Source of the DNA: Roseibium alexandrii DFL-11
Lineage (GTDB): Bacteria; Pseudomonadota; Alphaproteobacteria; Rhizobiales; Stappiaceae
Length of the DNA: 64,000 nucleotides
Reading direction: 5' to 3'
Assembly (NCBI RefSeq): GCF_000158095.2
Contig: NZ_CM011002.1
Coordinates: 4,687,703-4,751,702 of the forward strand
Shown here: piece by piece, positions 1 through 64,000 of the stretch
Layout: each line of letters starts with the position of its first letter
How positions within the stretch are numbered: position 1 is the stretch's first letter
Made by a program: the position numbers and the translations under genes
The notes under the pieces: generated by a model
What the model was told of the DNA's origin: nothing
Databases searched by the model: none
The model's input: the letters and a program-made list of their open reading frames with translations, nothing else

Positions 1-1553
1 AAAAGAACCTCATGAACCTCACCGGTATTCCAGTCAGCCGCTGGATCGACGGGGTTCTTGAAGATCCGGCGAACACTGATCAGCCGGCCGAAGTTCGGGC
101 CATGGTTCTTTGGGGCCACGCTCCGAACTCCCAGACCCGTATGACGGAAATGAAAACCGCGATGGAGAAACTGGACACGCTGGTCGTCATCGACCCGTTC
201 CCGACAGTCTCTGCCGTGCTTCATGACCGGACGGACGGTGTCTACCTTCTCCCGGCAACGACCCAGTTCGAAACCCATGGATCTGTCACCGCCTCAAACC
301 GCTCCATCCAGTGGCGCGATCAGGTGATTGAGCCGTTGTTCGAATCCAAGACCGACCACGAAATCATTGGCCTGTTTGCCAAGAAGTTCGGTTTCCATGA
401 CCGGATCTTCCGCAACATTGACCTTGAGGATGACGGCATCACGCCGAACATCGAGGACACAACCCGCGAGTTCAACCGCGGTATGTGGACGGTTGGCTAC
501 ACCGGTCAGTCACCGGAGCGGATCAAGCTGCACATGGCCAACCAGCACACGTTCGACAGGACGACGCTGCAGGCAAATGGCGGTCCCGCGGATGGCGACT
601 ACTACGGTATGCCATGGCCGTGCTGGGGCACTGCGGATATGAAGCATCCGGGCACACCGAACCTTTACGACATGTCCAAGCCGGTCGCCGAAGGGGGCTT
701 GAGCTTCCGGGCACGTTTTGGTGTCGAGCGCGATGGTCAGAACCTCCTGGCCGAGGGTGTCTCCAATCCGGGTGCGGAAATTCAGGATGGCTATCCGGAA
801 TTCACCATGCAGATGCTGATGGATCTTGGATGGGACGGTGACCTGACCGACGAAGAGCGTGCAGCGATTGATGCTGTCGCTGGGCCTAAAACCAACTGGA
901 AAACCGACCTTTCCGGCGGCATCCAGCGGGTGGCTATCAAGCATGGCTGCTCACCGTTCGGTAACGCGAAGGCTCGTGCTGTTGTATGGACCTTCCCGGA
1001 TCCGGTTCCGCTTCACCGCGAGCCGCTCTACACCAATCGCCGGGACCTCGTGGCGGATTACCCGACCTACGAAGACCGCAAGTTCTACCGTCTGCCGACG
1101 CTTTACGCGTCGATCCAGAAGCAGGACTTCTCCCGCGATTACCCGATCATCCTGACCTCCGGTCGTCTGGTCGAGTATGAAGGCGGTGGTGACGAGACAC
1201 GGTCAAACCCGTGGCTTGCCGAACTTCAGCAGGACATGTTCGTCGAAATAAATCCGCGTGATGCCAACAACATTGGTATTCGGGACGGCGCACAGGTCTG
1301 GGTCGAAGGCCCGGAAGGCGGCAAGGTCAAGGTCATGGCAATGGTGACCGAACGGGTCGGCGAAGGCGTTGCCTTCATGCCGTTCCACTTCGGTGGTCAT
1401 TATCAAGGTGAAGACCAGCGGTCGAAATATCCAAAAGGGGCCGATCCGTATGTTCTCGGCGAGAGCACGAATACGGCTCAAACCTACGGCTACGACTCCG
1501 TTACCCAGATGCAGGAGACCAAAGCCACTCTCTGCAAGATCTCGGCAGCGTAA
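1..1553 (+). CDS. fdhA: Formate dehydrogenase catalytic subunit, C-terminal part (cut by window edge)
   Basis: Molybdopterin/tungstopterin (DMSO reductase family) catalytic subunit that oxidises formate to CO2. Only about 517 C-terminal residues are visible. The frame is open from base 3, so the start, the N-terminal Fe-S site and the active-site (seleno)cysteine lie outside the window. The visible part has the partner-chain domain and ends in a molybdopterin-dinucleotide binding domain, with a segment reading PIILTSGRLVEYEGGGDETR and a basic, glycine-rich tail. The next genes are a four-cluster ferredoxin subunit and a formate dehydrogenase-type cytochrome b, so this is a membrane-linked three-subunit enzyme. 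A tungstate importer about 5 kb away suggests W may be the metal (inference). Family assignment is strong. The choice between formate dehydrogenase and another DMSO reductase-family enzyme rests partly on the partner subunits. Confidence 0.88.
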   Translation, partial: KNLMNLTGIPVSRWIDGVLEDPANTDQPAEVRAMVLWGHAPNSQTRMTEMKTAMEKLDTLVVIDPFPTVSAVLHDRTDGVYLLPATTQFETHGSVTASNRSIQWRDQVIEPLFESKTDHEIIGLFAKKFGFHDRIFRNIDLEDDGITPNIEDTTREFNRGMWTVGYTGQSPERIKLHMANQHTFDRTTLQANGGPADGDYYGMPWPCWGTADMKHPGTPNLYDMSKPVAEGGLSFRARFGVERDGQNLLAEGVSNPGAEIQDGYPEFTMQMLMDLGWDGDLTDEERAAIDAVAGPKTNWKTDLSGGIQRVAIKHGCSPFGNAKARAVVWTFPDPVPLHREPLYTNRRDLVADYPTYEDRKFYRLPTLYASIQKQDFSRDYPIILTSGRLVEYEGGGDETRSNPWLAELQQDMFVEINPRDANNIGIRDGAQVWVEGPEGGKVKVMAMVTERVGEGVAFMPFHFGGHYQGEDQRSKYPKGADPYVLGESTNTAQTYGYDSVTQMQETKATLCKISAA

Positions 1554-1565
1554 GGAGGAAACGCA

Positions 1566-2174
1566 ATGGCACTTGGTGGACAAGCGAGGGCTAAGTTCCT
1601 CTGTGACGCTGAGCGTTGTATTGAATGCAATGCCTGTGTGACCGCCTGTAAAAACGAGCATGAGGTGCCGTGGGGCATCAACCGCCGCCGGGTTGTTACC
1701 ATCAATGATGGCAAGCCTGGGGAACGGTCGATCTCCGTCGCCTGCATGCACTGTTCGGACGCACCCTGTATGGCGGTGTGCCCGGTCGACTGCTTCTACC
1801 AGAATGAAGAAGGTGTGGTCCTTCACTCGAAAGACCTGTGCATTGGCTGCGGCTATTGCTTCTATGCCTGTCCGTTCGGCGCACCGCAGTTCCCGCAAGC
1901 GGGCAACTTCGGATCGCGCGGCAAGATGGACAAATGTACCTTCTGCGCTGGTGGCCCTGAAGAGAACCATTCCACAGCGGAATTCGCGAAATACGGCCGC
2001 AACCGTATTGCGGAAGGCAAGTTGCCGATCTGCGCGGAAATGTGTTCAACCAAAGCCCTGCTCGCAGGTGATGGCGATGTTGTCGCCAACATCTACCGTG
2101 AGCGTGTGGTTGCCCGCGGTTTCGGCTCCGGCGCCTGGGGCTGGGGCTCTGCATACGGCCAAAACGGCGGTTAA
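1566..2174 (+). CDS. fdhB: Formate dehydrogenase iron-sulfur subunit (four [4Fe-4S])
   Basis: Electron-transfer subunit of 202 residues that carries electrons from the catalytic subunit to the cytochrome b. Sixteen cysteines fall in the four groups expected for four [4Fe-4S] clusters: CIECNACVTAC near residue 20, CMHCSDAPCMAVCP near 62, CIGCGYCFYACP near 95, and a split CTFC...CAEMC group near 125-160. The ATG follows a strong ribosome site (AAGGAGG) seven bases upstream, and the gene starts 12 bases after fdhA, so it is co-transcribed. No signal peptide is visible, as is usual for this subunit, which rides with the Tat-exported or cytoplasmic catalytic partner. The C-terminal tail is short and rich in Gly and Trp, without the long membrane helix of FdnH-type subunits. 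Confidence 0.92.
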   Translation: MALGGQARAKFLCDAERCIECNACVTACKNEHEVPWGINRRRVVTINDGKPGERSISVACMHCSDAPCMAVCPVDCFYQNEEGVVLHSKDLCIGCGYCFYACPFGAPQFPQAGNFGSRGKMDKCTFCAGGPEENHSTAEFAKYGRNRIAEGKLPICAEMCSTKALLAGDGDVVANIYRERVVARGFGSGAWGWGSAYGQNGG

Positions 2175-2250
2175 GGATACGTTGGTCAACGTCGGCTCAG
2201 AGGCGCTCTGGGCCGGCCGATCAAACGCCCTTCTGACAAAAGAAAAAAGA

Positions 2251-2275
2251 GTGGGGCGGCTGTTTGCCGCCTCAC
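2251..2275 (+). other. Intercistronic stem-loop between fdhB and fdhC
   Basis: Ten-base stem (2251-2260 with 2266-2275, one G-U pair) and a five-base loop. No T-run follows on the plus strand, so it is not a typical terminator for fdhB. More likely it marks RNA processing or message protection. An A-run just before it would give a U-run only on the minus strand, where no gene ends here. Confidence 0.6.
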
Positions 2276-2311
2276 CCGTCTCTACCGGAACAATTGGGTG
2301 AGGAACCAGAG

Positions 2312-3526
2312 ATGAATCGCTTCGTGCTGGCATTTGCCGTTCTGTTTGCTTTCATGTTGCAGGCCTTTGCGCAGGATTTGGCGGCACCAAGCGCTGACGT
2401 CGATCGCTCCGCGACAGGTGGCGCACAAACTCTGGAAGACATCCTGAAACGCCAGCGCGGTGAGAAGGTCGATTACGATTTCCGCAGGAACGCGACCGGC
2501 GATCCGGATTCAGCCGCAAACATGAGTTCTCAACTTGGCACACTCGGCGGAGCATCCGACCCGGAGCTTTGGCGGGCGCTTCGTTTTGGGTCTGCCGATG
2601 TAACCGTTTCATCTGGCGGGCAGGTGGCATCCGTTCTCATGCAGGACGGTGGCATGCGGTGGCTGCTGTTCCGCCAGGGGCCGCTCGCCACCTATGGCGG
2701 CTATCTTCTGCTTGGAACTCTCGGTTTTCTAGTGCTGTTTTATTTGTTGCGGGGCCGGATCCGCATCGATGGTGAGAAAACCGGCAGGACTATTACCCGT
2801 TTCAAGGCGGTCGAGCGGTTTGGTCACTGGCTGCTTGCCGGTTCGTTCATTCTGCTTGGTATTACCGGTCTGATAACCTTGTTCGGCCGGATGGCCATTA
2901 TCCCGCTGATCGGTCACGACGCATTTGCCCCGATCGCGCAGGCCTCAAAGTGGATCCATAACAATGTGTCCTGGGCATTCATGATCGCGCTGGTGATGGT
3001 GTTCGTGATGTGGGCGGTCCACAACATCCCCAACAAAACTGATCTGAAATGGATTGCTGTTGGGGGCGGGCTCCTCAAAAAAGGTGTGCACCCGCCGGCG
3101 AAAAAATTCAATTTCGGTCAGAAGATGATCTTCTGGAGCGTGATTGTTCTCGGTGCGTCTATTTCCGCGTCCGGTATTTCGCTTCTTTTCCCGTTTGAAT
3201 ACCCAATGTTTGCGGCGACATTCAACGTGCTGAACTCGACGGGATTGCCACAGCTCATTGGATTCGGAGAGTTGCCGACCCAGCTCGCGCCGCATGAGGA
3301 AATGCAGTACGCCCAGCTTTGGCACTCCATTGTCGCATTCCTGATGATGGCAATCATTCTGGCCCACATCTATATCGGATCGGTTGGCATGGAAGGCGCC
3401 TACGACGCAATGGGGTCCGGAGAGGTCGAGCTGCAGTGGGCGAAGGAGCACCACGGACTTTGGGTTGCGGAAGTCGAAGCCGCCGAGAAAGACCGGCAAG
3501 CCAAAAACGCTGTTCCTGCTGAATAG
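2312..3526 (+). CDS. fdhC: Formate dehydrogenase cytochrome b subunit (gamma)
   Basis: Membrane cytochrome b (b556 type) of 404 residues that passes electrons from FdhAB to the quinone pool. The chosen ATG at 2312 follows GAGGAACCAGAG and gives a clean signal peptide ending near AFAQ (residue 22). An earlier in-frame start at 2264 would add a non-hydrophobic leader and was rejected. After a periplasmic domain of about 120 residues, one helix at about 125-145 is followed by the cytochrome b core. Helices with histidines include RFGHWLLAGSFILLGITGL and the later WHSIVAFLMMAIILAHIYIG, which fit axial heme ligands. The long N-terminal periplasmic extension matches the FdoI/FdnI-like 'gamma' proteins of alphaproteobacteria. 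It lies 137 bases after fdhB with a stem-loop in the gap. Confidence 0.9.
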   Translation: MNRFVLAFAVLFAFMLQAFAQDLAAPSADVDRSATGGAQTLEDILKRQRGEKVDYDFRRNATGDPDSAANMSSQLGTLGGASDPELWRALRFGSADVTVSSGGQVASVLMQDGGMRWLLFRQGPLATYGGYLLLGTLGFLVLFYLLRGRIRIDGEKTGRTITRFKAVERFGHWLLAGSFILLGITGLITLFGRMAIIPLIGHDAFAPIAQASKWIHNNVSWAFMIALVMVFVMWAVHNIPNKTDLKWIAVGGGLLKKGVHPPAKKFNFGQKMIFWSVIVLGASISASGISLLFPFEYPMFAATFNVLNSTGLPQLIGFGELPTQLAPHEEMQYAQLWHSIVAFLMMAIILAHIYIGSVGMEGAYDAMGSGEVELQWAKEHHGLWVAEVEAAEKDRQAKNAVPAE

Positions 3527-3546
3527 TCGTTCAGGCGATCAGTTCG

Positions 3547-4929
3547 ATGTGCGCGTCCCTCATCCAAAGGTCATTCGCGGCGGTTGGACAAAACACCGTC
3601 GTGGCAATTGCGATTTACGTGTGCTGCTCGGTGTGGGCAGTTTCAGCGGCTCTCGCGACTGAATTCCAGACCCTTAAAGGGCATGGCGGCCCTGTGATGG
3701 ATATTGCGGTGGAACGCGAGACCGGTGTCGTCGCTACAGCGAGTTTCGACAATTCTGTAGGTCTTTGGACGGGGAGAGACCCGGCATGGCTGGATGGTCA
3801 TGAAGCTGCTGTAAAAGTGGTCGAGTTCATCGATACCGGCCGTCTTGTTTCGGCCGGAGACGACAATGATCTCATCCTCTGGGATCGTGTTTCGGGAACG
3901 CAGCAGAGGCTGGAAGGGCATACCGCCAAAGTTCAGGGGCTTGCCGTTTCGCCGGACAAAAGCCTGATCGCCAGCGCGAGCTGGGATGCTCGGGTCGGGC
4001 TCTGGCCAGTTGACGGCGGTGAGCCGATTTTCCTGAGCGGGCATAATGCGGGTGTCAATGCGGTTGCTTTTACAAAAGACGGTAAATCACTTTATTCGGC
4101 CTCTATGGATGGCTCGATCATTCTCTGGGATGTTGAAGAACGCGCGGAAAAGCGGGTTGTCGATCGCAACGGGTTCGGCATCAATGTTCTGAAGCTTGGT
4201 GGCCCGGCAGACGGACCCGATACATGGCTTGCCTACGGGGCACAAGATGGCGTGACTCGGATCCTCGATCTTGAGACAGGGGACAGGCTTTACGAGTTTT
4301 CACTCGAACGCCGGCCGATATTAGGACTTGATGTCAGCCCCGATGGTACGCGGCTCGCGAGCGGAGATGGTCAAGGTTACATCACTGTGTTCGAGACCGG
4401 GTCTTGGGGGATTGAGACTGATTTCCGCGCCGCGCTCAAAGGACCCATCTGGGCATTGGCTTTCTCAAATGACGGATCGGTTTTGCATGCCGCCGGTATT
4501 GAGAATATTGTATACTCTTGGCCGGTTGCCGACCTTTCGAGTTTTGATCCGATGGCAACCCAAACACCCGCGTTCCTGCGCAAACCAGAAGAAATGTCCA
4601 ACGGCGAGCGGCAGTTCGCGCGCAAGTGCTCCATTTGCCATTCGTTGACCGATGATGGTGTGCGGCGCGCGGGGCCGACTCTCTACAAGGTGTTTGGGCG
4701 AAAGGCTGGCACCCTGCCGGGTTACAGCTATTCTGCAACCCTGGACGGATCTGATATCATCTGGTCAGAAGAGACGATCGACCAATTGTTTCTGGACGGT
4801 CCGGACCATTATATTCCTGGCTCCAAAATGCCGATGCAGGTCATTGCCTTGCCGGAAAACCGGAAAGATCTAGTTGACTATCTTAAGGTGGCAACCGCGC
4901 CAAAAGAAGCGGAGGGAGGACAACAATGA
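3547..4929 (+). CDS. WD40 beta-propeller fused to a c-type cytochrome
   Basis: Exported protein of 460 residues. A hydrophobic leader ends near residue 38 (SAALATE). Residues about 40-330 hold roughly seven WD40-type repeats, each marked by GH and a later LWD or similar (for example GHEAAV...LILWD, GHTAKV...VGLWP, GHNAGV...IILWD). Residues 350-450 form a class I cytochrome c with a heme site CSICH (361-365) and a likely distal Met in PGSKMPM (428 or 430). It starts 20 bases after fdhC, so it belongs to the formate dehydrogenase operon and may accept or relay electrons in the periplasm, or scaffold the complex. No strong ribosome site precedes the ATG, so a slightly later start is possible. 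The domain calls are firm. The role is inference from position. Confidence 0.85.
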   Translation: MCASLIQRSFAAVGQNTVVAIAIYVCCSVWAVSAALATEFQTLKGHGGPVMDIAVERETGVVATASFDNSVGLWTGRDPAWLDGHEAAVKVVEFIDTGRLVSAGDDNDLILWDRVSGTQQRLEGHTAKVQGLAVSPDKSLIASASWDARVGLWPVDGGEPIFLSGHNAGVNAVAFTKDGKSLYSASMDGSIILWDVEERAEKRVVDRNGFGINVLKLGGPADGPDTWLAYGAQDGVTRILDLETGDRLYEFSLERRPILGLDVSPDGTRLASGDGQGYITVFETGSWGIETDFRAALKGPIWALAFSNDGSVLHAAGIENIVYSWPVADLSSFDPMATQTPAFLRKPEEMSNGERQFARKCSICHSLTDDGVRRAGPTLYKVFGRKAGTLPGYSYSATLDGSDIIWSEETIDQLFLDGPDHYIPGSKMPMQVIALPENRKDLVDYLKVATAPKEAEGGQQ

Positions 4930-5054
4930 AAGCCATGCTGACGGCCTTTGCGGCCCTGATCGTGTTGACCATCGGCGCAAGCCAAGTTCTGGATAGGGCA
5001 GGTTTCTCAAGTGCTGAGCAGGGCAGCAGCTCATCTGTACGCCTTGGAGATTGA
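4926..5054 (+). CDS. 42-residue single-helix membrane peptide, coupled to the WD40-cytochrome gene
   Basis: Small reading frame whose ATG overlaps the stop of the preceding gene (ATGA, 4926-4929), a sign of translational coupling. A GGAGGGAGGACAACA ribosome site sits just upstream. The product has one hydrophobic N-terminal stretch (MKAMLTAFAALIVLTIGASQ) and a short Ser-rich, polar tail. It could be a small membrane subunit of the formate dehydrogenase, a secreted peptide, or a lipid-anchor-free signal-peptide relic. No family is recognised. The strong ribosome site and exact overlap support it as a real gene. Confidence 0.6.
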   Translation: MKAMLTAFAALIVLTIGASQVLDRAGFSSAEQGSSSSVRLGD

Positions 5055-5079
5055 GGCTAGCGGCAGTTAAAGGCCGGTT

Positions 5080-6162
5080 TCAGACGCGTGACTTCCGGTC
5101 GAAAACTGCGTGGTCTCCCAAGGACGGGGTTTCGTCTCCGTTCGCAAGTTTCTTATAAAACTCGAAAAGCGTTTCTTTTCCGAACGAAGGCGTCGCGTCG
5201 GCGTCATACAGTCCGGTCTTCGGATTGAGCACCAGCATGGATTCGGTTGCGTAATAGCGGCCGATGCGGGCAAGCTCCGCCTTGTCCCGGTATTTCGGCC
5301 CAAACCGGCCCGCAAACTCAAGTGCCCTGATGATCCAGTCCATCAGCGCGACCGGCACTTTCCGGAACCGCGGTTCTAGCCCCAAGCTTTGAAACAAGTA
5401 CGTTCCCTGTGCCCGGGGCGTTATCGCCTCACCCGGGCCGCCAACCGGCAGGACCTTGTTTTTCATCGCCGGATTCTCGAAGCATTCGGCAATGAAGGAC
5501 GCGACATCATGATCGCTGATCGGCTTGCAGGACGTTAGCGTTCCATCGCCAAAGATCAGGAATGGTTTGCCGGCTTTAACACGTTCCACTTGGCCGGAAA
5601 GCGACTTGAAGAAAGCGGTAGGCCGAATGATCGAATACGGTAGGCCTGACGCTTGGAGCTCCGCTTCGAATGCGAGTTTGGCGTGCTGAAATGCAAGTCT
5701 TGGTCTTTGCACGCATATTGCCGACAGTAAAATGAAGTGTGGCTTTCCGGTTTCTTTCGCGATTTTAAGGATATCGCTGTTCGCCTGATGATCGATTTTC
5801 CAGGCGTCGTCGGGAATACCCGTTCGCGAGGACAGGCAGGAAATGACCGCGTCGAACTCATCGCCGCGGAAAGCATCCTGGCGGATGGACTGTGGATTGG
5901 TCACATAACCAGTTCGAACAACTGTCTCTGGCGCGAACCGCTGTATCTTTGCAGCTGCCTGTGGCCGGACGAAACAAACGACATAATGACCTTGGCGCAG
6001 CAACTCGTTTAGCGTGGCGCGTCCGATGGTTCCTGTTGCGCCGAACAACAGTATTCGTTTCGCTCTCACGTCCCCGTTTGGCTCAATGGGGTTCGTAGAG
6101 CCTTTCGTCTCTGGACCCCGGGCCTCCACGGTCTGTCTCCTTTCCTGTGTTTCTGCAGTCAA
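5080..6162 (-). CDS. bciA: Divinyl (proto)chlorophyllide 8-vinyl reductase, BciA type
   Basis: NAD(P)H-dependent short-chain-type reductase that reduces the C8 vinyl group of divinyl chlorophyllide in bacteriochlorophyll synthesis. The Rossmann motif GATGTIG lies at residues 41-47. Later segments such as SAICVQRPRLAFQHAKLAFE, YSIIRPTAFFKSLSGQ and the C-terminal TPSFGKETLFEFY...GDHAVF match BciA proteins as I know them, rather than general epimerases. The most upstream start is a TTG at 6162. A GTG at 6069, after a weak GGGGA site, would give about 329 residues and drop a low-complexity leader, so the start is uncertain. It stands alone between the formate dehydrogenase genes and tupA. Its presence suggests the host makes bacteriochlorophyll, though no other photosynthesis gene is in the window. 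Confidence 0.8.
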   Translation of the reverse strand: MTAETQERRQTVEARGPETKGSTNPIEPNGDVRAKRILLFGATGTIGRATLNELLRQGHYVVCFVRPQAAAKIQRFAPETVVRTGYVTNPQSIRQDAFRGDEFDAVISCLSSRTGIPDDAWKIDHQANSDILKIAKETGKPHFILLSAICVQRPRLAFQHAKLAFEAELQASGLPYSIIRPTAFFKSLSGQVERVKAGKPFLIFGDGTLTSCKPISDHDVASFIAECFENPAMKNKVLPVGGPGEAITPRAQGTYLFQSLGLEPRFRKVPVALMDWIIRALEFAGRFGPKYRDKAELARIGRYYATESMLVLNPKTGLYDADATPSFGKETLFEFYKKLANGDETPSLGDHAVFDRKSRV

Positions 6163-6257
6163 GGTGCCCGGAAGCGGGTGATCATGTCAATTCTGCGTAG
6201 GGACTATGGTTTCGGATTTCTTCAAGGCCGCGATGTAATTTTGCGCATCTTTGCGGC

Positions 6258-7094
6258 TTAGCTTGGGCCGGATCCGGCATTGGGGAAGAACAGTTGCTGC
6301 CCGTCCACCTGATAGTCTGCGATTGCCGCCTGACCTTCAGAAGAGAGAAGCCAGTCGATAAACCTCTGAGCCATGTCGGCCCTGACGTGGGGATGAGCTT
6401 CAGGATTCACCAGGATGACACCATACTGGTTGAACATGTTGGGATCTCCCTCAACAACGATTTGATGCGTGCCTTTGTTGCCGAAGGCGATCCAGGTTGC
6501 CCGGTCGGTCATCACGTAAGCGCCCATACCGGTTCCCGTATTAAGGGTTGCCCCCATCCCGGAGCCGGTTTCGCGGTACCAGGTTCCTGAGTCTTCTGAC
6601 GGGTCGATCCCTGAGGCCTTCCAAAGGCGGAGCTCTGCTTTGTGGGTGCCGCTGTCATCCCCGCGGGACGCGAAGATCGATTTGCTTGAGGCGATTTTGG
6701 TGAGAGCTTTTGCAACGTTGTTGGTGCCGGCGACGCCGGCCGGATCGTTGGCTGGTCCAACAATCACAAAATCGTTGTACATGACATCAGCGCGGGAGAC
6801 GCCTAACCCGTCTGCCACGAATTTTTCTTCAGATGGTTTGGAGTGCACAAACAGGACATCGCCGTCGCCATTTGCTGCGTTGCGGATGGCTTGTCCGGTC
6901 CCGACTGCAACCACGCGGACGTCAATGCCTGTCTTGGCGGTGAACTTTGGCAGCAAGTCGTCAAACAGGCCGGAATTCTGGGTCGAGGTGGTTGATTGAA
7001 CGATGATAAACGGGTTTTCCGCCTGGGCAGAATGAATAACGACGGTTGACAGCAACGTGGCGGCAATGAGTTTTAAGATTGTTCGTCTGATCAT
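6258..7094 (-). CDS. tupA: Tungstate ABC transporter, periplasmic binding protein
   Basis: Periplasmic receptor that binds tungstate and delivers it to TupB/TupC. The mature N-terminus carries the TupA signature (IIVQSTTSTQNSGLFDDLLP), whose Ser/Thr residues bind the oxyanion in this family. A signal peptide ends near HSAQA. The ATG at 7094 is chosen because it follows GGAGGAAAAC. A TTG four codons upstream lies inside the ribosome site and is rejected. Length (278 residues) is normal. It is the last gene of the tupB-tupC-tupA operon. Molybdate-type ModA proteins lack this signature, so tungstate is the better call, and W may serve the nearby formate dehydrogenase. Confidence 0.9.
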   Translation of the reverse strand: MIRRTILKLIAATLLSTVVIHSAQAENPFIIVQSTTSTQNSGLFDDLLPKFTAKTGIDVRVVAVGTGQAIRNAANGDGDVLFVHSKPSEEKFVADGLGVSRADVMYNDFVIVGPANDPAGVAGTNNVAKALTKIASSKSIFASRGDDSGTHKAELRLWKASGIDPSEDSGTWYRETGSGMGATLNTGTGMGAYVMTDRATWIAFGNKGTHQIVVEGDPNMFNQYGVILVNPEAHPHVRADMAQRFIDWLLSSEGQAAIADYQVDGQQLFFPNAGSGPS

Positions 7095-7119
7095 GTTTTC
7101 CTCCAAAAGTGCTTTTGTT

Positions 7120-7899
7120 TTAATTCTTTACGTAAAGCTGGCCATCACGCAGCGCACGTGCAGGCGCGCTTCGAGGGATCTTTAACACCCGTTGCGCAGG
7201 GCCGGTTTCAGCGATTTCTCCATCTTGTAGGAAAATCAATTCCTGCCCCAGGCGGCTCGCCTGTCCTGCATCGTGGGTCACAAGTACGATGGTGATACCA
7301 TTTGCATTTGCTTCCAGGATGAGTTGCTCAATGGCGGCGGTCGAGGTCGGATCGAGGCTTGCGGTCGGCTCATCCAGAAACAGAATGTCCGGTTGGCAAG
7401 CGAGCGCGCGGACGGTTGCTAGGCGCTGCTGTTCGCCGCCTGACAGGACGCGGGCGGGACGGTTCGCAAGATGGCTGAGCCCGGCTGCCGCCAAGGCCTT
7501 CTGGATCAACCCGTTACGTTTTTCGCCCTTTTCGCCGCGAACCCCGAGTGCAAACTTCAGGTTTGCCTTCGCAGACCGCCGGAGTAGCACGGGCCGTTGG
7601 AAGACCATTGCCTGGTCTTTCCGGCCAGTTTTGTTCAGCGCGTGGCCACGCCATAAAACGTCACCGTGCGTTGGAGAAATCAGTCCGTGCATCAGCCGCA
7701 GAAGCAGGCTTTTACCGGCGCCGTTCGGCCCCATGATCACGGTGCGGGAGCCGCGCCGGATCTTGAGATCAACATCAAAGAGCAAGCGGTGCCCATTGGT
7801 TTCAAATCCGAGCCCGCGGGTCTCAAGAAGGACCTCTCGCGCATCGGGCATTGCTGTTATGGATGGAGCGGACGGGGTGTCTTGCACAAGATTACGCAT
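7120..7899 (-). CDS. tupC: Tungstate ABC transporter, ATP-binding protein
   Basis: ATPase of the TupABC importer, 259 residues. Walker A is GPNGAGKS at residues 57-64, the ABC signature is LSGGEQQR at 152-159, and Walker B is ILFLDEP at 172-178, followed by a switch histidine in VLVTHD. There is no C-terminal TOBE domain of the kind seen in ModC, which fits the TupC type. The start overlaps the end of tupB by eight bases, so the two are translationally coupled. A 17-residue leader before the domain may mean the true start is a little later, but none has a better ribosome site. Confidence 0.9.
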   Translation of the reverse strand: MRNLVQDTPSAPSITAMPDAREVLLETRGLGFETNGHRLLFDVDLKIRRGSRTVIMGPNGAGKSLLLRLMHGLISPTHGDVLWRGHALNKTGRKDQAMVFQRPVLLRRSAKANLKFALGVRGEKGEKRNGLIQKALAAAGLSHLANRPARVLSGGEQQRLATVRALACQPDILFLDEPTASLDPTSTAAIEQLILEANANGITIVLVTHDAGQASRLGQELIFLQDGEIAETGPAQRVLKIPRSAPARALRDGQLYVKN

Positions 7900-8599
7900 A
7901 AGCAGCTCTCACAGCGGACGCGCGCAGGGTCATGACAAGAGCATTGACCGCAAATGCAATCGCCAGAAGGATCACCCCGAGCGCCAAAGCAAGCTCAAGA
8001 TTGCCCTTGGAAGTTTCCAGAGCAATCGTTGTGGTCATGACACGAGTGACATGGTTGATGTTGCCGCCGACAATGATCACTGCGCCAACTTCAGCGACTG
8101 CACGGCCAAACCCGGCTAACGCGACGGTGAGCAGGCTGTAACGGGCATCCCAAAGGAGTGCCATGACGCGGTCGAGTGGTCCGACGCCGAGCGAAGTGAA
8201 CTGCTCGCCATATTCCCGGTAGAGGTCCTCCACCACCTGCTTCGTCAATGCCGCAACGATCGGGGTTACCAGAACCGTCTGGGCGATGATCATGGCAGTT
8301 GGGGTGTAGAGGAGTCCCAGTGGTCCGAGCGGGCCAGAGGCCGACAGCATGAGGTATACCAAAAGCCCGACGACGACAGGTGGTAGACCCATCAAGGCAT
8401 TGAGGACAATCGACAATAAGGTTCGGCCGGGGAATCGGAAGGCGCCTGCGATTGCACCGAGTGGAAAGCCGATCAGGCATGCGATTGCGACAGCACTCAA
8501 GGTGACCTGCATTGACAGGCCAACAATCTCCATGAGGTCTGGATCAAACGCGAAAACAAGGCCAATGGCACTTGCCAGCACGTTCCAGAAACTGTCCAT
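7892..8599 (-). CDS. tupB: Tungstate ABC transporter, permease
   Basis: Inner-membrane permease of 235 residues with about five or six hydrophobic helices and the binding-protein-dependent transport loop around GFGRAVAEVGAVIIVGGNI, which contacts the ATPase. The ATG at 8599 follows GGGAGGAAAAGCGCAT. A start further upstream (8692) would add an implausible 31-residue leader. First gene of tupBCA. The AT-rich stretch of about 100 bases upstream probably holds the promoter. I saw no recognisable molybdenum/tungsten cofactor riboswitch fold there. Confidence 0.88.
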   Translation of the reverse strand: MDSFWNVLASAIGLVFAFDPDLMEIVGLSMQVTLSAVAIACLIGFPLGAIAGAFRFPGRTLLSIVLNALMGLPPVVVGLLVYLMLSASGPLGPLGLLYTPTAMIIAQTVLVTPIVAALTKQVVEDLYREYGEQFTSLGVGPLDRVMALLWDARYSLLTVALAGFGRAVAEVGAVIIVGGNINHVTRVMTTTIALETSKGNLELALALGVILLAIAFAVNALVMTLRASAVRAAYA

Positions 8600-8708
8600 A
8601 TGCGCTTTTCCTCCCAGCTTTCGGAGAAAATAACACAAAAAACATAAAAGCGCATAGTTCGAAATTGTTGCCGGTCGGAGGGCGACGGCCATTCAATTCC
8701 AGGTTTGT

Positions 8709-8744
8709 CAAAAAAGAGCCCTGCTTCGGATTCAGCAGGGCTCT
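8709..8744 (-). terminator. Rho-independent terminator for the tct/CoA-transferase/lyase operon
   Basis: Perfect 11-base stem AGAGCCCTGCT (8715-8725) with AGCAGGGCTCT (8734-8744) and an eight-base loop. On the minus strand it is followed by a run of six U (8715 down to 8710). It lies 46 bases past the stop of the citryl-CoA lyase-like gene. Confidence 0.9.
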
Positions 8745-8790
8745 AAGGTTGGCCGGAGTAGGTAAAGCGGTCCGGCCAAAGGGACGCCTG

Positions 8791-9582
8791 TCAGTCGGAG
8801 CTGGAGCCTTCGTTGTAGGTCCAGCGGTAATGCGGTGGGGTCGGACCTTTGTTGCGCCCGCCCTGTTCAGTCTGTTCCCACGCGTGGGCCAAAATCCCGA
8901 CAGATCGGGACAATCCGAAGAACCCGCGGGCAAGGGGAGCTGGACAGCCAAGTTCGGCATAAATCACCGCGGTCGCGCCATCGATGTTCATCGGCACCGG
9001 CTTGCCGCGTTCATTGGCCAGATGCGCCTCGATGGCCCGACCGATCTCAGCGTACGCCCCGGAGACCTCGCCAGCGGCTGCGGCTTCATCGACCAGCCCG
9101 AGCAGGCGCGGTGCCCGCGGGTCGACGGGTTTGTGGAAGCGATGTCCAAAGCCTGGAATGAAACGCCCATTGGCTTGCCGCCAAGTATCAAGCGTTGTAC
9201 CGAGTTCATCAAGTCCGGCGGTCTCTATCGCACGGTAAAGCTCCACCGCCTGTTCGCCGGCACCGCCATGAACATCGCCGAGCATGTTGAGGCCCGTAGC
9301 CATAGCGGACTGGAGACCGATGCCGCAGGTTGTCGCCATCCGTGCTGCCGCGATCGATGGGGCTTGAGGTCCATGATCAACGGCAGCAACGAGTGCTGCT
9401 TCAAAAAGACTGGCTCGTTGCCCGGATATTTCCTTGCCGGTGACCATCAGCCATATCATCTGAGCAAAGCCCCGGTTGCCGATCAGCTCTTCGACCGGGT
9501 GTCCTCGAAGAGCGATGCGGCCGGGTTCCATGTCAATGATCGACGTGCGCCACCAATCGGCGACATCCGTGTTCTCGCTCAC
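8791..9582 (-). CDS. Citryl-CoA lyase-like protein (short citrate synthase fold)
   Basis: Citrate-synthase-superfamily protein of 263 residues, much shorter than citrate synthase (about 430) and close to citryl-CoA lyases. Catalytic residues of the fold are present: His105 in GDVHGGAGE, His147 in PGFGHRFHKPVDPR, and Asp201 in NIDGATA. Expected reaction: cleavage of citryl-CoA, or a related 3-hydroxyacyl-CoA, into acetyl-CoA and an oxo acid. The start overlaps the stop of the CoA-transferase gene by four bases, and a tripartite tricarboxylate transporter precedes both. Together they suggest uptake, CoA activation and cleavage of a tricarboxylic or related acid. The substrate is inference. A synthase direction cannot be excluded. 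Confidence 0.75.
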   Translation of the reverse strand: MSENTDVADWWRTSIIDMEPGRIALRGHPVEELIGNRGFAQMIWLMVTGKEISGQRASLFEAALVAAVDHGPQAPSIAAARMATTCGIGLQSAMATGLNMLGDVHGGAGEQAVELYRAIETAGLDELGTTLDTWRQANGRFIPGFGHRFHKPVDPRAPRLLGLVDEAAAAGEVSGAYAEIGRAIEAHLANERGKPVPMNIDGATAVIYAELGCPAPLARGFFGLSRSVGILAHAWEQTEQGGRNKGPTPPHYRWTYNEGSSSD

Positions 9583-10772
9583 ACCACGTTCTCCTTGTGC
9601 AAGGTCTCAATGTCTTCTGCAGCGTATCCAAGGGCTGTCAAAATACGGTCGGTGTCAGCACCAAGGGCCGGAGGCGGGGTGTCCACAGATGGGCGTGTGC
9701 CGTCAATCATGGCACCGATCCGCAAGAGATCGACGGGTTTTCCAACCCCTGGCGTTTCGTCGAAGCGCGCCAAAAAATCGCGGTCTCTGATCTGGGGATG
9801 GTCAAGGACTTCAGGCACGCTCAGGACCGCGCCGGCCGGTACGCCCAGCTTGTTGAGTTCGCGTGCCCATTCCCGCGCAGGTCTTGTGGTGAGAACGGTT
9901 TCCAATTCTGCCTTCAACCGCATTCTGTTGCGTTTCCGGTCTTCCCGAGAGGCAAAATCAGCGTGTCCAACAAGATCTTCCCGGCCAAGATGTGTCGCCA
10001 GAAGTTCCCATTGCTCGTCCTTATTGGCCGCGATGTTGATCAAGCCGTCCGAGCATTGAAACGCACCGGATGGCGCAGACGTCGGATTTTCATTGCCATT
10101 GGGCGTCGGGTTAACGCCGCCGATCAGGTGATTTGAGACGACCCAGCCCATGGTGGCAAGAACAGACTCCAGCATGGACACGTCAATGAAGGCGCCGCGC
10201 TTTTCGGCATTGAGGGATGCGCAGATCGCCATCGCAGCTGTCAGACCACCCACAGTATCTGCCAGCGGATACCCGACGCGCAGAGGTGCACTGTCAGCAT
10301 CGCCGGTGATCGACATGACGCCCGAAGCCCCTTGGACAATCTGATCATAGGCGGGGCGGTGAGCCCATGGCCCATCTTGCCCAAACCCGGAGATCGCACA
10401 GTATATAAGATGCGGGGTCTCCGCTTTCAGAACTTCATAACCGAGCCCCAGACGATCCATGACCCTCGGGCGAAAGTTCTCCACGAGCACATCCGCTCCG
10501 GCAACAAGACGCTTCAGAACGTCTTTACCGCGCGGGTCCTTGAGATTGAGGGTGAGGGATTTCTTGCCGGCATTCTGGGCGAGGAAGCTAATGCCCATGC
10601 CCTTAGCCGAGAGCTCCGGATCGGCGCCGAGATTGCGCGCAAGATCACCGCGCCCTACAGCTTCAACCTTGATGACTTCCGCGCCGAGATGGGCCAGCTG
10701 GTGGCAGGCGAAAGGACCAGCAAGCACATTCGTCAGGTCGAGAACCCGGATTCCATGAAGGGGTTTTGTCAT
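9579..10772 (-). CDS. Family III (CaiB/BaiF) CoA-transferase
   Basis: Transfers CoA between carboxylic acids; cytoplasmic, 397 residues. The N-terminus GIRVLDLTNVLAGPFACHQLAHLGAEVIKVE is the family pattern, and the catalytic Asp is expected in the segment around residue 170 (GPWAHRPAYDQIVQGASGVMS). The ATG at 10772 follows GAGGACCCGG. An upstream in-frame start at 10847 would run into tctA and is rejected. It lies 25 bases after tctA and overlaps the lyase gene. A plausible job is to make citryl-CoA, or the CoA ester of whatever TctABC imports. The donor CoA ester is unknown. Confidence 0.88.
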   Translation of the reverse strand: MTKPLHGIRVLDLTNVLAGPFACHQLAHLGAEVIKVEAVGRGDLARNLGADPELSAKGMGISFLAQNAGKKSLTLNLKDPRGKDVLKRLVAGADVLVENFRPRVMDRLGLGYEVLKAETPHLIYCAISGFGQDGPWAHRPAYDQIVQGASGVMSITGDADSAPLRVGYPLADTVGGLTAAMAICASLNAEKRGAFIDVSMLESVLATMGWVVSNHLIGGVNPTPNGNENPTSAPSGAFQCSDGLINIAANKDEQWELLATHLGREDLVGHADFASREDRKRNRMRLKAELETVLTTRPAREWARELNKLGVPAGAVLSVPEVLDHPQIRDRDFLARFDETPGVGKPVDLLRIGAMIDGTRPSVDTPPPALGADTDRILTALGYAAEDIETLHKENVV

Positions 10773-10797
10773 ATCCGGGTCCTCGTTGCGGTCATTC

Positions 10798-12315
10798 TCA
10801 ATCGCCGTCGGCCACGCCTTCCGCCCGCGCACGCGCCCGGCGGGCACGATAGCTCGGCAGGACGACGAGGATGACGGCCAGGATCAAGAGGCCCATCGTC
10901 ATTGGCCGCGCAAAGATGAAGCCGATCCCGTCATAAAGCTGCATGGAGCGGGAGAAGTTGTCCTCCAGCATCCGGCCCAAGATGAAACCGATCAGCAGCG
11001 GCGCCAGCGGGTAGTCGGCGAAGCGGAGGACGGTCGCGCAAATTCCGAAGCCTACCAGGATCAGAAGTTCGGTCGAATTGTTCTGCCCGATGTAGGCGCC
11101 CATCAAGGTGAAGAACAAAATGAAGGGGATCAGGAAGTTGCGCGGGACTGCGAGGATCTTCGCAATATACGGGATCAACGGCAGGTTCAGGATCAGAAGG
11201 ATCACGTTGCCGAGATACATGGAGATAATCACCGCCCAGAAGATCTCCGGCTGATCGACCATCAAACGTGGGCCTGGAGATACGTTGAGGGCGATCAGTG
11301 CACCAAGCAAAATGGCTGTTGTGCCGGATCCGGGAATACCAAGGGTCAGGAGCGGAACGAAGGAGCCTGTGCAGGCGGCGTTGTTGGCGCTTTCCGGCGC
11401 TGCCAATCCTTTGACTGAGCCTTTACCGAACTGCTCTTGTTCTTCCTTGGTTGCGATGTTGCGTTCCACCGCGTAGCCGAGGAAAGATGCGATTGTTGCC
11501 CCTGCACCCGGCAAGACGCCGATCAGGAAGCCCTGGATGGATTGGCGTCCAATAACCGGTGCGATCGCCTTGGCTTCCTCCTTGGTGATCCTGAGATCCT
11601 TGATCTCGTTGCTGCCACTCTCAGTTTTCGAACGGTTTGGATCGAGGACGAGATAGAGGGCTTCCGGCAAGGCAAACATGGCCATGGCCAGGGTGATGAA
11701 GCCGAAACCGGATTGCAGGTCCATCATCCCCATGGTGAAGCGCGGCATATTAAAAAGCGCACCTTCGCCGACCGTCGCCATGATCACGCCCAGGATGGTC
11801 ATCAGAAGTGCCTTGATAACCTGGCCAGTTCCGGCAAAAGCTGCGATCGCAGAAAGACCAACGACCATCAGCGCGAAATATTCGGCCGAATGGAATAGAA
11901 GTGCGACGGTTGCAAGAGCCGGAGCGAAGATCATCAGAAGAACTGCACCGATGGAGCCGCCTGCAAAAGACGAGATGGCTGCAACGGTCAACGCCTTACC
12001 GGCCTTGCCCTGTCTTGCAAGGGGGTAGCCGTCAAAACTCGTCGCAACAGTCGAAGCTACACCGGGCGCATTGATGAGGATTGAGGACGTCGAGCCGCCG
12101 AAAATCGCCCCGTAGTAAACACCGGCAAGCAGAATGAGGGCGGCGGATGGATCGCCAATCGAAATTGCAACCGGGATCATGATGGCAATGATCGACATCG
12201 GCCCTAGGCCCGGGAGCATGCCAATGAATGTGCCGATCAAACAGCCGCCGACAACCATCAGCAAATTGGTGACAGAAAAGGCTGTGCTCAGCCCGATCAG
12301 GATTCCTTCGAGCAT
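10798..12315 (-). CDS. tctA: Tripartite tricarboxylate transporter, large membrane subunit
   Basis: Large permease of 505 residues, about twelve helices, that works with TctB and the TctC receptor in a sodium- or proton-driven uptake system. Typical TctA blocks are visible: GCLIGTFIGMLPGLGPMSIIAIMIP near the N-terminus, and GFLIGVLPGAGATIASFLGYAVE in the second half, a repeat of the same glycine/proline loop. The start lies one base from the tctB stop, so the genes are coupled. The C-terminus ends in a basic, cytoplasmic tail. Confidence 0.93.
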   Translation of the reverse strand: MLEGILIGLSTAFSVTNLLMVVGGCLIGTFIGMLPGLGPMSIIAIMIPVAISIGDPSAALILLAGVYYGAIFGGSTSSILINAPGVASTVATSFDGYPLARQGKAGKALTVAAISSFAGGSIGAVLLMIFAPALATVALLFHSAEYFALMVVGLSAIAAFAGTGQVIKALLMTILGVIMATVGEGALFNMPRFTMGMMDLQSGFGFITLAMAMFALPEALYLVLDPNRSKTESGSNEIKDLRITKEEAKAIAPVIGRQSIQGFLIGVLPGAGATIASFLGYAVERNIATKEEQEQFGKGSVKGLAAPESANNAACTGSFVPLLTLGIPGSGTTAILLGALIALNVSPGPRLMVDQPEIFWAVIISMYLGNVILLILNLPLIPYIAKILAVPRNFLIPFILFFTLMGAYIGQNNSTELLILVGFGICATVLRFADYPLAPLLIGFILGRMLEDNFSRSMQLYDGIGFIFARPMTMGLLILAVILVVLPSYRARRARARAEGVADGD

Positions 12316-12316
12316 A

Positions 12317-12811
12317 TCAGCCTCCGTTAGCCATGAAGAATGGCAGCGGGCTCAGGAAGATCCCGAGGACCCGATCGACCAGATACCAGACGACACCTGC
12401 GGCGATAGCCGATGTAAGTGCCATGACAATGAATTTGCGCTCACCAAGGATGAACGACCCGATGAACAAAAAGCCGAACGTGGAAAACAGGAAACCTGCC
12501 GGCCGCAGTAGCAGCGCATAAGCCACCATCAACCCCAACAAGGCGATTGCCTGTCCGAGTTTGTAATCGGTCAAACGCCGATAGTTGATTTCGGTCGGCT
12601 TGGGTTCGCCGCTGCTCTTCTCAAATCCAAGAAGGATCAGCAAAGAACATATGATCGCCATGACCGAGAGGATTTTGGGAAAGGTCGACGGCCAGATTGG
12701 ATTGCGCCGCATGAAAGGCGCAAGCGTATCGTCCATCGTAAAGAATGCCGCATAGCCATATGCGAGACAGATCAACAAAATGATCATGGCGATCCATCGA
12801 TCGAGCGCCAT
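12317..12811 (-). CDS. tctB: Tripartite tricarboxylate transporter, small membrane subunit
   Basis: Small membrane subunit of 164 residues with four hydrophobic helices: at the N-terminus (IAMIILLICLAYGYAAFF), near 45-60, near 85-105, and a split C-terminal pair. This is the standard TctB layout. It sits between tctC and tctA on the minus strand. The 115 bases between tctC and tctB contain a strong stem-loop, so the tctC message may be made or kept in excess over tctBA. Confidence 0.88.
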   Translation of the reverse strand: MALDRWIAMIILLICLAYGYAAFFTMDDTLAPFMRRNPIWPSTFPKILSVMAIICSLLILLGFEKSSGEPKPTEINYRRLTDYKLGQAIALLGLMVAYALLLRPAGFLFSTFGFLFIGSFILGERKFIVMALTSAIAAGVVWYLVDRVLGIFLSPLPFFMANGG

Positions 12812-12887
12812 GGCCTCCTCCCCAAGTCTTGATTTGTTTCGTTAGATGTCCGCTCGTGCGGCAGTTCAGATCATCTTCATATGCAGA

Positions 12888-12914
12888 GACGGCGCAGACT
12901 GGGTCTGCGCCGTC
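12888..12914 (-). other. Strong intercistronic hairpin after tctC
   Basis: Perfect 12-base stem GACGGCGCAGAC (12888-12899) with GTCTGCGCCGTC (12903-12914) and a TGG loop, 13 bases past the tctC stop. No U-run follows on the minus strand, so partial termination or 3'-end protection of the receptor message is more likely than full termination. Confidence 0.8.
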
Positions 12915-12926
12915 ATGCCGCTCAAA

Positions 12927-13910
12927 TTAGAGGAAGCCCAGCTTCTTCATCAGATCGCCGATAACCTGCTCCTGGTTTTCCAGGAAGGAGCGGAAGTCAT
13001 CACCATTGTTGTGGATGTTGACCCAGCCGTTGCGGGCACGAACTTCCTCCCACTCCGGGGTTTCATACATTGCAGTCAGAGCAGCTTGATAAGCGGCCAG
13101 CTGCTCTTCCGGCAGGCCCGGTGCTGCGAAGAAACCGCGCCAGTTGACGAAGGTGGTGTCGATGCCCTGTTCCTTCATGGTTGGGGCGTCTTTATAGGCA
13201 TCCACGCGCTCATCAGAAGTCACGCCGATGATCTTGACTTCGCCAGCGTTGGCAAGATCCACAGCTTCGGAGAACCCGGTGGACAGAGCAGCAATTTCGC
13301 CGGACAGCAGCGCGGCCATTGCTTTGCCGCCAGCATCATACGGAATGTACTTGAATGCCGTCGGATCTTCGCCAGCAGCTTCCATTGCCATGGCCGCAAC
13401 GAGGTGATCCATACCGCCTGGAACCGAACCGCCACCAATCGCTGTGCCGGACGGATCAGCCTTGTAGGCTGCGATGAGGTCGGTCATGGAGTTGATCGGG
13501 CTGTCCTTGCCAACCACCAGGGCCGCATAGTCGCCGATGGTTCCTGCGACGAGCGTCAGGTCACGGAAGTTTTGCGGGAAGACGCCGGTCAAGGAACGGA
13601 TTACGATCGGGGTCGAGTTGACCATCAGCGTGCCGTGGTTCGACGCAGCATTTTCAATTAGGTAACCGATCGCTTTGCCGCCGCCGCCGCCGGACATGTT
13701 TTCGTAAGATGCCGTACCGACCAGTCCTGCTTTGGTGAGGGCTTCGCCGGTGCCGCGTGCCGTGCCATCCCAGCCGCCGCCAGCGCCGCCCGGGATTAGG
13801 AAATGGATGGATTCAACCGCCTGGTCCGAGGACAAGGCCGGAGTTGCGAATGTCATAGAAGCTGCAGCCGCAGCTAGAACGACCCGGCGGGTCATTTTCA
13901 TGAGTGTCAT
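12927..13910 (-). CDS. tctC: Tripartite tricarboxylate transporter, periplasmic receptor (Bug family)
   Basis: Periplasmic solute receptor of 327 residues. The signal peptide is MTLMKMTRRVVLAAAAASMTFATPALSS. The ATG at 13910 follows GGAGGAAAAC, and four in-frame codons upstream of it fall in that site and are rejected. The Bug-family beta-strand/loop IHFLIPGGAGGGWDGTARG binds the carboxylate of the ligand through main-chain groups. First gene of the tctC-tctB-tctA-CoA-transferase-lyase operon, divergent from tctDE. Confidence 0.92.
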   Translation of the reverse strand: MTLMKMTRRVVLAAAAASMTFATPALSSDQAVESIHFLIPGGAGGGWDGTARGTGEALTKAGLVGTASYENMSGGGGGKAIGYLIENAASNHGTLMVNSTPIVIRSLTGVFPQNFRDLTLVAGTIGDYAALVVGKDSPINSMTDLIAAYKADPSGTAIGGGSVPGGMDHLVAAMAMEAAGEDPTAFKYIPYDAGGKAMAALLSGEIAALSTGFSEAVDLANAGEVKIIGVTSDERVDAYKDAPTMKEQGIDTTFVNWRGFFAAPGLPEEQLAAYQAALTAMYETPEWEEVRARNGWVNIHNNGDDFRSFLENQEQVIGDLMKKLGFL

Positions 13911-14011
13911 GTTTTCCTCCACATAAACTGGCTCATTGCATGAGCCTATTCAGCCTCAGGTCCGCATTGCGGAGCCTCCCTTTGGGCTTGAATTGAACCT
14001 AGCGGCAAACC

Positions 14012-14037
14012 CTGTCACCAACCTGTCACCAGCTGTC
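14012..14037. promoter_or_regulatory. Tandem CTGTC repeats, candidate TctD operator (Pho-box-like)
   Basis: CCTGTCACCA occurs twice in tandem (14011-14020 and 14022-14031), and a third CTGTC starts at 14033. Spacings are 11 and 10 bases, about one helical turn. PhoB/OmpR-family regulators bind such direct repeats, and TctD is encoded 58 bases away. The 7+4 layout also resembles the PhoB box (CTGTCAT-N4-CTGTCAT). Confidence 0.6.
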
Positions 14038-14094
14038 TATGCGCTTGCAACAAGTTATGAGGCGGGGCAAGAGTGAGGGCAGGAGGATCTAGAT

Positions 14095-14766
14095 TTGCGG
14101 CTATTGCTCGTTGAAGACACCTTTGACATGGCTGAAGCCATCATGATCCGGCTGGACCGGAGCGGTATAGCCTGTGATCTTGCGAAGACACTAGAGGAAG
14201 CCCGTTCTCTTTTGGATGTTCAGCGGTATGATGTCATTGTTCTGGACCTGAATTTACCGGACGGGCTTGGAACCGATCTCTTGAAAGAGTTGCGGCTAAA
14301 ATCCGATCGCACGCCGGTTTTGGTGCTGACCGCAGAGTTCTCCGTGGATGATCGCGTATCGACGCTCAACTCCGGTGCTGACGATTATCTGGTGAAGCCC
14401 TTTGATCATCGCGAGCTGGAAGCGCGCATACAGGCGCTCTACAGACGTGAGCAAGGAGACAAAGCGGAAGAACTGGCGATCGGGGATCTGACCTTTAATG
14501 CGACAGCCCGCGTTGTCCGGTTGAAAGAGACACCGGTCAACCTGACACGGCGAGAATTCTCGCTGCTGGAATTGTTCATTCGCAATCGCGGAAAGGTTCT
14601 GAGCAAGGAACGGCTTTTTGAAGGCATTTTCAGCTTTCAGGACACGGATGTCAGCATGAATGCGCTGGAGCTTTATGTTGCGCGCCTGCGTAAAAAACTC
14701 TCCGGAAGTTCTGTAGTGATCGAGACGCAAAGAGGGCTTGGTTACAAGCTTGAGGTCCATGACTAG
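14095..14766 (+). CDS. tctD: Response regulator of the TctDE two-component system
   Basis: OmpR/PhoB-type regulator of 223 residues. The receiver domain (1-115) has the acidic pair at Glu7-Asp8, phospho-acceptor Asp51 in DVIVLDLNLPDG, and Lys in LVKPFD. The winged-helix DNA-binding domain fills 125-220 (LTRREFSLLELFIRNRGKVLSKERLFEG...ELYVARLRKKL...RGLGYKL). The start is TTG at 14095, preceded by AGGAGGATCTAGA. No ATG gives a full receiver domain. It overlaps tctE by eight bases. It probably activates the divergent tctCBA operon when the substrate is present. Confidence 0.9.
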   Translation: MRLLLVEDTFDMAEAIMIRLDRSGIACDLAKTLEEARSLLDVQRYDVIVLDLNLPDGLGTDLLKELRLKSDRTPVLVLTAEFSVDDRVSTLNSGADDYLVKPFDHRELEARIQALYRREQGDKAEELAIGDLTFNATARVVRLKETPVNLTRREFSLLELFIRNRGKVLSKERLFEGIFSFQDTDVSMNALELYVARLRKKLSGSSVVIETQRGLGYKLEVHD

Positions 14767-16156
14767 CTTGCTCAGCCGGTTTGGTGCGACATCTCTCACA
14801 GCGCGTGTGGCTTTGGGCGTAACGTTCCTTTTGACGTTTGGTGGGATTATCGTCTCGATCGCGGCCTTTGCATATGGCCGCGAAGCTGCCCGCTCGGCTT
14901 ATGACCGCTTGCTGGTAGGGGCGGCCAATGACATTGCTTCGGCGATTACTGTCGTTGATGGCAATCCCGTCCTTGAGTTACCGCATTCTGCATTTGAGCT
15001 TCTGGCGCTCGCGCCTGATGACCGAATTGGGTACCGGATCGTTGGTCCTAACGGCCAAACCCTGACCGGTTACGATGACATTGCCTTGCCTGCTGGGCTT
15101 TCTGGGTACAGCGACGTTTTCTTTGACGGCGCATTTTTTGGCGAAGCGGCCAGATATGTTGTTGTCTCCCGGCGATTTGCCGAACGCACTTGGAGCGGGA
15201 CCATCCGGGTCGCGGTCGGCCAAACCCTGCAGGCGCGCAACGCCATGGCCGTGGATATTACGCGCAAAGCGCTCTACGTGTTGGCGGCGTCCGGTTTGGC
15301 GATGATGCTGTTGGCTGTTCTGGTGGTGCGTGCTGTTTTCAATCCACTGAAGCGGATCGCGGGTGGATTGGCAGAACGTGATCCTCATGACCTGACACCG
15401 CTTGATACAGATGTGCCGCGGGAAACCGCCGTGATGATCCAGGCGTTGAATGCCTTTATGGGGCGGCTGGACCGGCAGATGAATTCAATGCGGCATCTGA
15501 TTTCGGACACGGCTCACCAATTGAGGACACCCGTCGCGGCGCTCAGGGCACAGGCAGATCTCTTTTCAGATGAGGAGGATCCTGAGCGCAAGGATCGCAT
15601 TGTTGAACGTATTCAGACCCGGTCCGCAAGTCTCGGCCGGCTGCTCGATCAAATGTTGAGCCAGGCGTTGGTGATCCATCGCGGAGACAGTGTCCGCCGG
15701 GAAAAAATCGATCTTCGGGATGTTGTGCTGGACGTTTTCGAGGAGGGCGACCATGCAGTTCTGCGGCCGGATATTGCTGTCGTTCCGCAATTGGCAGACC
15801 AACCGGTTTATGTGCTTGCGGATACGACTTCCCTTCAAGAAGCGGTAAAGAACCTTCTGAGCAATGCTCTGAAATATGGACGGGCACCGGTGCGCATTGG
15901 TGCTACGACCGAAAACGGTGTTGCCTCAATCTGGGTGGAAGATGTTGGCGGCGGGCCCGATCCGGAAATCCTTTCCGCTCTGGGAACACGCTTCAATCAG
16001 TCTGGTTTGTCTCGTCAGAACAGTTCCGGTTTAGGGCTAGCCATAGCGCACGCTGTTGCCCGGTCTTTTGAAGGACAGTTGGTTTTGGACACACACGGCG
16101 ACAGGACCTTTCGCGCAGCTCTATGTTTTCCGGAAATCAAGGCGGAGGCTGCATGA
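14759..16156 (+). CDS. tctE: Sensor histidine kinase of the TctDE system
   Basis: Membrane kinase of 465 residues. Helix one is about 15-37, a periplasmic sensor of about 130 residues follows, helix two is about 172-192, then HAMP, then the phospho-acceptor His253 in SDTAHQLRTPVAALRAQ, and a HATPase domain with N-box NLLSNALKYG and G-boxes VEDVGGGPDP and SSGLGLAIAHA. The ATG at 14759 overlaps the tctD stop, and an earlier GTG (14738) is not needed. The next gene overlaps its stop by four bases and encodes a periplasmic binding protein, so sensing may involve a receptor. Confidence 0.92.
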   Translation: MTSLLSRFGATSLTARVALGVTFLLTFGGIIVSIAAFAYGREAARSAYDRLLVGAANDIASAITVVDGNPVLELPHSAFELLALAPDDRIGYRIVGPNGQTLTGYDDIALPAGLSGYSDVFFDGAFFGEAARYVVVSRRFAERTWSGTIRVAVGQTLQARNAMAVDITRKALYVLAASGLAMMLLAVLVVRAVFNPLKRIAGGLAERDPHDLTPLDTDVPRETAVMIQALNAFMGRLDRQMNSMRHLISDTAHQLRTPVAALRAQADLFSDEEDPERKDRIVERIQTRSASLGRLLDQMLSQALVIHRGDSVRREKIDLRDVVLDVFEEGDHAVLRPDIAVVPQLADQPVYVLADTTSLQEAVKNLLSNALKYGRAPVRIGATTENGVASIWVEDVGGGPDPEILSALGTRFNQSGLSRQNSSGLGLAIAHAVARSFEGQLVLDTHGDRTFRAALCFPEIKAEAA

Positions 16157-17229
16157 AGGATACTCAGTGCAAGTCAGTTGCTTTTGGTCTTTGGATGTTG
16201 GCAGCCTTCGATGTCCCTGTAACAGCGGCCGAACCTGAGTTGGTCGAACAATATGGGGCTGCCGCTGCCGAGCAGACCCTCATTGTGCGCTCGACTGCCG
16301 ACATTTCGGTTTTTGCGCCTGTTGTTGAAGCTTTCCTGGAAACGCGCTCCGGTCTGACACTTATCTATGAGCAGTGGGGATCGAACGATCTCTACACCCA
16401 ATCCCGCGCAGAGTGCAGGGAAGGGGCACCGGTTGCCGATGTCGTGATCAGTTCCGGCGTTCATCAAATGGTCAAGCTGGTCAACGAAGCCTGTGCCCAA
16501 AGCCATGTGTCGCGGGAAACCGAGCAGTTGCCAGCTGCGCTGCGGTGGCGCGACGAATTGTGGGGCATTTCCAGAGAACCCGCTGTCGTAATCTATAATC
16601 AGGACTTGGTTCCGCCCGCTGAGGTGCCCAAGTCGCGGTTTGATCTTCTCGATTTGCTCCGGCCAGCCAATACCCCTTACGCAGGACGCGTTGCCACCTA
16701 TGACATCGAGCGCTCCGGCCTCGGGTATCTTTTTGCTTTTGTCGACGCACAAGAGGCATCGACCTTTGGCGCATTGCAGGAAGCCTTTGTGCGCACCCAA
16801 GCCGTCCGGTCGTGCTGCTCCTCCGATATCATCCGGAGCGTGGCCGATGGCCGCTATCTGATCGCCTACAACGTATTGGGATCTTATGCTCAAGGATACC
16901 AGCAGCAAGATGACCGGATCGGAATTGTGTTGCCGACTGATTATACATTGGTTCTGTCCCGTGCCCTGATGATCCCGAAAGGGGCAAACAACGGTGCTGC
17001 GGCTGCTGATTTTCTGGACTTCTTGTTGTCGCCAGATGGGCGCAGGATCTTGCGTCAGGCATTGCTTATCAGTCCGCTCCTCGAGACGGAAGAGGGGGCC
17101 GAAGGGGAGACATTAAGTTCGACAGCGCTTCGCCCGATCGGTTTGTCTCCGGCGCTCATGGTTGCGCGGGATCAGCTGACTCGGGAGACTTTCTTGAAAC
17201 GCTGGCGCGTGACTTTTCCTGGACCGTGA
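16153..17229 (+). CDS. Periplasmic solute-binding protein coupled to tctDE
   Basis: ABC-type extracellular binding protein of 358 residues (iron/thiamine/polyamine-like fold), with a signal peptide ending near VTAAEP. The mature protein opens with the type II binding-protein pattern (LIVRSTADISVFAPVVEAFLETRSGLTLIYEQWGSNDLY). A later segment has the C-terminal lobe pattern ALMIPKGANNGAAAADFLDFLLSPDGRRIL. The ATG shares ATGA with the tctE stop. No permease or ATPase gene is near, so it may act as a sensory partner of TctE rather than in transport (inference). Two adjacent Cys in RSCCSSD (near residue 217) are notable for a periplasmic protein. Confidence 0.8.
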   Translation: MKDTQCKSVAFGLWMLAAFDVPVTAAEPELVEQYGAAAAEQTLIVRSTADISVFAPVVEAFLETRSGLTLIYEQWGSNDLYTQSRAECREGAPVADVVISSGVHQMVKLVNEACAQSHVSRETEQLPAALRWRDELWGISREPAVVIYNQDLVPPAEVPKSRFDLLDLLRPANTPYAGRVATYDIERSGLGYLFAFVDAQEASTFGALQEAFVRTQAVRSCCSSDIIRSVADGRYLIAYNVLGSYAQGYQQQDDRIGIVLPTDYTLVLSRALMIPKGANNGAAAADFLDFLLSPDGRRILRQALLISPLLETEEGAEGETLSSTALRPIGLSPALMVARDQLTRETFLKRWRVTFPGP

Positions 17230-17239
17230 AAGCAGGAAA

Positions 17240-18211
17240 TCAACTCGAAAATTTATTTGGAAACGCGCGACGGGCGTGAATACTTGCACCTTGCAGGCCG
17301 CCGGTCCTGGAAAAAACACCACGCACCAGAAGAGGTTCGCTGTAATTCGCAAGTGTTATTGCGCGGGTCTTGCGATCGATTTCTGCCAGAAGCCGGGCGT
17401 CGGCGCTCAAACCTCCACTGACAGGGATCACGTCGGGGCCGAGGAGATTGATCACCATGCTGAGCGCTCGGGCCAGAATAGTTGTAAAGGCGTCGATGGT
17501 CCTTGCCGCTTGTGGCTCTCCGGCGTGCCAAGCGGTCGTAATTTCAATGCTTGAGCATAATGTGTTGTGAAGAGCGGCGTGTATTTTCTCCAGACCTCGC
17601 GCCGAACCGTAAGCATCCAGGCAACCGATTTGACCGCACCCGCATAGGAAATGCGGAATGCCTGAAATCGTCCCGCCCGCGGTTGGATCGACAACCGGAC
17701 CGTGCCCCCACTCTCCGGCGATCCCACCACGTCCTGAGACAAGACTGCCGTTGTGAACCAAGCCACCGCCGACTCCTGAGCCAAGAATGATGGCGAAGAC
17801 AGTCTCTTTGCCAGCGCCTGATCCCTCAACAGCTTCTGCCAGAGCGAAGGCATCGGCATCATTGATGATTTCGACCGGGGTGCCGAGTTCCTTCGTCAGA
17901 TCCGAAGCGATCGGGCGGCCGTTCAGACAGGGAATGTTGGCGACGTCTGCGATGCCAGTTTGTGCATCGAACGCCCCTGCAAGCGAGATAACAGCCGGGC
18001 CGCGAGTCTCCGGTAGACACTTGCGCAGTGCCTCGACAAACTCAGACCAGGAGTGCAACGGCGTTGGAACCCGCCCAGTTTCTTCCACCGGACCACGAGC
18101 ACTCGGATGCGCGTACCGAATGAAGCTGCCGCCGATGTCGAACGAGGTCACCATCTGGAATTCGCGTCTTTCAAAGAGGTTCTGGAACGTTGAGTCAATA
18201 AACCGCGACAT
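17240..18211 (-). CDS. ROK-family sugar kinase
   Basis: Cytoplasmic ROK protein of about 300 residues, without the N-terminal helix-turn-helix of ROK repressors, so a kinase rather than a regulator. The phosphate-binding loop is SFDIGGSFIRY, the substrate motif GEWGHGPV is present, and the zinc-binding motif CGCGQIGCLDAYGS follows. The catalytic Asp is expected in NDADAFALAEA. Two starts are possible: ATG at 18211, or ATG at 18154 directly before the domain. Neither has a strong ribosome site. It is 65 bases after hutC in the same direction, an odd partner for histidine genes. N-acetylglucosamine or N-acetylmannosamine kinase activity is common in this subgroup, but the substrate cannot be read here. 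Confidence 0.82.
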   Translation of the reverse strand: MSRFIDSTFQNLFERREFQMVTSFDIGGSFIRYAHPSARGPVEETGRVPTPLHSWSEFVEALRKCLPETRGPAVISLAGAFDAQTGIADVANIPCLNGRPIASDLTKELGTPVEIINDADAFALAEAVEGSGAGKETVFAIILGSGVGGGLVHNGSLVSGRGGIAGEWGHGPVVDPTAGGTISGIPHFLCGCGQIGCLDAYGSARGLEKIHAALHNTLCSSIEITTAWHAGEPQAARTIDAFTTILARALSMVINLLGPDVIPVSGGLSADARLLAEIDRKTRAITLANYSEPLLVRGVFSRTGGLQGASIHARRAFPNKFSS

Positions 18212-18276
18212 GCTTCTTGCACAGGGTTTTTTCGTAAGAATGAAGGTGCCTTTGCCTCAAAGAATACGTCCAGCTT

Positions 18277-18978
18277 TTATATGTGGCTGCGCATTCGGTA
18301 GCCTGGAGCAAAGATGAGTTTCACATTTGTGATCGGCGCATCGCCGGTCCAAGTGATGCGCTCCATGGCAAACAGTGCTGTCCCCGGTGTGCAATCAAGG
18401 ATCCGGGCGGTTTCTTCATTGGCATTGAGGGCTGAAAAAGAAAGGTCGCCCCGGCTATACGGTGCATTGTGGACCAGCCATTCGTTCGCGCTGGAGACCT
18501 CGAACTTGCGCTGCCGAGCTTCGGGAACGGTATCAAGATTGATGTAACGCTCTTCAAACGCATAAGGACGGTCGTCCGCAAAGTGAAGCGTTTTCAGATA
18601 AAGCACGTCATCGCCGAGCGATGCGTAAAATACCCCGTGGAGCATTGGTGGAACCGGCTGATAGTCCCGTTCCAGAAGACTGTGCCGGTAGGTCTTGCCG
18701 AGCGCTTCCACCTCTTCCCGGATGATCGGAATCGTGAGTGTTGCCCGCTGCGGCGGATTAAGCGCAACACGCGTGCCCGCGCGGCGTTTGCGGATAACCA
18801 ACCCGCTTTCAGCCAGATCCCTGAGTGCCCGGTTGACGGTCGTGCGTGCACAGCCGAATTCCTCTGCCAGGTCCGCTTCGTGCGGGATCTGCGCACCCGG
18901 TTCCCAGACGCGGTCGTGTATCCGGCGAAGAAGCTCTTCGCGAATGCCAGTCCAGGAGTTCGTATCAGTAAGGGCCAC
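18277..18978 (-). CDS. hutC: Histidine utilisation repressor (GntR/UTRA)
   Basis: GntR-family regulator of 233 residues. The winged-helix domain spans about 8-75 (HEADLAEEFGCARTTVNRALRDLAESGLVIRKRRAGTRVA), and the UTRA ligand domain about 95-230, ending in the conserved NVKLIFAPGYRMR. HutC proteins sense urocanate and bind palindromes near TGTATATACA- or TGCATGCA-like sites. Such a palindrome lies in the hutF-hutI gap. The gene follows hutF by 18 bases on the minus strand, so it probably regulates its own operon. Confidence 0.9.
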   Translation of the reverse strand: MALTDTNSWTGIREELLRRIHDRVWEPGAQIPHEADLAEEFGCARTTVNRALRDLAESGLVIRKRRAGTRVALNPPQRATLTIPIIREEVEALGKTYRHSLLERDYQPVPPMLHGVFYASLGDDVLYLKTLHFADDRPYAFEERYINLDTVPEARQRKFEVSSANEWLVHNAPYSRGDLSFSALNANEETARILDCTPGTALFAMERITWTGDAPITNVKLIFAPGYRMRSHI

Positions 18979-18996
18979 AGACGATCAGTTCCTTGT

Positions 18997-20385
18997 TTAG
19001 ATGCGGCTGCGCAACGCCTTCATCGTCGCTCGGTAGCGCGCCCGGATTTTCTCGCCTTTTACATGGATTCCACCGGTAACAACATGGCGGCCTGCACACC
19101 AGACATCCTGGACCATCCTGTCATCGCCCGCGAAGATGTAGGCATCCAGAATCTCATCGCCCTCGCGGTCTTCAAGGTCGATGGCATTTGCATCCAGGGC
19201 GACCATGTCGGCAAGGTGACCGGAAGCGATCTGTCCAGCACTGCGTCCACACGCTTGCGCACCTCCGGCAACAGCACCATCAAACAACACGCGGCCCGTC
19301 GAATTTTCGGGATTTGCCACCGACGCGCGGCATTCGTCGCGAAGGCGCTGCGAATATTCGAGTGTGCGCAATTCTTCTGACAATGAAATTCGAATGTTGG
19401 AATCAGATCCAACTCCGAACCGGCCGCCGGTATCCAAATACCGGACGCCGTCGAAGATCCCGTCTCCGAGGCTCGATTCGGTGATTGGACAAAGCCCGGC
19501 AACTGCGCCGGTCCGCGCCAGTCCAACGGTCTCTTCAGGCGTCATCTGCGTGCAGTGAATCAGGCACCAGTTTTTCGATACATCGTGGTTGTCCAAAAGC
19601 CAGCCGACTGGCCGCTTACCGGTCGCTTCAAGAACTTCTTCGACTTCGGCGGCTTGTTCCGCCAGATGCATGTGCAAGGGTTTTTGCCCCGCGAGTACGA
19701 TAGCGTTTTTCAACGCATCTGAATCGACTGCGCGCAGCGAATGGGGAGCGACGCCCAATACGCTGTCGTTATCGAGGGACCGCAGGGTGTCGCCCGCCTG
19801 TTCATGGAGTTTTTGGAACTGCTCGAAATCATTGCCGAAGCGGATTTGTCCCGGCGCCAACGGGCGCCGGTCGCAGCCACCATACGTGTAAAGCACCGGC
19901 AACAAGGTCAACCCAATGCCGGTCTCGCTCGCAGCCGCTGCAATCCGCTCGGACATTTCGCCAAGATTGCCATAAGGCGCGCCGCCAGGCTGATGATGAA
20001 GGTAATGGAATTCCCCAACAGCCGCATAGCCGGCCTCAAGCATTTCCATCTGGACGAAGGCGGCAATTTCTTCGACATCATCTGGTGTGAGCGTGTCGAG
20101 AAACCGGAACATGATTTGCCGCCAGGTCCAGAAGCTGTCGTGGCTCTCCTGACCCCGGCGTTCGCTCATTCCGGCCATCGCGCGCTGAAAGGCATGGCTG
20201 TGCAGGTTGGACGGCGCAGGTAACAGGATCGCGACCCGGTGCCCCTCTCCAGCTAGTGAAGGGGCATTTGTTTCGACCGCAGAAATCTCGCCGTTAGCCG
20301 AGAAGTAAACGCGGACGTTTTCCGCCCAGCCAGTGGGAAGCAGCGCCTTGTCTGCAAAAATGGTGCTGTCTTGCGCCGTGGGCAT
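18997..20385 (-). CDS. hutF: Formimidoylglutamate deiminase
   Basis: Amidohydrolase of 462 residues that converts N-formimino-L-glutamate to N-formyl-L-glutamate and ammonia, the first half of the two-step HutF/HutG ending of histidine breakdown. Metal-site segments are visible: NLHSHAFQRAM near residue 60, PLHMHLAEQAAEVEE near 245 and IHCTQM near 280, with GVGSDSNIRISLSEELR as the C-terminal metal/substrate loop. The ATG at 20385 follows GGGAAAGAGA. The longer frame to 20424 would cross the promoter. First gene of hutF-hutC-ROK, divergent from hutIHGU. Confidence 0.93.
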   Translation of the reverse strand: MPTAQDSTIFADKALLPTGWAENVRVYFSANGEISAVETNAPSLAGEGHRVAILLPAPSNLHSHAFQRAMAGMSERRGQESHDSFWTWRQIMFRFLDTLTPDDVEEIAAFVQMEMLEAGYAAVGEFHYLHHQPGGAPYGNLGEMSERIAAAASETGIGLTLLPVLYTYGGCDRRPLAPGQIRFGNDFEQFQKLHEQAGDTLRSLDNDSVLGVAPHSLRAVDSDALKNAIVLAGQKPLHMHLAEQAAEVEEVLEATGKRPVGWLLDNHDVSKNWCLIHCTQMTPEETVGLARTGAVAGLCPITESSLGDGIFDGVRYLDTGGRFGVGSDSNIRISLSEELRTLEYSQRLRDECRASVANPENSTGRVLFDGAVAGGAQACGRSAGQIASGHLADMVALDANAIDLEDREGDEILDAYIFAGDDRMVQDVWCAGRHVVTGGIHVKGEKIRARYRATMKALRSRI

Positions 20386-20403
20386 GCCGGTCTCTTTCCC
20401 TCG

Positions 20404-20433
20404 TTGACACGTTAATATGTGCATGCATATTAT
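20404..20433 (+). promoter_or_regulatory. hutI promoter with HutC-type operator
   Basis: TTGACA at 20404-20409 and TATTAT at 20428-20433 are 18 bases apart and fit a sigma-70 promoter for hutI. Between them lies ATGTGCATGCATAT (20417-20430), a 14-base palindrome with one mismatched pair and a perfect TGCATGCA core. A repressor bound there would block this promoter and, given the 83-base gap, probably the divergent hutF promoter too. HutC is the obvious candidate. Confidence 0.7.
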
Positions 20434-20468
20434 CTTTTATCGCAATCTAATCAAGCGGGAGATGTCCG

Positions 20469-21674
20469 GTGCCACAGCGCCTGCTTACAAATGCCAAACT
20501 GGTAACACTCACCGAGACGGGAGATTCGTACGGCTTGATTGAAGACGGTATGCTTGCCATCGACGGCGAGACAATCGGCTATGCTGGCCCAGCTGCAAAT
20601 CTGCCGGAATCATTCGCTGATTTTCCAAATGAGAACTTGAACGGGCGTCTGGTCACGCCGGGTCTCATCGATTGCCACACCCATGTTGTCTTTGGCGGCG
20701 ACCGGGCCCGTGAATTCGAAATGCGGCTCGAAGGGGCATCCTACGAGCAAGTCGCCCGGGCGGGCGGGGGCATTGTCTCGACCGTCAAAGCAACGCGTTC
20801 AGCCAGTGAAGGCGAATTGCTTAAAGGCGCACTGTCCCGCGTGGATGCGCTGATTGCCGAAGGTGTTACCGGGATCGAGATCAAATCGGGTTATGGCCTC
20901 GATCAGGAGACCGAACTTAAGATGCTCAGAGTTGCCCGCAAGGTCGGCAGCTTGCGCCCGATCACAATACGCACGACGTTCCTCGGTGCCCATGCTGTTC
21001 CGGCAGACTATAAGGACAGGGCGGACGCTTACCTCTCGGAGGTTTGCCTGCCGGCGCTTGAAGCTGCCCAAGCCGAAGGTTTGGTCGATGCGGTCGATGG
21101 TTTTTGTGAAGGCATTGCCTTCTCCCCGGCCCAGATCGCGAAAGTGTTCGATAAGGCGGTCGAGCTGGGCCTGCCGATCAAACTCCACGCCGAGCAGCTG
21201 TCAAACCTTGGCGGAACCGCCCTTGCGGCTTCTTATGGGGCTCTGTCGGCAGATCATTTGGAATACCTGGATAAAGCTGGCGTCAAGGCTATGGCCAGCA
21301 GCGGCACGGTTGCTGTCATCCTGCCGGGAGCATTCTACACCCTGCGCGAAACGCAAGCCCCGCCGGTTGAACTTCTGCGTCGGCATGAAGTGCCCATGGC
21401 GCTTGCGACCGACTGCAATCCTGGGTCCTCGCCGCTCGCTTCGCTGCTTCTCACCATGAATATGGGGTGCACATTGTTCCGTATGACACCGGAAGAAGCA
21501 CTTGCCGGTGTCACCCGCGAGGCGGCCAAGGCGCTGGGTCTTACGGACCGCGGTACGTTGAAGGCCGGAAAACGAGCCGATCTCGCCATCTGGAACGTTC
21601 AACACCCGGCAGAACTCAGCTATCGCATCGGCTTTAACGCCCTTGAAAAACGAATTTTTGGAGGAGCCGCATGA
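20469..21674 (+). CDS. hutI: Imidazolonepropionase
   Basis: Cytoplasmic metal-dependent hydrolase of 401 residues that opens 4-imidazolone-5-propionate to N-formimino-L-glutamate. The metal motif is [14 protein letters not shown] near residue 70, with later ligands in [19 protein letters not shown] and [10 protein letters not shown]. The start is GTG at 20469, after GCGGGAGATGTCCG. No nearby ATG fits. The stop overlaps the hutH ATG by four bases. First gene of hutIHGU. Confidence 0.95.
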
Positions 21675-23227
21675 GTGCTCTTGTTGTGTCTCCGGGCGCT
21701 GTTCGCCTTGCCGATCTGGAACGCGTCTACCGTGAAAGCCTTCCCGTCCGGGTCGACCGGGCTGCAGAAGCTGCAATCCGGTTGGCTGCGGAGCGGGTTG
21801 GTAAAGCCGCACGCGGTGAAGAGGCCGTCTATGGCGTCAACACAGGGTTCGGGAAGCTGGCGAGTGTAAAGATTGCCGCTGAAGACACAGAGACACTTCA
21901 GCGTAATCTGATCCTGTCGCATTGCTGCGGCGTTGGAGAGCCGCTTGACACGGCCACAACCCGTTTGATGATGGTCCTAAAGCTTCTCTCCCTCGGACGC
22001 GGTGCGTCCGGGGTTCGGCTTGAAGTGTTGGAGCTGATCGAAGCTTGCCTTGAAAAGGGTGTTACGCCTGTCACGCCATCTCAAGGCTCTGTTGGAGCTT
22101 CCGGTGATTTGGCACCCTTGGCCCACATGGCCGCCGTTCTCATTGGCGAAGGCGAAGCAGAATTCGGCGGCGAGCGAATGCCGGGTGGGGCCGCGCTCGA
22201 AAGGGCCGGGCTCAAGCCGGTCGTTTTGGGCCCCAAGGAAGGCCTCGGCCTTATCAACGGTACACAGTTTTCGACAGCGTGCGCGCTTGTCGGTCTCTTT
22301 GAAGCCTGGCGTCTTGCCGAAGCAACGGTCCTGACCGCAAGCATGTCAACCGATGCCATTATGGGGTCCACGGCGCCGCTTCTTCCAGAAATCCATGAAT
22401 TGCGTGGCCATCGTGGTCAGATCGAAGTGGCTGCCGCAATGCGCGCAGTCATGGAGGGGTCCGAAATCCGTGAGAGCCACCGGGAAGGCGATATCCGTGT
22501 TCAGGATCCCTACTGCATCCGCTGCCAGCCGCAGGTGACAGGTGCCTGTATTGATCTTCTACGGACGGCGGCCAACACACTTGAGATTGAAGCCAATGCG
22601 GCAACCGACAACCCTCTGGTTTTGATAGAGGAAGACCGGATTGTTTCCGGTGGCAACTTTCACGCAGAGCCTGTTGCTTTTGCCGCAGACCAGATTGCGC
22701 TTGCGATAGCTGAACTCGGGGCAATTGCCCAGCGGCGCATTGCCTTGATGGTAGATCCTGCTCTGTCTTTCGATTTGCCTCCGTTTCTTGCGCGCGATCC
22801 AGGTTTGAATTCCGGGCTTATGATCGCCGAGGTGACGACTGCTGCATTGATGAGCGAAAACAAACATCTCGCAAATCCATGCTCAACAGATTCCACGCCC
22901 ACCAGTGCCAATCAGGAAGATCATGTGTCGATGGCTGCGCACGGCGCACGCCGATTGGCACGCATGAACGCGAACTTGGCTCATATCCTGGGTGTTGAAC
23001 TGCTTTGTGCTGCCGAAGGGATCGAACATCGCGCGCCGCTCAAGACGAGTGCACCGCTGCAAAACGCGTTGGAACAGCTTCGGCAAAAAATCCCTGCACT
23101 GGAGAAGGACCGGTACCTGGCACCGGACCTGGAGACCGCGGCAGAGTTGATCGAGTCCCGGAGTCTGGTTGCGTTTCTTGATGACAATGCCACCTTGGTT
23201 CTTGGAGGTGCCTATGCAGCCGGTTGA
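21671..23227 (+). CDS. hutH: Histidine ammonia-lyase
   Basis: Deaminates L-histidine to urocanate, the first step of the pathway; cytoplasmic tetramer, 518 residues. The MIO cofactor triad Ala-Ser-Gly is at 143-145 in [15 protein letters not shown]. The catalytic Tyr is in [12 protein letters not shown] (near 54). The segment [17 protein letters not shown] near 405 is typical of the bacterial enzyme. Starts in the stop of hutI and overlaps hutG by 14 bases, so the whole block is tightly coupled. Confidence 0.96.
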
Positions 23228-24047
23228 GGTCTTTCAAGGTGACGGACCGGTGGTGCTTGGGGTGCCTCATGCCGGAACGTACGTGCCGCCTGAGATTTGG
23301 TCCGACCTGAACGAAGTCGGCCAAAAGCTTGCCGATACTGATTGGCACGTTGACCAACTCTATTCTGACCTCCTGCCAGGCGCGACGATGGTGAAGGCAA
23401 ATTTTCACCGCTATGTCATCGATGCCAACCGGGACCCGGAAGGCGTCAGCCTTTATCCTGGACAGAACACGACAACGCTCTGTCCAACAACGGACTTTGA
23501 CGGACGCCCGATTTATCTGGACGGCAGCGAGCCGGATCCAGAAGAGATCGAAAAGCGGCGGCTGGCCTGGCATGCGCCTTATCATGCTGCACTGAAGGCC
23601 GAACTGGATCGGGTATACGCGAAACATGGCATCGCAATTCTCTACGATTGCCACTCGATCCGCTCCGTTGTGCCCTACCTGTTCAAGGGCACGCTGCCGG
23701 ATTTCAACACCGGAACCAATGGTGGCGCAACATGCGCACCGACAATCGAAAAAGCCGTTGTCGATCTCACTTCGAAGGCTGAAGGCTACTCGTCTATCCT
23801 GAACGGCCGCTTCAAGGGCGGCTGGACCACCCGCCACTATGGCCAGCCGGCACGCGGCTTCCATGCCATCCAGATGGAGCTGGCTCAATCCACGCATCTT
23901 GTGAGCGAAGACACGCCCTTTGCTTATGACGAGGTGAAAGCCGGGCGTTTGCGGGTCCATCTCAAAGAAATTCTCAGCGCATTGGCTGATCTCGCGCCTG
24001 CGCTCGTCCAACACAGCAAAAATTCCGAGGGAGCCAACCATGGTTGA
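23214..24047 (+). CDS. hutG: N-formylglutamate deformylase
   Basis: Hydrolyses N-formyl-L-glutamate to glutamate and formate, 277 residues, FGase family. Conserved metal and substrate segments include [14 protein letters not shown] (near 15-28), DWHVDQLY (near 43), [14 protein letters not shown] (near 146) and GGWTTRHYG (near 203). The ATG at 23214 follows TTGGAGGTGCCT. The longer frame upstream overlaps hutH and is rejected. It overlaps hutU by eight bases. The formate released could feed the formate dehydrogenase at the window start (inference). Confidence 0.94.
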
Positions 24048-25713
24048 CCGCCGCCACAATGCACATGACGTTTTCCCGCCGACGGGGACGGAGCTCAATA
24101 CCAAGTCCTGGTTGACGGAAGCTCCGTTGCGGATGCTCATGAACAACCTGCATCCAGATGTTGCTGAAAATCCCCACGAGCTGGTCGTTTATGGCGGGAT
24201 CGGCCGTGCTGCGCGCACATGGGATGATTTCGACCAGATCGTCGCGAGCTTGAAGTCTCTGGAAGATGATGAAACCTTGATGGTTCAATCCGGCAAACCG
24301 GTTGGTGTGTTCAAGACCCATAAGGATGCGCCGCGCGTTCTGATCGCGAATTCCAACTTGGTGCCGAACTGGGCGAACTGGGACCACTTCCACGAACTCG
24401 ATAAAAAGGGCCTGGCTATGTACGGCCAGATGACTGCGGGCTCCTGGATCTACATTGGCACGCAGGGCATCGTTCAGGGCACTTATGAGACCTTCATGGA
24501 AGCCGGCCGCCAGCATTATGAGGGCAACCTGAAAGGCCGCTGGATTCTCACCGGTGGACTTGGCGGCATGGGCGGTGCGCAACCGCTTGCTGCGGTCATG
24601 GCCGGAGCCTGCTGTCTTGCGGTCGAGTGCGATGAAAAGAGCGCTGATTTCCGCCTTCGCACAAAATATGTCGATGAAAAAACGCATTCCCTCGACGAAG
24701 CGCTGGAAATGATCGAGCGCTGGACGAAGGCGGGCGACGCGAAATCCGTTGCGTTGATCGGCAACGCTGCAGACGTTTACTCAGAGCTCGTCAGACGCGG
24801 TGTCAAACCGGATATCGTCACCGATCAAACGTCTGCGCATGACCCGGTCAATGGGTACCTGCCGCAAGGCTGGACCGTTGCCGAATGGCGCTCAAAAGCA
24901 GAGACAGATCCAAAATCCGTCGAGAAAGCCGCCCGCGCCTCGATGAAGGTCCATGTTCAGGCGATGGTCGATTTCTGGAATGCCGGTGTGCCAACGCTGG
25001 ATTACGGCAACAACATCCGCCAGGTCGCCTTGGAAGAGGGATTTGAAAACGCATTCGCGTTCCCGGGCTTTGTGCCTGCCTACATTCGGCCGCTCTTCTG
25101 CCGCGGGATTGGTCCGTTCCGTTGGTGTGCGCTTTCCGGCGATCCTGAGGATATCTACAAGACCGACGCCAAGGTGAAGGAACTCATTCCGGATGATGAG
25201 CATCTTCACAATTGGCTCGACATGGCCAGGGAACGGATTTCGTTCCAGGGACTGCCAGCCCGGATTTGCTGGGTTGGTCTTGGCCAACGCCACCGGTTGG
25301 GTCTTGCCTTTAACGAAATGGTCCGCAACGGTGAGCTGAAGGCCCCGGTCGTCATTGGCCGCGATCATCTGGACAGTGGGTCCGTGGCGTCTCCGAACCG
25401 GGAAACTGAATCCATGAAAGATGGCTCAGACGCGGTGTCAGATTGGCCGCTTTTGAACGCACTTTTGAACACTGCGTCTGGCGCAACCTGGGTGTCTTTG
25501 CACCATGGTGGTGGTGTCGGCATGGGGTTCTCGCAGCATTCGGGCATGGTCATTTGCTGTGATGGAACGGATGATGCCGCGCGCCGGATTGAGCGTGTGC
25601 TTTGGAATGATCCGGCGACCGGTGTGATGCGGCATGCCGATGCGGGTTACGAAATTGCGCTGGATTGCGCAAAAGAACAGGGATTGAACCTGCCGGGTAT
25701 CCTTGAGAGATAA
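24040..25713 (+). CDS. hutU: Urocanate hydratase
   Basis: NAD+-dependent urocanase of 557 residues, converts urocanate to imidazolonepropionate. The NAD-binding loop [19 protein letters not shown] lies near 169-187, and the active-site block [25 protein letters not shown] near 404-428 contains the conserved Cys. Length is normal. The start lies inside the end of hutG. Last gene of hutIHGU. A TRAP transporter starts 47 bases later in the same direction with no terminator between, so both may share a transcript. Confidence 0.96.
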
Positions 25714-25760
25714 AAACAACGGCGGACAGCCCTCCAATCACCTTTGACAAAGAGGACAAG

Positions 25761-26858
25761 ATGAAAAGACGTGATTTTCTGAAAGCCGGTGCAATCGGCG
25801 CAACAGGTGCAGCAGCGACTACGCTCGCAGCACCTGCCATTGCTCAAGATGTCCGCCAGTGGCGCATGGTTACAGCCTGGCCGAAGAACCTGCCAGGACC
25901 AGGCGTTGCTGCGCAGATGCTTGCGGACCGTATCACGACGCTTTCAAGCGGGCGCATCGAGGTTAAGCTGTTTGCCGCCGGGGAAATCGTTCCGGGCAAT
26001 GGCGTTTTCGATGCCGTCGGGCAGGGAACTGCTGAGCTTTATCATGCGGTCCCGGCCTACTGGGGTTCCAAGTCCAAGGGCATCCTGCTGTTTGGGTCCC
26101 AGCCGTTTGGTCTTACGGCTCCCGAACAAGCCGGCTGGTTGATCCATGGTGGTGGCCAGGCGCTTTATGATGAAATGTACGGACGCTTCAATCTGAAGCC
26201 GTTCTTGTGCGGCAACTCCGGTCCGCAATGGGCTGGCTGGTTCCGCAACGAGATCAACAGTGTTGACGATCTCAAAGGCTTGAAGTTCCGCTCAACGGGT
26301 CTTGCGTCAGAAATGTGCTCCAAGCTCGGCATGGCTGTACAGGCCATGAGCGGCCCGGCTATGTTCCAGGCACTTCAGTCTGGCGCCCTTGATGCTGGCG
26401 AGTTCATCGGCCCGTGGACGGACAGCGCGCTCGGTTACTACCAGATCGCCAAGAACTACTATTGGCCTGGGGTTGGTGAACCGTCTTCCGCTGAAGAATG
26501 CGCGGTCAATCTGGATGCTTACAACGAACTGCCGGATGATCTCAAAGAGGTCGTCACGCAAGCGTGTTCCAGCCTCTACAACGATGTCCTGACCGAGTAC
26601 AACACCAAGCACGCACAGGCTTTGACGGGTCTCGTCAACGATCATGGCGTGATGGTGCGTAAGCTCCCGGACGATGTGATCGTGGCGATGGGGAATGCAG
26701 CTGGTGAAGTGATCGCGGACCTGCGTGCAGACAGCGACGATCTGGTCAAGCAGATCACGGAGAGCTTCCTCGGCTATCGCAAACTGATGCGCGATTACAT
26801 GCCCTACGCTGACAATGGCCAGATGAACGCGCGTCTGCTGGACTACAAGTACGACTGA
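25761..26858 (+). CDS. dctP: TRAP transporter periplasmic receptor (DctP family)
   Basis: Solute receptor of 365 residues for a TRAP transporter. The leader carries a twin-arginine motif (MKRRDFLKAG) and ends near PAIAQD, so export is probably by Tat, often seen in the larger FcbT1/TakP-like receptors. Family landmarks: AWPKNLPGPGVAAQMLADRITTLSSGRIEVKLFAAGEIVPG, NSGPQWAGWFRNEINSVDDLKGLKFRSTGLASEM, with an Arg expected to bind the ligand carboxylate, and EFIGPWTD. Good AAAGAGG ribosome site. Being next to hutU, urocanate or another imidazole carboxylate is a candidate ligand (inference). Dicarboxylates or 2-oxo acids are alternatives. Confidence 0.88.
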   Translation: MKRRDFLKAGAIGATGAAATTLAAPAIAQDVRQWRMVTAWPKNLPGPGVAAQMLADRITTLSSGRIEVKLFAAGEIVPGNGVFDAVGQGTAELYHAVPAYWGSKSKGILLFGSQPFGLTAPEQAGWLIHGGGQALYDEMYGRFNLKPFLCGNSGPQWAGWFRNEINSVDDLKGLKFRSTGLASEMCSKLGMAVQAMSGPAMFQALQSGALDAGEFIGPWTDSALGYYQIAKNYYWPGVGEPSSAEECAVNLDAYNELPDDLKEVVTQACSSLYNDVLTEYNTKHAQALTGLVNDHGVMVRKLPDDVIVAMGNAAGEVIADLRADSDDLVKQITESFLGYRKLMRDYMPYADNGQMNARLLDYKYD

Positions 26859-26891
26859 TCGTCGGCAATGTAAGGCACAGCCTTGCCTTCA

Positions 26892-26924
26892 GCGATCGGA
26901 GAAGTGGAAACCCTCTCCGGTCGC
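26892..26924 (+). other. Intercistronic hairpin after dctP
   Basis: Eleven-base stem GCGATCGGAGA (26892-26902) with TCTCCGGTCGC (26914-26924), one G-U pair, loop of eleven bases. No T-run follows. As after tctC, it may let receptor message exceed that of the membrane subunits. Confidence 0.7.
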
Positions 26925-27001
26925 TACAGCATGACTTGACCATCTGGTCCGGCTCCTCACGATGAGGGGTGACCAAGTAAGAAAAACAGGAACCAACCGC
27001 G

Positions 27002-27505
27002 ATGGAAAAGTTTGCGGGTGTGCTGGAGCGCTTGAACTCGTTTATAGGCAACACCCTGTGCTGGGCCGCGCTGGGCATGCTGATGTTGCAGTTCGTGATT
27101 GTGCTTCTGCGCTATGTTTTTGGCTACAGCTTTATCTTTCTCGACGAAGGCGTTTTGTATTTCCATGCAGCCATCTTCATGCTCGGCGCAGGGTACACGT
27201 TCCTGGTCAATGCCCATGTACGGGTGGATATTTTCTATGCCAAGGCAAGCGAGCGCACACAGGCCTGGATCGACATCTTTGGCCATCTGTTCCTGCTGAC
27301 GCCAGCGTTGCTTATTCTGTTGTGGTTCTCTTGGCCGACTGTGCGCAGCAGCTGGGCAATACTCGAGGGGCCGATTTCTGTTGGCGGGATCCCGGCCTCC
27401 TTCCTGTTGAAGACCCTCATTCCGGCCTACTGTATTCTTTTGCTCGTTCAAGGCGCAGCTGCCCTGATCCGTGATATCTCCCGTCTGAAAGCCACCGCTG
27501 CATGA
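27002..27505 (+). CDS. dctQ: TRAP transporter small membrane subunit
   Basis: Membrane protein of 167 residues with four helices (about 17-40, 54-72, 93-112, 135-155), the DctQ layout. The charged segment DEGVLYFHAAIFMLGAGYTFLVNAHVRVDIFY between helices two and three is the family hallmark. The ATG lies 143 bases past dctP, beyond a hairpin. Its stop overlaps the dctM ATG (ATGA-type overlap of four bases). Confidence 0.9.
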   Translation: MEKFAGVLERLNSFIGNTLCWAALGMLMLQFVIVLLRYVFGYSFIFLDEGVLYFHAAIFMLGAGYTFLVNAHVRVDIFYAKASERTQAWIDIFGHLFLLTPALLILLWFSWPTVRSSWAILEGPISVGGIPASFLLKTLIPAYCILLLVQGAAALIRDISRLKATAA

Positions 27506-29052
27506 GCCTTCCTCTTGACTTGATGATGTTCGGGGCGCTGATCGCCTTTATTCTTTTGGGCTATCCGGTGGCCTTCACGATTGCCGGCGTTGCAACCGGC
27601 TTCGCGCTTCTTGGCTGGATGCTTGGGGACTTCAACATTCAGCTTATGGGCGCCATGGGTCAGCGGTTCTTTGGAGTTCTGACCAACCCTGTGCTCACCG
27701 CCATCCCACTGTTCGTGTTGATGGGGGTGATACTTGAAAAAAGCCGGATTGCCGAGGATCTTCTTGAAACGATGGGCCGACTGTTCGGCAAGATGAATGG
27801 CGGCCTTGGTGTCTCCGTCGTTCTGGTTGGCGCTCTGCTGGCCGCCTCGACCGGTATTGTCGGCGCAACGGTCGTTGCAATGGGTTTGATCGCCCTGCCG
27901 ACCATGTTGCGCAACGGGTATGATCCGAAATTGGCCTCCGGCATGGTTTGCACAGCCGGTACACTTGGTCAGATCATCCCGCCCTCGACCCTTTTGATCA
28001 TCCTTGCCGATGTCATGTCGAATGCCTTCCAGCAGGCGCAATATGCGCAAGGCAAGTTCACGATCGAAACCATCTCTGTTGGTCAGACCTTTGCCGCTGC
28101 GATGGTACCCGGACTTTTGCTCGTAGCAGTCTATTGCGTCTATATCATTGGTCGGGCGAAGCTTTTTCCGGGCGACGCTCCTGCAATGAAGGAGAGTGTT
28201 GAGCCACCAAGCGGCGTTGAAATCGCATCCGCAATCGTGCCGCCGATCCTACTAATTATTGCTGTCTTGGGCTCGATCCTTGGCGGTGTAGCATCTCCGA
28301 ATGAAGCCGCTTCTGTCGGCGCCGTTGGAGCTATCTTGCTGGCTGGCCGGCGGTTGGGCGTGCCGGTCAAACTCATCGTTCTGGCGACGTTTGCCTTGCT
28401 GGTACTTGCAGTTTCGGCTGCGGCCTTTCCCGTTCGCCTTCAAAGATCAGACGTGACGATTGGTGGCTATGTGCTTGCCGCGATCTATGCCGGGCTCGCC
28501 CTCTTTTCGCTGGGCGTCGTCCTCAAAATCTTGCGCGCGGCATTTGCCGACGGGCTTTTGAAGTCGTCATTGCTGTCGACCCTGACCGTAACATCGATGA
28601 TCTTTGCAACCATCCTGATGGCGAGCTTTTTCAGTCTGGTATTTGTCGGCCTGGGCGGGGAAGACCGGGTTCATGAGCTTTTGAAGGAAATGCCTGGCGG
28701 CGCCACGGGCGCGCTGATCTTCGCCATGCTGTTCGTCTTCGTGTTGGGCTTCTTCCTAGACTTTGTCGAGATCTCGGTGATCCTGCTGCCCGTCTTGATC
28801 CCGCCGCTCATCCTGATGGGTATTGATCCGATCTGGCTCACGGTTCTGATCGCAATCAATCTGCAAACGTCTTTCCTGACGCCGCCTTTCGGATTCTCGC
28901 TATTCTATCTGCGCGGCGCTGCGCCGAAGGAAATCACCACCGGACAGATCTATCGTGGTGTTGTTCCGTTTATCGGACTGCAAATCGCCGCTGTTGCGAT
29001 TCTTTGGATGTTCCCGATCATCGCGACCTGGCTGCCTCGCTGGCTCTATTAA
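27502..29052 (+). CDS. dctM: TRAP transporter large membrane subunit
   Basis: Large permease of 516 residues, about 80 longer than classical DctM. The first half has GYPVAFTIAGVATGFALLGWML, VGALLAASTGIVGATVVAMGLIALPTML and CTAGTLGQIIPPSTLLIILADV. A central insertion (about 275-345) adds hydrophobic helices (VKLIVLATFALLVLAVSAAAF, YVLAAIYAGLALFSLGVVLKIL). The second half ends with LDFVEISVILLPVLIPPLILMGIDPIWLTVLIAINLQTSFLTPPFGFSLFYLRG, typical of the family. The inserted helices fit the FcbT3-type large TRAP permeases, in keeping with the large receptor. Confidence 0.92.
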   Translation: MSLPLDLMMFGALIAFILLGYPVAFTIAGVATGFALLGWMLGDFNIQLMGAMGQRFFGVLTNPVLTAIPLFVLMGVILEKSRIAEDLLETMGRLFGKMNGGLGVSVVLVGALLAASTGIVGATVVAMGLIALPTMLRNGYDPKLASGMVCTAGTLGQIIPPSTLLIILADVMSNAFQQAQYAQGKFTIETISVGQTFAAAMVPGLLLVAVYCVYIIGRAKLFPGDAPAMKESVEPPSGVEIASAIVPPILLIIAVLGSILGGVASPNEAASVGAVGAILLAGRRLGVPVKLIVLATFALLVLAVSAAAFPVRLQRSDVTIGGYVLAAIYAGLALFSLGVVLKILRAAFADGLLKSSLLSTLTVTSMIFATILMASFFSLVFVGLGGEDRVHELLKEMPGGATGALIFAMLFVFVLGFFLDFVEISVILLPVLIPPLILMGIDPIWLTVLIAINLQTSFLTPPFGFSLFYLRGAAPKEITTGQIYRGVVPFIGLQIAAVAILWMFPIIATWLPRWLY

Positions 29053-29062
29053 AAATTCAAAG

Positions 29063-29088
29063 AAAAAACGGGCGGCCGAAACCGCCCG
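29063..29088 (-). terminator. Terminator for the aldo/keto reductase gene
   Basis: Seven-base stem CGGGCGG (29069-29075) with CCGCCCG (29082-29088), preceded on the plus strand by six A, which give a U-run on the minus strand (29068 down to 29063). It lies between dctM and the convergent reductase gene and could also slow plus-strand transcription. Confidence 0.82.
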
Positions 29089-29098
29089 GTGTCCGGAT

Positions 29099-30148
29099 CT
29101 ATTTCTTCCGCGAGGGGCCTTCGCGCTCAGACGAGGCCGCCCAAAGATTGATGTTGGCGTCTTTGGCTGTCGCATCGATTTCCTGAAGCTCGGCCTCAGT
29201 GAATTCGAGATTGTTAAGCGCGCCGACACAGTCAATCACTTGGGCTGCACGGCTTGCCCCAATCAGGGCTGTCGTGACGCGGCCGCCTCTCAAAACCCAG
29301 GCGAGTGCCATCTGCGCCAGTGTCTGCCCGCGCCGCTCGGCGATGGCGTTGAGTGTCCGGATGGTCGCAAGGTTCTCATCGCTGAGGAATTGGTCCTGCA
29401 GGGATTTGCCCTGCGTGGCCCGGCTGCCTTCAGGAATGTCCTTCAGATACTTGTTTGTCAGCATGCCTTGGGCGAGTGGGGAAAAGGCAATGGAACCAAT
29501 GCCGAGATCGTCCAAGGTGTCCAGAAGCCCGTCTTCTTCCACCCATCGGTTGATCATGGAATAGCTCGGCTGATGGATCAGACATGGAGTGCCGAGCTCC
29601 TTCAGGATTGCCGCTGCCTCTTGTGTCCGTTTGGTGTTGTAGGAGGAGATGCCGACATATAGCGCTCGTCCGGAGCGGACAATGTGGTCCAATGCCATCA
29701 TGGTTTCTTCCAATGGCGTGTCCGGGTCGAACCTGTGTGAATAGAAGATGTCGACATAGTCGAGACCCATGCGCTTAAGGGATTGGTCGCAGGACGCAAT
29801 CAGGTATTTTCGGCTGCCCCATTCGCCATAAGGCCCAGGCCACATGTCGTAGCCGGCCTTGGACGAAATGATCATCTCGTCCCGATACGGCGCAAAGTCG
29901 GTGCGCAGGAGTTCGCCGAATGCGCTTTCCGCGGAGCCCTTTGCCGGACCATAATTGTTGGCAAGGTCGAAGTGGGTGATGCCGAGATCAAAAGCGGTCC
30001 GCGCGATTTCCTGTTTGCGCTGGTGCGGGGTGTCATCGCCAAAATTGTGCCAAAGCCCCAGAGAAATGAGCGGCAGTTTCAATCCGGACCTACCACAGCG
30101 GCGGTAGTCCATGCTGGTGTAACGGTCGGGCGATGCGGTCCAGGTCAT
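29099..30148 (-). CDS. Aldo/keto reductase (MgrA/YghZ-like)
   Basis: NADPH-dependent aldo/keto reductase of 349 residues, TIM barrel, cytoplasmic. The N-terminus RYTSMDYRRCGRSGLKLPLISLGLWHNFGDDT closely matches the YghZ group, which reduces L-glyceraldehyde 3-phosphate and methylglyoxal. Catalytic tetrad: Asp and Tyr in THFDLANNYGPAKG, Lys in IISSKAGYDMW, His in DIFYSHRFD. The ATG at 30148 follows TGGAGACGCA. Twelve codons upstream are open but have no ribosome site. Single gene with its own terminator. It is not obviously tied to the neighbouring TRAP or sox genes. Confidence 0.9.
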   Translation of the reverse strand: MTWTASPDRYTSMDYRRCGRSGLKLPLISLGLWHNFGDDTPHQRKQEIARTAFDLGITHFDLANNYGPAKGSAESAFGELLRTDFAPYRDEMIISSKAGYDMWPGPYGEWGSRKYLIASCDQSLKRMGLDYVDIFYSHRFDPDTPLEETMMALDHIVRSGRALYVGISSYNTKRTQEAAAILKELGTPCLIHQPSYSMINRWVEEDGLLDTLDDLGIGSIAFSPLAQGMLTNKYLKDIPEGSRATQGKSLQDQFLSDENLATIRTLNAIAERRGQTLAQMALAWVLRGGRVTTALIGASRAAQVIDCVGALNNLEFTEAELQEIDATAKDANINLWAASSEREGPSRKK

Positions 30149-30261
30149 TGCGTCTCCATTTGGCTGGTTTTTTCCAAGCAACACTGTTTCGGAATGTCGA
30201 TGGAGGGGGACGCTGTCTTCGCACTAAAGGCAGGTGATGTGAAGTATGGACTGAAGTGCTG

Positions 30262-30300
30262 ATGAAAAAGAGGCTTGCGGCAGGCTGCGCTGCCGCAAGC
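30262..30300 (-). terminator. Terminator of the sox operon
   Basis: Perfect 11-base stem GCTTGCGGCAG (30273-30283) with CTGCCGCAAGC (30290-30300) and a six-base loop, followed on the minus strand by CCTCTTTTTC, with five U in a row. It lies 15 bases past the soxF stop. Confidence 0.9.
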
Positions 30301-30315
30301 AAGGTGGGGGAGGAA

Positions 30316-31593
30316 TTAGGCGCCGAACATGTCGGTGGTGATGCCTTTGTACCAGCCGATCGACTCTTCATAGGTCGCTTGACGGAGACCTGCATCTTCA
30401 CCGGTCTGGCTGATGAATTTCGAGGTGGACGCGATTTTTTCTTCTGCCGGGGCATATTGTGCGCCGACTTTTACGCCGTCGTTGGTCTCGATCAGGCTCC
30501 AGCAGGTATTGGAGTATTTTGCCGGGAAAACACGGGACCCGGTGAGGTCACCGCGAATGGTCATGGCTGCCACCTTGGCCTGGCTGTTCGCCGAGAAGCC
30601 GGACTTTGGCATGTCGCCGGCGATGCAGGCATCTCCGATAACAAAGATGGAATCGTCTTCCTTGGAGCGCATGGATGCCGGATCAATGGCACAGAACCCG
30701 CTGTCATTGGCAAGTGCGGCCTTGGAAGCGATCATGCCCGCCTTTTGCGCCGGGATGACGTTCACCAAATCGCCCTGGAAGGTGTCCAGGTCCGTTTCGA
30801 CCTCCCCGGTTGACGCATCGACCTTGACGATGCCGCCATGCACATCCGGTCCATACCATTCGATCATGCCGGGATAGTGCTTGTCCCAGCCTTCCTGGAA
30901 AAGCGCCTGTTTGGAGAACTTCGGCTTGGGATCAATGATGACGATCTTGCTGTCGTTCAGCCCCTTGGATTTAAGAATATGCGCCATCATCGACACGCGC
31001 TCATACGGTCCCGGTGGGCACCGATACGGGTTCGGCGGGGCCACCATCACGATTTGCTGGCCGTTTTCGATAGCATCCAGTTTGGCTTTCAGAAGCTGGG
31101 TCTGAGGACCAGCCTTCCAGGAATGCGGCATGATTTCAGCCGCTTCTTCTGAATAGCCAGGCACACTGTCGTAGATGAGATCAATGCCCGGGGACACGAC
31201 CAGTCGGTCATAGGGCACTTTGGAACCGTCCGCCATAACGACCATCTTGGCATCCCGATCAACCGCATCTGCCATGCCGTTTACAACCGTGATGCCGTAG
31301 TTCGAAGCAAGTGTGTCGTAGCCGTGCGTTATGGAGTCGAAGTCGCGGAAACCGCCGAGATATAGGTTGGAAAAGAAGCAGGTGGTGTAGGCCGGGTTGG
31401 CTTCGATCAGAGTGACGTCAAGATCCTCACCGGCATCCTTGGCCATGTACCGGGCGGCCGTTGCGCCTCCGGCGCCGCCGCCGATAACGACGGCTTTCGG
31501 TTTCCCTTGCGCCCGGGCGTAGTACGGCAGGGCCAGGGATGTCGCCCCAGCGCCAACCAGAAGCCCAAAACTACGGCGTGTGAGATTTGGCAT
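30316..31593 (-). CDS. soxF: Sulfide dehydrogenase flavoprotein SoxF (FccB-like)
   Basis: Periplasmic FAD protein of 425 residues that oxidises sulfide with the SoxE cytochrome. Twin-arginine leader NLTRRSFGLLVGAGATSLALPYYARA, FAD loop VVIGGGAGGATAAR at 35-48, and the redox cysteine pair expected in FccB proteins: Cys192 in NPYRCPPGPYE and Cys364 in YSNTCWSL. The C-terminal domain with Trp/Tyr-rich tail (ESIGWYKGITTDMFG) matches FccB/SoxF. The ATG at 31593 follows GGGAGGAAATGAC. Last gene of soxXYZABCDEF. Confidence 0.92.
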   Translation of the reverse strand: MPNLTRRSFGLLVGAGATSLALPYYARAQGKPKAVVIGGGAGGATAARYMAKDAGEDLDVTLIEANPAYTTCFFSNLYLGGFRDFDSITHGYDTLASNYGITVVNGMADAVDRDAKMVVMADGSKVPYDRLVVSPGIDLIYDSVPGYSEEAAEIMPHSWKAGPQTQLLKAKLDAIENGQQIVMVAPPNPYRCPPGPYERVSMMAHILKSKGLNDSKIVIIDPKPKFSKQALFQEGWDKHYPGMIEWYGPDVHGGIVKVDASTGEVETDLDTFQGDLVNVIPAQKAGMIASKAALANDSGFCAIDPASMRSKEDDSIFVIGDACIAGDMPKSGFSANSQAKVAAMTIRGDLTGSRVFPAKYSNTCWSLIETNDGVKVGAQYAPAEEKIASTSKFISQTGEDAGLRQATYEESIGWYKGITTDMFGA

Positions 31594-31641
31594 GTCATTT
31601 CCTCCCAAGTAAGCAGTTTGGCCTCTGCTATTGACTAAACC

Positions 31642-32403
31642 TCATTGCGGGTCGATGGACCCGAAATAGGCGGCCAAGGCTGCGATTTCCTCGTTGCCGA
31701 GGTTGACTGTCATGTTCTGCATGACCTGATGACTGCGGACATTTGTCTTGTACTCAAAGAGCGCCCGGATGAATGGTTTCTTAGGCCAGCCGATAATGGA
31801 CGGGATGCCATCGGCCCGGCCGGAGACCTGATGACAGGTGACACATTCACTAGAAAGATATTCGCCATAGGCCATGTCGCCGTTGATCTGCATGGCAACA
31901 GCACCCATTTCCGGCGTAACAGTTTCCAGCTCTGGTTTTGACGCCGGCTCAGCTTTGGAAAGCTCTCTCAAGTAGGCGATAATGTGTGTGCGATCCTGAC
32001 GGCCCGGCATGCCGCGATAGGACATACGGGTTCCGGGCACATATTCACGCGGCTTCTCGAGATAAAGGTCCAACGAGAACTCGTTCCAGACCATGCCTTC
32101 ACTGCCGAGTTTCTTCATCGCACTGGAATACTTGAACCCTTCCAGGGTTCCGGCCGGGCGTTCAAAAAGCCCGTCGAGATGAGGGCCAACGCCATTTCGC
32201 GCGTTGGTTCCAACCTGGTGGCATGCCTTGCAGGCTCTAAAGAGCTTTTCACCTTTTATTGGATCGCCGTCCGATGCCATGGCCGGCGCCGCCAATAAAA
32301 GCATTGCGCCTGCGATCCAGATCGTTGCCTGTGTCCATGCCGCATGTTTCCAATCTGGAGAGCCGGCACAAAACCCTGCGGTGTTTTTCTGCGTCTGGTC
32401 CAT
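31642..32403 (-). CDS. soxE: Diheme cytochrome c SoxE
   Basis: Periplasmic diheme cytochrome of 253 residues, the electron acceptor of SoxF. Heme sites are CKACH (58-62) and CVTCH (187-191). Met in VPGTRMSYRGMP probably ligates heme 1. The first domain resembles class I cytochrome c2, and the second is a smaller domain. An N-terminal hydrophobic segment (about 23-42) follows a 20-residue polar leader, so the true start may be later or the segment may be a membrane anchor. Between soxD and soxF, 28 and 48 bases away. Confidence 0.9.
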   Translation of the reverse strand: MDQTQKNTAGFCAGSPDWKHAAWTQATIWIAGAMLLLAAPAMASDGDPIKGEKLFRACKACHQVGTNARNGVGPHLDGLFERPAGTLEGFKYSSAMKKLGSEGMVWNEFSLDLYLEKPREYVPGTRMSYRGMPGRQDRTHIIAYLRELSKAEPASKPELETVTPEMGAVAMQINGDMAYGEYLSSECVTCHQVSGRADGIPSIIGWPKKPFIRALFEYKTNVRSHQVMQNMTVNLGNEEIAALAAYFGSIDPQ

Positions 32404-32431
32404 GCCGGTTCCTCCCGTGACCCGGTATGTA

Positions 32432-33541
32432 TCAGTCTACAGCGCCAACACCGGCGTTGTCATCGCCGCCGTCGTCCGGCGTCACATCCAGAATGCGCGC
32501 CCGCATGGTGATCTCCACAGGACCGGGCTTGCAGTCGGTCATGCACGGTTCGCCTTTCTCTGCGTAATGCACTTCTTCGGCCCGGTCGTCCGCAATGAAG
32601 TTCTCCTCATTGGGCAGGCGGATATCGAGGAAGTTGTCCTTGGAGAGTTCGAACTCCTCATCATCCACCAGGTCGTTCAGATAAAGCAGATACGCGGTGA
32701 TGGCGTAGACCTCGTCGTCGGACAAGGACCTAGCATTGCCAAAAGGCATGGCCCGGCGGACATAGTCATAGACTGTCGACAAGTAGGGCCAGTAGGAACC
32801 GATTGTCTTTTCCGGGCGATCGTCGGTCAGGGTGTCATGGCCACCTGCGAGAACCGGCCAGCGGTCCACCGCCTCGCCAAAATCACCGTGACACATGGCG
32901 CAATTGTCCGTGTAAAGAACTTCACCGTCGGCTACGGTCCCTGAGCCTTCTGGAAGGCCTTGTCCATCTGGCCGGATATCAATGTCCCACGAAGCCACTT
33001 CTTCAGCCAAAGCAACACGGCCGAGGCCAAAGACGCCACCGTCTCGTGTGTTCGAGACAGCGGCGGCAACGGGTTCGGTTGCTGCAGGAGCCGCAGTGAC
33101 TTGAGTTCCGTTATCTTGTGAAGGCGCTTCAGATTGTTCTGAGCCGCCGTCTGCATTTTCAGAGTAAGTCGCCAAGTAAGCCAGAATGTTGTCCAGATCC
33201 GCATCCTTGCGGAGCCCCGCAAAGGCCATCTTGGTGCCTTTGATCATGGCTTTCGGTTTGACCAGATAGGTTCGGGTGGTTTCCATGTCCCAAACCAATC
33301 CATCCTCTCCCGCCTTGACCATGGCGTTCGAGTACTTGTAGCCATCGATCTCGCCAGCAGAGCGCCCAAACAGGTCATTCAAATGCGGACCAACCTTGTT
33401 TTTGGCCCCGTCACCGACTGCATGGCAGGCTTGGCATTTCTTGAAAACCTTCTCGCCCTTTGCCGCATCGCCTGCGGTTGCAGTTGATGCAAGTGCGACG
33501 AGAACGGTGCCGAGCGAAAGCGCTTTAAGAGACTTCAACAT
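32432..33541 (-). CDS. soxD: Sulfane dehydrogenase cytochrome SoxD
   Basis: Diheme cytochrome c subunit of Sox(CD)2, which removes six electrons from the SoxY-bound sulfane. It has 369 residues with a signal peptide ending near STATA. Heme sites are CQACH (36-40, cytochrome c2-like domain) and CAMCH (214-218), with an Ala/Pro/Thr-rich linker at about 130-165 between the two domains. The ATG at 33541 lies inside the end of soxC (17-base overlap) and gives a proper leader. The longer frame to 33661 lies wholly in soxC and is rejected. A C-terminal Cys pair (PCMTDCKPG) is also present. Confidence 0.92.
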   Translation of the reverse strand: MLKSLKALSLGTVLVALASTATAGDAAKGEKVFKKCQACHAVGDGAKNKVGPHLNDLFGRSAGEIDGYKYSNAMVKAGEDGLVWDMETTRTYLVKPKAMIKGTKMAFAGLRKDADLDNILAYLATYSENADGGSEQSEAPSQDNGTQVTAAPAATEPVAAAVSNTRDGGVFGLGRVALAEEVASWDIDIRPDGQGLPEGSGTVADGEVLYTDNCAMCHGDFGEAVDRWPVLAGGHDTLTDDRPEKTIGSYWPYLSTVYDYVRRAMPFGNARSLSDDEVYAITAYLLYLNDLVDDEEFELSKDNFLDIRLPNEENFIADDRAEEVHYAEKGEPCMTDCKPGPVEITMRARILDVTPDDGGDDNAGVGAVD

Positions 33542-34808
33542 TTTCAACCGCCCCGTTCTTTTGGACATACCAGGTCTGAATGCCGTTGTTGTGATAGATG
33601 GAGTTTTCGCCTCGGGCGGCCCGCAGCTCGTTCTTGGTTGGTTGGTAAAACCCGTGTTCATCCATTGCGCGGGACTGGATCAGCATTTCCGATCCGTCCC
33701 AATCAATGTCGAGGTAGAAGCGGTGCAGAGATTTCGACAGGCTTGGCCCGTCAATCCGCGCCGTCTTCCAGTTCCGGCCGCCGTCCAGAGATACGTCCAC
33801 ACGGGTGATGCGGCCGTTGCCGGACCAGGCGAGGCCTGAAATCACCATCGGACCTTTGCCGTGGGAAACCGGCATTTGCGGGCTTGGGCTGGTGATGACG
33901 GACTTCGGATCCATCACCCAGGTAAAGCGCCTAGCTTTTCCTGTTTCCAGGAGATCTGTGTATTTAGACGTTTCCTCGCGGTGGTGCCATGGCTGATCGC
34001 CGACTTCCAGGCGGCGCAGCCATTTGACCCACATGTTGCCTTCCCAGCCTGGAACCACGAGACGCAGCGGGTAGCCCTGTTCAGCGCGCAGGGCTTCGCC
34101 GTTCATTTTCCAGGCGACCAGGCAGTCATCCAGCGCCTTTTCCATCGGGATGGAGCGGGTCATGTGGGCGGCGTCTGCGCCTTCCGGAAGCACCCATTTG
34201 CCGTTGGTCTTGACGCCTGCTTCTTCCAGAAGTGTTTTCAGTTTCACGCCGGTGTACATCACGTTGTGCACCATGCCATGGGTGAACTGGCAGCCGTTCA
34301 GCTGAGACCCGCGCCATTCCATGCCGCCATTGGCCGCGCATTCCAGGAAGTAGACGTGGTTTTCGCGCGGGAAGCGCTTGAGGTCTTCCATGGTGAAGAC
34401 CAGAGGTGTGTCGACCAAGCCGTTGATCATCAGACGGTGATCCTGCGGCCGGATCTGCGCGACGCCGCCATGGTGGCGCTCAAAACACAGCCCGTTCGGC
34501 GTGATGATCCCGTCGAGTTCATGGAGTGGCGTGAAATTGATTGAGGCGACGGCATCAGCAGTCAGCCAGGGCACGTTGCGCCGGACGACTTCCGATTCAA
34601 ATTCCGATGGCAGACCGTACGGTGCTGCATCGACGCCGTCGCCGAGATACCGGTTCCAGTCCTGAATTTCCGTGATCAGCGGGTCACCTGCTGCGCGTGC
34701 TGCACCTGCAGCTCCGGCGACACCTGCGGCAACACCGCTTGTGAGGCCGGCCTTGAGAAGGGACCGCCGAGAGAGGGAGGGAGTGCCCTTGTCCTTTGTC
34801 TCAGTCAT
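33525..34808 (-). CDS. soxC: Sulfane dehydrogenase molybdenum subunit SoxC
   Basis: Sulfite-oxidase-fold molybdoprotein of 427 residues. Tat leader (SLSRRSLLKAGLTSGVAAGVAGAAGAARAAG), pterin-domain segment FERHHGG, and the molybdenum-ligand Cys157 in VYFLECAANGG. Dimerisation domain in the C-terminal third (SPSPQMPVSHGKGPMVISGLAWSGNGRITRVDVSLDGG). SoxC with SoxD raises the electron yield of thiosulfate oxidation from two to eight and avoids sulfur globule build-up. Overlaps soxD. 27 bases after soxB. Confidence 0.94.
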   Translation of the reverse strand: MTETKDKGTPSLSRRSLLKAGLTSGVAAGVAGAAGAARAAGDPLITEIQDWNRYLGDGVDAAPYGLPSEFESEVVRRNVPWLTADAVASINFTPLHELDGIITPNGLCFERHHGGVAQIRPQDHRLMINGLVDTPLVFTMEDLKRFPRENHVYFLECAANGGMEWRGSQLNGCQFTHGMVHNVMYTGVKLKTLLEEAGVKTNGKWVLPEGADAAHMTRSIPMEKALDDCLVAWKMNGEALRAEQGYPLRLVVPGWEGNMWVKWLRRLEVGDQPWHHREETSKYTDLLETGKARRFTWVMDPKSVITSPSPQMPVSHGKGPMVISGLAWSGNGRITRVDVSLDGGRNWKTARIDGPSLSKSLHRFYLDIDWDGSEMLIQSRAMDEHGFYQPTKNELRAARGENSIYHNNGIQTWYVQKNGAVENVEVS

Positions 34809-34835
34809 GTTTCTGTCCTCAGGTCTTAAACAAAT

Positions 34836-36533
34836 TTAGACACCGATCACCTTCACGGACTCATTGTCCGGAAGCTTCACGGTCGGATTTTTGGTGATGT
34901 GGTTTTCAACGACGTCCCAGATTGCCGGGCCCTCGGTATCTTCATTGACCGAAGCCCAGCCGGCAACGACGTAGTCTTTCGCCGGGTCGATCGGCTCGCC
35001 GGTTGCCAGAAGCGTCATGCCGGAGATGCGTTCGCCGATCTCCATCTTGGGATCGATTGTGTAGCCCATACCGCCAACGCGGACCATGTCACCGCCTTGT
35101 TGGTAATACGGGTCCTTGTTGAAGAGGTTGTCGCCAACGTCTTCGAGAATGTCTTTCAGCATCTGGCCGTTCATGGTGGAGCGATAAGCGGCCGGATAGG
35201 TCATGGCACAGGCGTTGTGGAGGTCTTCAAAGGTTATGTCTTGACCGGGCAGGAGGCTGGTGCCCCAGCGGAAGCCGGGGGACAGTGCAATCTGGGCGTC
35301 GCGTTCCTCTAGAAGCGCCTGACAAATCAGGTCATCGAAGGTTCCGTTGAAGTTACCGCGCCGGTAAAGGAGGCTTTCGGTCTTGCCGAGAACCCGCGAG
35401 AGATCTGCCTCGTAGGGCGCGCGTACCTCGTCGATAAGCGCTGCCATCTCAGCATCGGGAGTGATCACATCGGAGAAGATTGGGATCAGACGGTAATTGT
35501 ATCCGACGACTGCGCCATCTTTGACATCCAGATCGACGCGGGAGACAAACTTGCCGTTGGAACCTGACGCGATAACCAATGTGTCATTCACAATCACGGG
35601 CTCGGGCAAGGCGTCGTGGGTGTGTCCGGTCAGGATGACATCAATGCCACTGACATTTGAAGCAAGTTTCCGGTCAACGTCAAAACCGTTGTGAGAGAGA
35701 AGGACAATAACCTCAGCCCCTTCGCCGCGGGCCTCCTCGACATGCTTGACGATGTCTTCTTCGCGGATGCCGAAGGACCAGCCCGGTATCATCCAGCGAG
35801 GATTGGCGATCGGCGTGTAGGGGAAGGCCTGACCGATGACCGCAACTTTGGAGCCGCCGCGTTCGAACATTTTCCAGGCTTCGAACGCCGGCTCGTCCCA
35901 TTCATTGTCGTAAATGTTGGAACCAAGGAACGCGAAAGGAAGGTCGTCGATGATCTCCTGAACCCGGTCCTCGCCGTAGGTGAATTCCCAGTGGCCGGTC
36001 ATGGCATCCGGTTTCAACGCGTTCATGACCGTGACCATGTCCTGGCCAAGCGTTTGATTTGAGGTGTAGCTGCCCTGCCAGGTGTCGCCCCCGTCCAGCA
36101 GCAGGACGTTGTCATCGCCGCGCTCGGCGCGGATGCGCTTGATCACGGTCGCAACCCGGTCCATGCCTCCCATCTTGCCGTAGGATTTGGCGAGGGCTGA
36201 GAAGTCTTCGGACGTGAGCGCGTAGGCATCCGGTGACCCGGCTTCGATGTTGTAGAGCTTCAGGAAATCCGCTCCGGTCACATGAGGCGGTTTGCCGGTG
36301 ACATCACCTATGCCGAGATTGATAGAAGGCTCGCGGAAATAGATCGGCTTCAACTGGGCATGAATGTCGGTAATATGGATAAGGGTCAAGGACCCCGACG
36401 GCTCCATTGCAAGAAGCTGATCTTCACTCAACGCCTGTTGCGCCATCAACCGAGACCAGGATCCGGCCATGCCGGAACCGATCAGTGCGCTGGTTGCTGT
36501 CGCCGCCATCAAGAACTCGCGCCTTGAAAACAT
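34836..36533 (-). CDS. soxB: Thiosulfohydrolase SoxB
   Basis: Periplasmic dimanganese hydrolase of 565 residues that releases sulfate from the SoxY-bound thiosulfonate. Tat leader FSRREFLMAATATSALIGSGMAGSWS. Metal and catalytic segments of the 5'-nucleotidase superfamily: HITDIHAQLKP, LLDGGDTWQGS, MTGHWEFTYG (the SoxB form of the NHE motif), VLLSHNGFDVDRKLA and VILTGHTHDALPEP. The gap of 198 bases to soxA is large for this operon and holds a stem-loop at 36691-36712, so the message may be processed there or have an internal promoter. Confidence 0.96.
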   Translation of the reverse strand: MFSRREFLMAATATSALIGSGMAGSWSRLMAQQALSEDQLLAMEPSGSLTLIHITDIHAQLKPIYFREPSINLGIGDVTGKPPHVTGADFLKLYNIEAGSPDAYALTSEDFSALAKSYGKMGGMDRVATVIKRIRAERGDDNVLLLDGGDTWQGSYTSNQTLGQDMVTVMNALKPDAMTGHWEFTYGEDRVQEIIDDLPFAFLGSNIYDNEWDEPAFEAWKMFERGGSKVAVIGQAFPYTPIANPRWMIPGWSFGIREEDIVKHVEEARGEGAEVIVLLSHNGFDVDRKLASNVSGIDVILTGHTHDALPEPVIVNDTLVIASGSNGKFVSRVDLDVKDGAVVGYNYRLIPIFSDVITPDAEMAALIDEVRAPYEADLSRVLGKTESLLYRRGNFNGTFDDLICQALLEERDAQIALSPGFRWGTSLLPGQDITFEDLHNACAMTYPAAYRSTMNGQMLKDILEDVGDNLFNKDPYYQQGGDMVRVGGMGYTIDPKMEIGERISGMTLLATGEPIDPAKDYVVAGWASVNEDTEGPAIWDVVENHITKNPTVKLPDNESVKVIGV

Positions 36534-36690
36534 TCAATTACTCCCAAATTCGGCAGAGGCCGGAGCCTCCGAATAGCCAATGGCCAAAGGCAGAGTTATT
36601 CCGTTGGCACGTAAAAACTTACGCACCTTGATCGTATTATCGACCGGTGTTGGTTTGGTCAGTCACCGGCGCTTTGGCCGGAGTGCTCGG

Positions 36691-36712
36691 AAGCGGCGGT
36701 TTGCCACCGCTC
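36691..36712 (-). other. Stem-loop in the soxA-soxB gap
   Basis: On the minus strand, GAGCGGTGG (36712-36704) can pair with CCGCCGCTT (36699-36691) through two G-U pairs, with a four-base CAAA loop. No U-run follows. It is the only long non-coding gap inside soxXYZABCDEF apart from that between soxY and soxZ. Confidence 0.45.
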
Positions 36713-36731
36713 CCAAATTGTCAGGTCCGCA

Positions 36732-37595
36732 CTATTGGCGCACCGCCGGTGTTTCTACCGAAAGGCCAGAGCCACGCCAAGTCACGTAGACTTCGAGAGC
36801 CATCAGGTCGTCAGAGAAGGCTGCTGGAAACTCCGCCCGGGTGTCGCGGATACAGCCGCGGAACCGGTTATGCAGGGAGACCATCGAGCTTTGCTTCAGA
36901 CGATAGGTCGGAAAACCATTGACGTTGCCCTGGCTGAGGTGATCCGCACGGATGTAATTGCCGTTGTAGTCTTCATGGCAAGTTGCGCAGGACAGGTTTA
37001 ACTGACCTGTCCGGGTGTAGTAGAGTTCCTCACCCTTGTCCCACCAGCTCTTCATATCGCCCTGGGTCAGATCGACCTCGACCGGCATGCCCAGAGACTG
37101 GTGCCTGATATAGGTGGTCAGTGCTTTTTGATCAGCCGCATCGAACTTGTAGGGCTTAGCCTCCATGTTCGCTTCGCGGCAGGCGTTGATCTGCAGTTCG
37201 ATGTTGATTGGTCGATTGTTGGCCTCATCCCATTTTGGATAATTGGCCCCGATACCCTTTAAAAACTCGCCGTCATCGCCGTGGCAAGATGCACAGGACT
37301 TGCCTGCTGCTCCATCGACTGTATTCCAGATTTCCTCACCACGCTCGACGTATAGCATCCCCGGGTTCTGGAAACTGTCCGCTTCCAGCGCGCGGGTTTC
37401 TTTAGTCCGGTAGTGCCAGCCTGAGATCACCTCATCAAGTGGATGGCCTTCTGGTGCCGCGGTCCGCGTGATGATTTCCATTTCATCATCAATGATCAGC
37501 TTGTCATCCGACGGACCCCCTGCAAGTGCAGCAGTGCTTCCCCCGAGCATCATGCCGGCAAACAGCACGGCAACATGTTTTATTGCTTTGGCCAA
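36732..37595 (-). CDS. soxA: L-cysteine S-thiosulfotransferase subunit SoxA (diheme)
   Basis: Catalytic subunit of SoxAX, which couples thiosulfate to the SoxY cysteine. It has 287 residues with a leader ending near AALAGG. Two heme sites, CASCH (101-105) and CATCH (203-207), and the active-site Cys248 in NRFRGCIRDTRAEF, whose persulfide binds heme 2 in known structures. Having both hemes marks the diheme alphaproteobacterial type. Downstream of soxZ by 41 bases. Confidence 0.95.
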   Translation of the reverse strand: MAKAIKHVAVLFAGMMLGGSTAALAGGPSDDKLIIDDEMEIITRTAAPEGHPLDEVISGWHYRTKETRALEADSFQNPGMLYVERGEEIWNTVDGAAGKSCASCHGDDGEFLKGIGANYPKWDEANNRPINIELQINACREANMEAKPYKFDAADQKALTTYIRHQSLGMPVEVDLTQGDMKSWWDKGEELYYTRTGQLNLSCATCHEDYNGNYIRADHLSQGNVNGFPTYRLKQSSMVSLHNRFRGCIRDTRAEFPAAFSDDLMALEVYVTWRGSGLSVETPAVRQ

Positions 37596-37636
37596 ATCGT
37601 CTCCTCCCGATTTGTGCGGTCTAAACGACTGCGGCT

Positions 37637-37966
37637 CTATTCGATTGTGATTTTCTTTTCAGTCTCGTAGACGCTGCCGTCATCATCCACCCAGGTGAAC
37701 TTGAATGTGCCCGGCTCGTTCACCTTGGCACTGAACTCCATGTATGGGTTTGCGGATACAGCCGGATCCAGATCACAGCTAAAGACGACTTGTCCGTTGA
37801 ACTCGCATGAGAACTTGTTGATGATCTTGCGGGGGATGAGTTCGCCGGTTTTCTTGTCCTTGCGTTGACCCGACTCCATCGGGTGGCTGATCAATGTCTT
37901 GATCGTGATGACTTCGCCTTGGGATGCCTTCTTCGGCACCTTCACGCGGGGTTTTGGAGCTGCCAT
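37637..37966 (-). CDS. soxZ: Sulfur carrier complex protein SoxZ
   Basis: Partner of SoxY in the periplasmic carrier complex, 109 residues, immunoglobulin-like fold, without its own signal peptide and probably exported with SoxY by Tat. Typical text: PRVKVPKKASQGEVITIKTLISHPMESGQRKD near the N-terminus and INKFSCEFNGQVVFSCDLDPAVSANPYMEF. The ATG at 37966 follows GAGGAAAGGAACCAAGTT, and a longer frame to 38047 lacks a better site. The gap to soxY is 122 bases, larger than usual for this pair, and holds two copies of CTTTTTCAAAG. Confidence 0.95.
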   Translation of the reverse strand: MAAPKPRVKVPKKASQGEVITIKTLISHPMESGQRKDKKTGELIPRKIINKFSCEFNGQVVFSCDLDPAVSANPYMEFSAKVNEPGTFKFTWVDDDGSVYETEKKITIE

Positions 37967-38088
37967 AACTTGGTTCCTTTCCTCGTTTGGACCGATCTGC
38001 GCTTTTTCAAAGCTGCTGACTACGACCCAAAGCCACATCTTTTTCAAAGTCTGATTGGCAGACCATCATTGTCCGCCAAGGGCGTGCC

Positions 38089-38538
38089 TTAGCCGCCGCA
38101 ACCACCGATCGTGACCTTGACTTCCTTGGTGTCCATGAAGGTCGAACCGTCATTCATCTTGGCGACCGCAACCACGTTCTGGGTCTTCGCAAGACGAATA
38201 CGTGTCTTGGCCTCGGCTGCACCGCTCATGGCAGTGAAGTGGAAGGTGGCTACGGCCGGGCTAGGGTTGCCGTCTGCGAGGATCAGAACCGATTCAACGT
38301 AGCTGTCTGGCGTCATCGGGCTGTCAACGGTCACACCGACAGGAACGGTGTTGCCGTTTTCCGCAATTTCCGGGGTGTCCAGCGATACCGTTCCCTCAGT
38401 CGGGGTTGCCCCGCCGGTGAAGGCTTTGATCGCTGCGTCGGTTTCTGCGGTTGCCGCAAACGAGATCCGCGGTGCGAATGTCAGGAAGGCTGCTGCACCT
38501 GCAGTCAAGCCCAGTGCCTGGCGTCTGGTGATGGTCAT
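38089..38538 (-). CDS. soxY: Sulfur carrier protein SoxY
   Basis: Central carrier of the Sox system, 149 residues, Tat leader (MTITRRQALGLTAGAAAFLTFAPRISFAA). The substrate-binding Cys147 sits in the flexible C-terminal GGCGG, to which all intermediates are attached. Immunoglobulin-like fold in between. 23 bases after soxX. Confidence 0.96.
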   Translation of the reverse strand: MTITRRQALGLTAGAAAFLTFAPRISFAATAETDAAIKAFTGGATPTEGTVSLDTPEIAENGNTVPVGVTVDSPMTPDSYVESVLILADGNPSPAVATFHFTAMSGAAEAKTRIRLAKTQNVVAVAKMNDGSTFMDTKEVKVTIGGCGG

Positions 38539-38561
38539 CTCTTGCTCCTTGAGTCCCGAGA

Positions 38562-39041
38562 TCAGTTTTCTTTGAGTGTCATGAGATAGGCGACGACATC
38601 TTCGACGTCTTGGGCCGATAGGATCGTCTGACCCTGATGCTTTTCCGCGACGTTCACGCCGACGTTCATCGTGTAAAAGCCGGGCATGATGGATTGATCG
38701 CCAAACACAGCCTTGCTATTTACAACGATCGCGCGAAGCTGTTCCTCGCTCCAACGATCGGCCACGCCGTTCAGTTCCGGTCCGACCTCGCCATGAAATA
38801 GTTGATCCTTGAGATCTTCATTGGCATGGCAGGCAAGACAGTTGCCTTTTTTGCGGTCGGCAAATGTCTCGCGGCCGGTAGTCGCGTCTCCAGGTGCTCC
38901 AGTCAGAGAGACTTTTAATTCCATGTCTTCGATCGGAACGCTGTCCGGTGCCACCGTCTCTGCGGTTGCCGCGGATGCAGCCATCATGGCCAGACCGGCC
39001 AGCGCGACCGGGAGGCGTTTGATTGTTGCGCCCTTTGTCAT
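38562..39041 (-). CDS. soxX: SoxAX cytochrome subunit SoxX
   Basis: Monoheme cytochrome c of 159 residues, partner of SoxA. Leader ends near SAATA. Heme site CLACH at 68-72. Distal Met probably in SIMPGFYTM (near 119-125). The ATG at 39041 follows GGAGGAAAGCCGATAAA. An upstream start at 39071 has no site. First gene of soxXYZABCDEF. Its promoter region (39042-39195) contains the SoxR-type motif shared with the soxV-soxS region. Confidence 0.94.
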   Translation of the reverse strand: MTKGATIKRLPVALAGLAMMAASAATAETVAPDSVPIEDMELKVSLTGAPGDATTGRETFADRKKGNCLACHANEDLKDQLFHGEVGPELNGVADRWSEEQLRAIVVNSKAVFGDQSIMPGFYTMNVGVNVAEKHQGQTILSAQDVEDVVAYLMTLKEN

Positions 39042-39131
39042 TTTATCGGCTTTCCTCCTCAATGCGGGCACGCTCCACCGTGCCCGAGATAGACCAATTT
39101 GATCAGTCCATCTGTACTCCTCACATTAAAA

Positions 39132-39158
39132 GATATGATTTTTTGCATATGTTATGCA
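39132..39158. promoter_or_regulatory. Candidate SoxR operator upstream of soxX
   Basis: ATATGATTTTTTGCATAT at 39132-39149 matches the reverse complement of a site between soxV and soxS (40592-40609) in 16 of 18 positions. Overlapping it is a perfect inverted repeat TTGCATA-TGT-TATGCAA (39142-39158). SoxR of related bacteria is known to act at exactly these two gaps (soxS-soxV and soxW-soxX). Confidence 0.65.
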
Positions 39159-39195
39159 ATACGCCTTTTTGCGGACTTCCAAATTTGTGCAAGTT

Positions 39196-39792
39196 TTAGT
39201 CCGAGCCGAGCCGCCCTTGTTCACGTAACTCATTGATTATGCGCGCATGATACTTTTGAAAGTGCTCATCGCTTTCATAGCCTTTTTCGTTCACCCAACG
39301 GAACATGTTCAGGAAAGTCCACTTGCCGAACGATCCTGGCATCGTCGCAACAGCCGAATCCGCGACTGTGCCGTCTTCCGGAATATCTTCGGGCAGAAAG
39401 ACAATTGTCGGCGTGAATACATAGCCCCACTTCCGGGCGGCGGTCTTCTCGGTCAGCTCTTCACCGTCAATGTCGATGACTTCTTCGTCGCCGAACATGT
39501 TGTATTGCACGACTATGAAGTGCTCCTTGATATAATCCGTCACTTCCGGGTCGCTCAAGAGCTTCTCATGCATGGCCTTGCAGTAGATGCATCCGCGTTG
39601 CTCGAACACCAACGCGAGACGTTTTCCCTCATCGGACGCTGTTTGAATGTCTTCTGCGATATCCTTGAAAGTGATGGTGAACCAGGGCTGCTTGTGGAGC
39701 CCGTCTTCGCCGAGGGTCGCTGTAAGGCCGGCAGTGTGGCCCAGCGTCAAGCAGACCGCTGCCGCTGCGAATGATTTGGTAATCTGATGCAT
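39196..39792 (-). CDS. soxW: Periplasmic thioredoxin SoxW
   Basis: Thioredoxin-fold protein of 198 residues with a signal peptide ending near GLTATLG. Redox motif CIYC (Cys68-Cys71) in FEQRGCIYCKAMHEKLL. cis-Pro segment FTPTIVFLP. It takes electrons from SoxV and keeps Sox thiols, probably of SoxYZ, reduced. The ATG at 39792 follows GGGAGGAGCTCGAC. The longer frame to 39864 overlaps soxV. It sits 22 bases after soxV. Confidence 0.9.
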   Translation of the reverse strand: MHQITKSFAAAAVCLTLGHTAGLTATLGEDGLHKQPWFTITFKDIAEDIQTASDEGKRLALVFEQRGCIYCKAMHEKLLSDPEVTDYIKEHFIVVQYNMFGDEEVIDIDGEELTEKTAARKWGYVFTPTIVFLPEDIPEDGTVADSAVATMPGSFGKWTFLNMFRWVNEKGYESDEHFQKYHARIINELREQGRLGSD

Positions 39793-39814
39793 GTCGAGCT
39801 CCTCCCAGATACGC

Positions 39815-40549
39815 TCAGCCGATTTGCGAGAAAACCGGAAATGTTTCCAACAGCCAAAAGGCAATGGCCGACATTTGTCCGGTGATGAACATAATTCCGG
39901 TCAAGACCAAGAAACCGCCCATGATCTTTTCGATGATGCCCATATGTTTGCGGAACCGGCTGGCCCAGCCCAGAAACTGGCTGGCAAAGGCGGCCGCGAG
40001 AATGAACGGAATACCTATACCTAAGGCGTAGACCGCTAGAAGGCCTGCGCCATGCCACGTCGTTTCGGAGGATCCCGCAACAAACAAGATTGCAGCCAGC
40101 ACTGGCCCAACACAGGGCGTCCAGCCAAATGCGAAGGCGAGCCCCATGATGAATGCGCCGACCAGACCAGCCGGTTTTTTCTCCACGTGAACTCTTGCCT
40201 CGCGAAACAAAAGACCGATCCGAAAAATGCCGAGGAAGTGCAGGCCCATAATGATAATGATCGTGCCCGCGATGTATGACAAAATGTCATAATAGCGGGC
40301 GATGGATTGGCCGATCACGCTTGCCGTTGCCCCGAGGGCCACGAACACGGCAGAGAAGCCGAGAACGAACGCGATCGCGGCAAAAACGACCCGGCGACCG
40401 GTGGTGGCCGCTGCGGTATTGCCCTTCAGTTCATCGACGCTAACTCCGGCGAGGTAGCACAAATAGGGTGGTACGATCGGCAGGACGCACGGGGACACAA
40501 AGGATAGCAATCCAGCCAGAAAGGCGGCGCCCCACGAAACCTCGAGCAT
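39815..40549 (-). CDS. soxV: CcdA-like membrane thiol transporter SoxV
   Basis: DsbD/CcdA-family protein of 244 residues, six helices. The two redox cysteines sit in SFVSPCVLPIVPPYL (helix 1, Cys21) and GWTPCVGPVLAAILF (helix 4). It moves electrons from cytoplasmic thioredoxin to periplasmic SoxW. First gene of soxVW, divergent from soxS. Good GGGAGGACAC site before the ATG. Confidence 0.92.
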   Translation of the reverse strand: MLEVSWGAAFLAGLLSFVSPCVLPIVPPYLCYLAGVSVDELKGNTAAATTGRRVVFAAIAFVLGFSAVFVALGATASVIGQSIARYYDILSYIAGTIIIIMGLHFLGIFRIGLLFREARVHVEKKPAGLVGAFIMGLAFAFGWTPCVGPVLAAILFVAGSSETTWHGAGLLAVYALGIGIPFILAAAFASQFLGWASRFRKHMGIIEKIMGGFLVLTGIMFITGQMSAIAFWLLETFPVFSQIG

Positions 40550-40591
40550 AAAGTGTCCTCCCAGACATGACGACTTTGTGTTTTGTTTAAA

Positions 40592-40609
40592 ATATTCAAA
40601 AAGTCATAT
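40592..40609. promoter_or_regulatory. Candidate SoxR operator in the soxV-soxS gap
   Basis: ATATTCAAAAAGTCATAT, in an AT-rich 94-base gap between the divergent soxV and soxS. Its reverse complement matches the soxX-upstream site in 16 of 18 positions. The left part ATATTCAAA recurs exactly in the 43778 site. Confidence 0.62.
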
Positions 40610-40643
40610 ATATTGTAATCACAGAAAACACGGAGAATGACAA

Positions 40644-41033
40644 GTGCGTCGTTTGAATGTTGCGGGAGCGCTGGTTGGGAGCGCATTATTGGCCGGACTT
40701 TCTGCGCTTCCAACACCTGGAACTGCCGCGGAATTGATCATGGTGGAACAGCCAGGCTGTTCTTGGTGCATGGTTTGGAATGAAGAGATCGGCGTTGCTT
40801 ACCCCAAAACCGATGAGGGCAAGCGTGCGCCGTTGCGCCGGGTCGATATCACGGATGGCTGGCCGGAAGATCTGGATAATATTCAACGCGAGCGGTTGAC
40901 GCCGACTTTTATCCTTGTTGAAGACGGCGAGGAAATTGCGCGCTTGCGCGGGTATCCCGGTGAACACTTTTTCTGGCCGCTGCTCAGTGACATGCTTGAG
41001 CAATTGGAGGAGCACAGAAAAAGCGGCAGTTGA
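40644..41033 (+). CDS. soxS: Periplasmic thioredoxin-like SoxS
   Basis: Small thioredoxin-fold protein of 129 residues with a leader ending near GTAAE. Redox motif CSWC (Cys39-Cys42) in EQPGCSWCMVWNEEIG. SoxS of Paracoccus reactivates SoxYZ, and the same role is expected here. The start is GTG at 40644, with GGAGAATGACAA upstream. The next gene is soxR, 95 bases on. Confidence 0.88.
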   Translation: MRRLNVAGALVGSALLAGLSALPTPGTAAELIMVEQPGCSWCMVWNEEIGVAYPKTDEGKRAPLRRVDITDGWPEDLDNIQRERLTPTFILVEDGEEIARLRGYPGEHFFWPLLSDMLEQLEEHRKSGS

Positions 41034-41128
41034 TTGTTGCTGCCACTTGCATCATCTACCCGAATGAGCGCAGAATTGCTGCGCTGCAATAGTTTTTGGC
41101 TGGACCTGTACGGATACTGAAACGTTCG

Positions 41129-41488
41129 ATGAATCTGCCCGTCTTCAAAAAGGATATGAGCGCCGAAGACTTTGACCGGTTGATGGGTCAGGCGCGCAAG
41201 GCAAGCGATCTTTTGAAAGCACTGTCGCATGAAGTGCGTCTTGTAATCCTGTGCCTACTGTCTGAAGGCGAGAAATCTGTTTCAGAACTTGAAGATATCC
41301 TCACTGTGCCGCAAGCGGCAGTGTCTCAGCAGCTCGCCCGATTGCGTCTCGAAGGCCTTGTCCAGACACGGCGCGAAGGTCGGATGATTTACTACAGTCT
41401 GGTCGATGATGAGGTGAGCTCCATCATCTCCACCTTATATGATCTCTTCTGCAAGGACGTGCGTCCGCAGCCGGGCGATAATCAGTAA
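41129..41488 (+). CDS. soxR: Sulfur-responsive ArsR-family repressor SoxR
   Basis: Winged-helix repressor of 119 residues (SqrR/BigR/SoxR type, not the redox SoxR of enterobacteria). Two cysteines, Cys42 (VILCLLSEGE) and Cys108 (DLFCKD), sit at the positions of the pair that forms a persulfide or sulfur bridge in SqrR-type proteins. The recognition helix is in TVPQAAVSQQLARLRLEGLV. The ATG at 41129 is preferred to one at 41096, which would add residues without a ribosome site. It should repress soxVW and soxXYZABCDEF until sulfane sulfur modifies the cysteines. Confidence 0.92.
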   Translation: MNLPVFKKDMSAEDFDRLMGQARKASDLLKALSHEVRLVILCLLSEGEKSVSELEDILTVPQAAVSQQLARLRLEGLVQTRREGRMIYYSLVDDEVSSIISTLYDLFCKDVRPQPGDNQ

Positions 41489-41625
41489 GCTTGGACTATG
41501 CTGCCGCGTGCGTTGCAGCACGCTTGAGCGTTGAAGAGCCTTCTTCGCCTTGATACTCTTCCAGAAATAGCCGCCGGAGAGCGGTCCGGGGGAAATGCGA
41601 CGAGGGGCCGGCAACGGCAGCCAAA

Positions 41626-42732
41626 ATGCCAGAATTTAACCTGACGCTCATACTGCCTGTGTTCGGTGTACTTGCCGGATGCGTATTGGGGTTCGTCGGC
41701 CGAGCTTCACACTTCTGCACTTTGTCCGCGCTGGAGCGGCACTGGTATGCCGGAGACAGTTCCGGCCTCAGAACTTGGGTGCTTGCTGCCGTGGTTGCCT
41801 TGATTGGAACGCAGGTTCTTGTCGCGTTCGGTCTCGCCGACACTGGTGCTTCCTTTTATCTCGATCCGGGTTTTCCTTGGACCGGCGCGATTCTCGGCGG
41901 CGCGATGTTTGGTCTCGGCATGGCCTTAGTCGGAACATGTGGCTTCGGGGCTGTTCTGCGCCTTGGCGGCGGCAGTCTCAGAGCTCTGGTGGTTCTGACC
42001 GTCATCGGACTGGCCGCATTGGCTGCACAGCGCGGGATCGTCGGCCTTATTCGGGTGCCTTTGGTTGATGATCAAATGATTACCTTCACCGCCGCTGGCA
42101 GTCAGTCCATGGGGGATATTGCCTCCAGTCTGGCCGGTTTCGATCTGCGATGGCTGGTCGCGCTTCTGATGATTACGTTTGGACTGGGCTGGATATTCAA
42201 GGAGAGCGCTTATCGCAGTGCCCGGGCAAAAATCGCCTCTGCCGTTGCGATCGGTCTGGTCATCCCGTTCGGCTGGTGGGCCACGACTTACGTGGCCGCA
42301 AATTCCTTTGATCCGGTGCAGATCGAGGCAGGGTCCTTCGTCGTGCCGGTTGGAGACAGTATTCTGCAGCTGATCACCTACACCGGTGTCTGGCCCGATT
42401 ACGGGGTCGGACTTATTGCAGGCACGCTGACTGGTGCGATTCTTGCCGCTCTCTGGAAACGCGATATCCGCTGGGAAGCCTGTGATGATGCCCGGGAACT
42501 CGGACGTCACATCCTTGGCGGAACACTCATGGGCATCGGCGGTGTTTTCGCGATGGGCTGCACTGTTGGGCAGGGCATCACGGGTTTCTCGATAATGGCA
42601 ATTTCGGCACCGATTGTAATGCTGTCCATGGCATTCGGCGCCCGGGTAGGGCTTGCCTGGCTGGTCGAAGGTTCTGCCTTGGCGGCTTTCCGGCGGAATG
42701 ACGGCGCCGACCATCGGCATCCGGCGGAATAG
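41626..42732 (+). CDS. soxT: YeeE/YedE-type sulfur-compound transporter SoxT
   Basis: Membrane protein of 368 residues with about nine to ten helices in two related halves. Three cysteines stand at the places used for thiosulfate relay in TsuA-like proteins: Cys31 (RASHFCTLS), Cys105 (LVGTCGFG) and Cys312 (FAMGCTVGQG). SoxT genes sit next to soxR in several alphaproteobacteria, where they are linked to thiosulfate or sulfane uptake and to signalling to SoxR. 137 bases after soxR. A stem-loop follows the stop. Confidence 0.88.
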   Translation: MPEFNLTLILPVFGVLAGCVLGFVGRASHFCTLSALERHWYAGDSSGLRTWVLAAVVALIGTQVLVAFGLADTGASFYLDPGFPWTGAILGGAMFGLGMALVGTCGFGAVLRLGGGSLRALVVLTVIGLAALAAQRGIVGLIRVPLVDDQMITFTAAGSQSMGDIASSLAGFDLRWLVALLMITFGLGWIFKESAYRSARAKIASAVAIGLVIPFGWWATTYVAANSFDPVQIEAGSFVVPVGDSILQLITYTGVWPDYGVGLIAGTLTGAILAALWKRDIRWEACDDARELGRHILGGTLMGIGGVFAMGCTVGQGITGFSIMAISAPIVMLSMAFGARVGLAWLVEGSALAAFRRNDGADHRHPAE

Positions 42733-42759
42733 TGTCAGCAGAGTTCTGCGGATTAGTGC

Positions 42760-42782
42760 AGTCCCGGTCCTGAAGCGGGACT
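42760..42782 (+). terminator. Weak terminator-like hairpin after soxT
   Basis: Seven-base stem AGTCCCG (42760-42766) with CGGGACT (42776-42782), followed by ATTATTG rather than a true T-run. Probably the end of the soxS-soxR-soxT message. Confidence 0.5.
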
Positions 42783-42788
42783 ATTATT

Positions 42789-42814
42789 GAGGCCCCGGCT
42801 CAAGGCCGGGGCGG
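42789..42814. repeat. REP-like GC-rich palindrome, copy 1
   Basis: 26-base element with an inverted GCCCCGGC/GCCGGGGC core around CTCAAG. An exact reverse-complement copy lies at 48427-48452. Both are in gaps after a gene end, as expected for dispersed extragenic palindromes. It may also act as a bidirectional terminator between soxT and the convergent metallo-hydrolase. Confidence 0.8.
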
Positions 42815-42824
42815 CTTCGCAGCT

Positions 42825-43763
42825 TTAGCCCGCCACGAACTTGTAGGCAGAGCCAGCCCGCTCGACGTGGCCGATGCCCATGTTCGGGAGATGAAAGCCA
42901 ATCAATTGCGTTTGGTACGTGGCCAGGCGATCCAGAAGAGCCTTTCGGGTTTGGATACCCTTTTGCGGATCCTGATCCGATCCGGACACCCAGTCGGGCT
43001 TCTCGAAGGAAATCACTGAATTGGTGATTGCATCCCCAACGACCAGAACGGATTCTCCATCCCCGTGGATCATGTAGGACGTGTGACCCGGCGTATGACC
43101 GGACGTATCGACAGCTTCAACACCCGGGATAACCTCCATACCGGGCGTGACCATCTGCACCTGGTCTTCGATGGCTTCAAGGCGCGCCTGAGCCCCGACG
43201 ACGAAGCTTTTGCGGGCTTCCGGTGTCTTTGCCAGGGTATCATCGGCGCGCCAATAGTCCCATTCAGCTTGCGGCACCCAGAGCGTGGCTTCCGAGTAAA
43301 GCACGTCGTCAAAATCATCGAGAATGCCCCAGAGATGATCCGGGTGCGCATGGGTGAAGATCACATCGGTCACGTCTGAAGGATCAATGCCAGCCTCTTC
43401 GAGACCGGCCATAAGCTCGCCTGCGCTGGGCTGGAAGTTGGCTCCGGCGCCTGCATCGAAGAGAACAAGCCGATCGTCCTGGCGCAGAAGGGTGATATTA
43501 CAGTCCGGCGATGCTGTATCGGTTGGCAAACCATGAGGCTTGAAAAGGGCCTCTATCTCCTCCGGGCTTTGCTCAGGCAGAAGAAAATTCATCGGGAGGC
43601 TCAAGTTGCCGTCAGAAATGACGCTGACTTCATTGCCGCCAAGCATGATCGTGTCCGAAGCTGCAAGGGAAGGGCGGAGGCCAGTGATCGCAGCAGCTCC
43701 CAAACCGAGTCCTGCTTTCAATAGGCAGCGGCGCGAGGGGTTCTCTTTCAGGGCAACCGGCAT
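42825..43763 (-). CDS. Periplasmic metallo-beta-lactamase-fold hydrolase, SoxH-like
   Basis: Tat-exported hydrolase of 312 residues (leader PSRRCLLKAGLGLGAAAITGLRPSLAA). The metal-binding motif HAHPDH is at 138-143, with further ligands in GHTPGHTSY and VVGDAITN, and the final His in GFHLPNMG. Single-domain metallo-hydrolases of this type (SoxH, linked to thiol or sulfur chemistry) are found in sox loci. Here it is flanked by two SoxT-like transporters and has a SoxR-type site in its upstream gap. SoxH identity is likely but not certain. A general periplasmic lactonase or thioesterase is the alternative. Confidence 0.72.
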   Translation of the reverse strand: MPVALKENPSRRCLLKAGLGLGAAAITGLRPSLAASDTIMLGGNEVSVISDGNLSLPMNFLLPEQSPEEIEALFKPHGLPTDTASPDCNITLLRQDDRLVLFDAGAGANFQPSAGELMAGLEEAGIDPSDVTDVIFTHAHPDHLWGILDDFDDVLYSEATLWVPQAEWDYWRADDTLAKTPEARKSFVVGAQARLEAIEDQVQMVTPGMEVIPGVEAVDTSGHTPGHTSYMIHGDGESVLVVGDAITNSVISFEKPDWVSGSDQDPQKGIQTRKALLDRLATYQTQLIGFHLPNMGIGHVERAGSAYKFVAG

Positions 43764-43777
43764 GCGTAGTCCTCCAC

Positions 43778-43795
43778 ATATTCAAATTTATGAAT
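43778..43795. promoter_or_regulatory. Candidate SoxR/SqrR operator before the metallo-hydrolase and second SoxT
   Basis: ATATTCAAATTTATGAAT contains ATTC-N8-GAAT (43780-43795), which is, as I recall, the consensus for the SoxR relative SqrR of Rhodobacter capsulatus. ATATTCAAA is identical to the left part of the soxV-soxS site. It lies in the 123-base gap between two divergent genes. Confidence 0.62.
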
Positions 43796-43886
43796 TTATC
43801 TATGTTTCCTTGAGAAACGTCAATGCAGATGGGGAAAGAGGTAGGCAAGTGTTGCAGATCCAACACCGGCTAATCGGTAGACAACT

Positions 43887-44975
43887 ATGGACTTGACCTA
43901 CTTTCTGGATCGATTTTCAGAACCTGCGATTTTGACTGCGGGCGGCTTTCTGGCCGGTGCAATGTTTGGCGGGTTCGCGCAGCAAAGCAGGTTTTGTCTC
44001 AGGGCAGCAGCTCTCGATTTTGCGCACGGTGTTTTTGGCGTTCGCTTATCAATCTGGCTGTTTGCGTTCTCCGCAGCACTTCTCGGAACGCAGCTGCTTG
44101 TTGGCTTCGGCGAAGTGCCGTCGCAAGAAGCCCGTCAACTCGCCTCTCCGCAAAGCCTCTCCGGCGCAGCGTTGGGCGGAGTAATGTTTGGCATTGGAAT
44201 GGTCTTGGCCAGAGGATGCGCCAGCCGGCTTCTCGTCCTTTCTGCGACCGGCAACTTGCGGGCGCTTCTGTCCGGACTGGTCTTTGCGGTGATTGCCCAA
44301 GCAAGTCTGAGGGGGATCTTGAAACCCGTACGTGAGTGGTTTGCAGGTCTCTGGACAACAGCGGAAATTGGCGGCAATGATCTCATTGCCCATTTAGGGC
44401 TGTCGCAGACTGTCGTGCTCGGGTTTGCTCTGCTTTGGTTGGCCGCTGGAATTGTAATTGCGATCAAGGCCAAAACACCCCTTTGGCAAGCAATTGCAGC
44501 TTGCGGAGCGGGGCTTGCCGTACCGCTCGCATGGTGGTTCACAGCTTCGGTTGCCAGTCAGGCGTTCGAGCCGGTACAGATCGAGGGCATAACCTTTACA
44601 GGTCCCTCGGCTGATACGCTGATGCTGTTTTTGTCGCCGGCGCAGTCTGCACTCGATTTTGGCATCGGACTTGTTCCCGGCGTTTTTGCTGGTTCTTTCC
44701 TGGCAGCACTTTTTTCTCGCGAATTGGAGCTTCAGGGCTTTGAGGGGGGGCGGTCCATGGCCCGCTACGGCGCCGGTGCAGCGCTGATGGGCTTTGGCGG
44801 CATGCTGGCAGGCGGCTGTGCCGTTGGCGCGGGTATCACCGGGGCCTCGGTTTTTGCAGTAACCGCCTGGATCACGCTCTCGGCGATCTGGCTATCTGCG
44901 GGATTGACCGATTTTGCACTCAATGGTCGTCCGGCCAAGACCGCATCAGCCCAGCCGGTCGTCGGAACGTCCTAA
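43887..44975 (+). CDS. Second YeeE/YedE-type sulfur-compound transporter
   Basis: Paralogue of the soxT product, 362 residues, same fold. Cysteines are conserved at Cys37 (QQSRFCLRA), Cys111 (VLARGCASR) and Cys311 (LAGGCAVGAG), which closely follow the spacing in the first copy (31, 105, 312). Related bacteria have two SoxT types, one taking part in uptake and one in signalling. Which is which here cannot be told from sequence alone. Its ATG is 92 bases from the SoxR-type site. Confidence 0.85.
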   Translation: MDLTYFLDRFSEPAILTAGGFLAGAMFGGFAQQSRFCLRAAALDFAHGVFGVRLSIWLFAFSAALLGTQLLVGFGEVPSQEARQLASPQSLSGAALGGVMFGIGMVLARGCASRLLVLSATGNLRALLSGLVFAVIAQASLRGILKPVREWFAGLWTTAEIGGNDLIAHLGLSQTVVLGFALLWLAAGIVIAIKAKTPLWQAIAACGAGLAVPLAWWFTASVASQAFEPVQIEGITFTGPSADTLMLFLSPAQSALDFGIGLVPGVFAGSFLAALFSRELELQGFEGGRSMARYGAGAALMGFGGMLAGGCAVGAGITGASVFAVTAWITLSAIWLSAGLTDFALNGRPAKTASAQPVVGTS

Positions 44976-44981
44976 GCCAGG

Positions 44982-45857
44982 CTACGTGAGGATCGTCCTC
45001 AGCCAGTCTTTCACCGTCTCCACTTCAGGGCGTGTTCTTGCTGCATGATCCCGTTCCACAAGGTAGTGGTCTTGTCCGAGTGGAATTCGAATGTCCAAGG
45101 GGATTTTAAGCCGCCCGACCTCTTCCAACCGGATCGCAGCCCGTTCCAGGATGAGAGCGACCCCAGCACCAGCTGCTGCCAGTTCAACCGCTGCAAGTGT
45201 GGTGTCGACAGTTACCCGCCGCTGCCCCTTTGGGCGTTCCAGGCCACATCTTTCGAAGAATCGATCCCAGTGATCTTCAAATCCAAGAATGTGGATGAGC
45301 GGTGTCTCCAGAAGCGTTTCGGGTGTGTCTATAGCCTCGGCATGCAAGGGTGCGCAGGCGGGAATGATCGTGTCTCTTGCCAGAAGATCTGCGTGGCCGT
45401 CTGGCCATTTTCCGATACCAAGCCGAACGTCGATATCGACCTCGGTCTCCAGAACGGTTTCTGCCCAGATGGCCGACAGGAGGCGAACCTTGATGGTCGG
45501 ATGTTCCTCCAAAAATGTAGGCAGCTGTGGCGCGACCACCAGAACTGTTGTTGAGATCGGTGCGCGCAGGGTGACAGTGCCGGACTGGCGTGCCCCGAAC
45601 AGGCCGGCCGTTGACAAAGACAACTCGTCAATCGCCTTGCGCACGGAGGGCAAATAGGCCTTTCCGATTTCGGTCAGAGCAAGTTTGCGCGTCGAGCGGA
45701 GAAACAGGGCATGGCCAAGCTGGCTCTCCAGATTGCGGATATGTGTGCTGACGGCGGCCTGAGTGAGGCTGAGTTCTTCGGCCGCCGCTGTAAAACTGCC
45801 GAGCCGGGCGGTCGTTTCGAAGCTTCTGAGCCACATCAGATTTGGAAGAATGGACAT
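44982..45857 (-). CDS. LysR-family regulator (GcvA-like)
   Basis: DNA-binding regulator of 291 residues. The helix-turn-helix is at about 18-40 (LGSFTAAAEELSLTQAAVSTHIRNLESQLG), followed by a periplasmic-binding-protein-like effector domain. The group name reflects the MSILPNLMWLRSFETTARLGSFTAAAEELSLTQAAVS start seen in GcvA/AmpR-type proteins. It is divergent from the dehydrogenase pair at 45976-48396 and probably controls it. The shared 118-base gap is AT-rich. No clear T-N11-A site could be chosen. Confidence 0.9.
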   Translation of the reverse strand: MSILPNLMWLRSFETTARLGSFTAAAEELSLTQAAVSTHIRNLESQLGHALFLRSTRKLALTEIGKAYLPSVRKAIDELSLSTAGLFGARQSGTVTLRAPISTTVLVVAPQLPTFLEEHPTIKVRLLSAIWAETVLETEVDIDVRLGIGKWPDGHADLLARDTIIPACAPLHAEAIDTPETLLETPLIHILGFEDHWDRFFERCGLERPKGQRRVTVDTTLAAVELAAAGAGVALILERAAIRLEEVGRLKIPLDIRIPLGQDHYLVERDHAARTRPEVETVKDWLRTILT

Positions 45858-45975
45858 CTTCTTATTGATAAAAAGTTTGGAGTAATGTCCATCTATTTAT
45901 TCGTTTTTCTTTTTGTAATGAGTCAGGGATCCTCTCCGCCATCTGATTTGACTTTATGACCTCGGAGAGGCGGAC

Positions 45976-46950
45976 ATGCATGTAGGATTTATCGGTCTTG
46001 GCAATGTTGGCGGCAAACTGGCTGGCAGCATCGTGCGCAATGGTTTTGATCTCACGGTCCTTGATCTCGATGAAAACCTCATGGCGAAGTTCGCCGCGTT
46101 TGGCGCCAAAAAAGGGATTAGTCCGAGACAGCTGACTGAAGACTGCGATGTGGTGATCACCTGTCTGCCAAGCCCGACCGCATGTGCTGCAGTCGTCGAG
46201 GGGCCGGATGGCATTCTTGAAGGCATTGGTCCGGGCACAATTTGGGCGGAAATGTCGACAACGGACGCCAGTGAAGTCAAACGGCTTGCCGGTCTGGTTG
46301 CCGAAAAGGGTGGTGAGGCCATTGAATGTCCGGTTTCCGGCGGGTGCCACAGGGCGGCCACAGGCAATATTTCGATCTTTGCCGGGTGCAGCCGGGAGAC
46401 TTTTGAAAAGGCCCTTCCTTTTCTGACTGTGCTGGGACGCCGAGTGTTGCACACAGGCGATATCGGGTCGGCTTCCGTGTTGAAAGTTGTCACAAATTAT
46501 CTGGCGACCGCGAACCTCGTCTCCGTTTGTGAGGCCCTGACCACCTGCAAGGCGGCTGGTATGGAACTCAACACGGCCTATGAGGCGATCAAGATCTCGT
46601 CTGGAACCTCCTTCGTGCATGAAACCGAAGGACAGGTGATCCTCAACGGGTCCCGGGATATTTCCTTCACGATGGATCTGGTTGCCAAGGATATCGGATT
46701 GTTTCAGTCGATTGCCGAGGAACACAGCGTTCCGCTCGAGCTGTCACCCCTGTTGAACCAGATCTTCGCCGATGGCATTTCCCGCTACGGTCCCCGCGAG
46801 CTGTCGCCGAACATCATTAAGCGACTGGAGGATGCTACAGGCCTCTCGGTCCTCGGAGATGGCTTTCCGGCCGAAATGGAAGATGACGAACCGGAAGAAC
46901 CGGGGTACGAAGTCAGACCAACAGCTGCGGTTGCCATCGCGGCGGAATGA
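45976..46950 (+). CDS. 3-hydroxyisobutyrate dehydrogenase-like oxidoreductase
   Basis: Beta-hydroxyacid dehydrogenase of 324 residues, cytoplasmic. NAD(P) loop MHVGFIGLGNVGGKLAGSI at the start. Substrate motif VECPVSGGCHRAATGN in place of the usual DAPVSGG..GA..G. The catalytic Lys is in GSASVLKVVTNYLATANLVSVCEA, where the family has G..K..NN. The C-terminal extension (about 290-324, acidic then PAEMEDDEPEEPGYEV) is longer than usual. GAGAGGCGG ribosome site. It is 21 bases before an aldehyde dehydrogenase, so the pair probably oxidises a hydroxy acid or aldehyde in series. The substrate is unknown. Confidence 0.85.
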   Translation: MHVGFIGLGNVGGKLAGSIVRNGFDLTVLDLDENLMAKFAAFGAKKGISPRQLTEDCDVVITCLPSPTACAAVVEGPDGILEGIGPGTIWAEMSTTDASEVKRLAGLVAEKGGEAIECPVSGGCHRAATGNISIFAGCSRETFEKALPFLTVLGRRVLHTGDIGSASVLKVVTNYLATANLVSVCEALTTCKAAGMELNTAYEAIKISSGTSFVHETEGQVILNGSRDISFTMDLVAKDIGLFQSIAEEHSVPLELSPLLNQIFADGISRYGPRELSPNIIKRLEDATGLSVLGDGFPAEMEDDEPEEPGYEVRPTAAVAIAAE

Positions 46951-46971
46951 GTCTGGAGTGATCTGACTGAA

Positions 46972-48396
46972 ATGCTTGATAAACGCCATTTTTATATCGA
47001 CGGGCAATGGGTTGCTCCAACTGAAGCAAAAGACATCGATGTCATCAATCCGGCAACAGAGCAGCCGGTTGCCGTTATCTCTTTGGGAGGCGAAGCAGAC
47101 CTGAACAAGGCGGTCGATGCCGCTAAGGCAGCGTTTGAAACCTGGGGTGAGAGCTCGGTTGAAGAGCGTGTTGCTCTCTTTGAACGGATCATCGAAATCT
47201 ACAATCGCCGGTCCGCTGAAATGGATGAGGCGATCCGTCTTGAAATGGGGGCGCCAACCAAGTTTGCCCGCGAGCAGCAGACGCCTTCAGGGACTGGTCA
47301 TTTTGAGGCAACACTTGAAGCCCTCAAATCCCATCAATGGGAGCGGCCAAGCCCACGCGGCGGCAGCACCTTGCGGGATGAGCCGATTGGCGTTTGCGGT
47401 CTGATTACGCCTTGGAACTGGCCGATCAATCAGATAGCCGCAAAGGTCGCACCGGCACTGGCCGCTGGATGCACGATGGTCTTGAAACCGAGCGAAATTG
47501 CACCGCTCTCGGCGATGCTGTTTGCTGAAATTCTGGACGAGGCCGGCTGCCCCAAAGGGGTCTTCAATCTGGTCAATGGGGATGGCCTCGGGATCGGAGT
47601 GCCAATGTCGTCACACCCCGATATCGACATGGTGTCGTTTACCGGTTCTACACGGGCCGGGACATCCGTCGCCCAGAATGCAGCAGCGACCGTCAAACGT
47701 GTCGCTTTGGAACTCGGTGGCAAGTCGGCCAATATTCTCTTTGCCGATGCTGACCTTGAAACGGCCGTACAGTTTTCGGTCGAAGGTTGTTTTGCCAACT
47801 CCGGCCAGTCTTGCGACGCGCCAACCCGGCTACTGGTCGAGCGGTCTGTTTATGATGAAGTCCTCGCGCTGGCCAAAAGATTTGCCTCCGAGACGGCTGT
47901 CGGCGATCCGCAACAGGATGGGGATCACATTGGGCCGGTCGTGAGCCAGTTGCAATTTGATCGGATCCAGAGCCATATCGACGCGGGGATCAAGGAAGGC
48001 ACCAAACTGCTTGCCGGCGGTGCGGGAAAGCCTGAAGGACTGGAAACCGGCTACTACGTCCGGCCAACCATTTTCGCAGACGTCTCCAATGACATGCATG
48101 TTGCGCGGGAAGAAATATTTGGGCCGGTGCTTGCGATCTTGCCGTTTGAGACGGAAGAAGACGCAGTCCGCATTGCCAACGACACCCCCTATGGCCTGGC
48201 CGCCTATATCCAGACCGGAGATCCGGAGCGCGCGGGCAGGGTGGCCCGGAAACTGCGTGCCGGAAACGTCTATATCAACGGCGCGGGCATTGACTACGAC
48301 GTTCCCTTCGGCGGCTACAAGCAGTCCGGCAACGGCCGCGAATTCGGTCAATTTGGTCTGGAAGACTTTCTGGAACTTAAGGCGATTACGGCCTGA
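46972..48396 (+). CDS. NAD(P)-dependent aldehyde dehydrogenase
   Basis: Aldehyde dehydrogenase of 474 residues. Catalytic Glu247 in LELGGKSANIL and Cys281 in NSGQSCDAPTR. Cofactor residues in GLITPWNWP and LKPSEIAPLS, and the GFTGSTRAG-type loop (SFTGSTRAGTSV). The C-terminal GGYKQSGNGREFGQFGLEDFLELKAI is standard. Cytoplasmic. Co-transcribed with the dehydrogenase in front. Followed by a REP-like palindrome. Confidence 0.92.
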   Translation: MLDKRHFYIDGQWVAPTEAKDIDVINPATEQPVAVISLGGEADLNKAVDAAKAAFETWGESSVEERVALFERIIEIYNRRSAEMDEAIRLEMGAPTKFAREQQTPSGTGHFEATLEALKSHQWERPSPRGGSTLRDEPIGVCGLITPWNWPINQIAAKVAPALAAGCTMVLKPSEIAPLSAMLFAEILDEAGCPKGVFNLVNGDGLGIGVPMSSHPDIDMVSFTGSTRAGTSVAQNAAATVKRVALELGGKSANILFADADLETAVQFSVEGCFANSGQSCDAPTRLLVERSVYDEVLALAKRFASETAVGDPQQDGDHIGPVVSQLQFDRIQSHIDAGIKEGTKLLAGGAGKPEGLETGYYVRPTIFADVSNDMHVAREEIFGPVLAILPFETEEDAVRIANDTPYGLAAYIQTGDPERAGRVARKLRAGNVYINGAGIDYDVPFGGYKQSGNGREFGQFGLEDFLELKAITA

Positions 48397-48426
48397 GGTT
48401 AGGCGTTCTGATAGTCGCCGCTTGCG

Positions 48427-48452
48427 CCGCCCCGGCCTTGAGCCGGGGCCTC
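48427..48452. repeat. REP-like GC-rich palindrome, copy 2
   Basis: Exact reverse complement of the 26-base element at 42789-42814. It lies in the 140-base gap between the aldehyde dehydrogenase gene and the convergent cox end. The rest of this gap shows no other gene or signal I can support. Confidence 0.8.
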
Positions 48453-48536
48453 GAACTTGGTTGATCTCGGCTCAGTGCCGGGACTGCCAATCGCAAATGC
48501 TGGGTAATTGAACCAGCATGGATCTTTCAGGGCCAG

Positions 48537-48722
48537 TTACCCCGCAGAGGAACAGATCTGCAGGAGCGCGGCCATCGGCGGTGTTGCAAGGCCGAGGCAG
48601 CAGGCGTGAACGGTGGCCAGAAACGCGGTAAGAATTGCTCCGGTGCCAAGTGCCAGCATCATTGAGGGATCTTGCCGGACTTCATCCACGGCAGTTTTCC
48701 AATTCAAGGTCTGTGCGGTCAT
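48537..48722 (-). CDS. 61-residue single-helix membrane protein at the end of the cox operon
   Basis: Unrecognised small protein. The ATG at 48722 follows the strong site GGAAAGGAGTGAACTG. An upstream in-frame ATG (48770) has none. A cytoplasmic-looking start (TAQTLNWKTAVDEVRQDP) leads into one hydrophobic segment (about 20-48) that contains two adjacent cysteines (HACCLGLATPP), then a short end with one Cys. It lies 56 bases after coxG in the same direction. It could be a small membrane partner that helps dock CO dehydrogenase or CoxG (inference). Confidence 0.65.
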   Translation of the reverse strand: MTAQTLNWKTAVDEVRQDPSMMLALGTGAILTAFLATVHACCLGLATPPMAALLQICSSAG

Positions 48723-48778
48723 CAGTTCACTCCTTTCCCGTTCCAGAAACTCACATTGGGTGGCATTCATCAGGCCGG

Positions 48779-49354
48779 TTACTCGGCTGCTTCCTGGGGT
48801 GTTTCTTCGGTTTTCTTTCCACCAAACAGGCCGCCAAGCCAGCCTTTCTTTTCCTTAGACGCGTCTGCGTCACCGAAAGCATCTGCACTTTCTTCAGCAT
48901 CTTCGGGTACGCTCGGGCCGACTTGTTCCGCAAAGGCGGTGAAAAACTCGCCAGCCAGGCGTTTAGCCGTGGAATCGATCAGGCGGGCGCCGAGCTGGGC
49001 GAGCTTGCCACCGACTTTTGCGTCCACCTCGTAGTGCAAAATGGTGGCGTCCGGTCCATCTGCTTCCAACTGGACCTTCGCGCCGCCGCGTGCAAAACCG
49101 GCCACACCACCGGAGCCTTCGCCCTCAATGCGATACCCGTTCGGCGGATCAAGATCGAGCAGTTCGACCTTGCCGCCGAACGTTGCTTTCACCGGGCCCA
49201 CCTTCAGCTTCACTTTGGCTTCCAGTTCGGTCTCGGAGTGCTTGATCAACTCCTCGCACCCGGGAATCGATGCCTTGAGAACTTCCGGGTCGTTCAGCGC
49301 TGCCCAAACCGTCTCACGGGGCGCTTCGATCCGTTGGCTGTCGGTCATTTGCAT
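48779..49354 (-). CDS. coxG: CO dehydrogenase accessory protein CoxG (SRPBCC fold)
   Basis: CoxG-family protein of 191 residues. The SRPBCC domain spans about 1-145 (IEAPRETVWAALNDPEVLKASIPGCEEL is the family start), followed by an acidic, low-complexity tail with a short glycine/Trp hydrophobic patch (KKGWLGGLFGG). CoxG links CO dehydrogenase to the membrane and quinones in other bacteria. Spacing to coxF is 23 bases. Order coxMSLDEFG is that of the classical operon. Confidence 0.92.
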   Translation of the reverse strand: MQMTDSQRIEAPRETVWAALNDPEVLKASIPGCEELIKHSETELEAKVKLKVGPVKATFGGKVELLDLDPPNGYRIEGEGSGGVAGFARGGAKVQLEADGPDATILHYEVDAKVGGKLAQLGARLIDSTAKRLAGEFFTAFAEQVGPSVPEDAEESADAFGDADASKEKKGWLGGLFGGKKTEETPQEAAE

Positions 49355-49377
49355 GGAATTATACTCCGTCTGTAATT

Positions 49378-50250
49378 TTAAATGTGATGAACGTCGGTTC
49401 CGCGTTGGCCCTTGCGGCGGACCATCACGAGTTCGGCAAGGATCGAAAGGGCTATTTCCTCAGGCGTGATCGCACCAAGGTCGAGCCCGGCAGGACCGTC
49501 TATCCGTTCAAGGCTCTCGTCGCTGATCCCCTTTTCGCGCAGCTTGGACTTCAGGTGGGCAATTTTCCTGTGGCTGCCGACAAAGGCGATGTGTTTCGAG
49601 TTCGCAGCAAGGGCGGATTCAAGCGCCGCCAAATCACCGCGCCCTTGTGTGGAGACCGCGAGGTAACGCTCGGCATTGCTGTTTTCGGGAATGTCAAAAC
49701 CGTCTTTGACTTCGCACTCTTGCGGAAATGTCTTGAGGTCCTCAAGGGAGGCATGAGCAATACACTCAAAGCCGATGTTCGGGCCCTGCTGCGCAAGGGC
49801 GACGGCCACAGGGCTCGCTCCGAGGATAACAAGTTTCGGTCGCGGCAGAACCGGTTCGACAAAGATGTCCATCGTGCCCTGGCTTGGGCACATGTTCCTC
49901 GCAAACTGTACCCCTTGCCGGTTGTCTCCGGCTTCAACGCCGAGTTCAGCCAGCAGGTCTTCCGGTTGGAGGGAAATCAGTTTTGGTTCGCCGTCTTCAA
50001 TGGCAGCCTTTGCAGCCTTGATTACAGCGGATCTTGCACAGCCGCCACCGATCCAGCCGCCTGCAATATGGCCATCTGCGGCAATCACGGCCTTTGCGCC
50101 GGCTTTCGCTGCGGTTACCGAAATGGTTCGGACGACTGTCGCCAGTGCATAGGGTTCTGCATCTTTTCGAAGTTGCTCCGCCAATGCAGAAACATCGGTA
50201 GCCGAGGCTTGTTGTGCAGCTCTCAGTGTTTCAGGGGCAGAGTGTTTCAT
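49378..50250 (-). CDS. coxF: XdhC-family maturation protein CoxF
   Basis: XdhC/CoxF-type protein of 290 residues, expected to help insert or sulfurate the molybdenum cofactor. The N-terminal XdhC domain has YALATVVRTISVTAAKAGAKAVIAADGHIAGGWIGGGC. The C-terminal Rossmann domain has VILGASPVAVALA and GPAGLDLGAITPEEIALSILAELV. The ATG at 50250 follows GGGAGAGACACCA. A codon five residues upstream (50265) and a longer frame to 50367 overlapping coxE are less likely. Confidence 0.88.
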   Translation of the reverse strand: MKHSAPETLRAAQQASATDVSALAEQLRKDAEPYALATVVRTISVTAAKAGAKAVIAADGHIAGGWIGGGCARSAVIKAAKAAIEDGEPKLISLQPEDLLAELGVEAGDNRQGVQFARNMCPSQGTMDIFVEPVLPRPKLVILGASPVAVALAQQGPNIGFECIAHASLEDLKTFPQECEVKDGFDIPENSNAERYLAVSTQGRGDLAALESALAANSKHIAFVGSHRKIAHLKSKLREKGISDESLERIDGPAGLDLGAITPEEIALSILAELVMVRRKGQRGTDVHHI

Positions 50251-50269
50251 TGGTGTCTCTCCCATCGCA

Positions 50270-51469
50270 TCACAGGCGTTCAAGATAAGGTTCGAGGGCG
50301 GCCAGACTGTCGAGGTTATGGGCTGGCGCAAACAGATCGACATGGGGCAGTGCGGCCTGCATTCCACCGGTCACCGGCTCGTAGCCATCCCAACCGATCA
50401 TGGGGTTGAGCCAGATGATCCGCTTGCAACGTTTGCGCAGGCGAGCCATTTCGTCGCCGAGCTGGTCCGGTGTGCCGGTGTCATAGCCATCGGACAGGAT
50501 CATCACGCAGGTTCGTGAGTGGATCACGCGGGCAGCGTGGGACCTGTTGAAGTCCGCCAGGGCCTCGCCGATCTTCGTCCCGCCGCCGATGCCCTGGGCC
50601 ATCAGCCCCATCCGGTCGAGGGCGCGCGTTGCATCCCGTTCTGAAAGTGCGGACGAAACATGGACAAGCCGGGTGTGGAACAGAAACGCTTCGGCTTCGC
50701 GGAAATTGTCGAGCAGGCCGTGCACGAACCGTGTGAAGACACCGGTGTAATTGCTCATCGACCCGGAAGCATCGAGAAGGATCACCAGACGGAGCTGACG
50801 CGTGCGCGGCCCCTTGCGGATCAACTCGATCGGTGTGCCTCCCTGGGCGATCGAGTGACGGATTGTCTTGCGAAGGTCGAGCCTCGGGCCCTTGCGCTTT
50901 TGCTTGTCCCGGCGCGTGAGGCGGATCCGCATGGCTCTGGCAAGTTTTTCCGCCAGCTCATGGGCCTTGGCCAGTTGTTCCGGGTCATGGATGTTGCGGA
51001 AGTCAGCCTTGCCGAGGTGGTCGGCAATGCTGGCGCCCTCCCGGCGTCCTGACGGTGTCTCGTCGCTGGGCTCGTCCTCTTCACCCGGAACCCTGTCGAC
51101 ATCGCCTGCAATGGTGTCCTGAGGCGGGCCTTGGGCATCAACCATTTCGCGGATGGTTTTCGTGGTCTTCCTGGAACTGCTGCCGGAGACCTTGATGCCC
51201 GATTTCACACCGCGTCCGAGCCAATAGGCATCGAACACGTCATCGAATTTGGTCCAGTCCGACAAGCGGCCGCTAAAAAGGGCCCTGAACGCTTCCTTCA
51301 GCCTCTGGGGACGTTTGATGATATCGGACCGAAGCAATCGGATTGCATCTTCCGTCTCGCCAAGCCCAACCTTGTACCCGCTGTCGCGTAAGGAACGCAC
51401 AAATCCGGCGAGGCGCACCCGGACTGCAGTGCCAAGATCGTCATGGCTTTCAAGATGGACAGAGGCCAT
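50270..51469 (-). CDS. coxE: VWA-domain maturation protein CoxE
   Basis: CoxE-family protein of 399 residues. The C-terminal half is a von Willebrand A domain with metal-ion-dependent adhesion motif DASGS at 233-237 (RLVILLDASGSMSNYTG), and the N-terminal half is charged with a linker around 115-150. It works with the AAA+ protein CoxD in making the Cu-S-Mo site. Adjacent to coxD with a three-base gap. Confidence 0.92.
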   Translation of the reverse strand: MASVHLESHDDLGTAVRVRLAGFVRSLRDSGYKVGLGETEDAIRLLRSDIIKRPQRLKEAFRALFSGRLSDWTKFDDVFDAYWLGRGVKSGIKVSGSSSRKTTKTIREMVDAQGPPQDTIAGDVDRVPGEEDEPSDETPSGRREGASIADHLGKADFRNIHDPEQLAKAHELAEKLARAMRIRLTRRDKQKRKGPRLDLRKTIRHSIAQGGTPIELIRKGPRTRQLRLVILLDASGSMSNYTGVFTRFVHGLLDNFREAEAFLFHTRLVHVSSALSERDATRALDRMGLMAQGIGGGTKIGEALADFNRSHAARVIHSRTCVMILSDGYDTGTPDQLGDEMARLRKRCKRIIWLNPMIGWDGYEPVTGGMQAALPHVDLFAPAHNLDSLAALEPYLERL

Positions 51470-51472
51470 GGC

Positions 51473-52357
51473 TCAGGCCACCTTTCCAAGAAGCCGATCC
51501 GTGACTTCCGGAGTAATACGGGCCTGGTCTTCGCGTGTCTTCAGAACGCAGACGAGAGTATCGAAAACCGTCTCACGCCGCTCATGCAGATTTTTTGTGC
51601 CAAGGCCGACAAGGGCAGCCGCCCAGTCGATGGTTTCGGCAACGCCCGGCACCTTCGTCAGGTCTTCCTTGCGCAACTTGCCCATCAGCTCGGCGATTTG
51701 CAGGGCAAGGGCAGTATCCAGTCCCTCCACCCGGCTTAAAAGAATGCGCGCTTCGCGGCTGGGGTCCGGGTAATCGACATAGTGATAAAGGCACCGGCGG
51801 CGCAGTGCATCGGACAGCTCCCGTGTTCCGTTCGAGGTCAGGATGACCCGGGGAATGCTTTTGGCTTCGATGGTGCCAAGTTCGGGAATGGAGACCTGAA
51901 AGTCGGACAGGAGTTCCAACAGGAACGCCTCAAACTCTTCATCAGCCCGGTCGACTTCATCGATCAGAAGGACCGGTGCCTTGTCTTGGCGGATCGCCGC
52001 AAGAAGGGGACGTTCCAAAAGATACTTCTCAGAAAACACCGCCTCTTCAACGGTTTCAGCGTTGTCGCCGGACCCCTCCCGAGCCTTGATGGCGAGGAGT
52101 TGGCGCTGGTAGTTCCACTCGTAAATGGCGTCGGAACGGTCAAGACCCTCGTAGCATTGCAATCGGATCAGATCCGTGTTGTCCAGCTTTGCGAGCGCTT
52201 TTGCGACTTCCGTTTTGCCGACCCCTGCTTCGCCTTCCAGAAGCAAAGGCCTGTTCAGCATCTCGGTGAGGAGAAGGGCCATGGCAAGGCCATCATCTGC
52301 AACATATCCGGCGCCAGCGAGCGCTTCGGCGAGCGTGTCTTTTGTCTGGGTCGTCAT
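51473..52357 (-). CDS. coxD: MoxR-type AAA+ ATPase CoxD
   Basis: AAA+ protein of 294 residues. Walker A GEAGVGKT near residue 42, Walker B VLLIDEVDRAD near 130, sensor 1 in RVILTSNGTREL, and an arginine finger in ALRRRCLYHYVDYP. In Oligotropha CoxD helps sulfurate and load copper into the CO dehydrogenase active site. Good GGGTGTTTTGG context only, so the start could shift by a few codons. It follows a 50-residue gene on the minus strand. Confidence 0.93.
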   Translation of the reverse strand: MTTQTKDTLAEALAGAGYVADDGLAMALLLTEMLNRPLLLEGEAGVGKTEVAKALAKLDNTDLIRLQCYEGLDRSDAIYEWNYQRQLLAIKAREGSGDNAETVEEAVFSEKYLLERPLLAAIRQDKAPVLLIDEVDRADEEFEAFLLELLSDFQVSIPELGTIEAKSIPRVILTSNGTRELSDALRRRCLYHYVDYPDPSREARILLSRVEGLDTALALQIAELMGKLRKEDLTKVPGVAETIDWAAALVGLGTKNLHERRETVFDTLVCVLKTREDQARITPEVTDRLLGKVA

Positions 52358-52377
52358 GGGTGTTTTGGCCGGGCCAG

Positions 52378-52530
52378 TCAGCTGGACACCAGCGCCTTTT
52401 CAGTTTTCTCGTTGGCCGGTTTCGGCCAGACCACGAGGCCGTTCGCGATGGCGATTTCGGACACACGCCGGGAAGTTGCATTGATGGTAAGAAGCAGAAC
52501 CTCGGCCTGCAGCGCATCTGTCAATGTCAT
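52378..52530 (-). CDS. 50-residue protein between coxL and coxD
   Basis: Small reading frame with a good ribosome site (AAGGATGACTTC) before its ATG, between coxL (60 bases) and coxD (20 bases). The product begins MTLTDALQAEVLLLTINATS and continues RRVSEIAIANGLVVWPKP, then a short charged end. It is soluble-looking, with a likely amphipathic helix. No family recognised. It fills an otherwise empty 233-base space in a tightly packed operon, which supports it being real. Confidence 0.6.
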   Translation of the reverse strand: MTLTDALQAEVLLLTINATSRRVSEIAIANGLVVWPKPANEKTEKALVSS

Positions 52531-52590
52531 GAAGTCATCCTTGAATTGTCTCCCTCCCGGCTCCGGGAGGGAGATTCCATTCGCTCGTGC

Positions 52591-55011
52591 TTAGTCGTGT
52601 GCACCAAGATCCTTGGCTGCCTGCCAGACACGCCAAGCATCATGCGGCATCTGGATATGCGTGGAGCCCAGGAATTGGAACGCATTGTTGACCGCATTGG
52701 AGAAGGCCGGAACGCCGCCGACATTCGGGCTTTCGCCCACGCCTTTGGCCCCAATTGGATGATGCGGGCTCGGGGTGACCGTGTGATCGGTTTCCCAATG
52801 CGGCGTTTCCACGGCGGTCGGCAGGAAGAAGTCCATGAACGATGCGCCCATAACATTGCCCATTTCATCGTAACGGATCTCCTGACCCATCGCGATGGCG
52901 AAGGCCTCAGTCAGACCACCATGGACCTGCCCCTCGATGATCATCGGGTTGATGCGTGTGCCGCAGTCGTCGAGGGCGTAGAACCGCCGGGTCTTGGCGA
53001 CCCCGGTATCGACATCAATGTCCATGACACAGAAGTACGCGCCAAACGGATAGGTCATGTTCGGCGGGTCGTAGTAGCTGACAGCCTCCAGACCCGGTTC
53101 CAGGTTCGGCGGCGGCGCGTTGTAGGCCGCCCAGGCGATTTCCTTCATGGACTTGCGCGCTTGCGGGTTCCCCTTGACCTGGAAGCCGTCAACGTCCCAT
53201 TCGAGATCGTACTCGGAGACTTCCAGCATATGGGCCGCGATCATCTGGGCCTTGTTGCGGATCTTGCGGGCAGCCAGGGCGATTGCCGCACCGGCCACCG
53301 GTGTCGACCGCGATCCGTAGGTGCCAAGGCCATAGGGGGCGGTGTCCGTGTTGCCTTCCTCGACCATGATGTCGTCGGCGGGAATGCCGATTTCGGTTGC
53401 GATGATCTGGGCCCAGGTCGTCTCGTGGCCCTGACCCTGGCTTTTGGTCCCCATGCGCGATATCACCGAGCCGGTCGGGTGAACCCGGATTTCCGCGCTG
53501 TCGAACATGGCGACACCCAGAATGTCGCAGTTCTTGGACGGGCCGGCACCGACGATCTCGGTGAAGAACGAAATGCCGATGCCCATGATCTCGCGGGTTT
53601 CGCCGCGCTGGAAGGCTTCCTGCTTGGCCTTTTGTTCCTCGCGCAGCTGGCGGTAGCCGATGGTGTCCATCGCCTTTTGCATCGCGGTGTGATAATCGCC
53701 GCTGTCATACTCCCAGCCAAGCGCGGACTGGTAGGGGAACTGGTCTTGTCTGACGAAGTTCTTGATGCGCAGATCCGCCGGGTCCATGTCTAGCTTCTGG
53801 GCGAGGACATCCATGGCACGCTCGATGCAGTAGGCGGCCTCCGTTACCCGGAACGAGCACCGATAGGCAACACCGCCCGGCGCCTTGTTGGTGTAAACGC
53901 CATCCACGGTCAGGTCGGCTGTTGGAAAATCATAAGACCCGGTGACGATGTTGAAGAAACCCGCCGGCCATTTGGACGGATCGGCGCAGGCATCAAAACC
54001 TCCATGATCGGCAAGCACATGGACTTTCAGCCCGGTCACCGTGCCGTCGGCCTTGGCGGCCAGTTCCGTAGTCATATGATAGTCGCGGGCAAAAGACGTG
54101 GTGGAGAGGTTCTCCATCCGGTCTTCAACCCATTTCACCGGCACGCCGGTCACGATCGAGGCGACGATCGAGCAGATATAACCCGGATAGGCGCCCACCT
54201 TGTTGCCGAAACCGCCGCCGATGTCCGGAGCGATCACATGGATCTTGTGCTCCGGAATGGTGGACAGCAGGGAGGCAACCGTACGGATCACATGCGGCGC
54301 CTGGAAGGTGCCCCACAGGGTCAATTCTCCCTTCACCTTGTCCATTGATGCCACGCACTGGCAGGTCTCCAGCGGGGACGGATGGGTCCGGTGATAGGAG
54401 ATCATTTCCTTGATGGTCACATCGGCTTCTGAAAACGCCTTGGCGGTTTCCTCGCTGTCACCGACATGCCACTTGAAGATGTGGTTGTGATGGTCGCGCG
54501 GGCCATGGGCACCTTCCATCTTGCCTTCCAGATCTTCGCGCAGGACCGGGGCATCCGGATCCATCGCCTTGAACGGGTCGATCAGGACGGGCAGTTCCTC
54601 ATAGTCCACTTCGACCAACTGGATGGCGTCATCGGCTATGTAGCGGTTTTCGGCGACAACAAAGGCCACTTCCTGGTTCTGATACAAAACCTTGCCGTCG
54701 GCCAGAACCATCTGCACGTCCCCGGCCAGCGTCGGCATCCAGGCAAGGTTGACGCCCTTCAGGTCCTCGGCGGTCAGCACCGCGATCACGCCCGGAATTT
54801 TCAACGCTTCGGTCGCGTCTATCTTGGTGATGCGGGCATGCGGATAAGGCGAGCGGACAAAGTCACCGAATACCATTCCCGGAAGCTTGATGTCATCGAC
54901 ATACTGTCCCTGGCCCTGAGTGAAGCGAACGTCTTCAACGCGTTTGCGCTTGCAGCCCATGCCTTCTAGGGCCGCTTCGCGCTGTTCGCGTGTCGGGGTT
55001 ATGTCGTTCAT
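52591..55011 (-). CDS. coxL: Carbon monoxide dehydrogenase large subunit, form I
   Basis: Molybdenum-copper CO dehydrogenase large subunit, 806 residues, xanthine oxidase family. The active-site loop is AYRCSFR at residues 382-388 (53848-53868), the form I signature. Cys385 is the expected copper ligand, so this is a true CO-oxidising enzyme rather than a form II relative. Molybdopterin contacts in [15 protein letters not shown] and [17 protein letters not shown]. Catalytic Glu expected in [13 protein letters not shown]. The ATG at 55011 overlaps the coxS stop by four bases. A longer frame to 55371 lies over coxS and is rejected. Confidence 0.96.
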
Positions 55012-55517
55012 TCTGCAGCCTCCTGAAACTCGGTTCCGTTCAGCTTCGCCGCGGCGTACTGGATGGCCTTGACGATGTTCTGATAGCCGGTGCAGCGGCA
55101 CAAGTTGCCGGAGATCCCCATGCGGATCTCGTCCTCTGTCGGGTTGGGGTTCTCTTTCAAGAGCACATGGGCCCGCATGATCATGCCCGGCGTGCAATAG
55201 CCGCACTGCAGACCGTGCATCTGGCGAAAGCCTTCCTGAAGCGCGGACAAGGTGCCGTCGGCATTTGCCATGGCCTCGACCGTGGTCAGCTCCGCGTTGT
55301 TCGCCTGGACAGCAAAAACCGTGCAGGCCTTGACCGACATACCGTTCATCTCGATGGTGCATGCGCCGCAATGGGAGGTTTCACAGCCGATATGCGGACC
55401 GGTGATATCAAGGTCTTCCCGCAGGAAGTGGATCAGAAGCGTGCGCGGCTCCACGAAGCGCTGCACCTTCTTTCCGTTGACGGTCATAGTGACCGGGATT
55501 TGTTCAATATCGCTCAT
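55008..55517 (-). CDS. coxS: Carbon monoxide dehydrogenase small (iron-sulfur) subunit
   Basis: Two [2Fe-2S] clusters, 169 residues. Cluster II ligands are Cys45, Cys50, Cys53 and Cys65 ([14 protein letters not shown]...C). Cluster I ligands are Cys105, Cys108, Cys140 and Cys142 (QCGYCTPGM...CRC). It passes electrons from the Mo-Cu site to FAD on CoxM. 24 bases after coxM. Confidence 0.96.
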
Positions 55518-55541
55518 TCGTTTTTTCTCCCTCGTCCCCGG

Positions 55542-56408
55542 TCAGCTGCTTGCGTGCTCTGCTGCGCGGGCCAGTGCGCGTTCCAGCATCACGCCTGCCA
55601 TTTTCGTGCGGTATTCGGCAGGACCACGTCCGTCAGATGCCGGTTCCGTGATGGCTTCTGCTGCTGCAACGGCTTCTTTCACAGTCTCTGGATCCAAAGC
55701 GGACCCTGTAAGGATCTCGCTCGCCTCAGCAGCGAAGAGCGGTGTGTCGGCCACATTGGTGAGTGCTATTGAGCAGGATGCAACGGTGCCGCCGTTCATT
55801 GTGAGGAGGACCGCTGCGGCGGCGGTGGCGTAGTCACCCACCTTGCGTTTCAGTTTTTCATAGGCATAGCCATGGCCCGTCGCCGGTGTCGGGATCCGAA
55901 CCGCGATCAGGATTTCTTCCGGCGCCAAGGCCGTAAAATATGCGGCCTCGTAAAACTCGCGCGCGGCTACTTCGCGGTCGCCGTCCGGACCACTCAGGAC
56001 ATAGCTTGCATTGAGGCATTGCATAAGCGCCGGCATGTCATTGCCCGGATCGCCGTTTGCGACGTTTCCGCCGAGAGTGCCGAGATACCGGATTTGAGGA
56101 TCGGCGATCAGCAAGGATGTTTCGCGAATGATTGGAAGTTTTGCGGCAAGGAGATCCGAACTGATCATCTCGTGCTGGGTCGTCATCGCTCCTATGATGA
56201 TCGTTTCGCCGTCTTCCGAGATGCCCTTTAGGCTCTCGACACCGCCAAGATCGATCAGATGTTCCGGCGCGGCCATGCGCAGCTTCATCATTGGGATCAG
56301 GCTGTGGCCTCCAGAAAGGGGCCGGGCTTCATCGCCGTGTTCGGCCAGGATCGCCACTGCTTCTTTAACAGTCGCTGGCCGGTGATATGTGAATTCACCT
56401 GGGATCAC
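55542..56408 (-). CDS. coxM: Carbon monoxide dehydrogenase medium (FAD) subunit
   Basis: FAD-binding subunit of 288 residues, the usual CoxM length. FAD contacts in LSGGHSLIPMMKLRMAAPEHLIDLG and TLGGNVANGDPGNDMP. The start is GTG at 56408 (product begins MIPGEFTYHRP), after a strong GGAGGAGAAAGAC. The longer frame to 56594 would cross the promoter. First gene of coxMSL. Confidence 0.94.
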   Translation of the reverse strand: MIPGEFTYHRPATVKEAVAILAEHGDEARPLSGGHSLIPMMKLRMAAPEHLIDLGGVESLKGISEDGETIIIGAMTTQHEMISSDLLAAKLPIIRETSLLIADPQIRYLGTLGGNVANGDPGNDMPALMQCLNASYVLSGPDGDREVAAREFYEAAYFTALAPEEILIAVRIPTPATGHGYAYEKLKRKVGDYATAAAAVLLTMNGGTVASCSIALTNVADTPLFAAEASEILTGSALDPETVKEAVAAAEAITEPASDGRGPAEYRTKMAGVMLERALARAAEHASS

Positions 56409-56832
56409 GTCTTTCTCCTCCCTCATGCAGCCAAATCGGTTGGGCGTTGGTCCGAGATCCGGACAGGCCCTTGCGTCTGAGTACGGCGCTCTCCAACGCG
56501 CCTCATTTGACGAAGAGCGTCGCAGTTGCTGCGGTGCACTCACAAGGAAACCTGCACAAATGACGCAGGGGTTTGCACGGAATACGTTTGTCATTTCACG
56601 AATTACGTCACTACTGCTGACGCTTATTATGAAAAAATCGATATTTTTAGATTTGGTGTAGGGTCACGTTAATCTGAAAATTCAGCTAGTTAATTGAGTT
56701 GAGTTTCTAATTTACCTGTGGCTGTGCAGCGAGAAGCCAGAAAAATGGCACGTTTCACGAAATGCGGCCTTTGCACGCTTTTGTTGCATTGCGTGCTCGG
56801 TGTTTTAGCGAAGGAAAAACCGATATCCGTGG
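56409..56832. other. coxM upstream region (424 bases without a gene)
   Basis: No open frame here has a ribosome site or plausible product. The left half leads into coxM. The middle (56576-56612) carries tandem repeats that fit a LytTR site. The 56630-56680 stretch is AT-rich and could hold the promoter or a regulator contact. A further TTTCACGAA (56753-56761), like the repeat at 56594-56602, lies closer to coxC. Confidence 0.7.
56583..56612. promoter_or_regulatory. Candidate LytTR-type operator for coxMSL
   Basis: TACGTTTGT (56583-56591) matches the published LytTR half-site consensus [TA][AC][CA]GTTN[AG][TG] at every position. TACGTCACT (56604-56612) matches seven of nine. Start-to-start distance is 21 bases (12-base spacer), the standard LytTR layout. 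A wider repeat, CACGGAATACGT and CACGAATTACGT (56576 and 56597), has the same 21-base period. A LytTR regulator is encoded just beyond. Confidence 0.68.
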
Positions 56833-58101
56833 TTATTGAGCGGGCGCTGGGTCAGGCACCGGTGTTTTGGTTTCTGACATCGTCGTGAGCTGGGATTTGA
56901 CACGGCTCCAGCGGGAGCGGCTGACTGGTACGGTCTGCCCGGCGTCGCCCTGTAGGACCAGAAGGCCGCCGTCACCGGACCTCTTGAAGGATGCCACCCG
57001 TGCCAGATTCACAATGTGGCTGCGATGGACCCTGTTAAAGGCTTTACTGTCCAGCTGACGCTCGGCCTCGCTTATGGACAAGGGGCAGAAATACTCTCGC
57101 GATCCGTCGAATAGCTTCGTGTAATGCGCGTCTGCATGGATGGCCACGATCTCTGTTGCAGCGATCTGCGCCTTCTGGCCGTCGTGTTCGATTGGCAGCA
57201 TTCTTTTTGCCGTCAATTTCTGCGAGCGGACGGGGGTGGCGGCGGACTGCAAACCATGGGCAGTGCGGTTGGAAATCTGCTCTTGCTTGGAAAAAGAGTT
57301 GGCTCTGGGTACTGCTTCAGCACTCGCAGCGCTCACTGGCGCTACAGTTTGGAGAATAAGATCATCATCGAAATGGGGAGCCTCATCCACTCTAAGAGGC
57401 TGTTCCGGGACAAGCTTGAGTAGAAAGAGGCCGGAGACCAGAAAAGACACACAGGAGACCAGAATGGCGAGGGTTCCCGGATTTAGGGCAGGAGCCAATG
57501 AGGGTGTTGGAGCTGCAATCGGTTCAACGGTCAGGCCAGCCATCGCAATGTAATGCATGGCAGAGATCGCAAGCGCCATCACGACCGCAGAAACAAACAT
57601 CGGCGGTCGTCGTCCGGGGCCGAACAAGAGCCAGAGTGCAAGGCCCGAGGCATTGAAAGCAATCAAAAAGCTGGCCAGCACATAAGCCGTGTCATGAGAC
57701 ATACTCAACGACAAATGTAGGGTATACATGCCCAAGTAATGCATCGTGCATATCCCGGCCCCCATGACAAAGGCAGCGATTCCAAGGCGAATGGGCGTCA
57801 GTTGCCTATTGCTGGCCGCAAACACGCCGATCCCAACAACAAGCACACAGACGAGGAACGAAAGAAGGGTCGGCAATACAAGGAAGTTTGTCACGACGGG
57901 CAGGCGGGCGGCGAGCATACCAACAAAATGCATCGACCAAATTGCCAGTGCGAGTGTGAACGCGGCTCCAGCCAACAACAGACGCCGACGGGGTTCTGTC
58001 GACGTGCGGACTTGGACGGCCAAACCCAAACCAACATAGCTGCCCTGAAATGCCATTATCAGGGAAAGCGCCACGAGCCAAGGCTCGTGCGTCACTGTCA
58101 T
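56833..58101 (-). CDS. coxC: MHYT-LytTR membrane regulator CoxC
   Basis: Regulator of 422 residues. The membrane part has seven or more helices with three MHYT-type motifs, MHFV (57-60), MHYL (120-123) and MHYI (182-185), thought to bind copper and sense small gases such as CO. The C-terminal 100 residues are a LytTR DNA-binding domain (IVAIHADAHYTKLFDGSREYFCPLSISEAERQL...FNRVHRSHIVNLARVASF...VPVSRSRWSRVK). The same architecture and position (before coxM) is that of CoxC/CoxH in Oligotropha. The ATG at 58101 follows GGGAGGACGCTCACA. Confidence 0.9.
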   Translation of the reverse strand: MTVTHEPWLVALSLIMAFQGSYVGLGLAVQVRTSTEPRRRLLLAGAAFTLALAIWSMHFVGMLAARLPVVTNFLVLPTLLSFLVCVLVVGIGVFAASNRQLTPIRLGIAAFVMGAGICTMHYLGMYTLHLSLSMSHDTAYVLASFLIAFNASGLALWLLFGPGRRPPMFVSAVVMALAISAMHYIAMAGLTVEPIAAPTPSLAPALNPGTLAILVSCVSFLVSGLFLLKLVPEQPLRVDEAPHFDDDLILQTVAPVSAASAEAVPRANSFSKQEQISNRTAHGLQSAATPVRSQKLTAKRMLPIEHDGQKAQIAATEIVAIHADAHYTKLFDGSREYFCPLSISEAERQLDSKAFNRVHRSHIVNLARVASFKRSGDGGLLVLQGDAGQTVPVSRSRWSRVKSQLTTMSETKTPVPDPAPAQ

Positions 58102-58200
58102 TGTGAGCGTCCTCCCACTCAACACCATTGTTAGATCGAAGCAGTGTCCTGGGTTCAGGATAGGTCAAGATTTGGCTCAGGCCAAGTTTCCAGTTTTTAA

Positions 58201-58250
58201 TGCAACTCATTCGCAATAAGCTTGACACTTGCGAATGAGTTGCAATATCA
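58201..58250 (+). promoter_or_regulatory. sit promoter with inverted pair of Mur/Fur-type boxes
   Basis: TGCAACTCATTCGCAA (58201-58216) and its exact reverse complement TTGCGAATGAGTTGCA (58229-58244) flank a TTGACA (58222-58227). A -10-like ATATCA sits at 58245-58250, 17 bases on. Each arm resembles rhizobial Mur/Fur boxes (TGCAA-N-T-N-ATT-N-GCA type). Manganese-bound Mur would shut off sitABCD. Confidence 0.75.
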
Positions 58251-58288
58251 CTTGCATCAGGATTAAACGCTACTTGTGTGAGGTTTCA

Positions 58289-59188
58289 GTGAAAAAGATT
58301 GCTTTGTTTGCTGCTGCGGCAGCGATCGCAATGGTATCCGGGCAGAGCGCTTGGGCAGAAGACAAGATGAAGGTCGTTACGACCTTTACTGTCATTGCCG
58401 ACATGGCCTCAAATGTTGCCGGTGATGCGGCCGAGGTGGTGTCCATCACCAAGCCCGGCGCTGAAATTCATGGGTATGAGCCGACGCCGCAGGACATCGT
58501 ACGGGCCTCCGATGCGGACCTAATCCTGTGGAACGGTATGAATCTGGAGCTTTGGTTTGAACAATTTCTGTCAAACCTCGGCGACATCCCGTCGGCGACA
58601 CTGACAGACGGCATTGATCCGATTTCCATCAGAAGCGGATCCTACGAGGGCAAGCCCAATCCCCACGCCTGGATGGGCCTCAACAACGCGCAGGTCTACA
58701 TCGATAACATTGCAGCTGCATTTTCCGCCCAAGATCCAGCCAATGCGGACGTCTACAAAAAGAACGCGGAAGCCTACAAAGAGCAGTTGCGCGGCGTGAT
58801 CGAACCGCTTCGTGAGACAATCGCACAAGTTCCGGAAGACAAGCGTTGGCTTGTGACTTGTGAAGGTGCCTTTAGTTATCTCGCGCGCGATTTCGGTATG
58901 AAGGAACTGTACTTGTGGCCGATGAATGCTGATCAGGTTGGAACACCGCAACAGGTCCGCTCGGTTATTGACGGCGTAAAAGAATACAACATTCCGGTCG
59001 TTTTCTGTGAAAGCACGGTAAATACAGCGCCTGCTGAACAGGTCGCGCGGGAGACTGGCGCGAGTTATGGTGGTGTGCTTTATGTTGATTCACTCAGCGA
59101 AGCCGACGGGCAGGTCCCGACCTATCTCGACCTTCTGCGGGTGACCTCAACGACGGTCGCTGAAGGGTTGGAAAGCGCGACCAACTGA
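58289..59188 (+). CDS. sitA: Manganese/iron ABC transporter, periplasmic receptor
   Basis: Cluster A-I (TroA/SitA/MntC-like) metal receptor, 299 residues, leader ending near SAWAED. Expected metal ligands: His in GAEIHGYEPTPQD, His in NPHAWMGLNN, Glu in VVFCESTVNT and Asp in YVDSLSEADG. The Glu and Asp fit the manganese/iron type rather than the zinc type (ZnuA, which uses a His-rich loop and three His). The start is GTG at 58289, after GTGAGGTTTCA. The earlier ATG (58229) sits in the promoter. Confidence 0.9.
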   Translation: MKKIALFAAAAAIAMVSGQSAWAEDKMKVVTTFTVIADMASNVAGDAAEVVSITKPGAEIHGYEPTPQDIVRASDADLILWNGMNLELWFEQFLSNLGDIPSATLTDGIDPISIRSGSYEGKPNPHAWMGLNNAQVYIDNIAAAFSAQDPANADVYKKNAEAYKEQLRGVIEPLRETIAQVPEDKRWLVTCEGAFSYLARDFGMKELYLWPMNADQVGTPQQVRSVIDGVKEYNIPVVFCESTVNTAPAEQVARETGASYGGVLYVDSLSEADGQVPTYLDLLRVTSTTVAEGLESATN

Positions 59189-59270
59189 TTTTTTTGCCGC
59201 TGCGTCTTTTGGTTTTGATGCCGCGGCTCTTCCCCGGCGGGCCGGATTTTGTAATGATTGGATTTGTTGA

Positions 59271-60170
59271 ATGTTGAAGGTCATCGAGGAGCCGGAGTTG
59301 GCATCGACAAGCATGGTGTCAGATATCGGGATCTCCGCAGAGGACGTGACCGTCACTTACCGCAATGGCCATACCGCACTTTGGAACGCCAGTTTTGAGA
59401 TCCCGCGCGGTACGGTCACCGCACTCGTCGGCGTCAACGGGGCCGGTAAGTCAACACTCTTCAAGGCAATCATGGGCTTTGTGCCAGCTGCCAAGGGAAC
59501 CATTCAACTTCTGGGCATGAGCGTCAAAGAAGCGCTTCGGAAAAACCTCGTCGCTTACGTACCGCAGTCAGAAGAAGTCGACTGGTCGTTTCCGGTGCTG
59601 GTTGAAGACGTTGTCATGATGGGCCGGTATGGTCACATGGGGTTCTTGCGCCGTCCCAAACAATCCGATCACGATGCTGTTGCCGAAGCGCTCAGCCGGG
59701 TTAACATGCAGGACTACCGGAAGCGTCAGATTGGTGAACTGTCTGGTGGTCAGCGCAAACGTGTGTTTCTTGCGCGAGCATTGGCACAAGACGGCCAAGT
59801 CATTCTGCTAGATGAACCGTTCACGGGCGTAGACGTCAAAACCGAGGAACAGATTATCGAACTCCTTGGAGAATTGCGGGCCGAGGGACGTGTGATGCTG
59901 GTCTCCACTCACAATCTCGGATCTGTACCTGAATTCTGTGACCGCACTGTTCTGGTAAAGGGAACGGTGCTGGCCTTTGGGCCCACTGAAACGACGTTCA
60001 CCCGCGAAAACCTGGAGCAGGCCTTTGGCGGTGTTCTCCGGCATTTCACCATCAGCGATCAGACGTTGCATACGGATGGGGATGACCGGAAGGTGACCAT
60101 CCTGACCGATGATGAACGCCCATTTGTTCAATATGGAGATGAAACGCAAACGGCCGAGAAACGGCCATGA
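59271..60170 (+). CDS. sitB: Manganese/iron ABC transporter, ATP-binding protein
   Basis: ATPase of 299 residues. Walker A GVNGAGKS at 54-61, Q-loop in VPQSEEVDW, signature LSGGQRKR, Walker B VILLDEP, switch His in LVSTHN. A 40-residue C-terminal extension follows the domain, common in SitB/MntB-type proteins. 82 bases after sitA and overlapping sitC by four. Confidence 0.93.
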
Positions 60171-61069
60171 TTGCCACTCTGCTTGAGCCCTTCAACTACG
60201 CCTATATGACCAACGCTATGTGGGTGTCCGCGCTTGTTGGTGGCGTTTGCGCATTTCTTTCTGCCTATCTCATGCTCAAGGGCTGGTCTTTGATTGGCGA
60301 TGCTCTTTCGCATTCTGTCGTGCCGGGTGTCGCTGGCGCTAATATCCTCGGGTTGCCGTTTGCTCTCGGGGCTTTCATTGCTGGCGGGCTTGCGGCTGGG
60401 GCCATGTTGTTCCTGTCGGAACGGTCCGGATTGAAAGTCGATGTGATCATCGGATTGATTTTCACTTCATTCTTCGGACTGGGTCTCTTCATTGTGTCAG
60501 TCAATCCTATGTCGGTGTCGATCCAGACCATCACCATGGGCAACATTCTGGCAATCACACCTGAAGACACACTTCAGCTTGCAATCATTGGATTTGTGTC
60601 GCTGGGTGTACTTTTGCTCAAGTGGAAAGACCTGATGGTCACGTTCTTTGACGAGAACCACGCGCGCACGATTGGTCTGCGGCCAGGACTCCTGAAGGCT
60701 GTGTTTTTCATACTGCTGTCTGCTTCCGTTGTGGCGGCCATGCAGACGGTTGGAGCCTTTCTAGTGATCGCTATGGTGGTCACGCCGGGTGCAACGGCGT
60801 ATCTTCTGTGTGACAGGTTCCCAAGACTTATCGCTCTGTCTGTGGTGATCGGATCCGTCACCAGTTTTTCCGGTGCCTATATAAGCTATTTTCTGGATGG
60901 AGCGACCGGCGGGATCATCGTTACACTGCAGACCTTGATCTTTCTTGTCGCCTTTCTCTTTGCGCCAAAACACGGCCTTTTGGCCGCGCGCCATAAAGCA
61001 TCAGAAGCGCTCCGCAACGGGCCTCCTGAGGCCGTGCTGCCAGGACCGCGCGGTGGAGGGCTTCAGTGA
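60167..61069 (+). CDS. sitC: Manganese/iron ABC transporter, permease 1
   Basis: Cluster 9-type metal permease of 300 residues with about eight helices. Landmarks [36 protein letters not shown] and [25 protein letters not shown] are typical of SitC/MntB. Overlaps sitB and sitD by four bases each, so sitBCD is translationally coupled. Confidence 0.92.
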
Positions 61070-61935
61070 TGGATCTCGATTTTCTTCTTCTGCCGTTCAA
61101 ATTCCCATTCATGCAGAATGCGTTCCTGATCTGCGTTCTGGTTTCGATCCCGACCGCGCTCTTGTCCTGTTTTTTGGTCATGAAGGGATGGGCGCTGATG
61201 GGCGACGCTGTCAGTCATGCCGTTCTTCCCGGCATTGTGCTGGCATACATTGTTGGCCTTCCCTTGATCCTGGGTGCCTTTGCCGCCGGCATGGTGTGCG
61301 CTGTTGCAACTGGGTATCTTTCGAACAACAGCCGCGTGAAGCAGGACACCGTCATGGGCGTTGTCTTCTCCGGCATGTTCGGTCTTGGGATCGTTCTTTA
61401 TGTGGCCGTCGAAACCAACGCTCACCTTGACCACATTCTGTTTGGAAACATGCTTGGTGTTGGCAATCAGGACCTCTGGACCGCCGGCATCATCTCACTT
61501 GTTGTTGCAAGTGGTCTGGTTTTGAAATGGAAGGATCTCGTCCTTCACAGCTTTGACGCTGCGCAGGCACAGGCCTCCGGGCTGCCGGTCAATTGGCTTC
61601 ACTACGGTTTGCTGGCCGCACTGTCCCTGACAATCGTTGCGACCCTTTCGGCGACCGGGTTGATCCTCGCAATCGGTTTGGTGATTGCGCCGGGCGCGAT
61701 TGCTTTTTTGCTTGTGCGGAAATTCAGCACGATGCTCTGGGTGTCTGTTATCGTCTGCATGCTTTCCATGCTCGCCGGTACGTATTTGAGCTTCTTCATC
61801 GACAGTGCGCCGGCACCGACCATTGTCCTGATCCTGACAGCAGCGTTCATTGCTGCCTTCATCCGCCGGCAAATTGTTACGCGGCAGATGTCTTTGCGCA
61901 GGGTTGAGGATGATAGGACCCTTAAAGAGGTGTGA
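61066..61935 (+). CDS. sitD: Manganese/iron ABC transporter, permease 2
   Basis: Second permease of the same family, 289 residues, about eight helices. GWALMGDAVSHAVLPGIVLAYIVGLPLILGAFAAG and ATGLILAIGLVIAPGAIAFLLVRKF mirror the sitC landmarks. A heteromeric pair of permeases is characteristic of SitABCD, not of zinc systems. A bidirectional terminator follows. Confidence 0.92.
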   Translation: MMDLDFLLLPFKFPFMQNAFLICVLVSIPTALLSCFLVMKGWALMGDAVSHAVLPGIVLAYIVGLPLILGAFAAGMVCAVATGYLSNNSRVKQDTVMGVVFSGMFGLGIVLYVAVETNAHLDHILFGNMLGVGNQDLWTAGIISLVVASGLVLKWKDLVLHSFDAAQAQASGLPVNWLHYGLLAALSLTIVATLSATGLILAIGLVIAPGAIAFLLVRKFSTMLWVSVIVCMLSMLAGTYLSFFIDSAPAPTIVLILTAAFIAAFIRRQIVTRQMSLRRVEDDRTLKEV

Positions 61936-61982
61936 ATTTCATAACGTCTGTCTCCTTTGAAATCGTTCAGGAACTATGACGA

Positions 61983-62017
61983 AAAAAGCCGCCCCGAAGC
62001 ATTCGGGGCGGCTTTTT
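61983..62017. terminator. Bidirectional terminator between sitD and the metallo-hydrolase
   Basis: Sixteen-base perfect stem (61983-61998 with 62002-62017) including AAAAAGCC and GGCTTTTT ends and a GCA loop. It has T-runs on both strands, so it ends sitABCD and the convergent hydrolase gene. Confidence 0.94.
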
Positions 62018-62038
62018 AGTTTTGGTTTTTTGACCCGG

Positions 62039-63097
62039 TCAGTTTTTGACCGGAAGTGTCAACGAGACAAGATCCTGGCCGACGATCGTGGTGCCGTCGA
62101 AGCCGCTTTCGGCCACGGCTCCGGTGTAGTCCTCGTTGGTCAATGCGCCTTCCGGGAGTTTGTAGGGACCTTGGCGCGGTGCGCCGACCGGCGGGATCAG
62201 ATGGGTGAGCATCAAGTGTTTTACCCCGGCCCTGCGGGCAAGATGCCCAAGGTCCGTGGCATTGCTTTGACGGAAGTAAATCGGTGGCGGGAAGCCTGTG
62301 CCACCGTCTGGCCCCATGACGGGGTGGATCGTGGAATGCACGACAATGTCCGCACCTTGTGCCAGCTTTTCGACCTGGCCTGATGTAGATGTCTCCCGTG
62401 GCGGTTTACGCACGTCATTGCCGGCATCACCGCCAATCACCACGCTGCCGGCAGGGGTATCTACCCGATAGGAAGCATGTCCTGGGATGTGCGTTGACCG
62501 GATGGCGCTGACTGTTACGTCGCCTTTTGACCAAACTTCCTGGGCCTCATCTTGAGGTTTGAAGTCCTTGACATTGATCAGCTCGGCCGGGCCGCCGGGA
62601 AGGCGTTTTTTGTTTTCAGCAAGCCGTTGGGCGATTTCACCGGAGTTGATCAAGGCATCTCCGATATGTGTGGCAAAGCGCTCGCAGCTTAAGGAGAAGC
62701 CAAGTGGAGATTTGGTTTCCTCGCTGCACACCAGATCAACTTTTGGCCCGCCAGAATTAAAGTGCCAGCGCAGCTGCATCATGTCTGCAAGGCCCTCGGT
62801 GTGATCGGAATGGAGATGGCTCAGGAAAATAGCATCGATTTTTCCAACTGGCACACCTGCCTGCGATAGGCGCTGCGTGGTTCCACGGCCGGTATCGAAC
62901 TGCAAGCGCATGTCGTTGCATTTGTTTTCTTCCGAGCCGTACTGAACAAGAGTACCGGCACCCGCCTGTCCCTGAAAGACAGGTGGTCCGCCCTGGGTGC
63001 CGGTTAAGGTGACTTTGAGACAGTTTTCTGCCAGTGCGGGTTGCGCCATCAAAGCGCCTGCGCTGAACAGCAATCCAGAAATCAGCGTCCGAAACAT
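62039..63097 (-). CDS. Periplasmic metallo-beta-lactamase-fold hydrolase
   Basis: Secreted hydrolase of 352 residues, Sec leader ending near PALAE. The dinuclear metal motif HLHSDH is at 94-99, and other ligands lie in HIPGHASYRVD, GGDAGNDV and LMLTHLIPP. The overall form is like ribonuclease Z/arylsulfatase-type or lactonase-type proteins of this superfamily. It differs from the SoxH-like protein at 42825 (no Tat motif, different spacing). Three cysteines in the mature protein before the motif could form a disulfide. GGGAGGAAACG ribosome site. No clear pathway partner nearby. Substrate unknown. Confidence 0.8.
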   Translation of the reverse strand: MFRTLISGLLFSAGALMAQPALAENCLKVTLTGTQGGPPVFQGQAGAGTLVQYGSEENKCNDMRLQFDTGRGTTQRLSQAGVPVGKIDAIFLSHLHSDHTEGLADMMQLRWHFNSGGPKVDLVCSEETKSPLGFSLSCERFATHIGDALINSGEIAQRLAENKKRLPGGPAELINVKDFKPQDEAQEVWSKGDVTVSAIRSTHIPGHASYRVDTPAGSVVIGGDAGNDVRKPPRETSTSGQVEKLAQGADIVVHSTIHPVMGPDGGTGFPPPIYFRQSNATDLGHLARRAGVKHLMLTHLIPPVGAPRQGPYKLPEGALTNEDYTGAVAESGFDGTTIVGQDLVSLTLPVKN

Positions 63098-63198
63098 CGT
63101 TTCCTCCCAATGGTTTCGTTTCTTCCTTCTTCAAGTCCCGTGTCTGTTGAACCTTTGGACGGCGCTGCGTCCAATGCGCGGCACCGGCCGATCGTTGC

Positions 63199-63585
63199 TT
63201 ACGAGAAACTGGTTTTTTTCGCCGACAGACCGACCGACAGCGTGAAACTGCCTTCATTGATCATCCAACGCCGGAGTGTGTAGCTGCGGACCCCGCGCGC
63301 ATGCATTGGGTCGCCATCTGCCAGAGCCCGAGCCTCTTCCAGGGATGTCGCTCTATAGATGATCATCCCTTCGCCCTGCATTTCTTCGCCGGTTTCATCG
63401 GAGACGGGGCCGGCAAAGGCGAGACTGCCTGATGTTTCCAATTGCGCCTGGTACGCGAGGTGATCGGGGAGGGCCCCGGGAATGTCTGCGTCCGGTCCGA
63501 CAGACTTTGTGTTGACGACATAGAGCTCCAAAGCAAGCGCACCGCGCTCTTTGGCGATCTGTTTATATTCCTGCCATTTGGGCAT
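63199..63585 (-). CDS. YciI-like small protein
   Basis: Protein of 128 residues, YciI/YCII fold (dimeric ferredoxin-like), most without known role. Typical segments: ALELYVVNTK at the start, PDHLAYQAQLETSGSLAFAGPVSDETGEEMQGEGMIIYRATSLEEARALADGDPMHARGVRSYTLRRWMINEG. The His in DHLAYQ and Asp in ADGDPM are the conserved pair of the family. The ATG at 63585 follows TTGGAGGACAAAA. A start at 63636 would extend into the divergent promoter. It is divergent from the FAH-family gene and may belong to the same pathway. Confidence 0.82.
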   Translation of the reverse strand: MPKWQEYKQIAKERGALALELYVVNTKSVGPDADIPGALPDHLAYQAQLETSGSLAFAGPVSDETGEEMQGEGMIIYRATSLEEARALADGDPMHARGVRSYTLRRWMINEGSFTLSVGLSAKKTSFS

Positions 63586-63688
63586 TTTTGTCCTCCAATT
63601 TTGAAGCAGTATAAAAAAATCGATATTATTTGACAAACTAAAAAAACGTCGTCAAAGTGAGGTGGTATTCGTTAACACCGAGGAAATC

Positions 63689-64000
63689 ATGCGTTTCATT
63701 GTGGGAACCGGGCCTGGAGGTCAGGGCGTTTATCTGGTCGAAGGTCAAAAGGCTTGGAACTTGACGGCATTGGACAGCAAAGTTGGCCATGATCTGATGG
63801 GTTTGATTTCCGGCGCGGCGGATCTTTCGGAACTGGTGGCCAGAAAAGACGAAGGTGCCAGTTATGATCTGTCGGCGATAACGCCGGAATTGCCGGTTGC
63901 CGCGCCCGGCAAGATCATTTGCCTTGGGTTGAATTACGTCGATCATATCAAGGAAGGCGGCTACGATGTGCCGACCTATCCGGCGCTATTCATGCGGTCG
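63689..64000 (+). CDS. Fumarylacetoacetate hydrolase-family protein, N-terminal part (cut by window edge)
   Basis: First 104 residues of an FAH-family enzyme (2-keto-4-pentenoate hydratase, 5-oxopent-3-ene tricarboxylate decarboxylase and related). The N-terminal domain ends in PVAAPGKIICLGLNYVDHIKEGGYDVPTYPALFMRS, the classical entry to the catalytic domain. The substrate cannot be told without the rest. Start ATG at 63689 with AGGAAATC. Divergent from the YciI-like gene across 103 bases that hold TTGACA (63630-63635) and a TTTGAC/GTCAAA inverted pair. Confidence 0.88.
   Translation, partial: MRFIVGTGPGGQGVYLVEGQKAWNLTALDSKVGHDLMGLISGAADLSELVARKDEGASYDLSAITPELPVAAPGKIICLGLNYVDHIKEGGYDVPTYPALFMRS

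What the first reader, a model, noticed from the sequence alone, without database searches (positions are those of the whole stretch)
56576..56612. LytTR half-site pair just before coxM, next to an MHYT-LytTR regulator
TACGTTTGT fits the LytTR half-site consensus at all positions. A second half-site starts 21 bases on, with a longer repeat of the same period. The regulator gene ends 220 bases away, in the position of CoxC in Oligotropha. This gives a concrete model: a membrane CO/copper sensor binding one site to switch on coxMSL. A readable operator for CoxC is, to my knowledge, not described.
Basis: partly seen in the sequence, partly recalled or inferred. Interest (0 to 1): 0.72.

Follow-up and report, generated by a model that had tools for sequence, protein, structure and literature searches.

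The report
CoxC operator at the coxM promoter
In front of the genes for burning carbon monoxide lies a conserved row of 13-base boxes beside a promoter, very probably the place where the membrane CO sensor CoxC grips the DNA, and similar boxes are found in related bacteria, including the species in which CoxC was studied.

Summary
The 21-base repeats are real, but TACGTTTGT is not the site: the equivalent 9-mer fits the pattern in 2 of 60 loci, the window included, and the pattern is no commoner than chance in the window (27 found, 38.8 expected). The conserved element is on the other strand and reaches further: three direct boxes, CGTAATTCGTGAA, CGTATTCCGTGCA, CGTCATTTGTGCA (56607-56553, minus), exactly 21 bases apart, followed 7 bases on by a promoter-like TTGTGA-18-GACGCT. 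Across Alphaproteobacteria the box is CGC[A/C]NTTCGTGCA and it tracks coxM: 14 of 289 class genomes have form I coxL, all 14 carry boxes before coxM (nine strong, five weaker), and none of the other 275 hits at E<=0.001. A CoxC operator is already published: in Afipia, before coxB, CoxC is a CO-relieved, copper-dependent repressor (PMC11347149). So 'not described' is wrong, and 'switch on' is unproven and against that precedent. New here: the operator before coxM, also in Afipia, and a motif, trained without PcoxB, that recovers the EMSA-tested PcoxB fragment in a different register from the published one. Binding by CoxC here is inferred; the sign of regulation is open.

The parts
56833..58101 (-). 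coxC: MHYT sensor fused to a LytTR DNA-binding domain (422 aa from ATG 58101)
   Evidence: Pfam MHYT and LytTR; 49% identity to Afipia CoxC
56754..56766 (-). auxiliary CoxC-type box CGCATTTCGTGAA, 159 bases upstream of box 1; the best single box in the window (17.0 bits)
   Evidence: PWM scan; a further box of at least 10 bits on either strand in 28 of 37 Stappiaceae gaps examined
56621..56633 (+). box 0, weak inverted copy (CGCTTATTATGAA) forming a dyad with box 1
   Evidence: score 4.4 here; at exactly this offset 25 of 57 loci score at least 6, at each other offset tested at most 1 of 57
56595..56607 (-). box 1, CGTAATTCGTGAA
   Evidence: triplet scores 33.2 bits leave-group-out, 0 of 100 shuffles; best R1 hit in the genome, E 1.7e-7 (this locus is in the training set)
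56574..56586 (-). box 2, CGTATTCCGTGCA
   Evidence: same triplet, 21 bases from box 1
56553..56565 (-). box 3, CGTCATTTGTGCA
   Evidence: same triplet, 21 bases from box 2
56540..56545 (-). predicted -35 (TTGTGA), starts 7 bases after box 3
   Evidence: TTG at +7 in 33 of 33 Stappiaceae and 6 of 19 outgroup loci scored
56516..56521 (-). predicted weak -10 (GACGCT), 18-base spacer
   Evidence: xAxxxT at the 18-base spacer in 33 of 33 Stappiaceae scored (chosen after seeing the data, related loci); no transcript data; a standard consensus scan found no promoter here
55542..56408 (-). coxM, start GTG 56408
   Evidence: Pfam FAD_binding_5, CO_deh_flav_C; start conserved
55008..55517 (-). coxS
   Evidence: Pfam Fer2_2
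52591..55011 (-). coxL, form I (AYRCSFR motif, recalled as the form I signature)
   Evidence: NCBIfam CO_dehy_Mo_lg 1476 bits, cut-off 991
48779..52357 (-). coxD (51473-52357), coxE (50270-51469), coxF/XdhC-like (49378-50367) and a coxG-like ORF (48779-49354), same strand, likely one operon with coxMSL
   Evidence: Pfam AAA, VWA_CoxE, XdhC; coxG by reading the ORF and recall, not domain-searched; operon inferred
   Evidence: equivalent 9-mer fits in 2 of 60 loci; pattern at or below chance level in the window

Best explanation
The element is the operator through which CoxC controls the coxMSLDEFG operon. Three LytTR boxes (CGYANTTCGTGCA-like), two helical turns apart, lie on one face of the DNA directly upstream of the -35 of the coxM promoter. 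Following the Afipia precedent, membrane-held CoxC binds the boxes when CO is absent and keeps the operon low, and CO bound at the copper-loaded MHYT domain releases it. Shown here: the boxes, their conservation and linkage to coxM, the fixed promoter-like layout in the family, and that the motif recovers a fragment to which CoxC has been shown to bind in Afipia. Inferred: binding by this CoxC, the promoter, and the sign of regulation (repression about 0.6, activation about 0.3, within the view that CoxC binds).
For: Leave-group-out PWM: 59 of 61 loci (one a duplicate) beat all 100 shuffles on the sense strand. Class scan: 9 of 289 genomes hit at E<=0.001, all 9 directly before coxM; form I coxL is in 14 of 289, and the other 5 have weaker boxes before coxM. 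Scored for triplets in the 250 bases before coxM, those 5, the 8 foreign class hits and G001 and G014 each beat all 100 shuffles (15 of 15). Two of the 9 class hits are training operators (own, and G193 identical to L080). Family: 31 of 87 genomes hit at E<=0.001, all among the 44 with a coxC match, none of the 43 without (18 of the 33 training sequences are from this family). The boxes stay with coxM where no coxC lies beside it (G352, G001, G014). In Afipia the two best separate triplets of an 11.2-kb locus are the coxC-coxM gap (30.0; 26.9 held out) and PcoxB (28.3), the next non-overlapping one 16.6; PcoxB was not in training and is bound by CoxC in EMSA (PMC11347149). In PcoxB TTG also lies at +7 and TATCGT follows after 18 bases (read from the sequence printed).
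Against: No binding or expression data for this organism. Only box 3 fits the published strict pattern TTNNNGCN; boxes 1 and 2 miss it by one base each. Outside Stappiaceae often only two boxes are strong and the third is weak (for example L144, L145, L148, L151), and TTG at +7 is seen in only 6 of 19 outgroup loci. 13 of the 44 coxC-bearing family genomes give no model match at E<=0.001. L021 (1/100) and L065 (25/100, site partly masked) do not pass the shuffle test cleanly, and L023 passes only through boxes elsewhere in the gap, though degenerate boxes are visible in the L021 and L023 alignment. The genome has two other LytTR genes. A site wholly upstream of the -35 is unusual for a repressor. 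The published third PcoxB change, which abolished residual binding, lies outside our three PcoxB boxes.
Confidence: 0.62

Rival explanations
1. CoxC binds the same boxes but activates coxM: bound CoxC recruits RNA polymerase at a promoter with a poor -10, as RcoM and most LytTR regulators do.
For: Boxes end 7 bases before a fixed TTG, with a weak -10 of the form xAxxxT after 18 bases in 33 of 33 Stappiaceae scored. PMC11347149 (discussion) says RcoM1 and most LytTR regulators bind upstream of -35 and activate.
Against: The one tested CoxC represses PcoxB in E. coli and leaves DNA when CO is added (PMC11347149). By the register proposed here PcoxB has the same layout, so layout alone does not decide.
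Confidence: 0.28
2. Another regulator binds: one of the two other LytTR proteins of the genome, or, for the GTCAG-N5-CTGAC dyad next to box 1, a second regulator such as a LysR-type protein (T-N11-A; recalled).
For: Two further LytTR matches in the genome. A dyad-like pattern left of box 1 in 33 of 57 loci, including loci where box 0 scores poorly.
Against: Matches at E<=0.001 in the family and class scans fall only in genomes that also have an MHYT-LytTR match. The same motif marks the EMSA-proven CoxC target. In many Stappiaceae the dyad is explained by an inverted CoxC box.
Confidence: 0.08
3. One reading: a canonical LytTR pair headed by TACGTTTGT on the plus strand.
For: The 9-mer fits the pattern and a related TACG recurs after 21 bases.
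Against: Pattern no commoner than chance in the window; equivalent 9-mer fits in 2 of 60 loci. In 17 Stappiaceae loci of 21/21 spacing only the CG shared with the box edge is nearly invariant there.
Confidence: 0.02
4. The repeats are the remains of coxC coding sequence or an RNA feature (terminator, leader) rather than an operator.
For: In some relatives the boxes begin at the coxC stop codon (L049, L063, L096). A consensus scan lists a terminator-like stem on the minus strand at 56569-56551, overlapping box 3 (3 such sites in 56300-56900 against 1.0 in shuffles).
Against: Here box 1 lies about 225 bases past the coxC stop. Boxes persist before coxM where coxC is elsewhere, and none is found behind the coxC of L064, which has no coxM nearby. 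The left arm of that stem is not kept in L003. Two-turn phasing is a protein-DNA trait.
Confidence: 0.02

Closest known systems
CoxC operator of Afipia carboxidovorans OM5 at PcoxB (Durante-Rodriguez et al. 2024, PMC11347149)
   Same: MHYT-LytTR regulator beside coxMSL; three direct repeats; by the register proposed here the same 13-base box, 20-21 spacing, TTG at +7 and 18-base spacer
   Different: Published operator lies before coxB, not coxM. Published repeats (TTACCGCC, TTTGGGCA, TTGCGGCA) start 29 and 26 bases apart, and the first scores -10.7 with our matrix. coxC lies downstream of that operator in Afipia but upstream of the operator here.
RcoM1 operator of Paraburkholderia xenovorans (TTCNNGCA triplet, as quoted in PMC11347149)
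   Same: Triplet of 8-base direct repeats with 12-13 base spacers; core TTC..GCA
   Different: RcoM1 has a haem sensor domain and activates; CoxC is membrane-bound and copper-dependent
Canonical LytTR sites (pair of 9-base direct repeats spaced 10-13, as quoted in PMC11347149)
   Same: Direct repeats two turns apart
   Different: Three boxes, 13-base conserved unit, and an inverted extra box in many Stappiaceae

Membership tests
CoxC (MHYT-LytTR CO regulator) | MHYT repeats with Met/His/aromatic motifs plus C-terminal LytTR | tested here: met
   Pfam; M57H58F59, M120H121Y122, M182H183Y184 invariant among 5 aligned
CoxC (MHYT-LytTR CO regulator) | Gene beside form I coxMSL | tested here: met
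CoxC (MHYT-LytTR CO regulator) | Copper-dependent CO response | not testable with these tools
   bench assay needed
CoxC/RcoM-type operator | Three direct repeats about two helical turns apart | tested here: met
   21/21 spacing in the window; best spacing 19-22 (the range allowed) in relatives
CoxC/RcoM-type operator | Every repeat fits TTNNNGCN strictly | tested here: not met
   box 3 fits; box 1 (TTCGTGAA) and box 2 (TCCGTGCA) each miss by one base. Functional membership is not settled by this
CoxC/RcoM-type operator | Bound by the regulator | not testable with these tools
   EMSA needed
CoxC repressor operator | Operator overlaps the -35 box | tested here: not met
   box 3 ends 7 bases before the predicted -35; the -35 itself is a prediction
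Canonical LytTR half-site WMMGTTNRK | Conserved match at the named place | tested here: not met
   2 of 60 loci

The most novel reading that the evidence does not exclude
The main, ancestral target of CoxC in Alphaproteobacteria is the coxM promoter, in Afipia too, where it was overlooked. The true CoxC box is CGC[A/C]NTTCGTGCA in two to three copies 20-21 bases apart directly before a TTG-18-xAxxxT promoter, so the published PcoxB repeats are out of register, and the repressor-by-overlap model needs revising.
Probability: 0.55. Interest if true: 0.62.

Novelty: new member of a known kind. Interest (0 to 1): 0.52.

Why it matters
By PMC11347149, CoxC is the first MHYT regulator shown to sense a gas, but its DNA code rests on one promoter. 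A conserved 13-base box, found before coxM in all 14 form I coxL genomes of a 289-genome class sample, gives a readable code, a better-supported target (coxM itself) and a testable correction of the published register. It also makes the repressor-or-activator question direct, because the layout is typical of activators. Control of CO oxidation matters for a widespread energy source of marine and soil bacteria (general knowledge).

Tried and rejected
Rejected: TACGTTTGT as the operator. A consensus -35/-10 scan found no promoter in 56300-56900; the promoter was proposed only from conservation. A search for a CoxC triplet upstream of coxC itself found nothing notable (best 5.3 bits), so autoregulation by this box is not supported here. 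A wider regulon in the own genome was not found: the next R1 match has E 0.037 and is partial; in the window no triplet not overlapping the operator exceeds 15.4 bits. A LysR-type explanation for the dyad was considered; in many Stappiaceae an inverted CoxC box explains it better. Helical phasing of the auxiliary box: 26 sense boxes lie 143-149 or 155-159 bases upstream of box 1 once two mis-registered loci (L016, L026) are corrected; mean resultant at 10.5 bases 0.58 for all, 0.38 for the 9 distinct distances (replacing the uncorrected list). The loci are related, so no claim is made.

Rows dropped and limits. L021, L023, L065 and L096 were left out; those four plus L034, L067, L081, L016 and L026 were left out for uncertain register or duplication (one search shows TTGAG at the same aligned place in L021, L023, L016 and L026). 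Six of the 44 family loci (L035, L036, L041-L044) had no recognised coxM in the stretch fetched and were not scored. In one search, seven loci (L016, L021, L023, L026, L034, L067, L081) have a best triplet with a weak member or at another place. The matrix was trained on all loci, not held out. The family and class model scans used stricter filters that lose weak matches. G270 has a second coxL copy whose upstream region was not examined.

Full report
What was claimed and what is there. The window lies in a 5.46-Mb Roseibium/Labrenzia-like genome (the genus is inferred from named relatives, the closest CoxC matches being 92 and 89% identical). On the minus strand run coxC (MHYT-LytTR), coxM, coxS, coxL, coxD, coxE, an XdhC-like coxF and a coxG-like ORF. 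coxM starts at GTG 56408, a start shared by the 38 family loci in which coxM was recognised (of 44 fetched), so the gap is 424 bp. TACGTTTGT is at 56583-56591, but its pattern is no commoner than chance in the window (27 found, 38.8 expected), and it is not conserved (2 of 60 including the window).

The real element. Aligning 38 coxC-coxM gaps of the family shows one strongly conserved block. Read on the coxM strand it is three direct 13-base boxes: 56607-56595, 56586-56574 and 56565-56553. With the RcoM1 motif from the literature as an independent yardstick, the window triplet scores 15 of 18, reached by 11 of 400 shuffles (both strands, spacing 18-22) or 1 of 400 (sense, 21/21). That yardstick alone does not find the block in every relative. 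A position matrix scored leave-group-out over 61 loci (39 Stappiaceae including one duplicate, 22 others) beats all 100 shuffles in 59; L021 gives 1/100 and L065, which has masked bases, 25/100, and L023 passes only through boxes elsewhere in its gap. In 17 Stappiaceae loci of 21/21 spacing the commonest base averages 0.81 in boxes and 0.51 in spacers.

Linkage to coxM. A sequence model of 33 operators (18 from this family, 15 from elsewhere) gives the window site as the best in the own genome (E 1.7e-7, in training; next 0.037). Loci outside the training set that hit include L083 (31.5 bits), L048 (25.4), L067 (22.2) and L081 (18.3). Over the 87 family genomes, 31 have a match at E<=0.001, all among the 44 with a coxC match and none of the 43 without; 13 of the 44 have none at that threshold. 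Over 289 genomes of the class, 9 match at E<=0.001 and all 9 lie directly before coxM. Two of these nine are training operators, the own site and one identical to L080. Form I coxL (E<=1e-200) occurs in 14 of the 289: the nine plus five more, which have weaker boxes before coxM (13.0-20.5 bits, filters off). Scored for triplets in the 250 bases before coxM, all 13 foreign class loci and G001 and G014 beat all 100 shuffles (15 of 15), though in several only two boxes are strong. All 14 also have an MHYT-LytTR match. In G352 and G001 the MHYT-LytTR gene, and in G014 an MHYT match, lies roughly 9 to 13 kb away, yet the boxes still precede coxM (the G014 model match is weak, E 0.022). L064 has coxC but no coxM match in its locus and no box match behind coxC.

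The link to known CoxC binding. PMC11347149 (seen: abstract and outline, introduction, EMSA methods, part 1 of 2 of the discussion, and passages; not the figures or supplement) reports that Afipia CoxC binds PcoxB through three direct repeats TTNNNGCN, represses it, and is released by CO in a copper-dependent way. In the Afipia plasmid locus the matrix ranks two separate triplets above the rest: the coxC-coxM gap (30.0; 26.9 held out) and PcoxB (28.3), the next non-overlapping one at 16.6. PcoxB was never used for training. In PcoxB the boxes are CGCAGTTCATGCG, CGCCGTTGGTGGA and AGTCGTTTGGGCA, 21 and 20 bases apart; the third is weak alone (1.9 bits). The published repeats, located through the primers, start 29 and 26 bases apart (spacers 21 and 18, matching the paper's '18-21 bp'), and the first scores -10.7. 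The published PcoxB1 change also alters the conserved G of our second box and PcoxB2 alters our third, so those losses fit both registers; the further loss with the third published change is not predicted by ours. No coxM-side operator is mentioned in the passages found for coxM.

Promoter and extra boxes. TTG begins exactly 7 bases after box 3 in 33 of 33 Stappiaceae scored, followed after 18 bases by xAxxxT in 33 of 33. These loci are related and the spacer was chosen after seeing them. In PcoxB the printed sequence gives TTGATG at +7 and TATCGT after 18. Among 19 outgroup loci TTG at +7 is seen in 6. An inverted box at offset -26 scores at least 6 in 25 of 57 loci, all Stappiaceae; each other offset tested has at most 1. 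In this window it is weak (4.4). An auxiliary box is found in 28 of 37 Stappiaceae gaps.

How it most likely works. CoxC sits in the membrane, binds the boxes in front of the coxM promoter when CO is absent, and lets go when copper-bound CO changes its shape. Binding is strongly suggested but not shown for this organism. The sign is less sure: the Afipia experiments in E. coli say repressor, while boxes wholly upstream of -35 and a poor -10 would suit an activator.

Novelty. A CoxC operator is not new. The coxM-side operator, its class-wide conservation, the 13-base box and the changed register were not found in the searches made (one relevant paper read in part, the rest seen as listings only). 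Older work on cox transcription in Oligotropha did not appear in these listings, so an earlier mapping of a coxM promoter cannot be excluded.

Noticed in passing
L048 5250-5301 (Sinorhizobium meliloti AK83 plasmid pSINME01): A full CoxC-type operator (25.4 bits, not in training) follows an MHYT-LytTR gene, but no coxM or coxS match is found in the 9-kb locus; the next annotated gene is a short EAL-domain ORF. Either a relic of lost cox genes or a CoxC paralogue with another target.
   Followed up: partly
window 58201-58244: A perfect 16-base inverted repeat (TGCAACTCATTCGCAA / TTGCGAATGAGTTGCA) between coxC and the divergent ZnuA-like metal transporter gene; possibly a metal-regulator box. It overlaps the start of the ORF listed at 58229, whose true start is probably further in.
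   Followed up: no
L005, L009, L013, L014, L020, 139-155 bases upstream of box 1: Pairs of CoxC-type boxes on opposite strands (sense at -155, antisense at -139) near the end of coxC. Sense auxiliary boxes of the family lie 143-149 or 155-159 bases upstream of box 1.
   Followed up: partly
L045 6224-6276 (Afipia pHCG3): A CoxC-type triplet in the coxC-coxM gap of the very organism in which CoxC was characterised, not mentioned in the passages of PMC11347149 found for coxM.
   Followed up: yes
loci, within 20 bases before box 1: GTCAG-N5-CTG(A/T)CG-like dyad in 33 of 57 loci, also in outgroups where the inverted CoxC box scores poorly (L066, L069, L046, L047); may mark a second regulator.
   Followed up: partly
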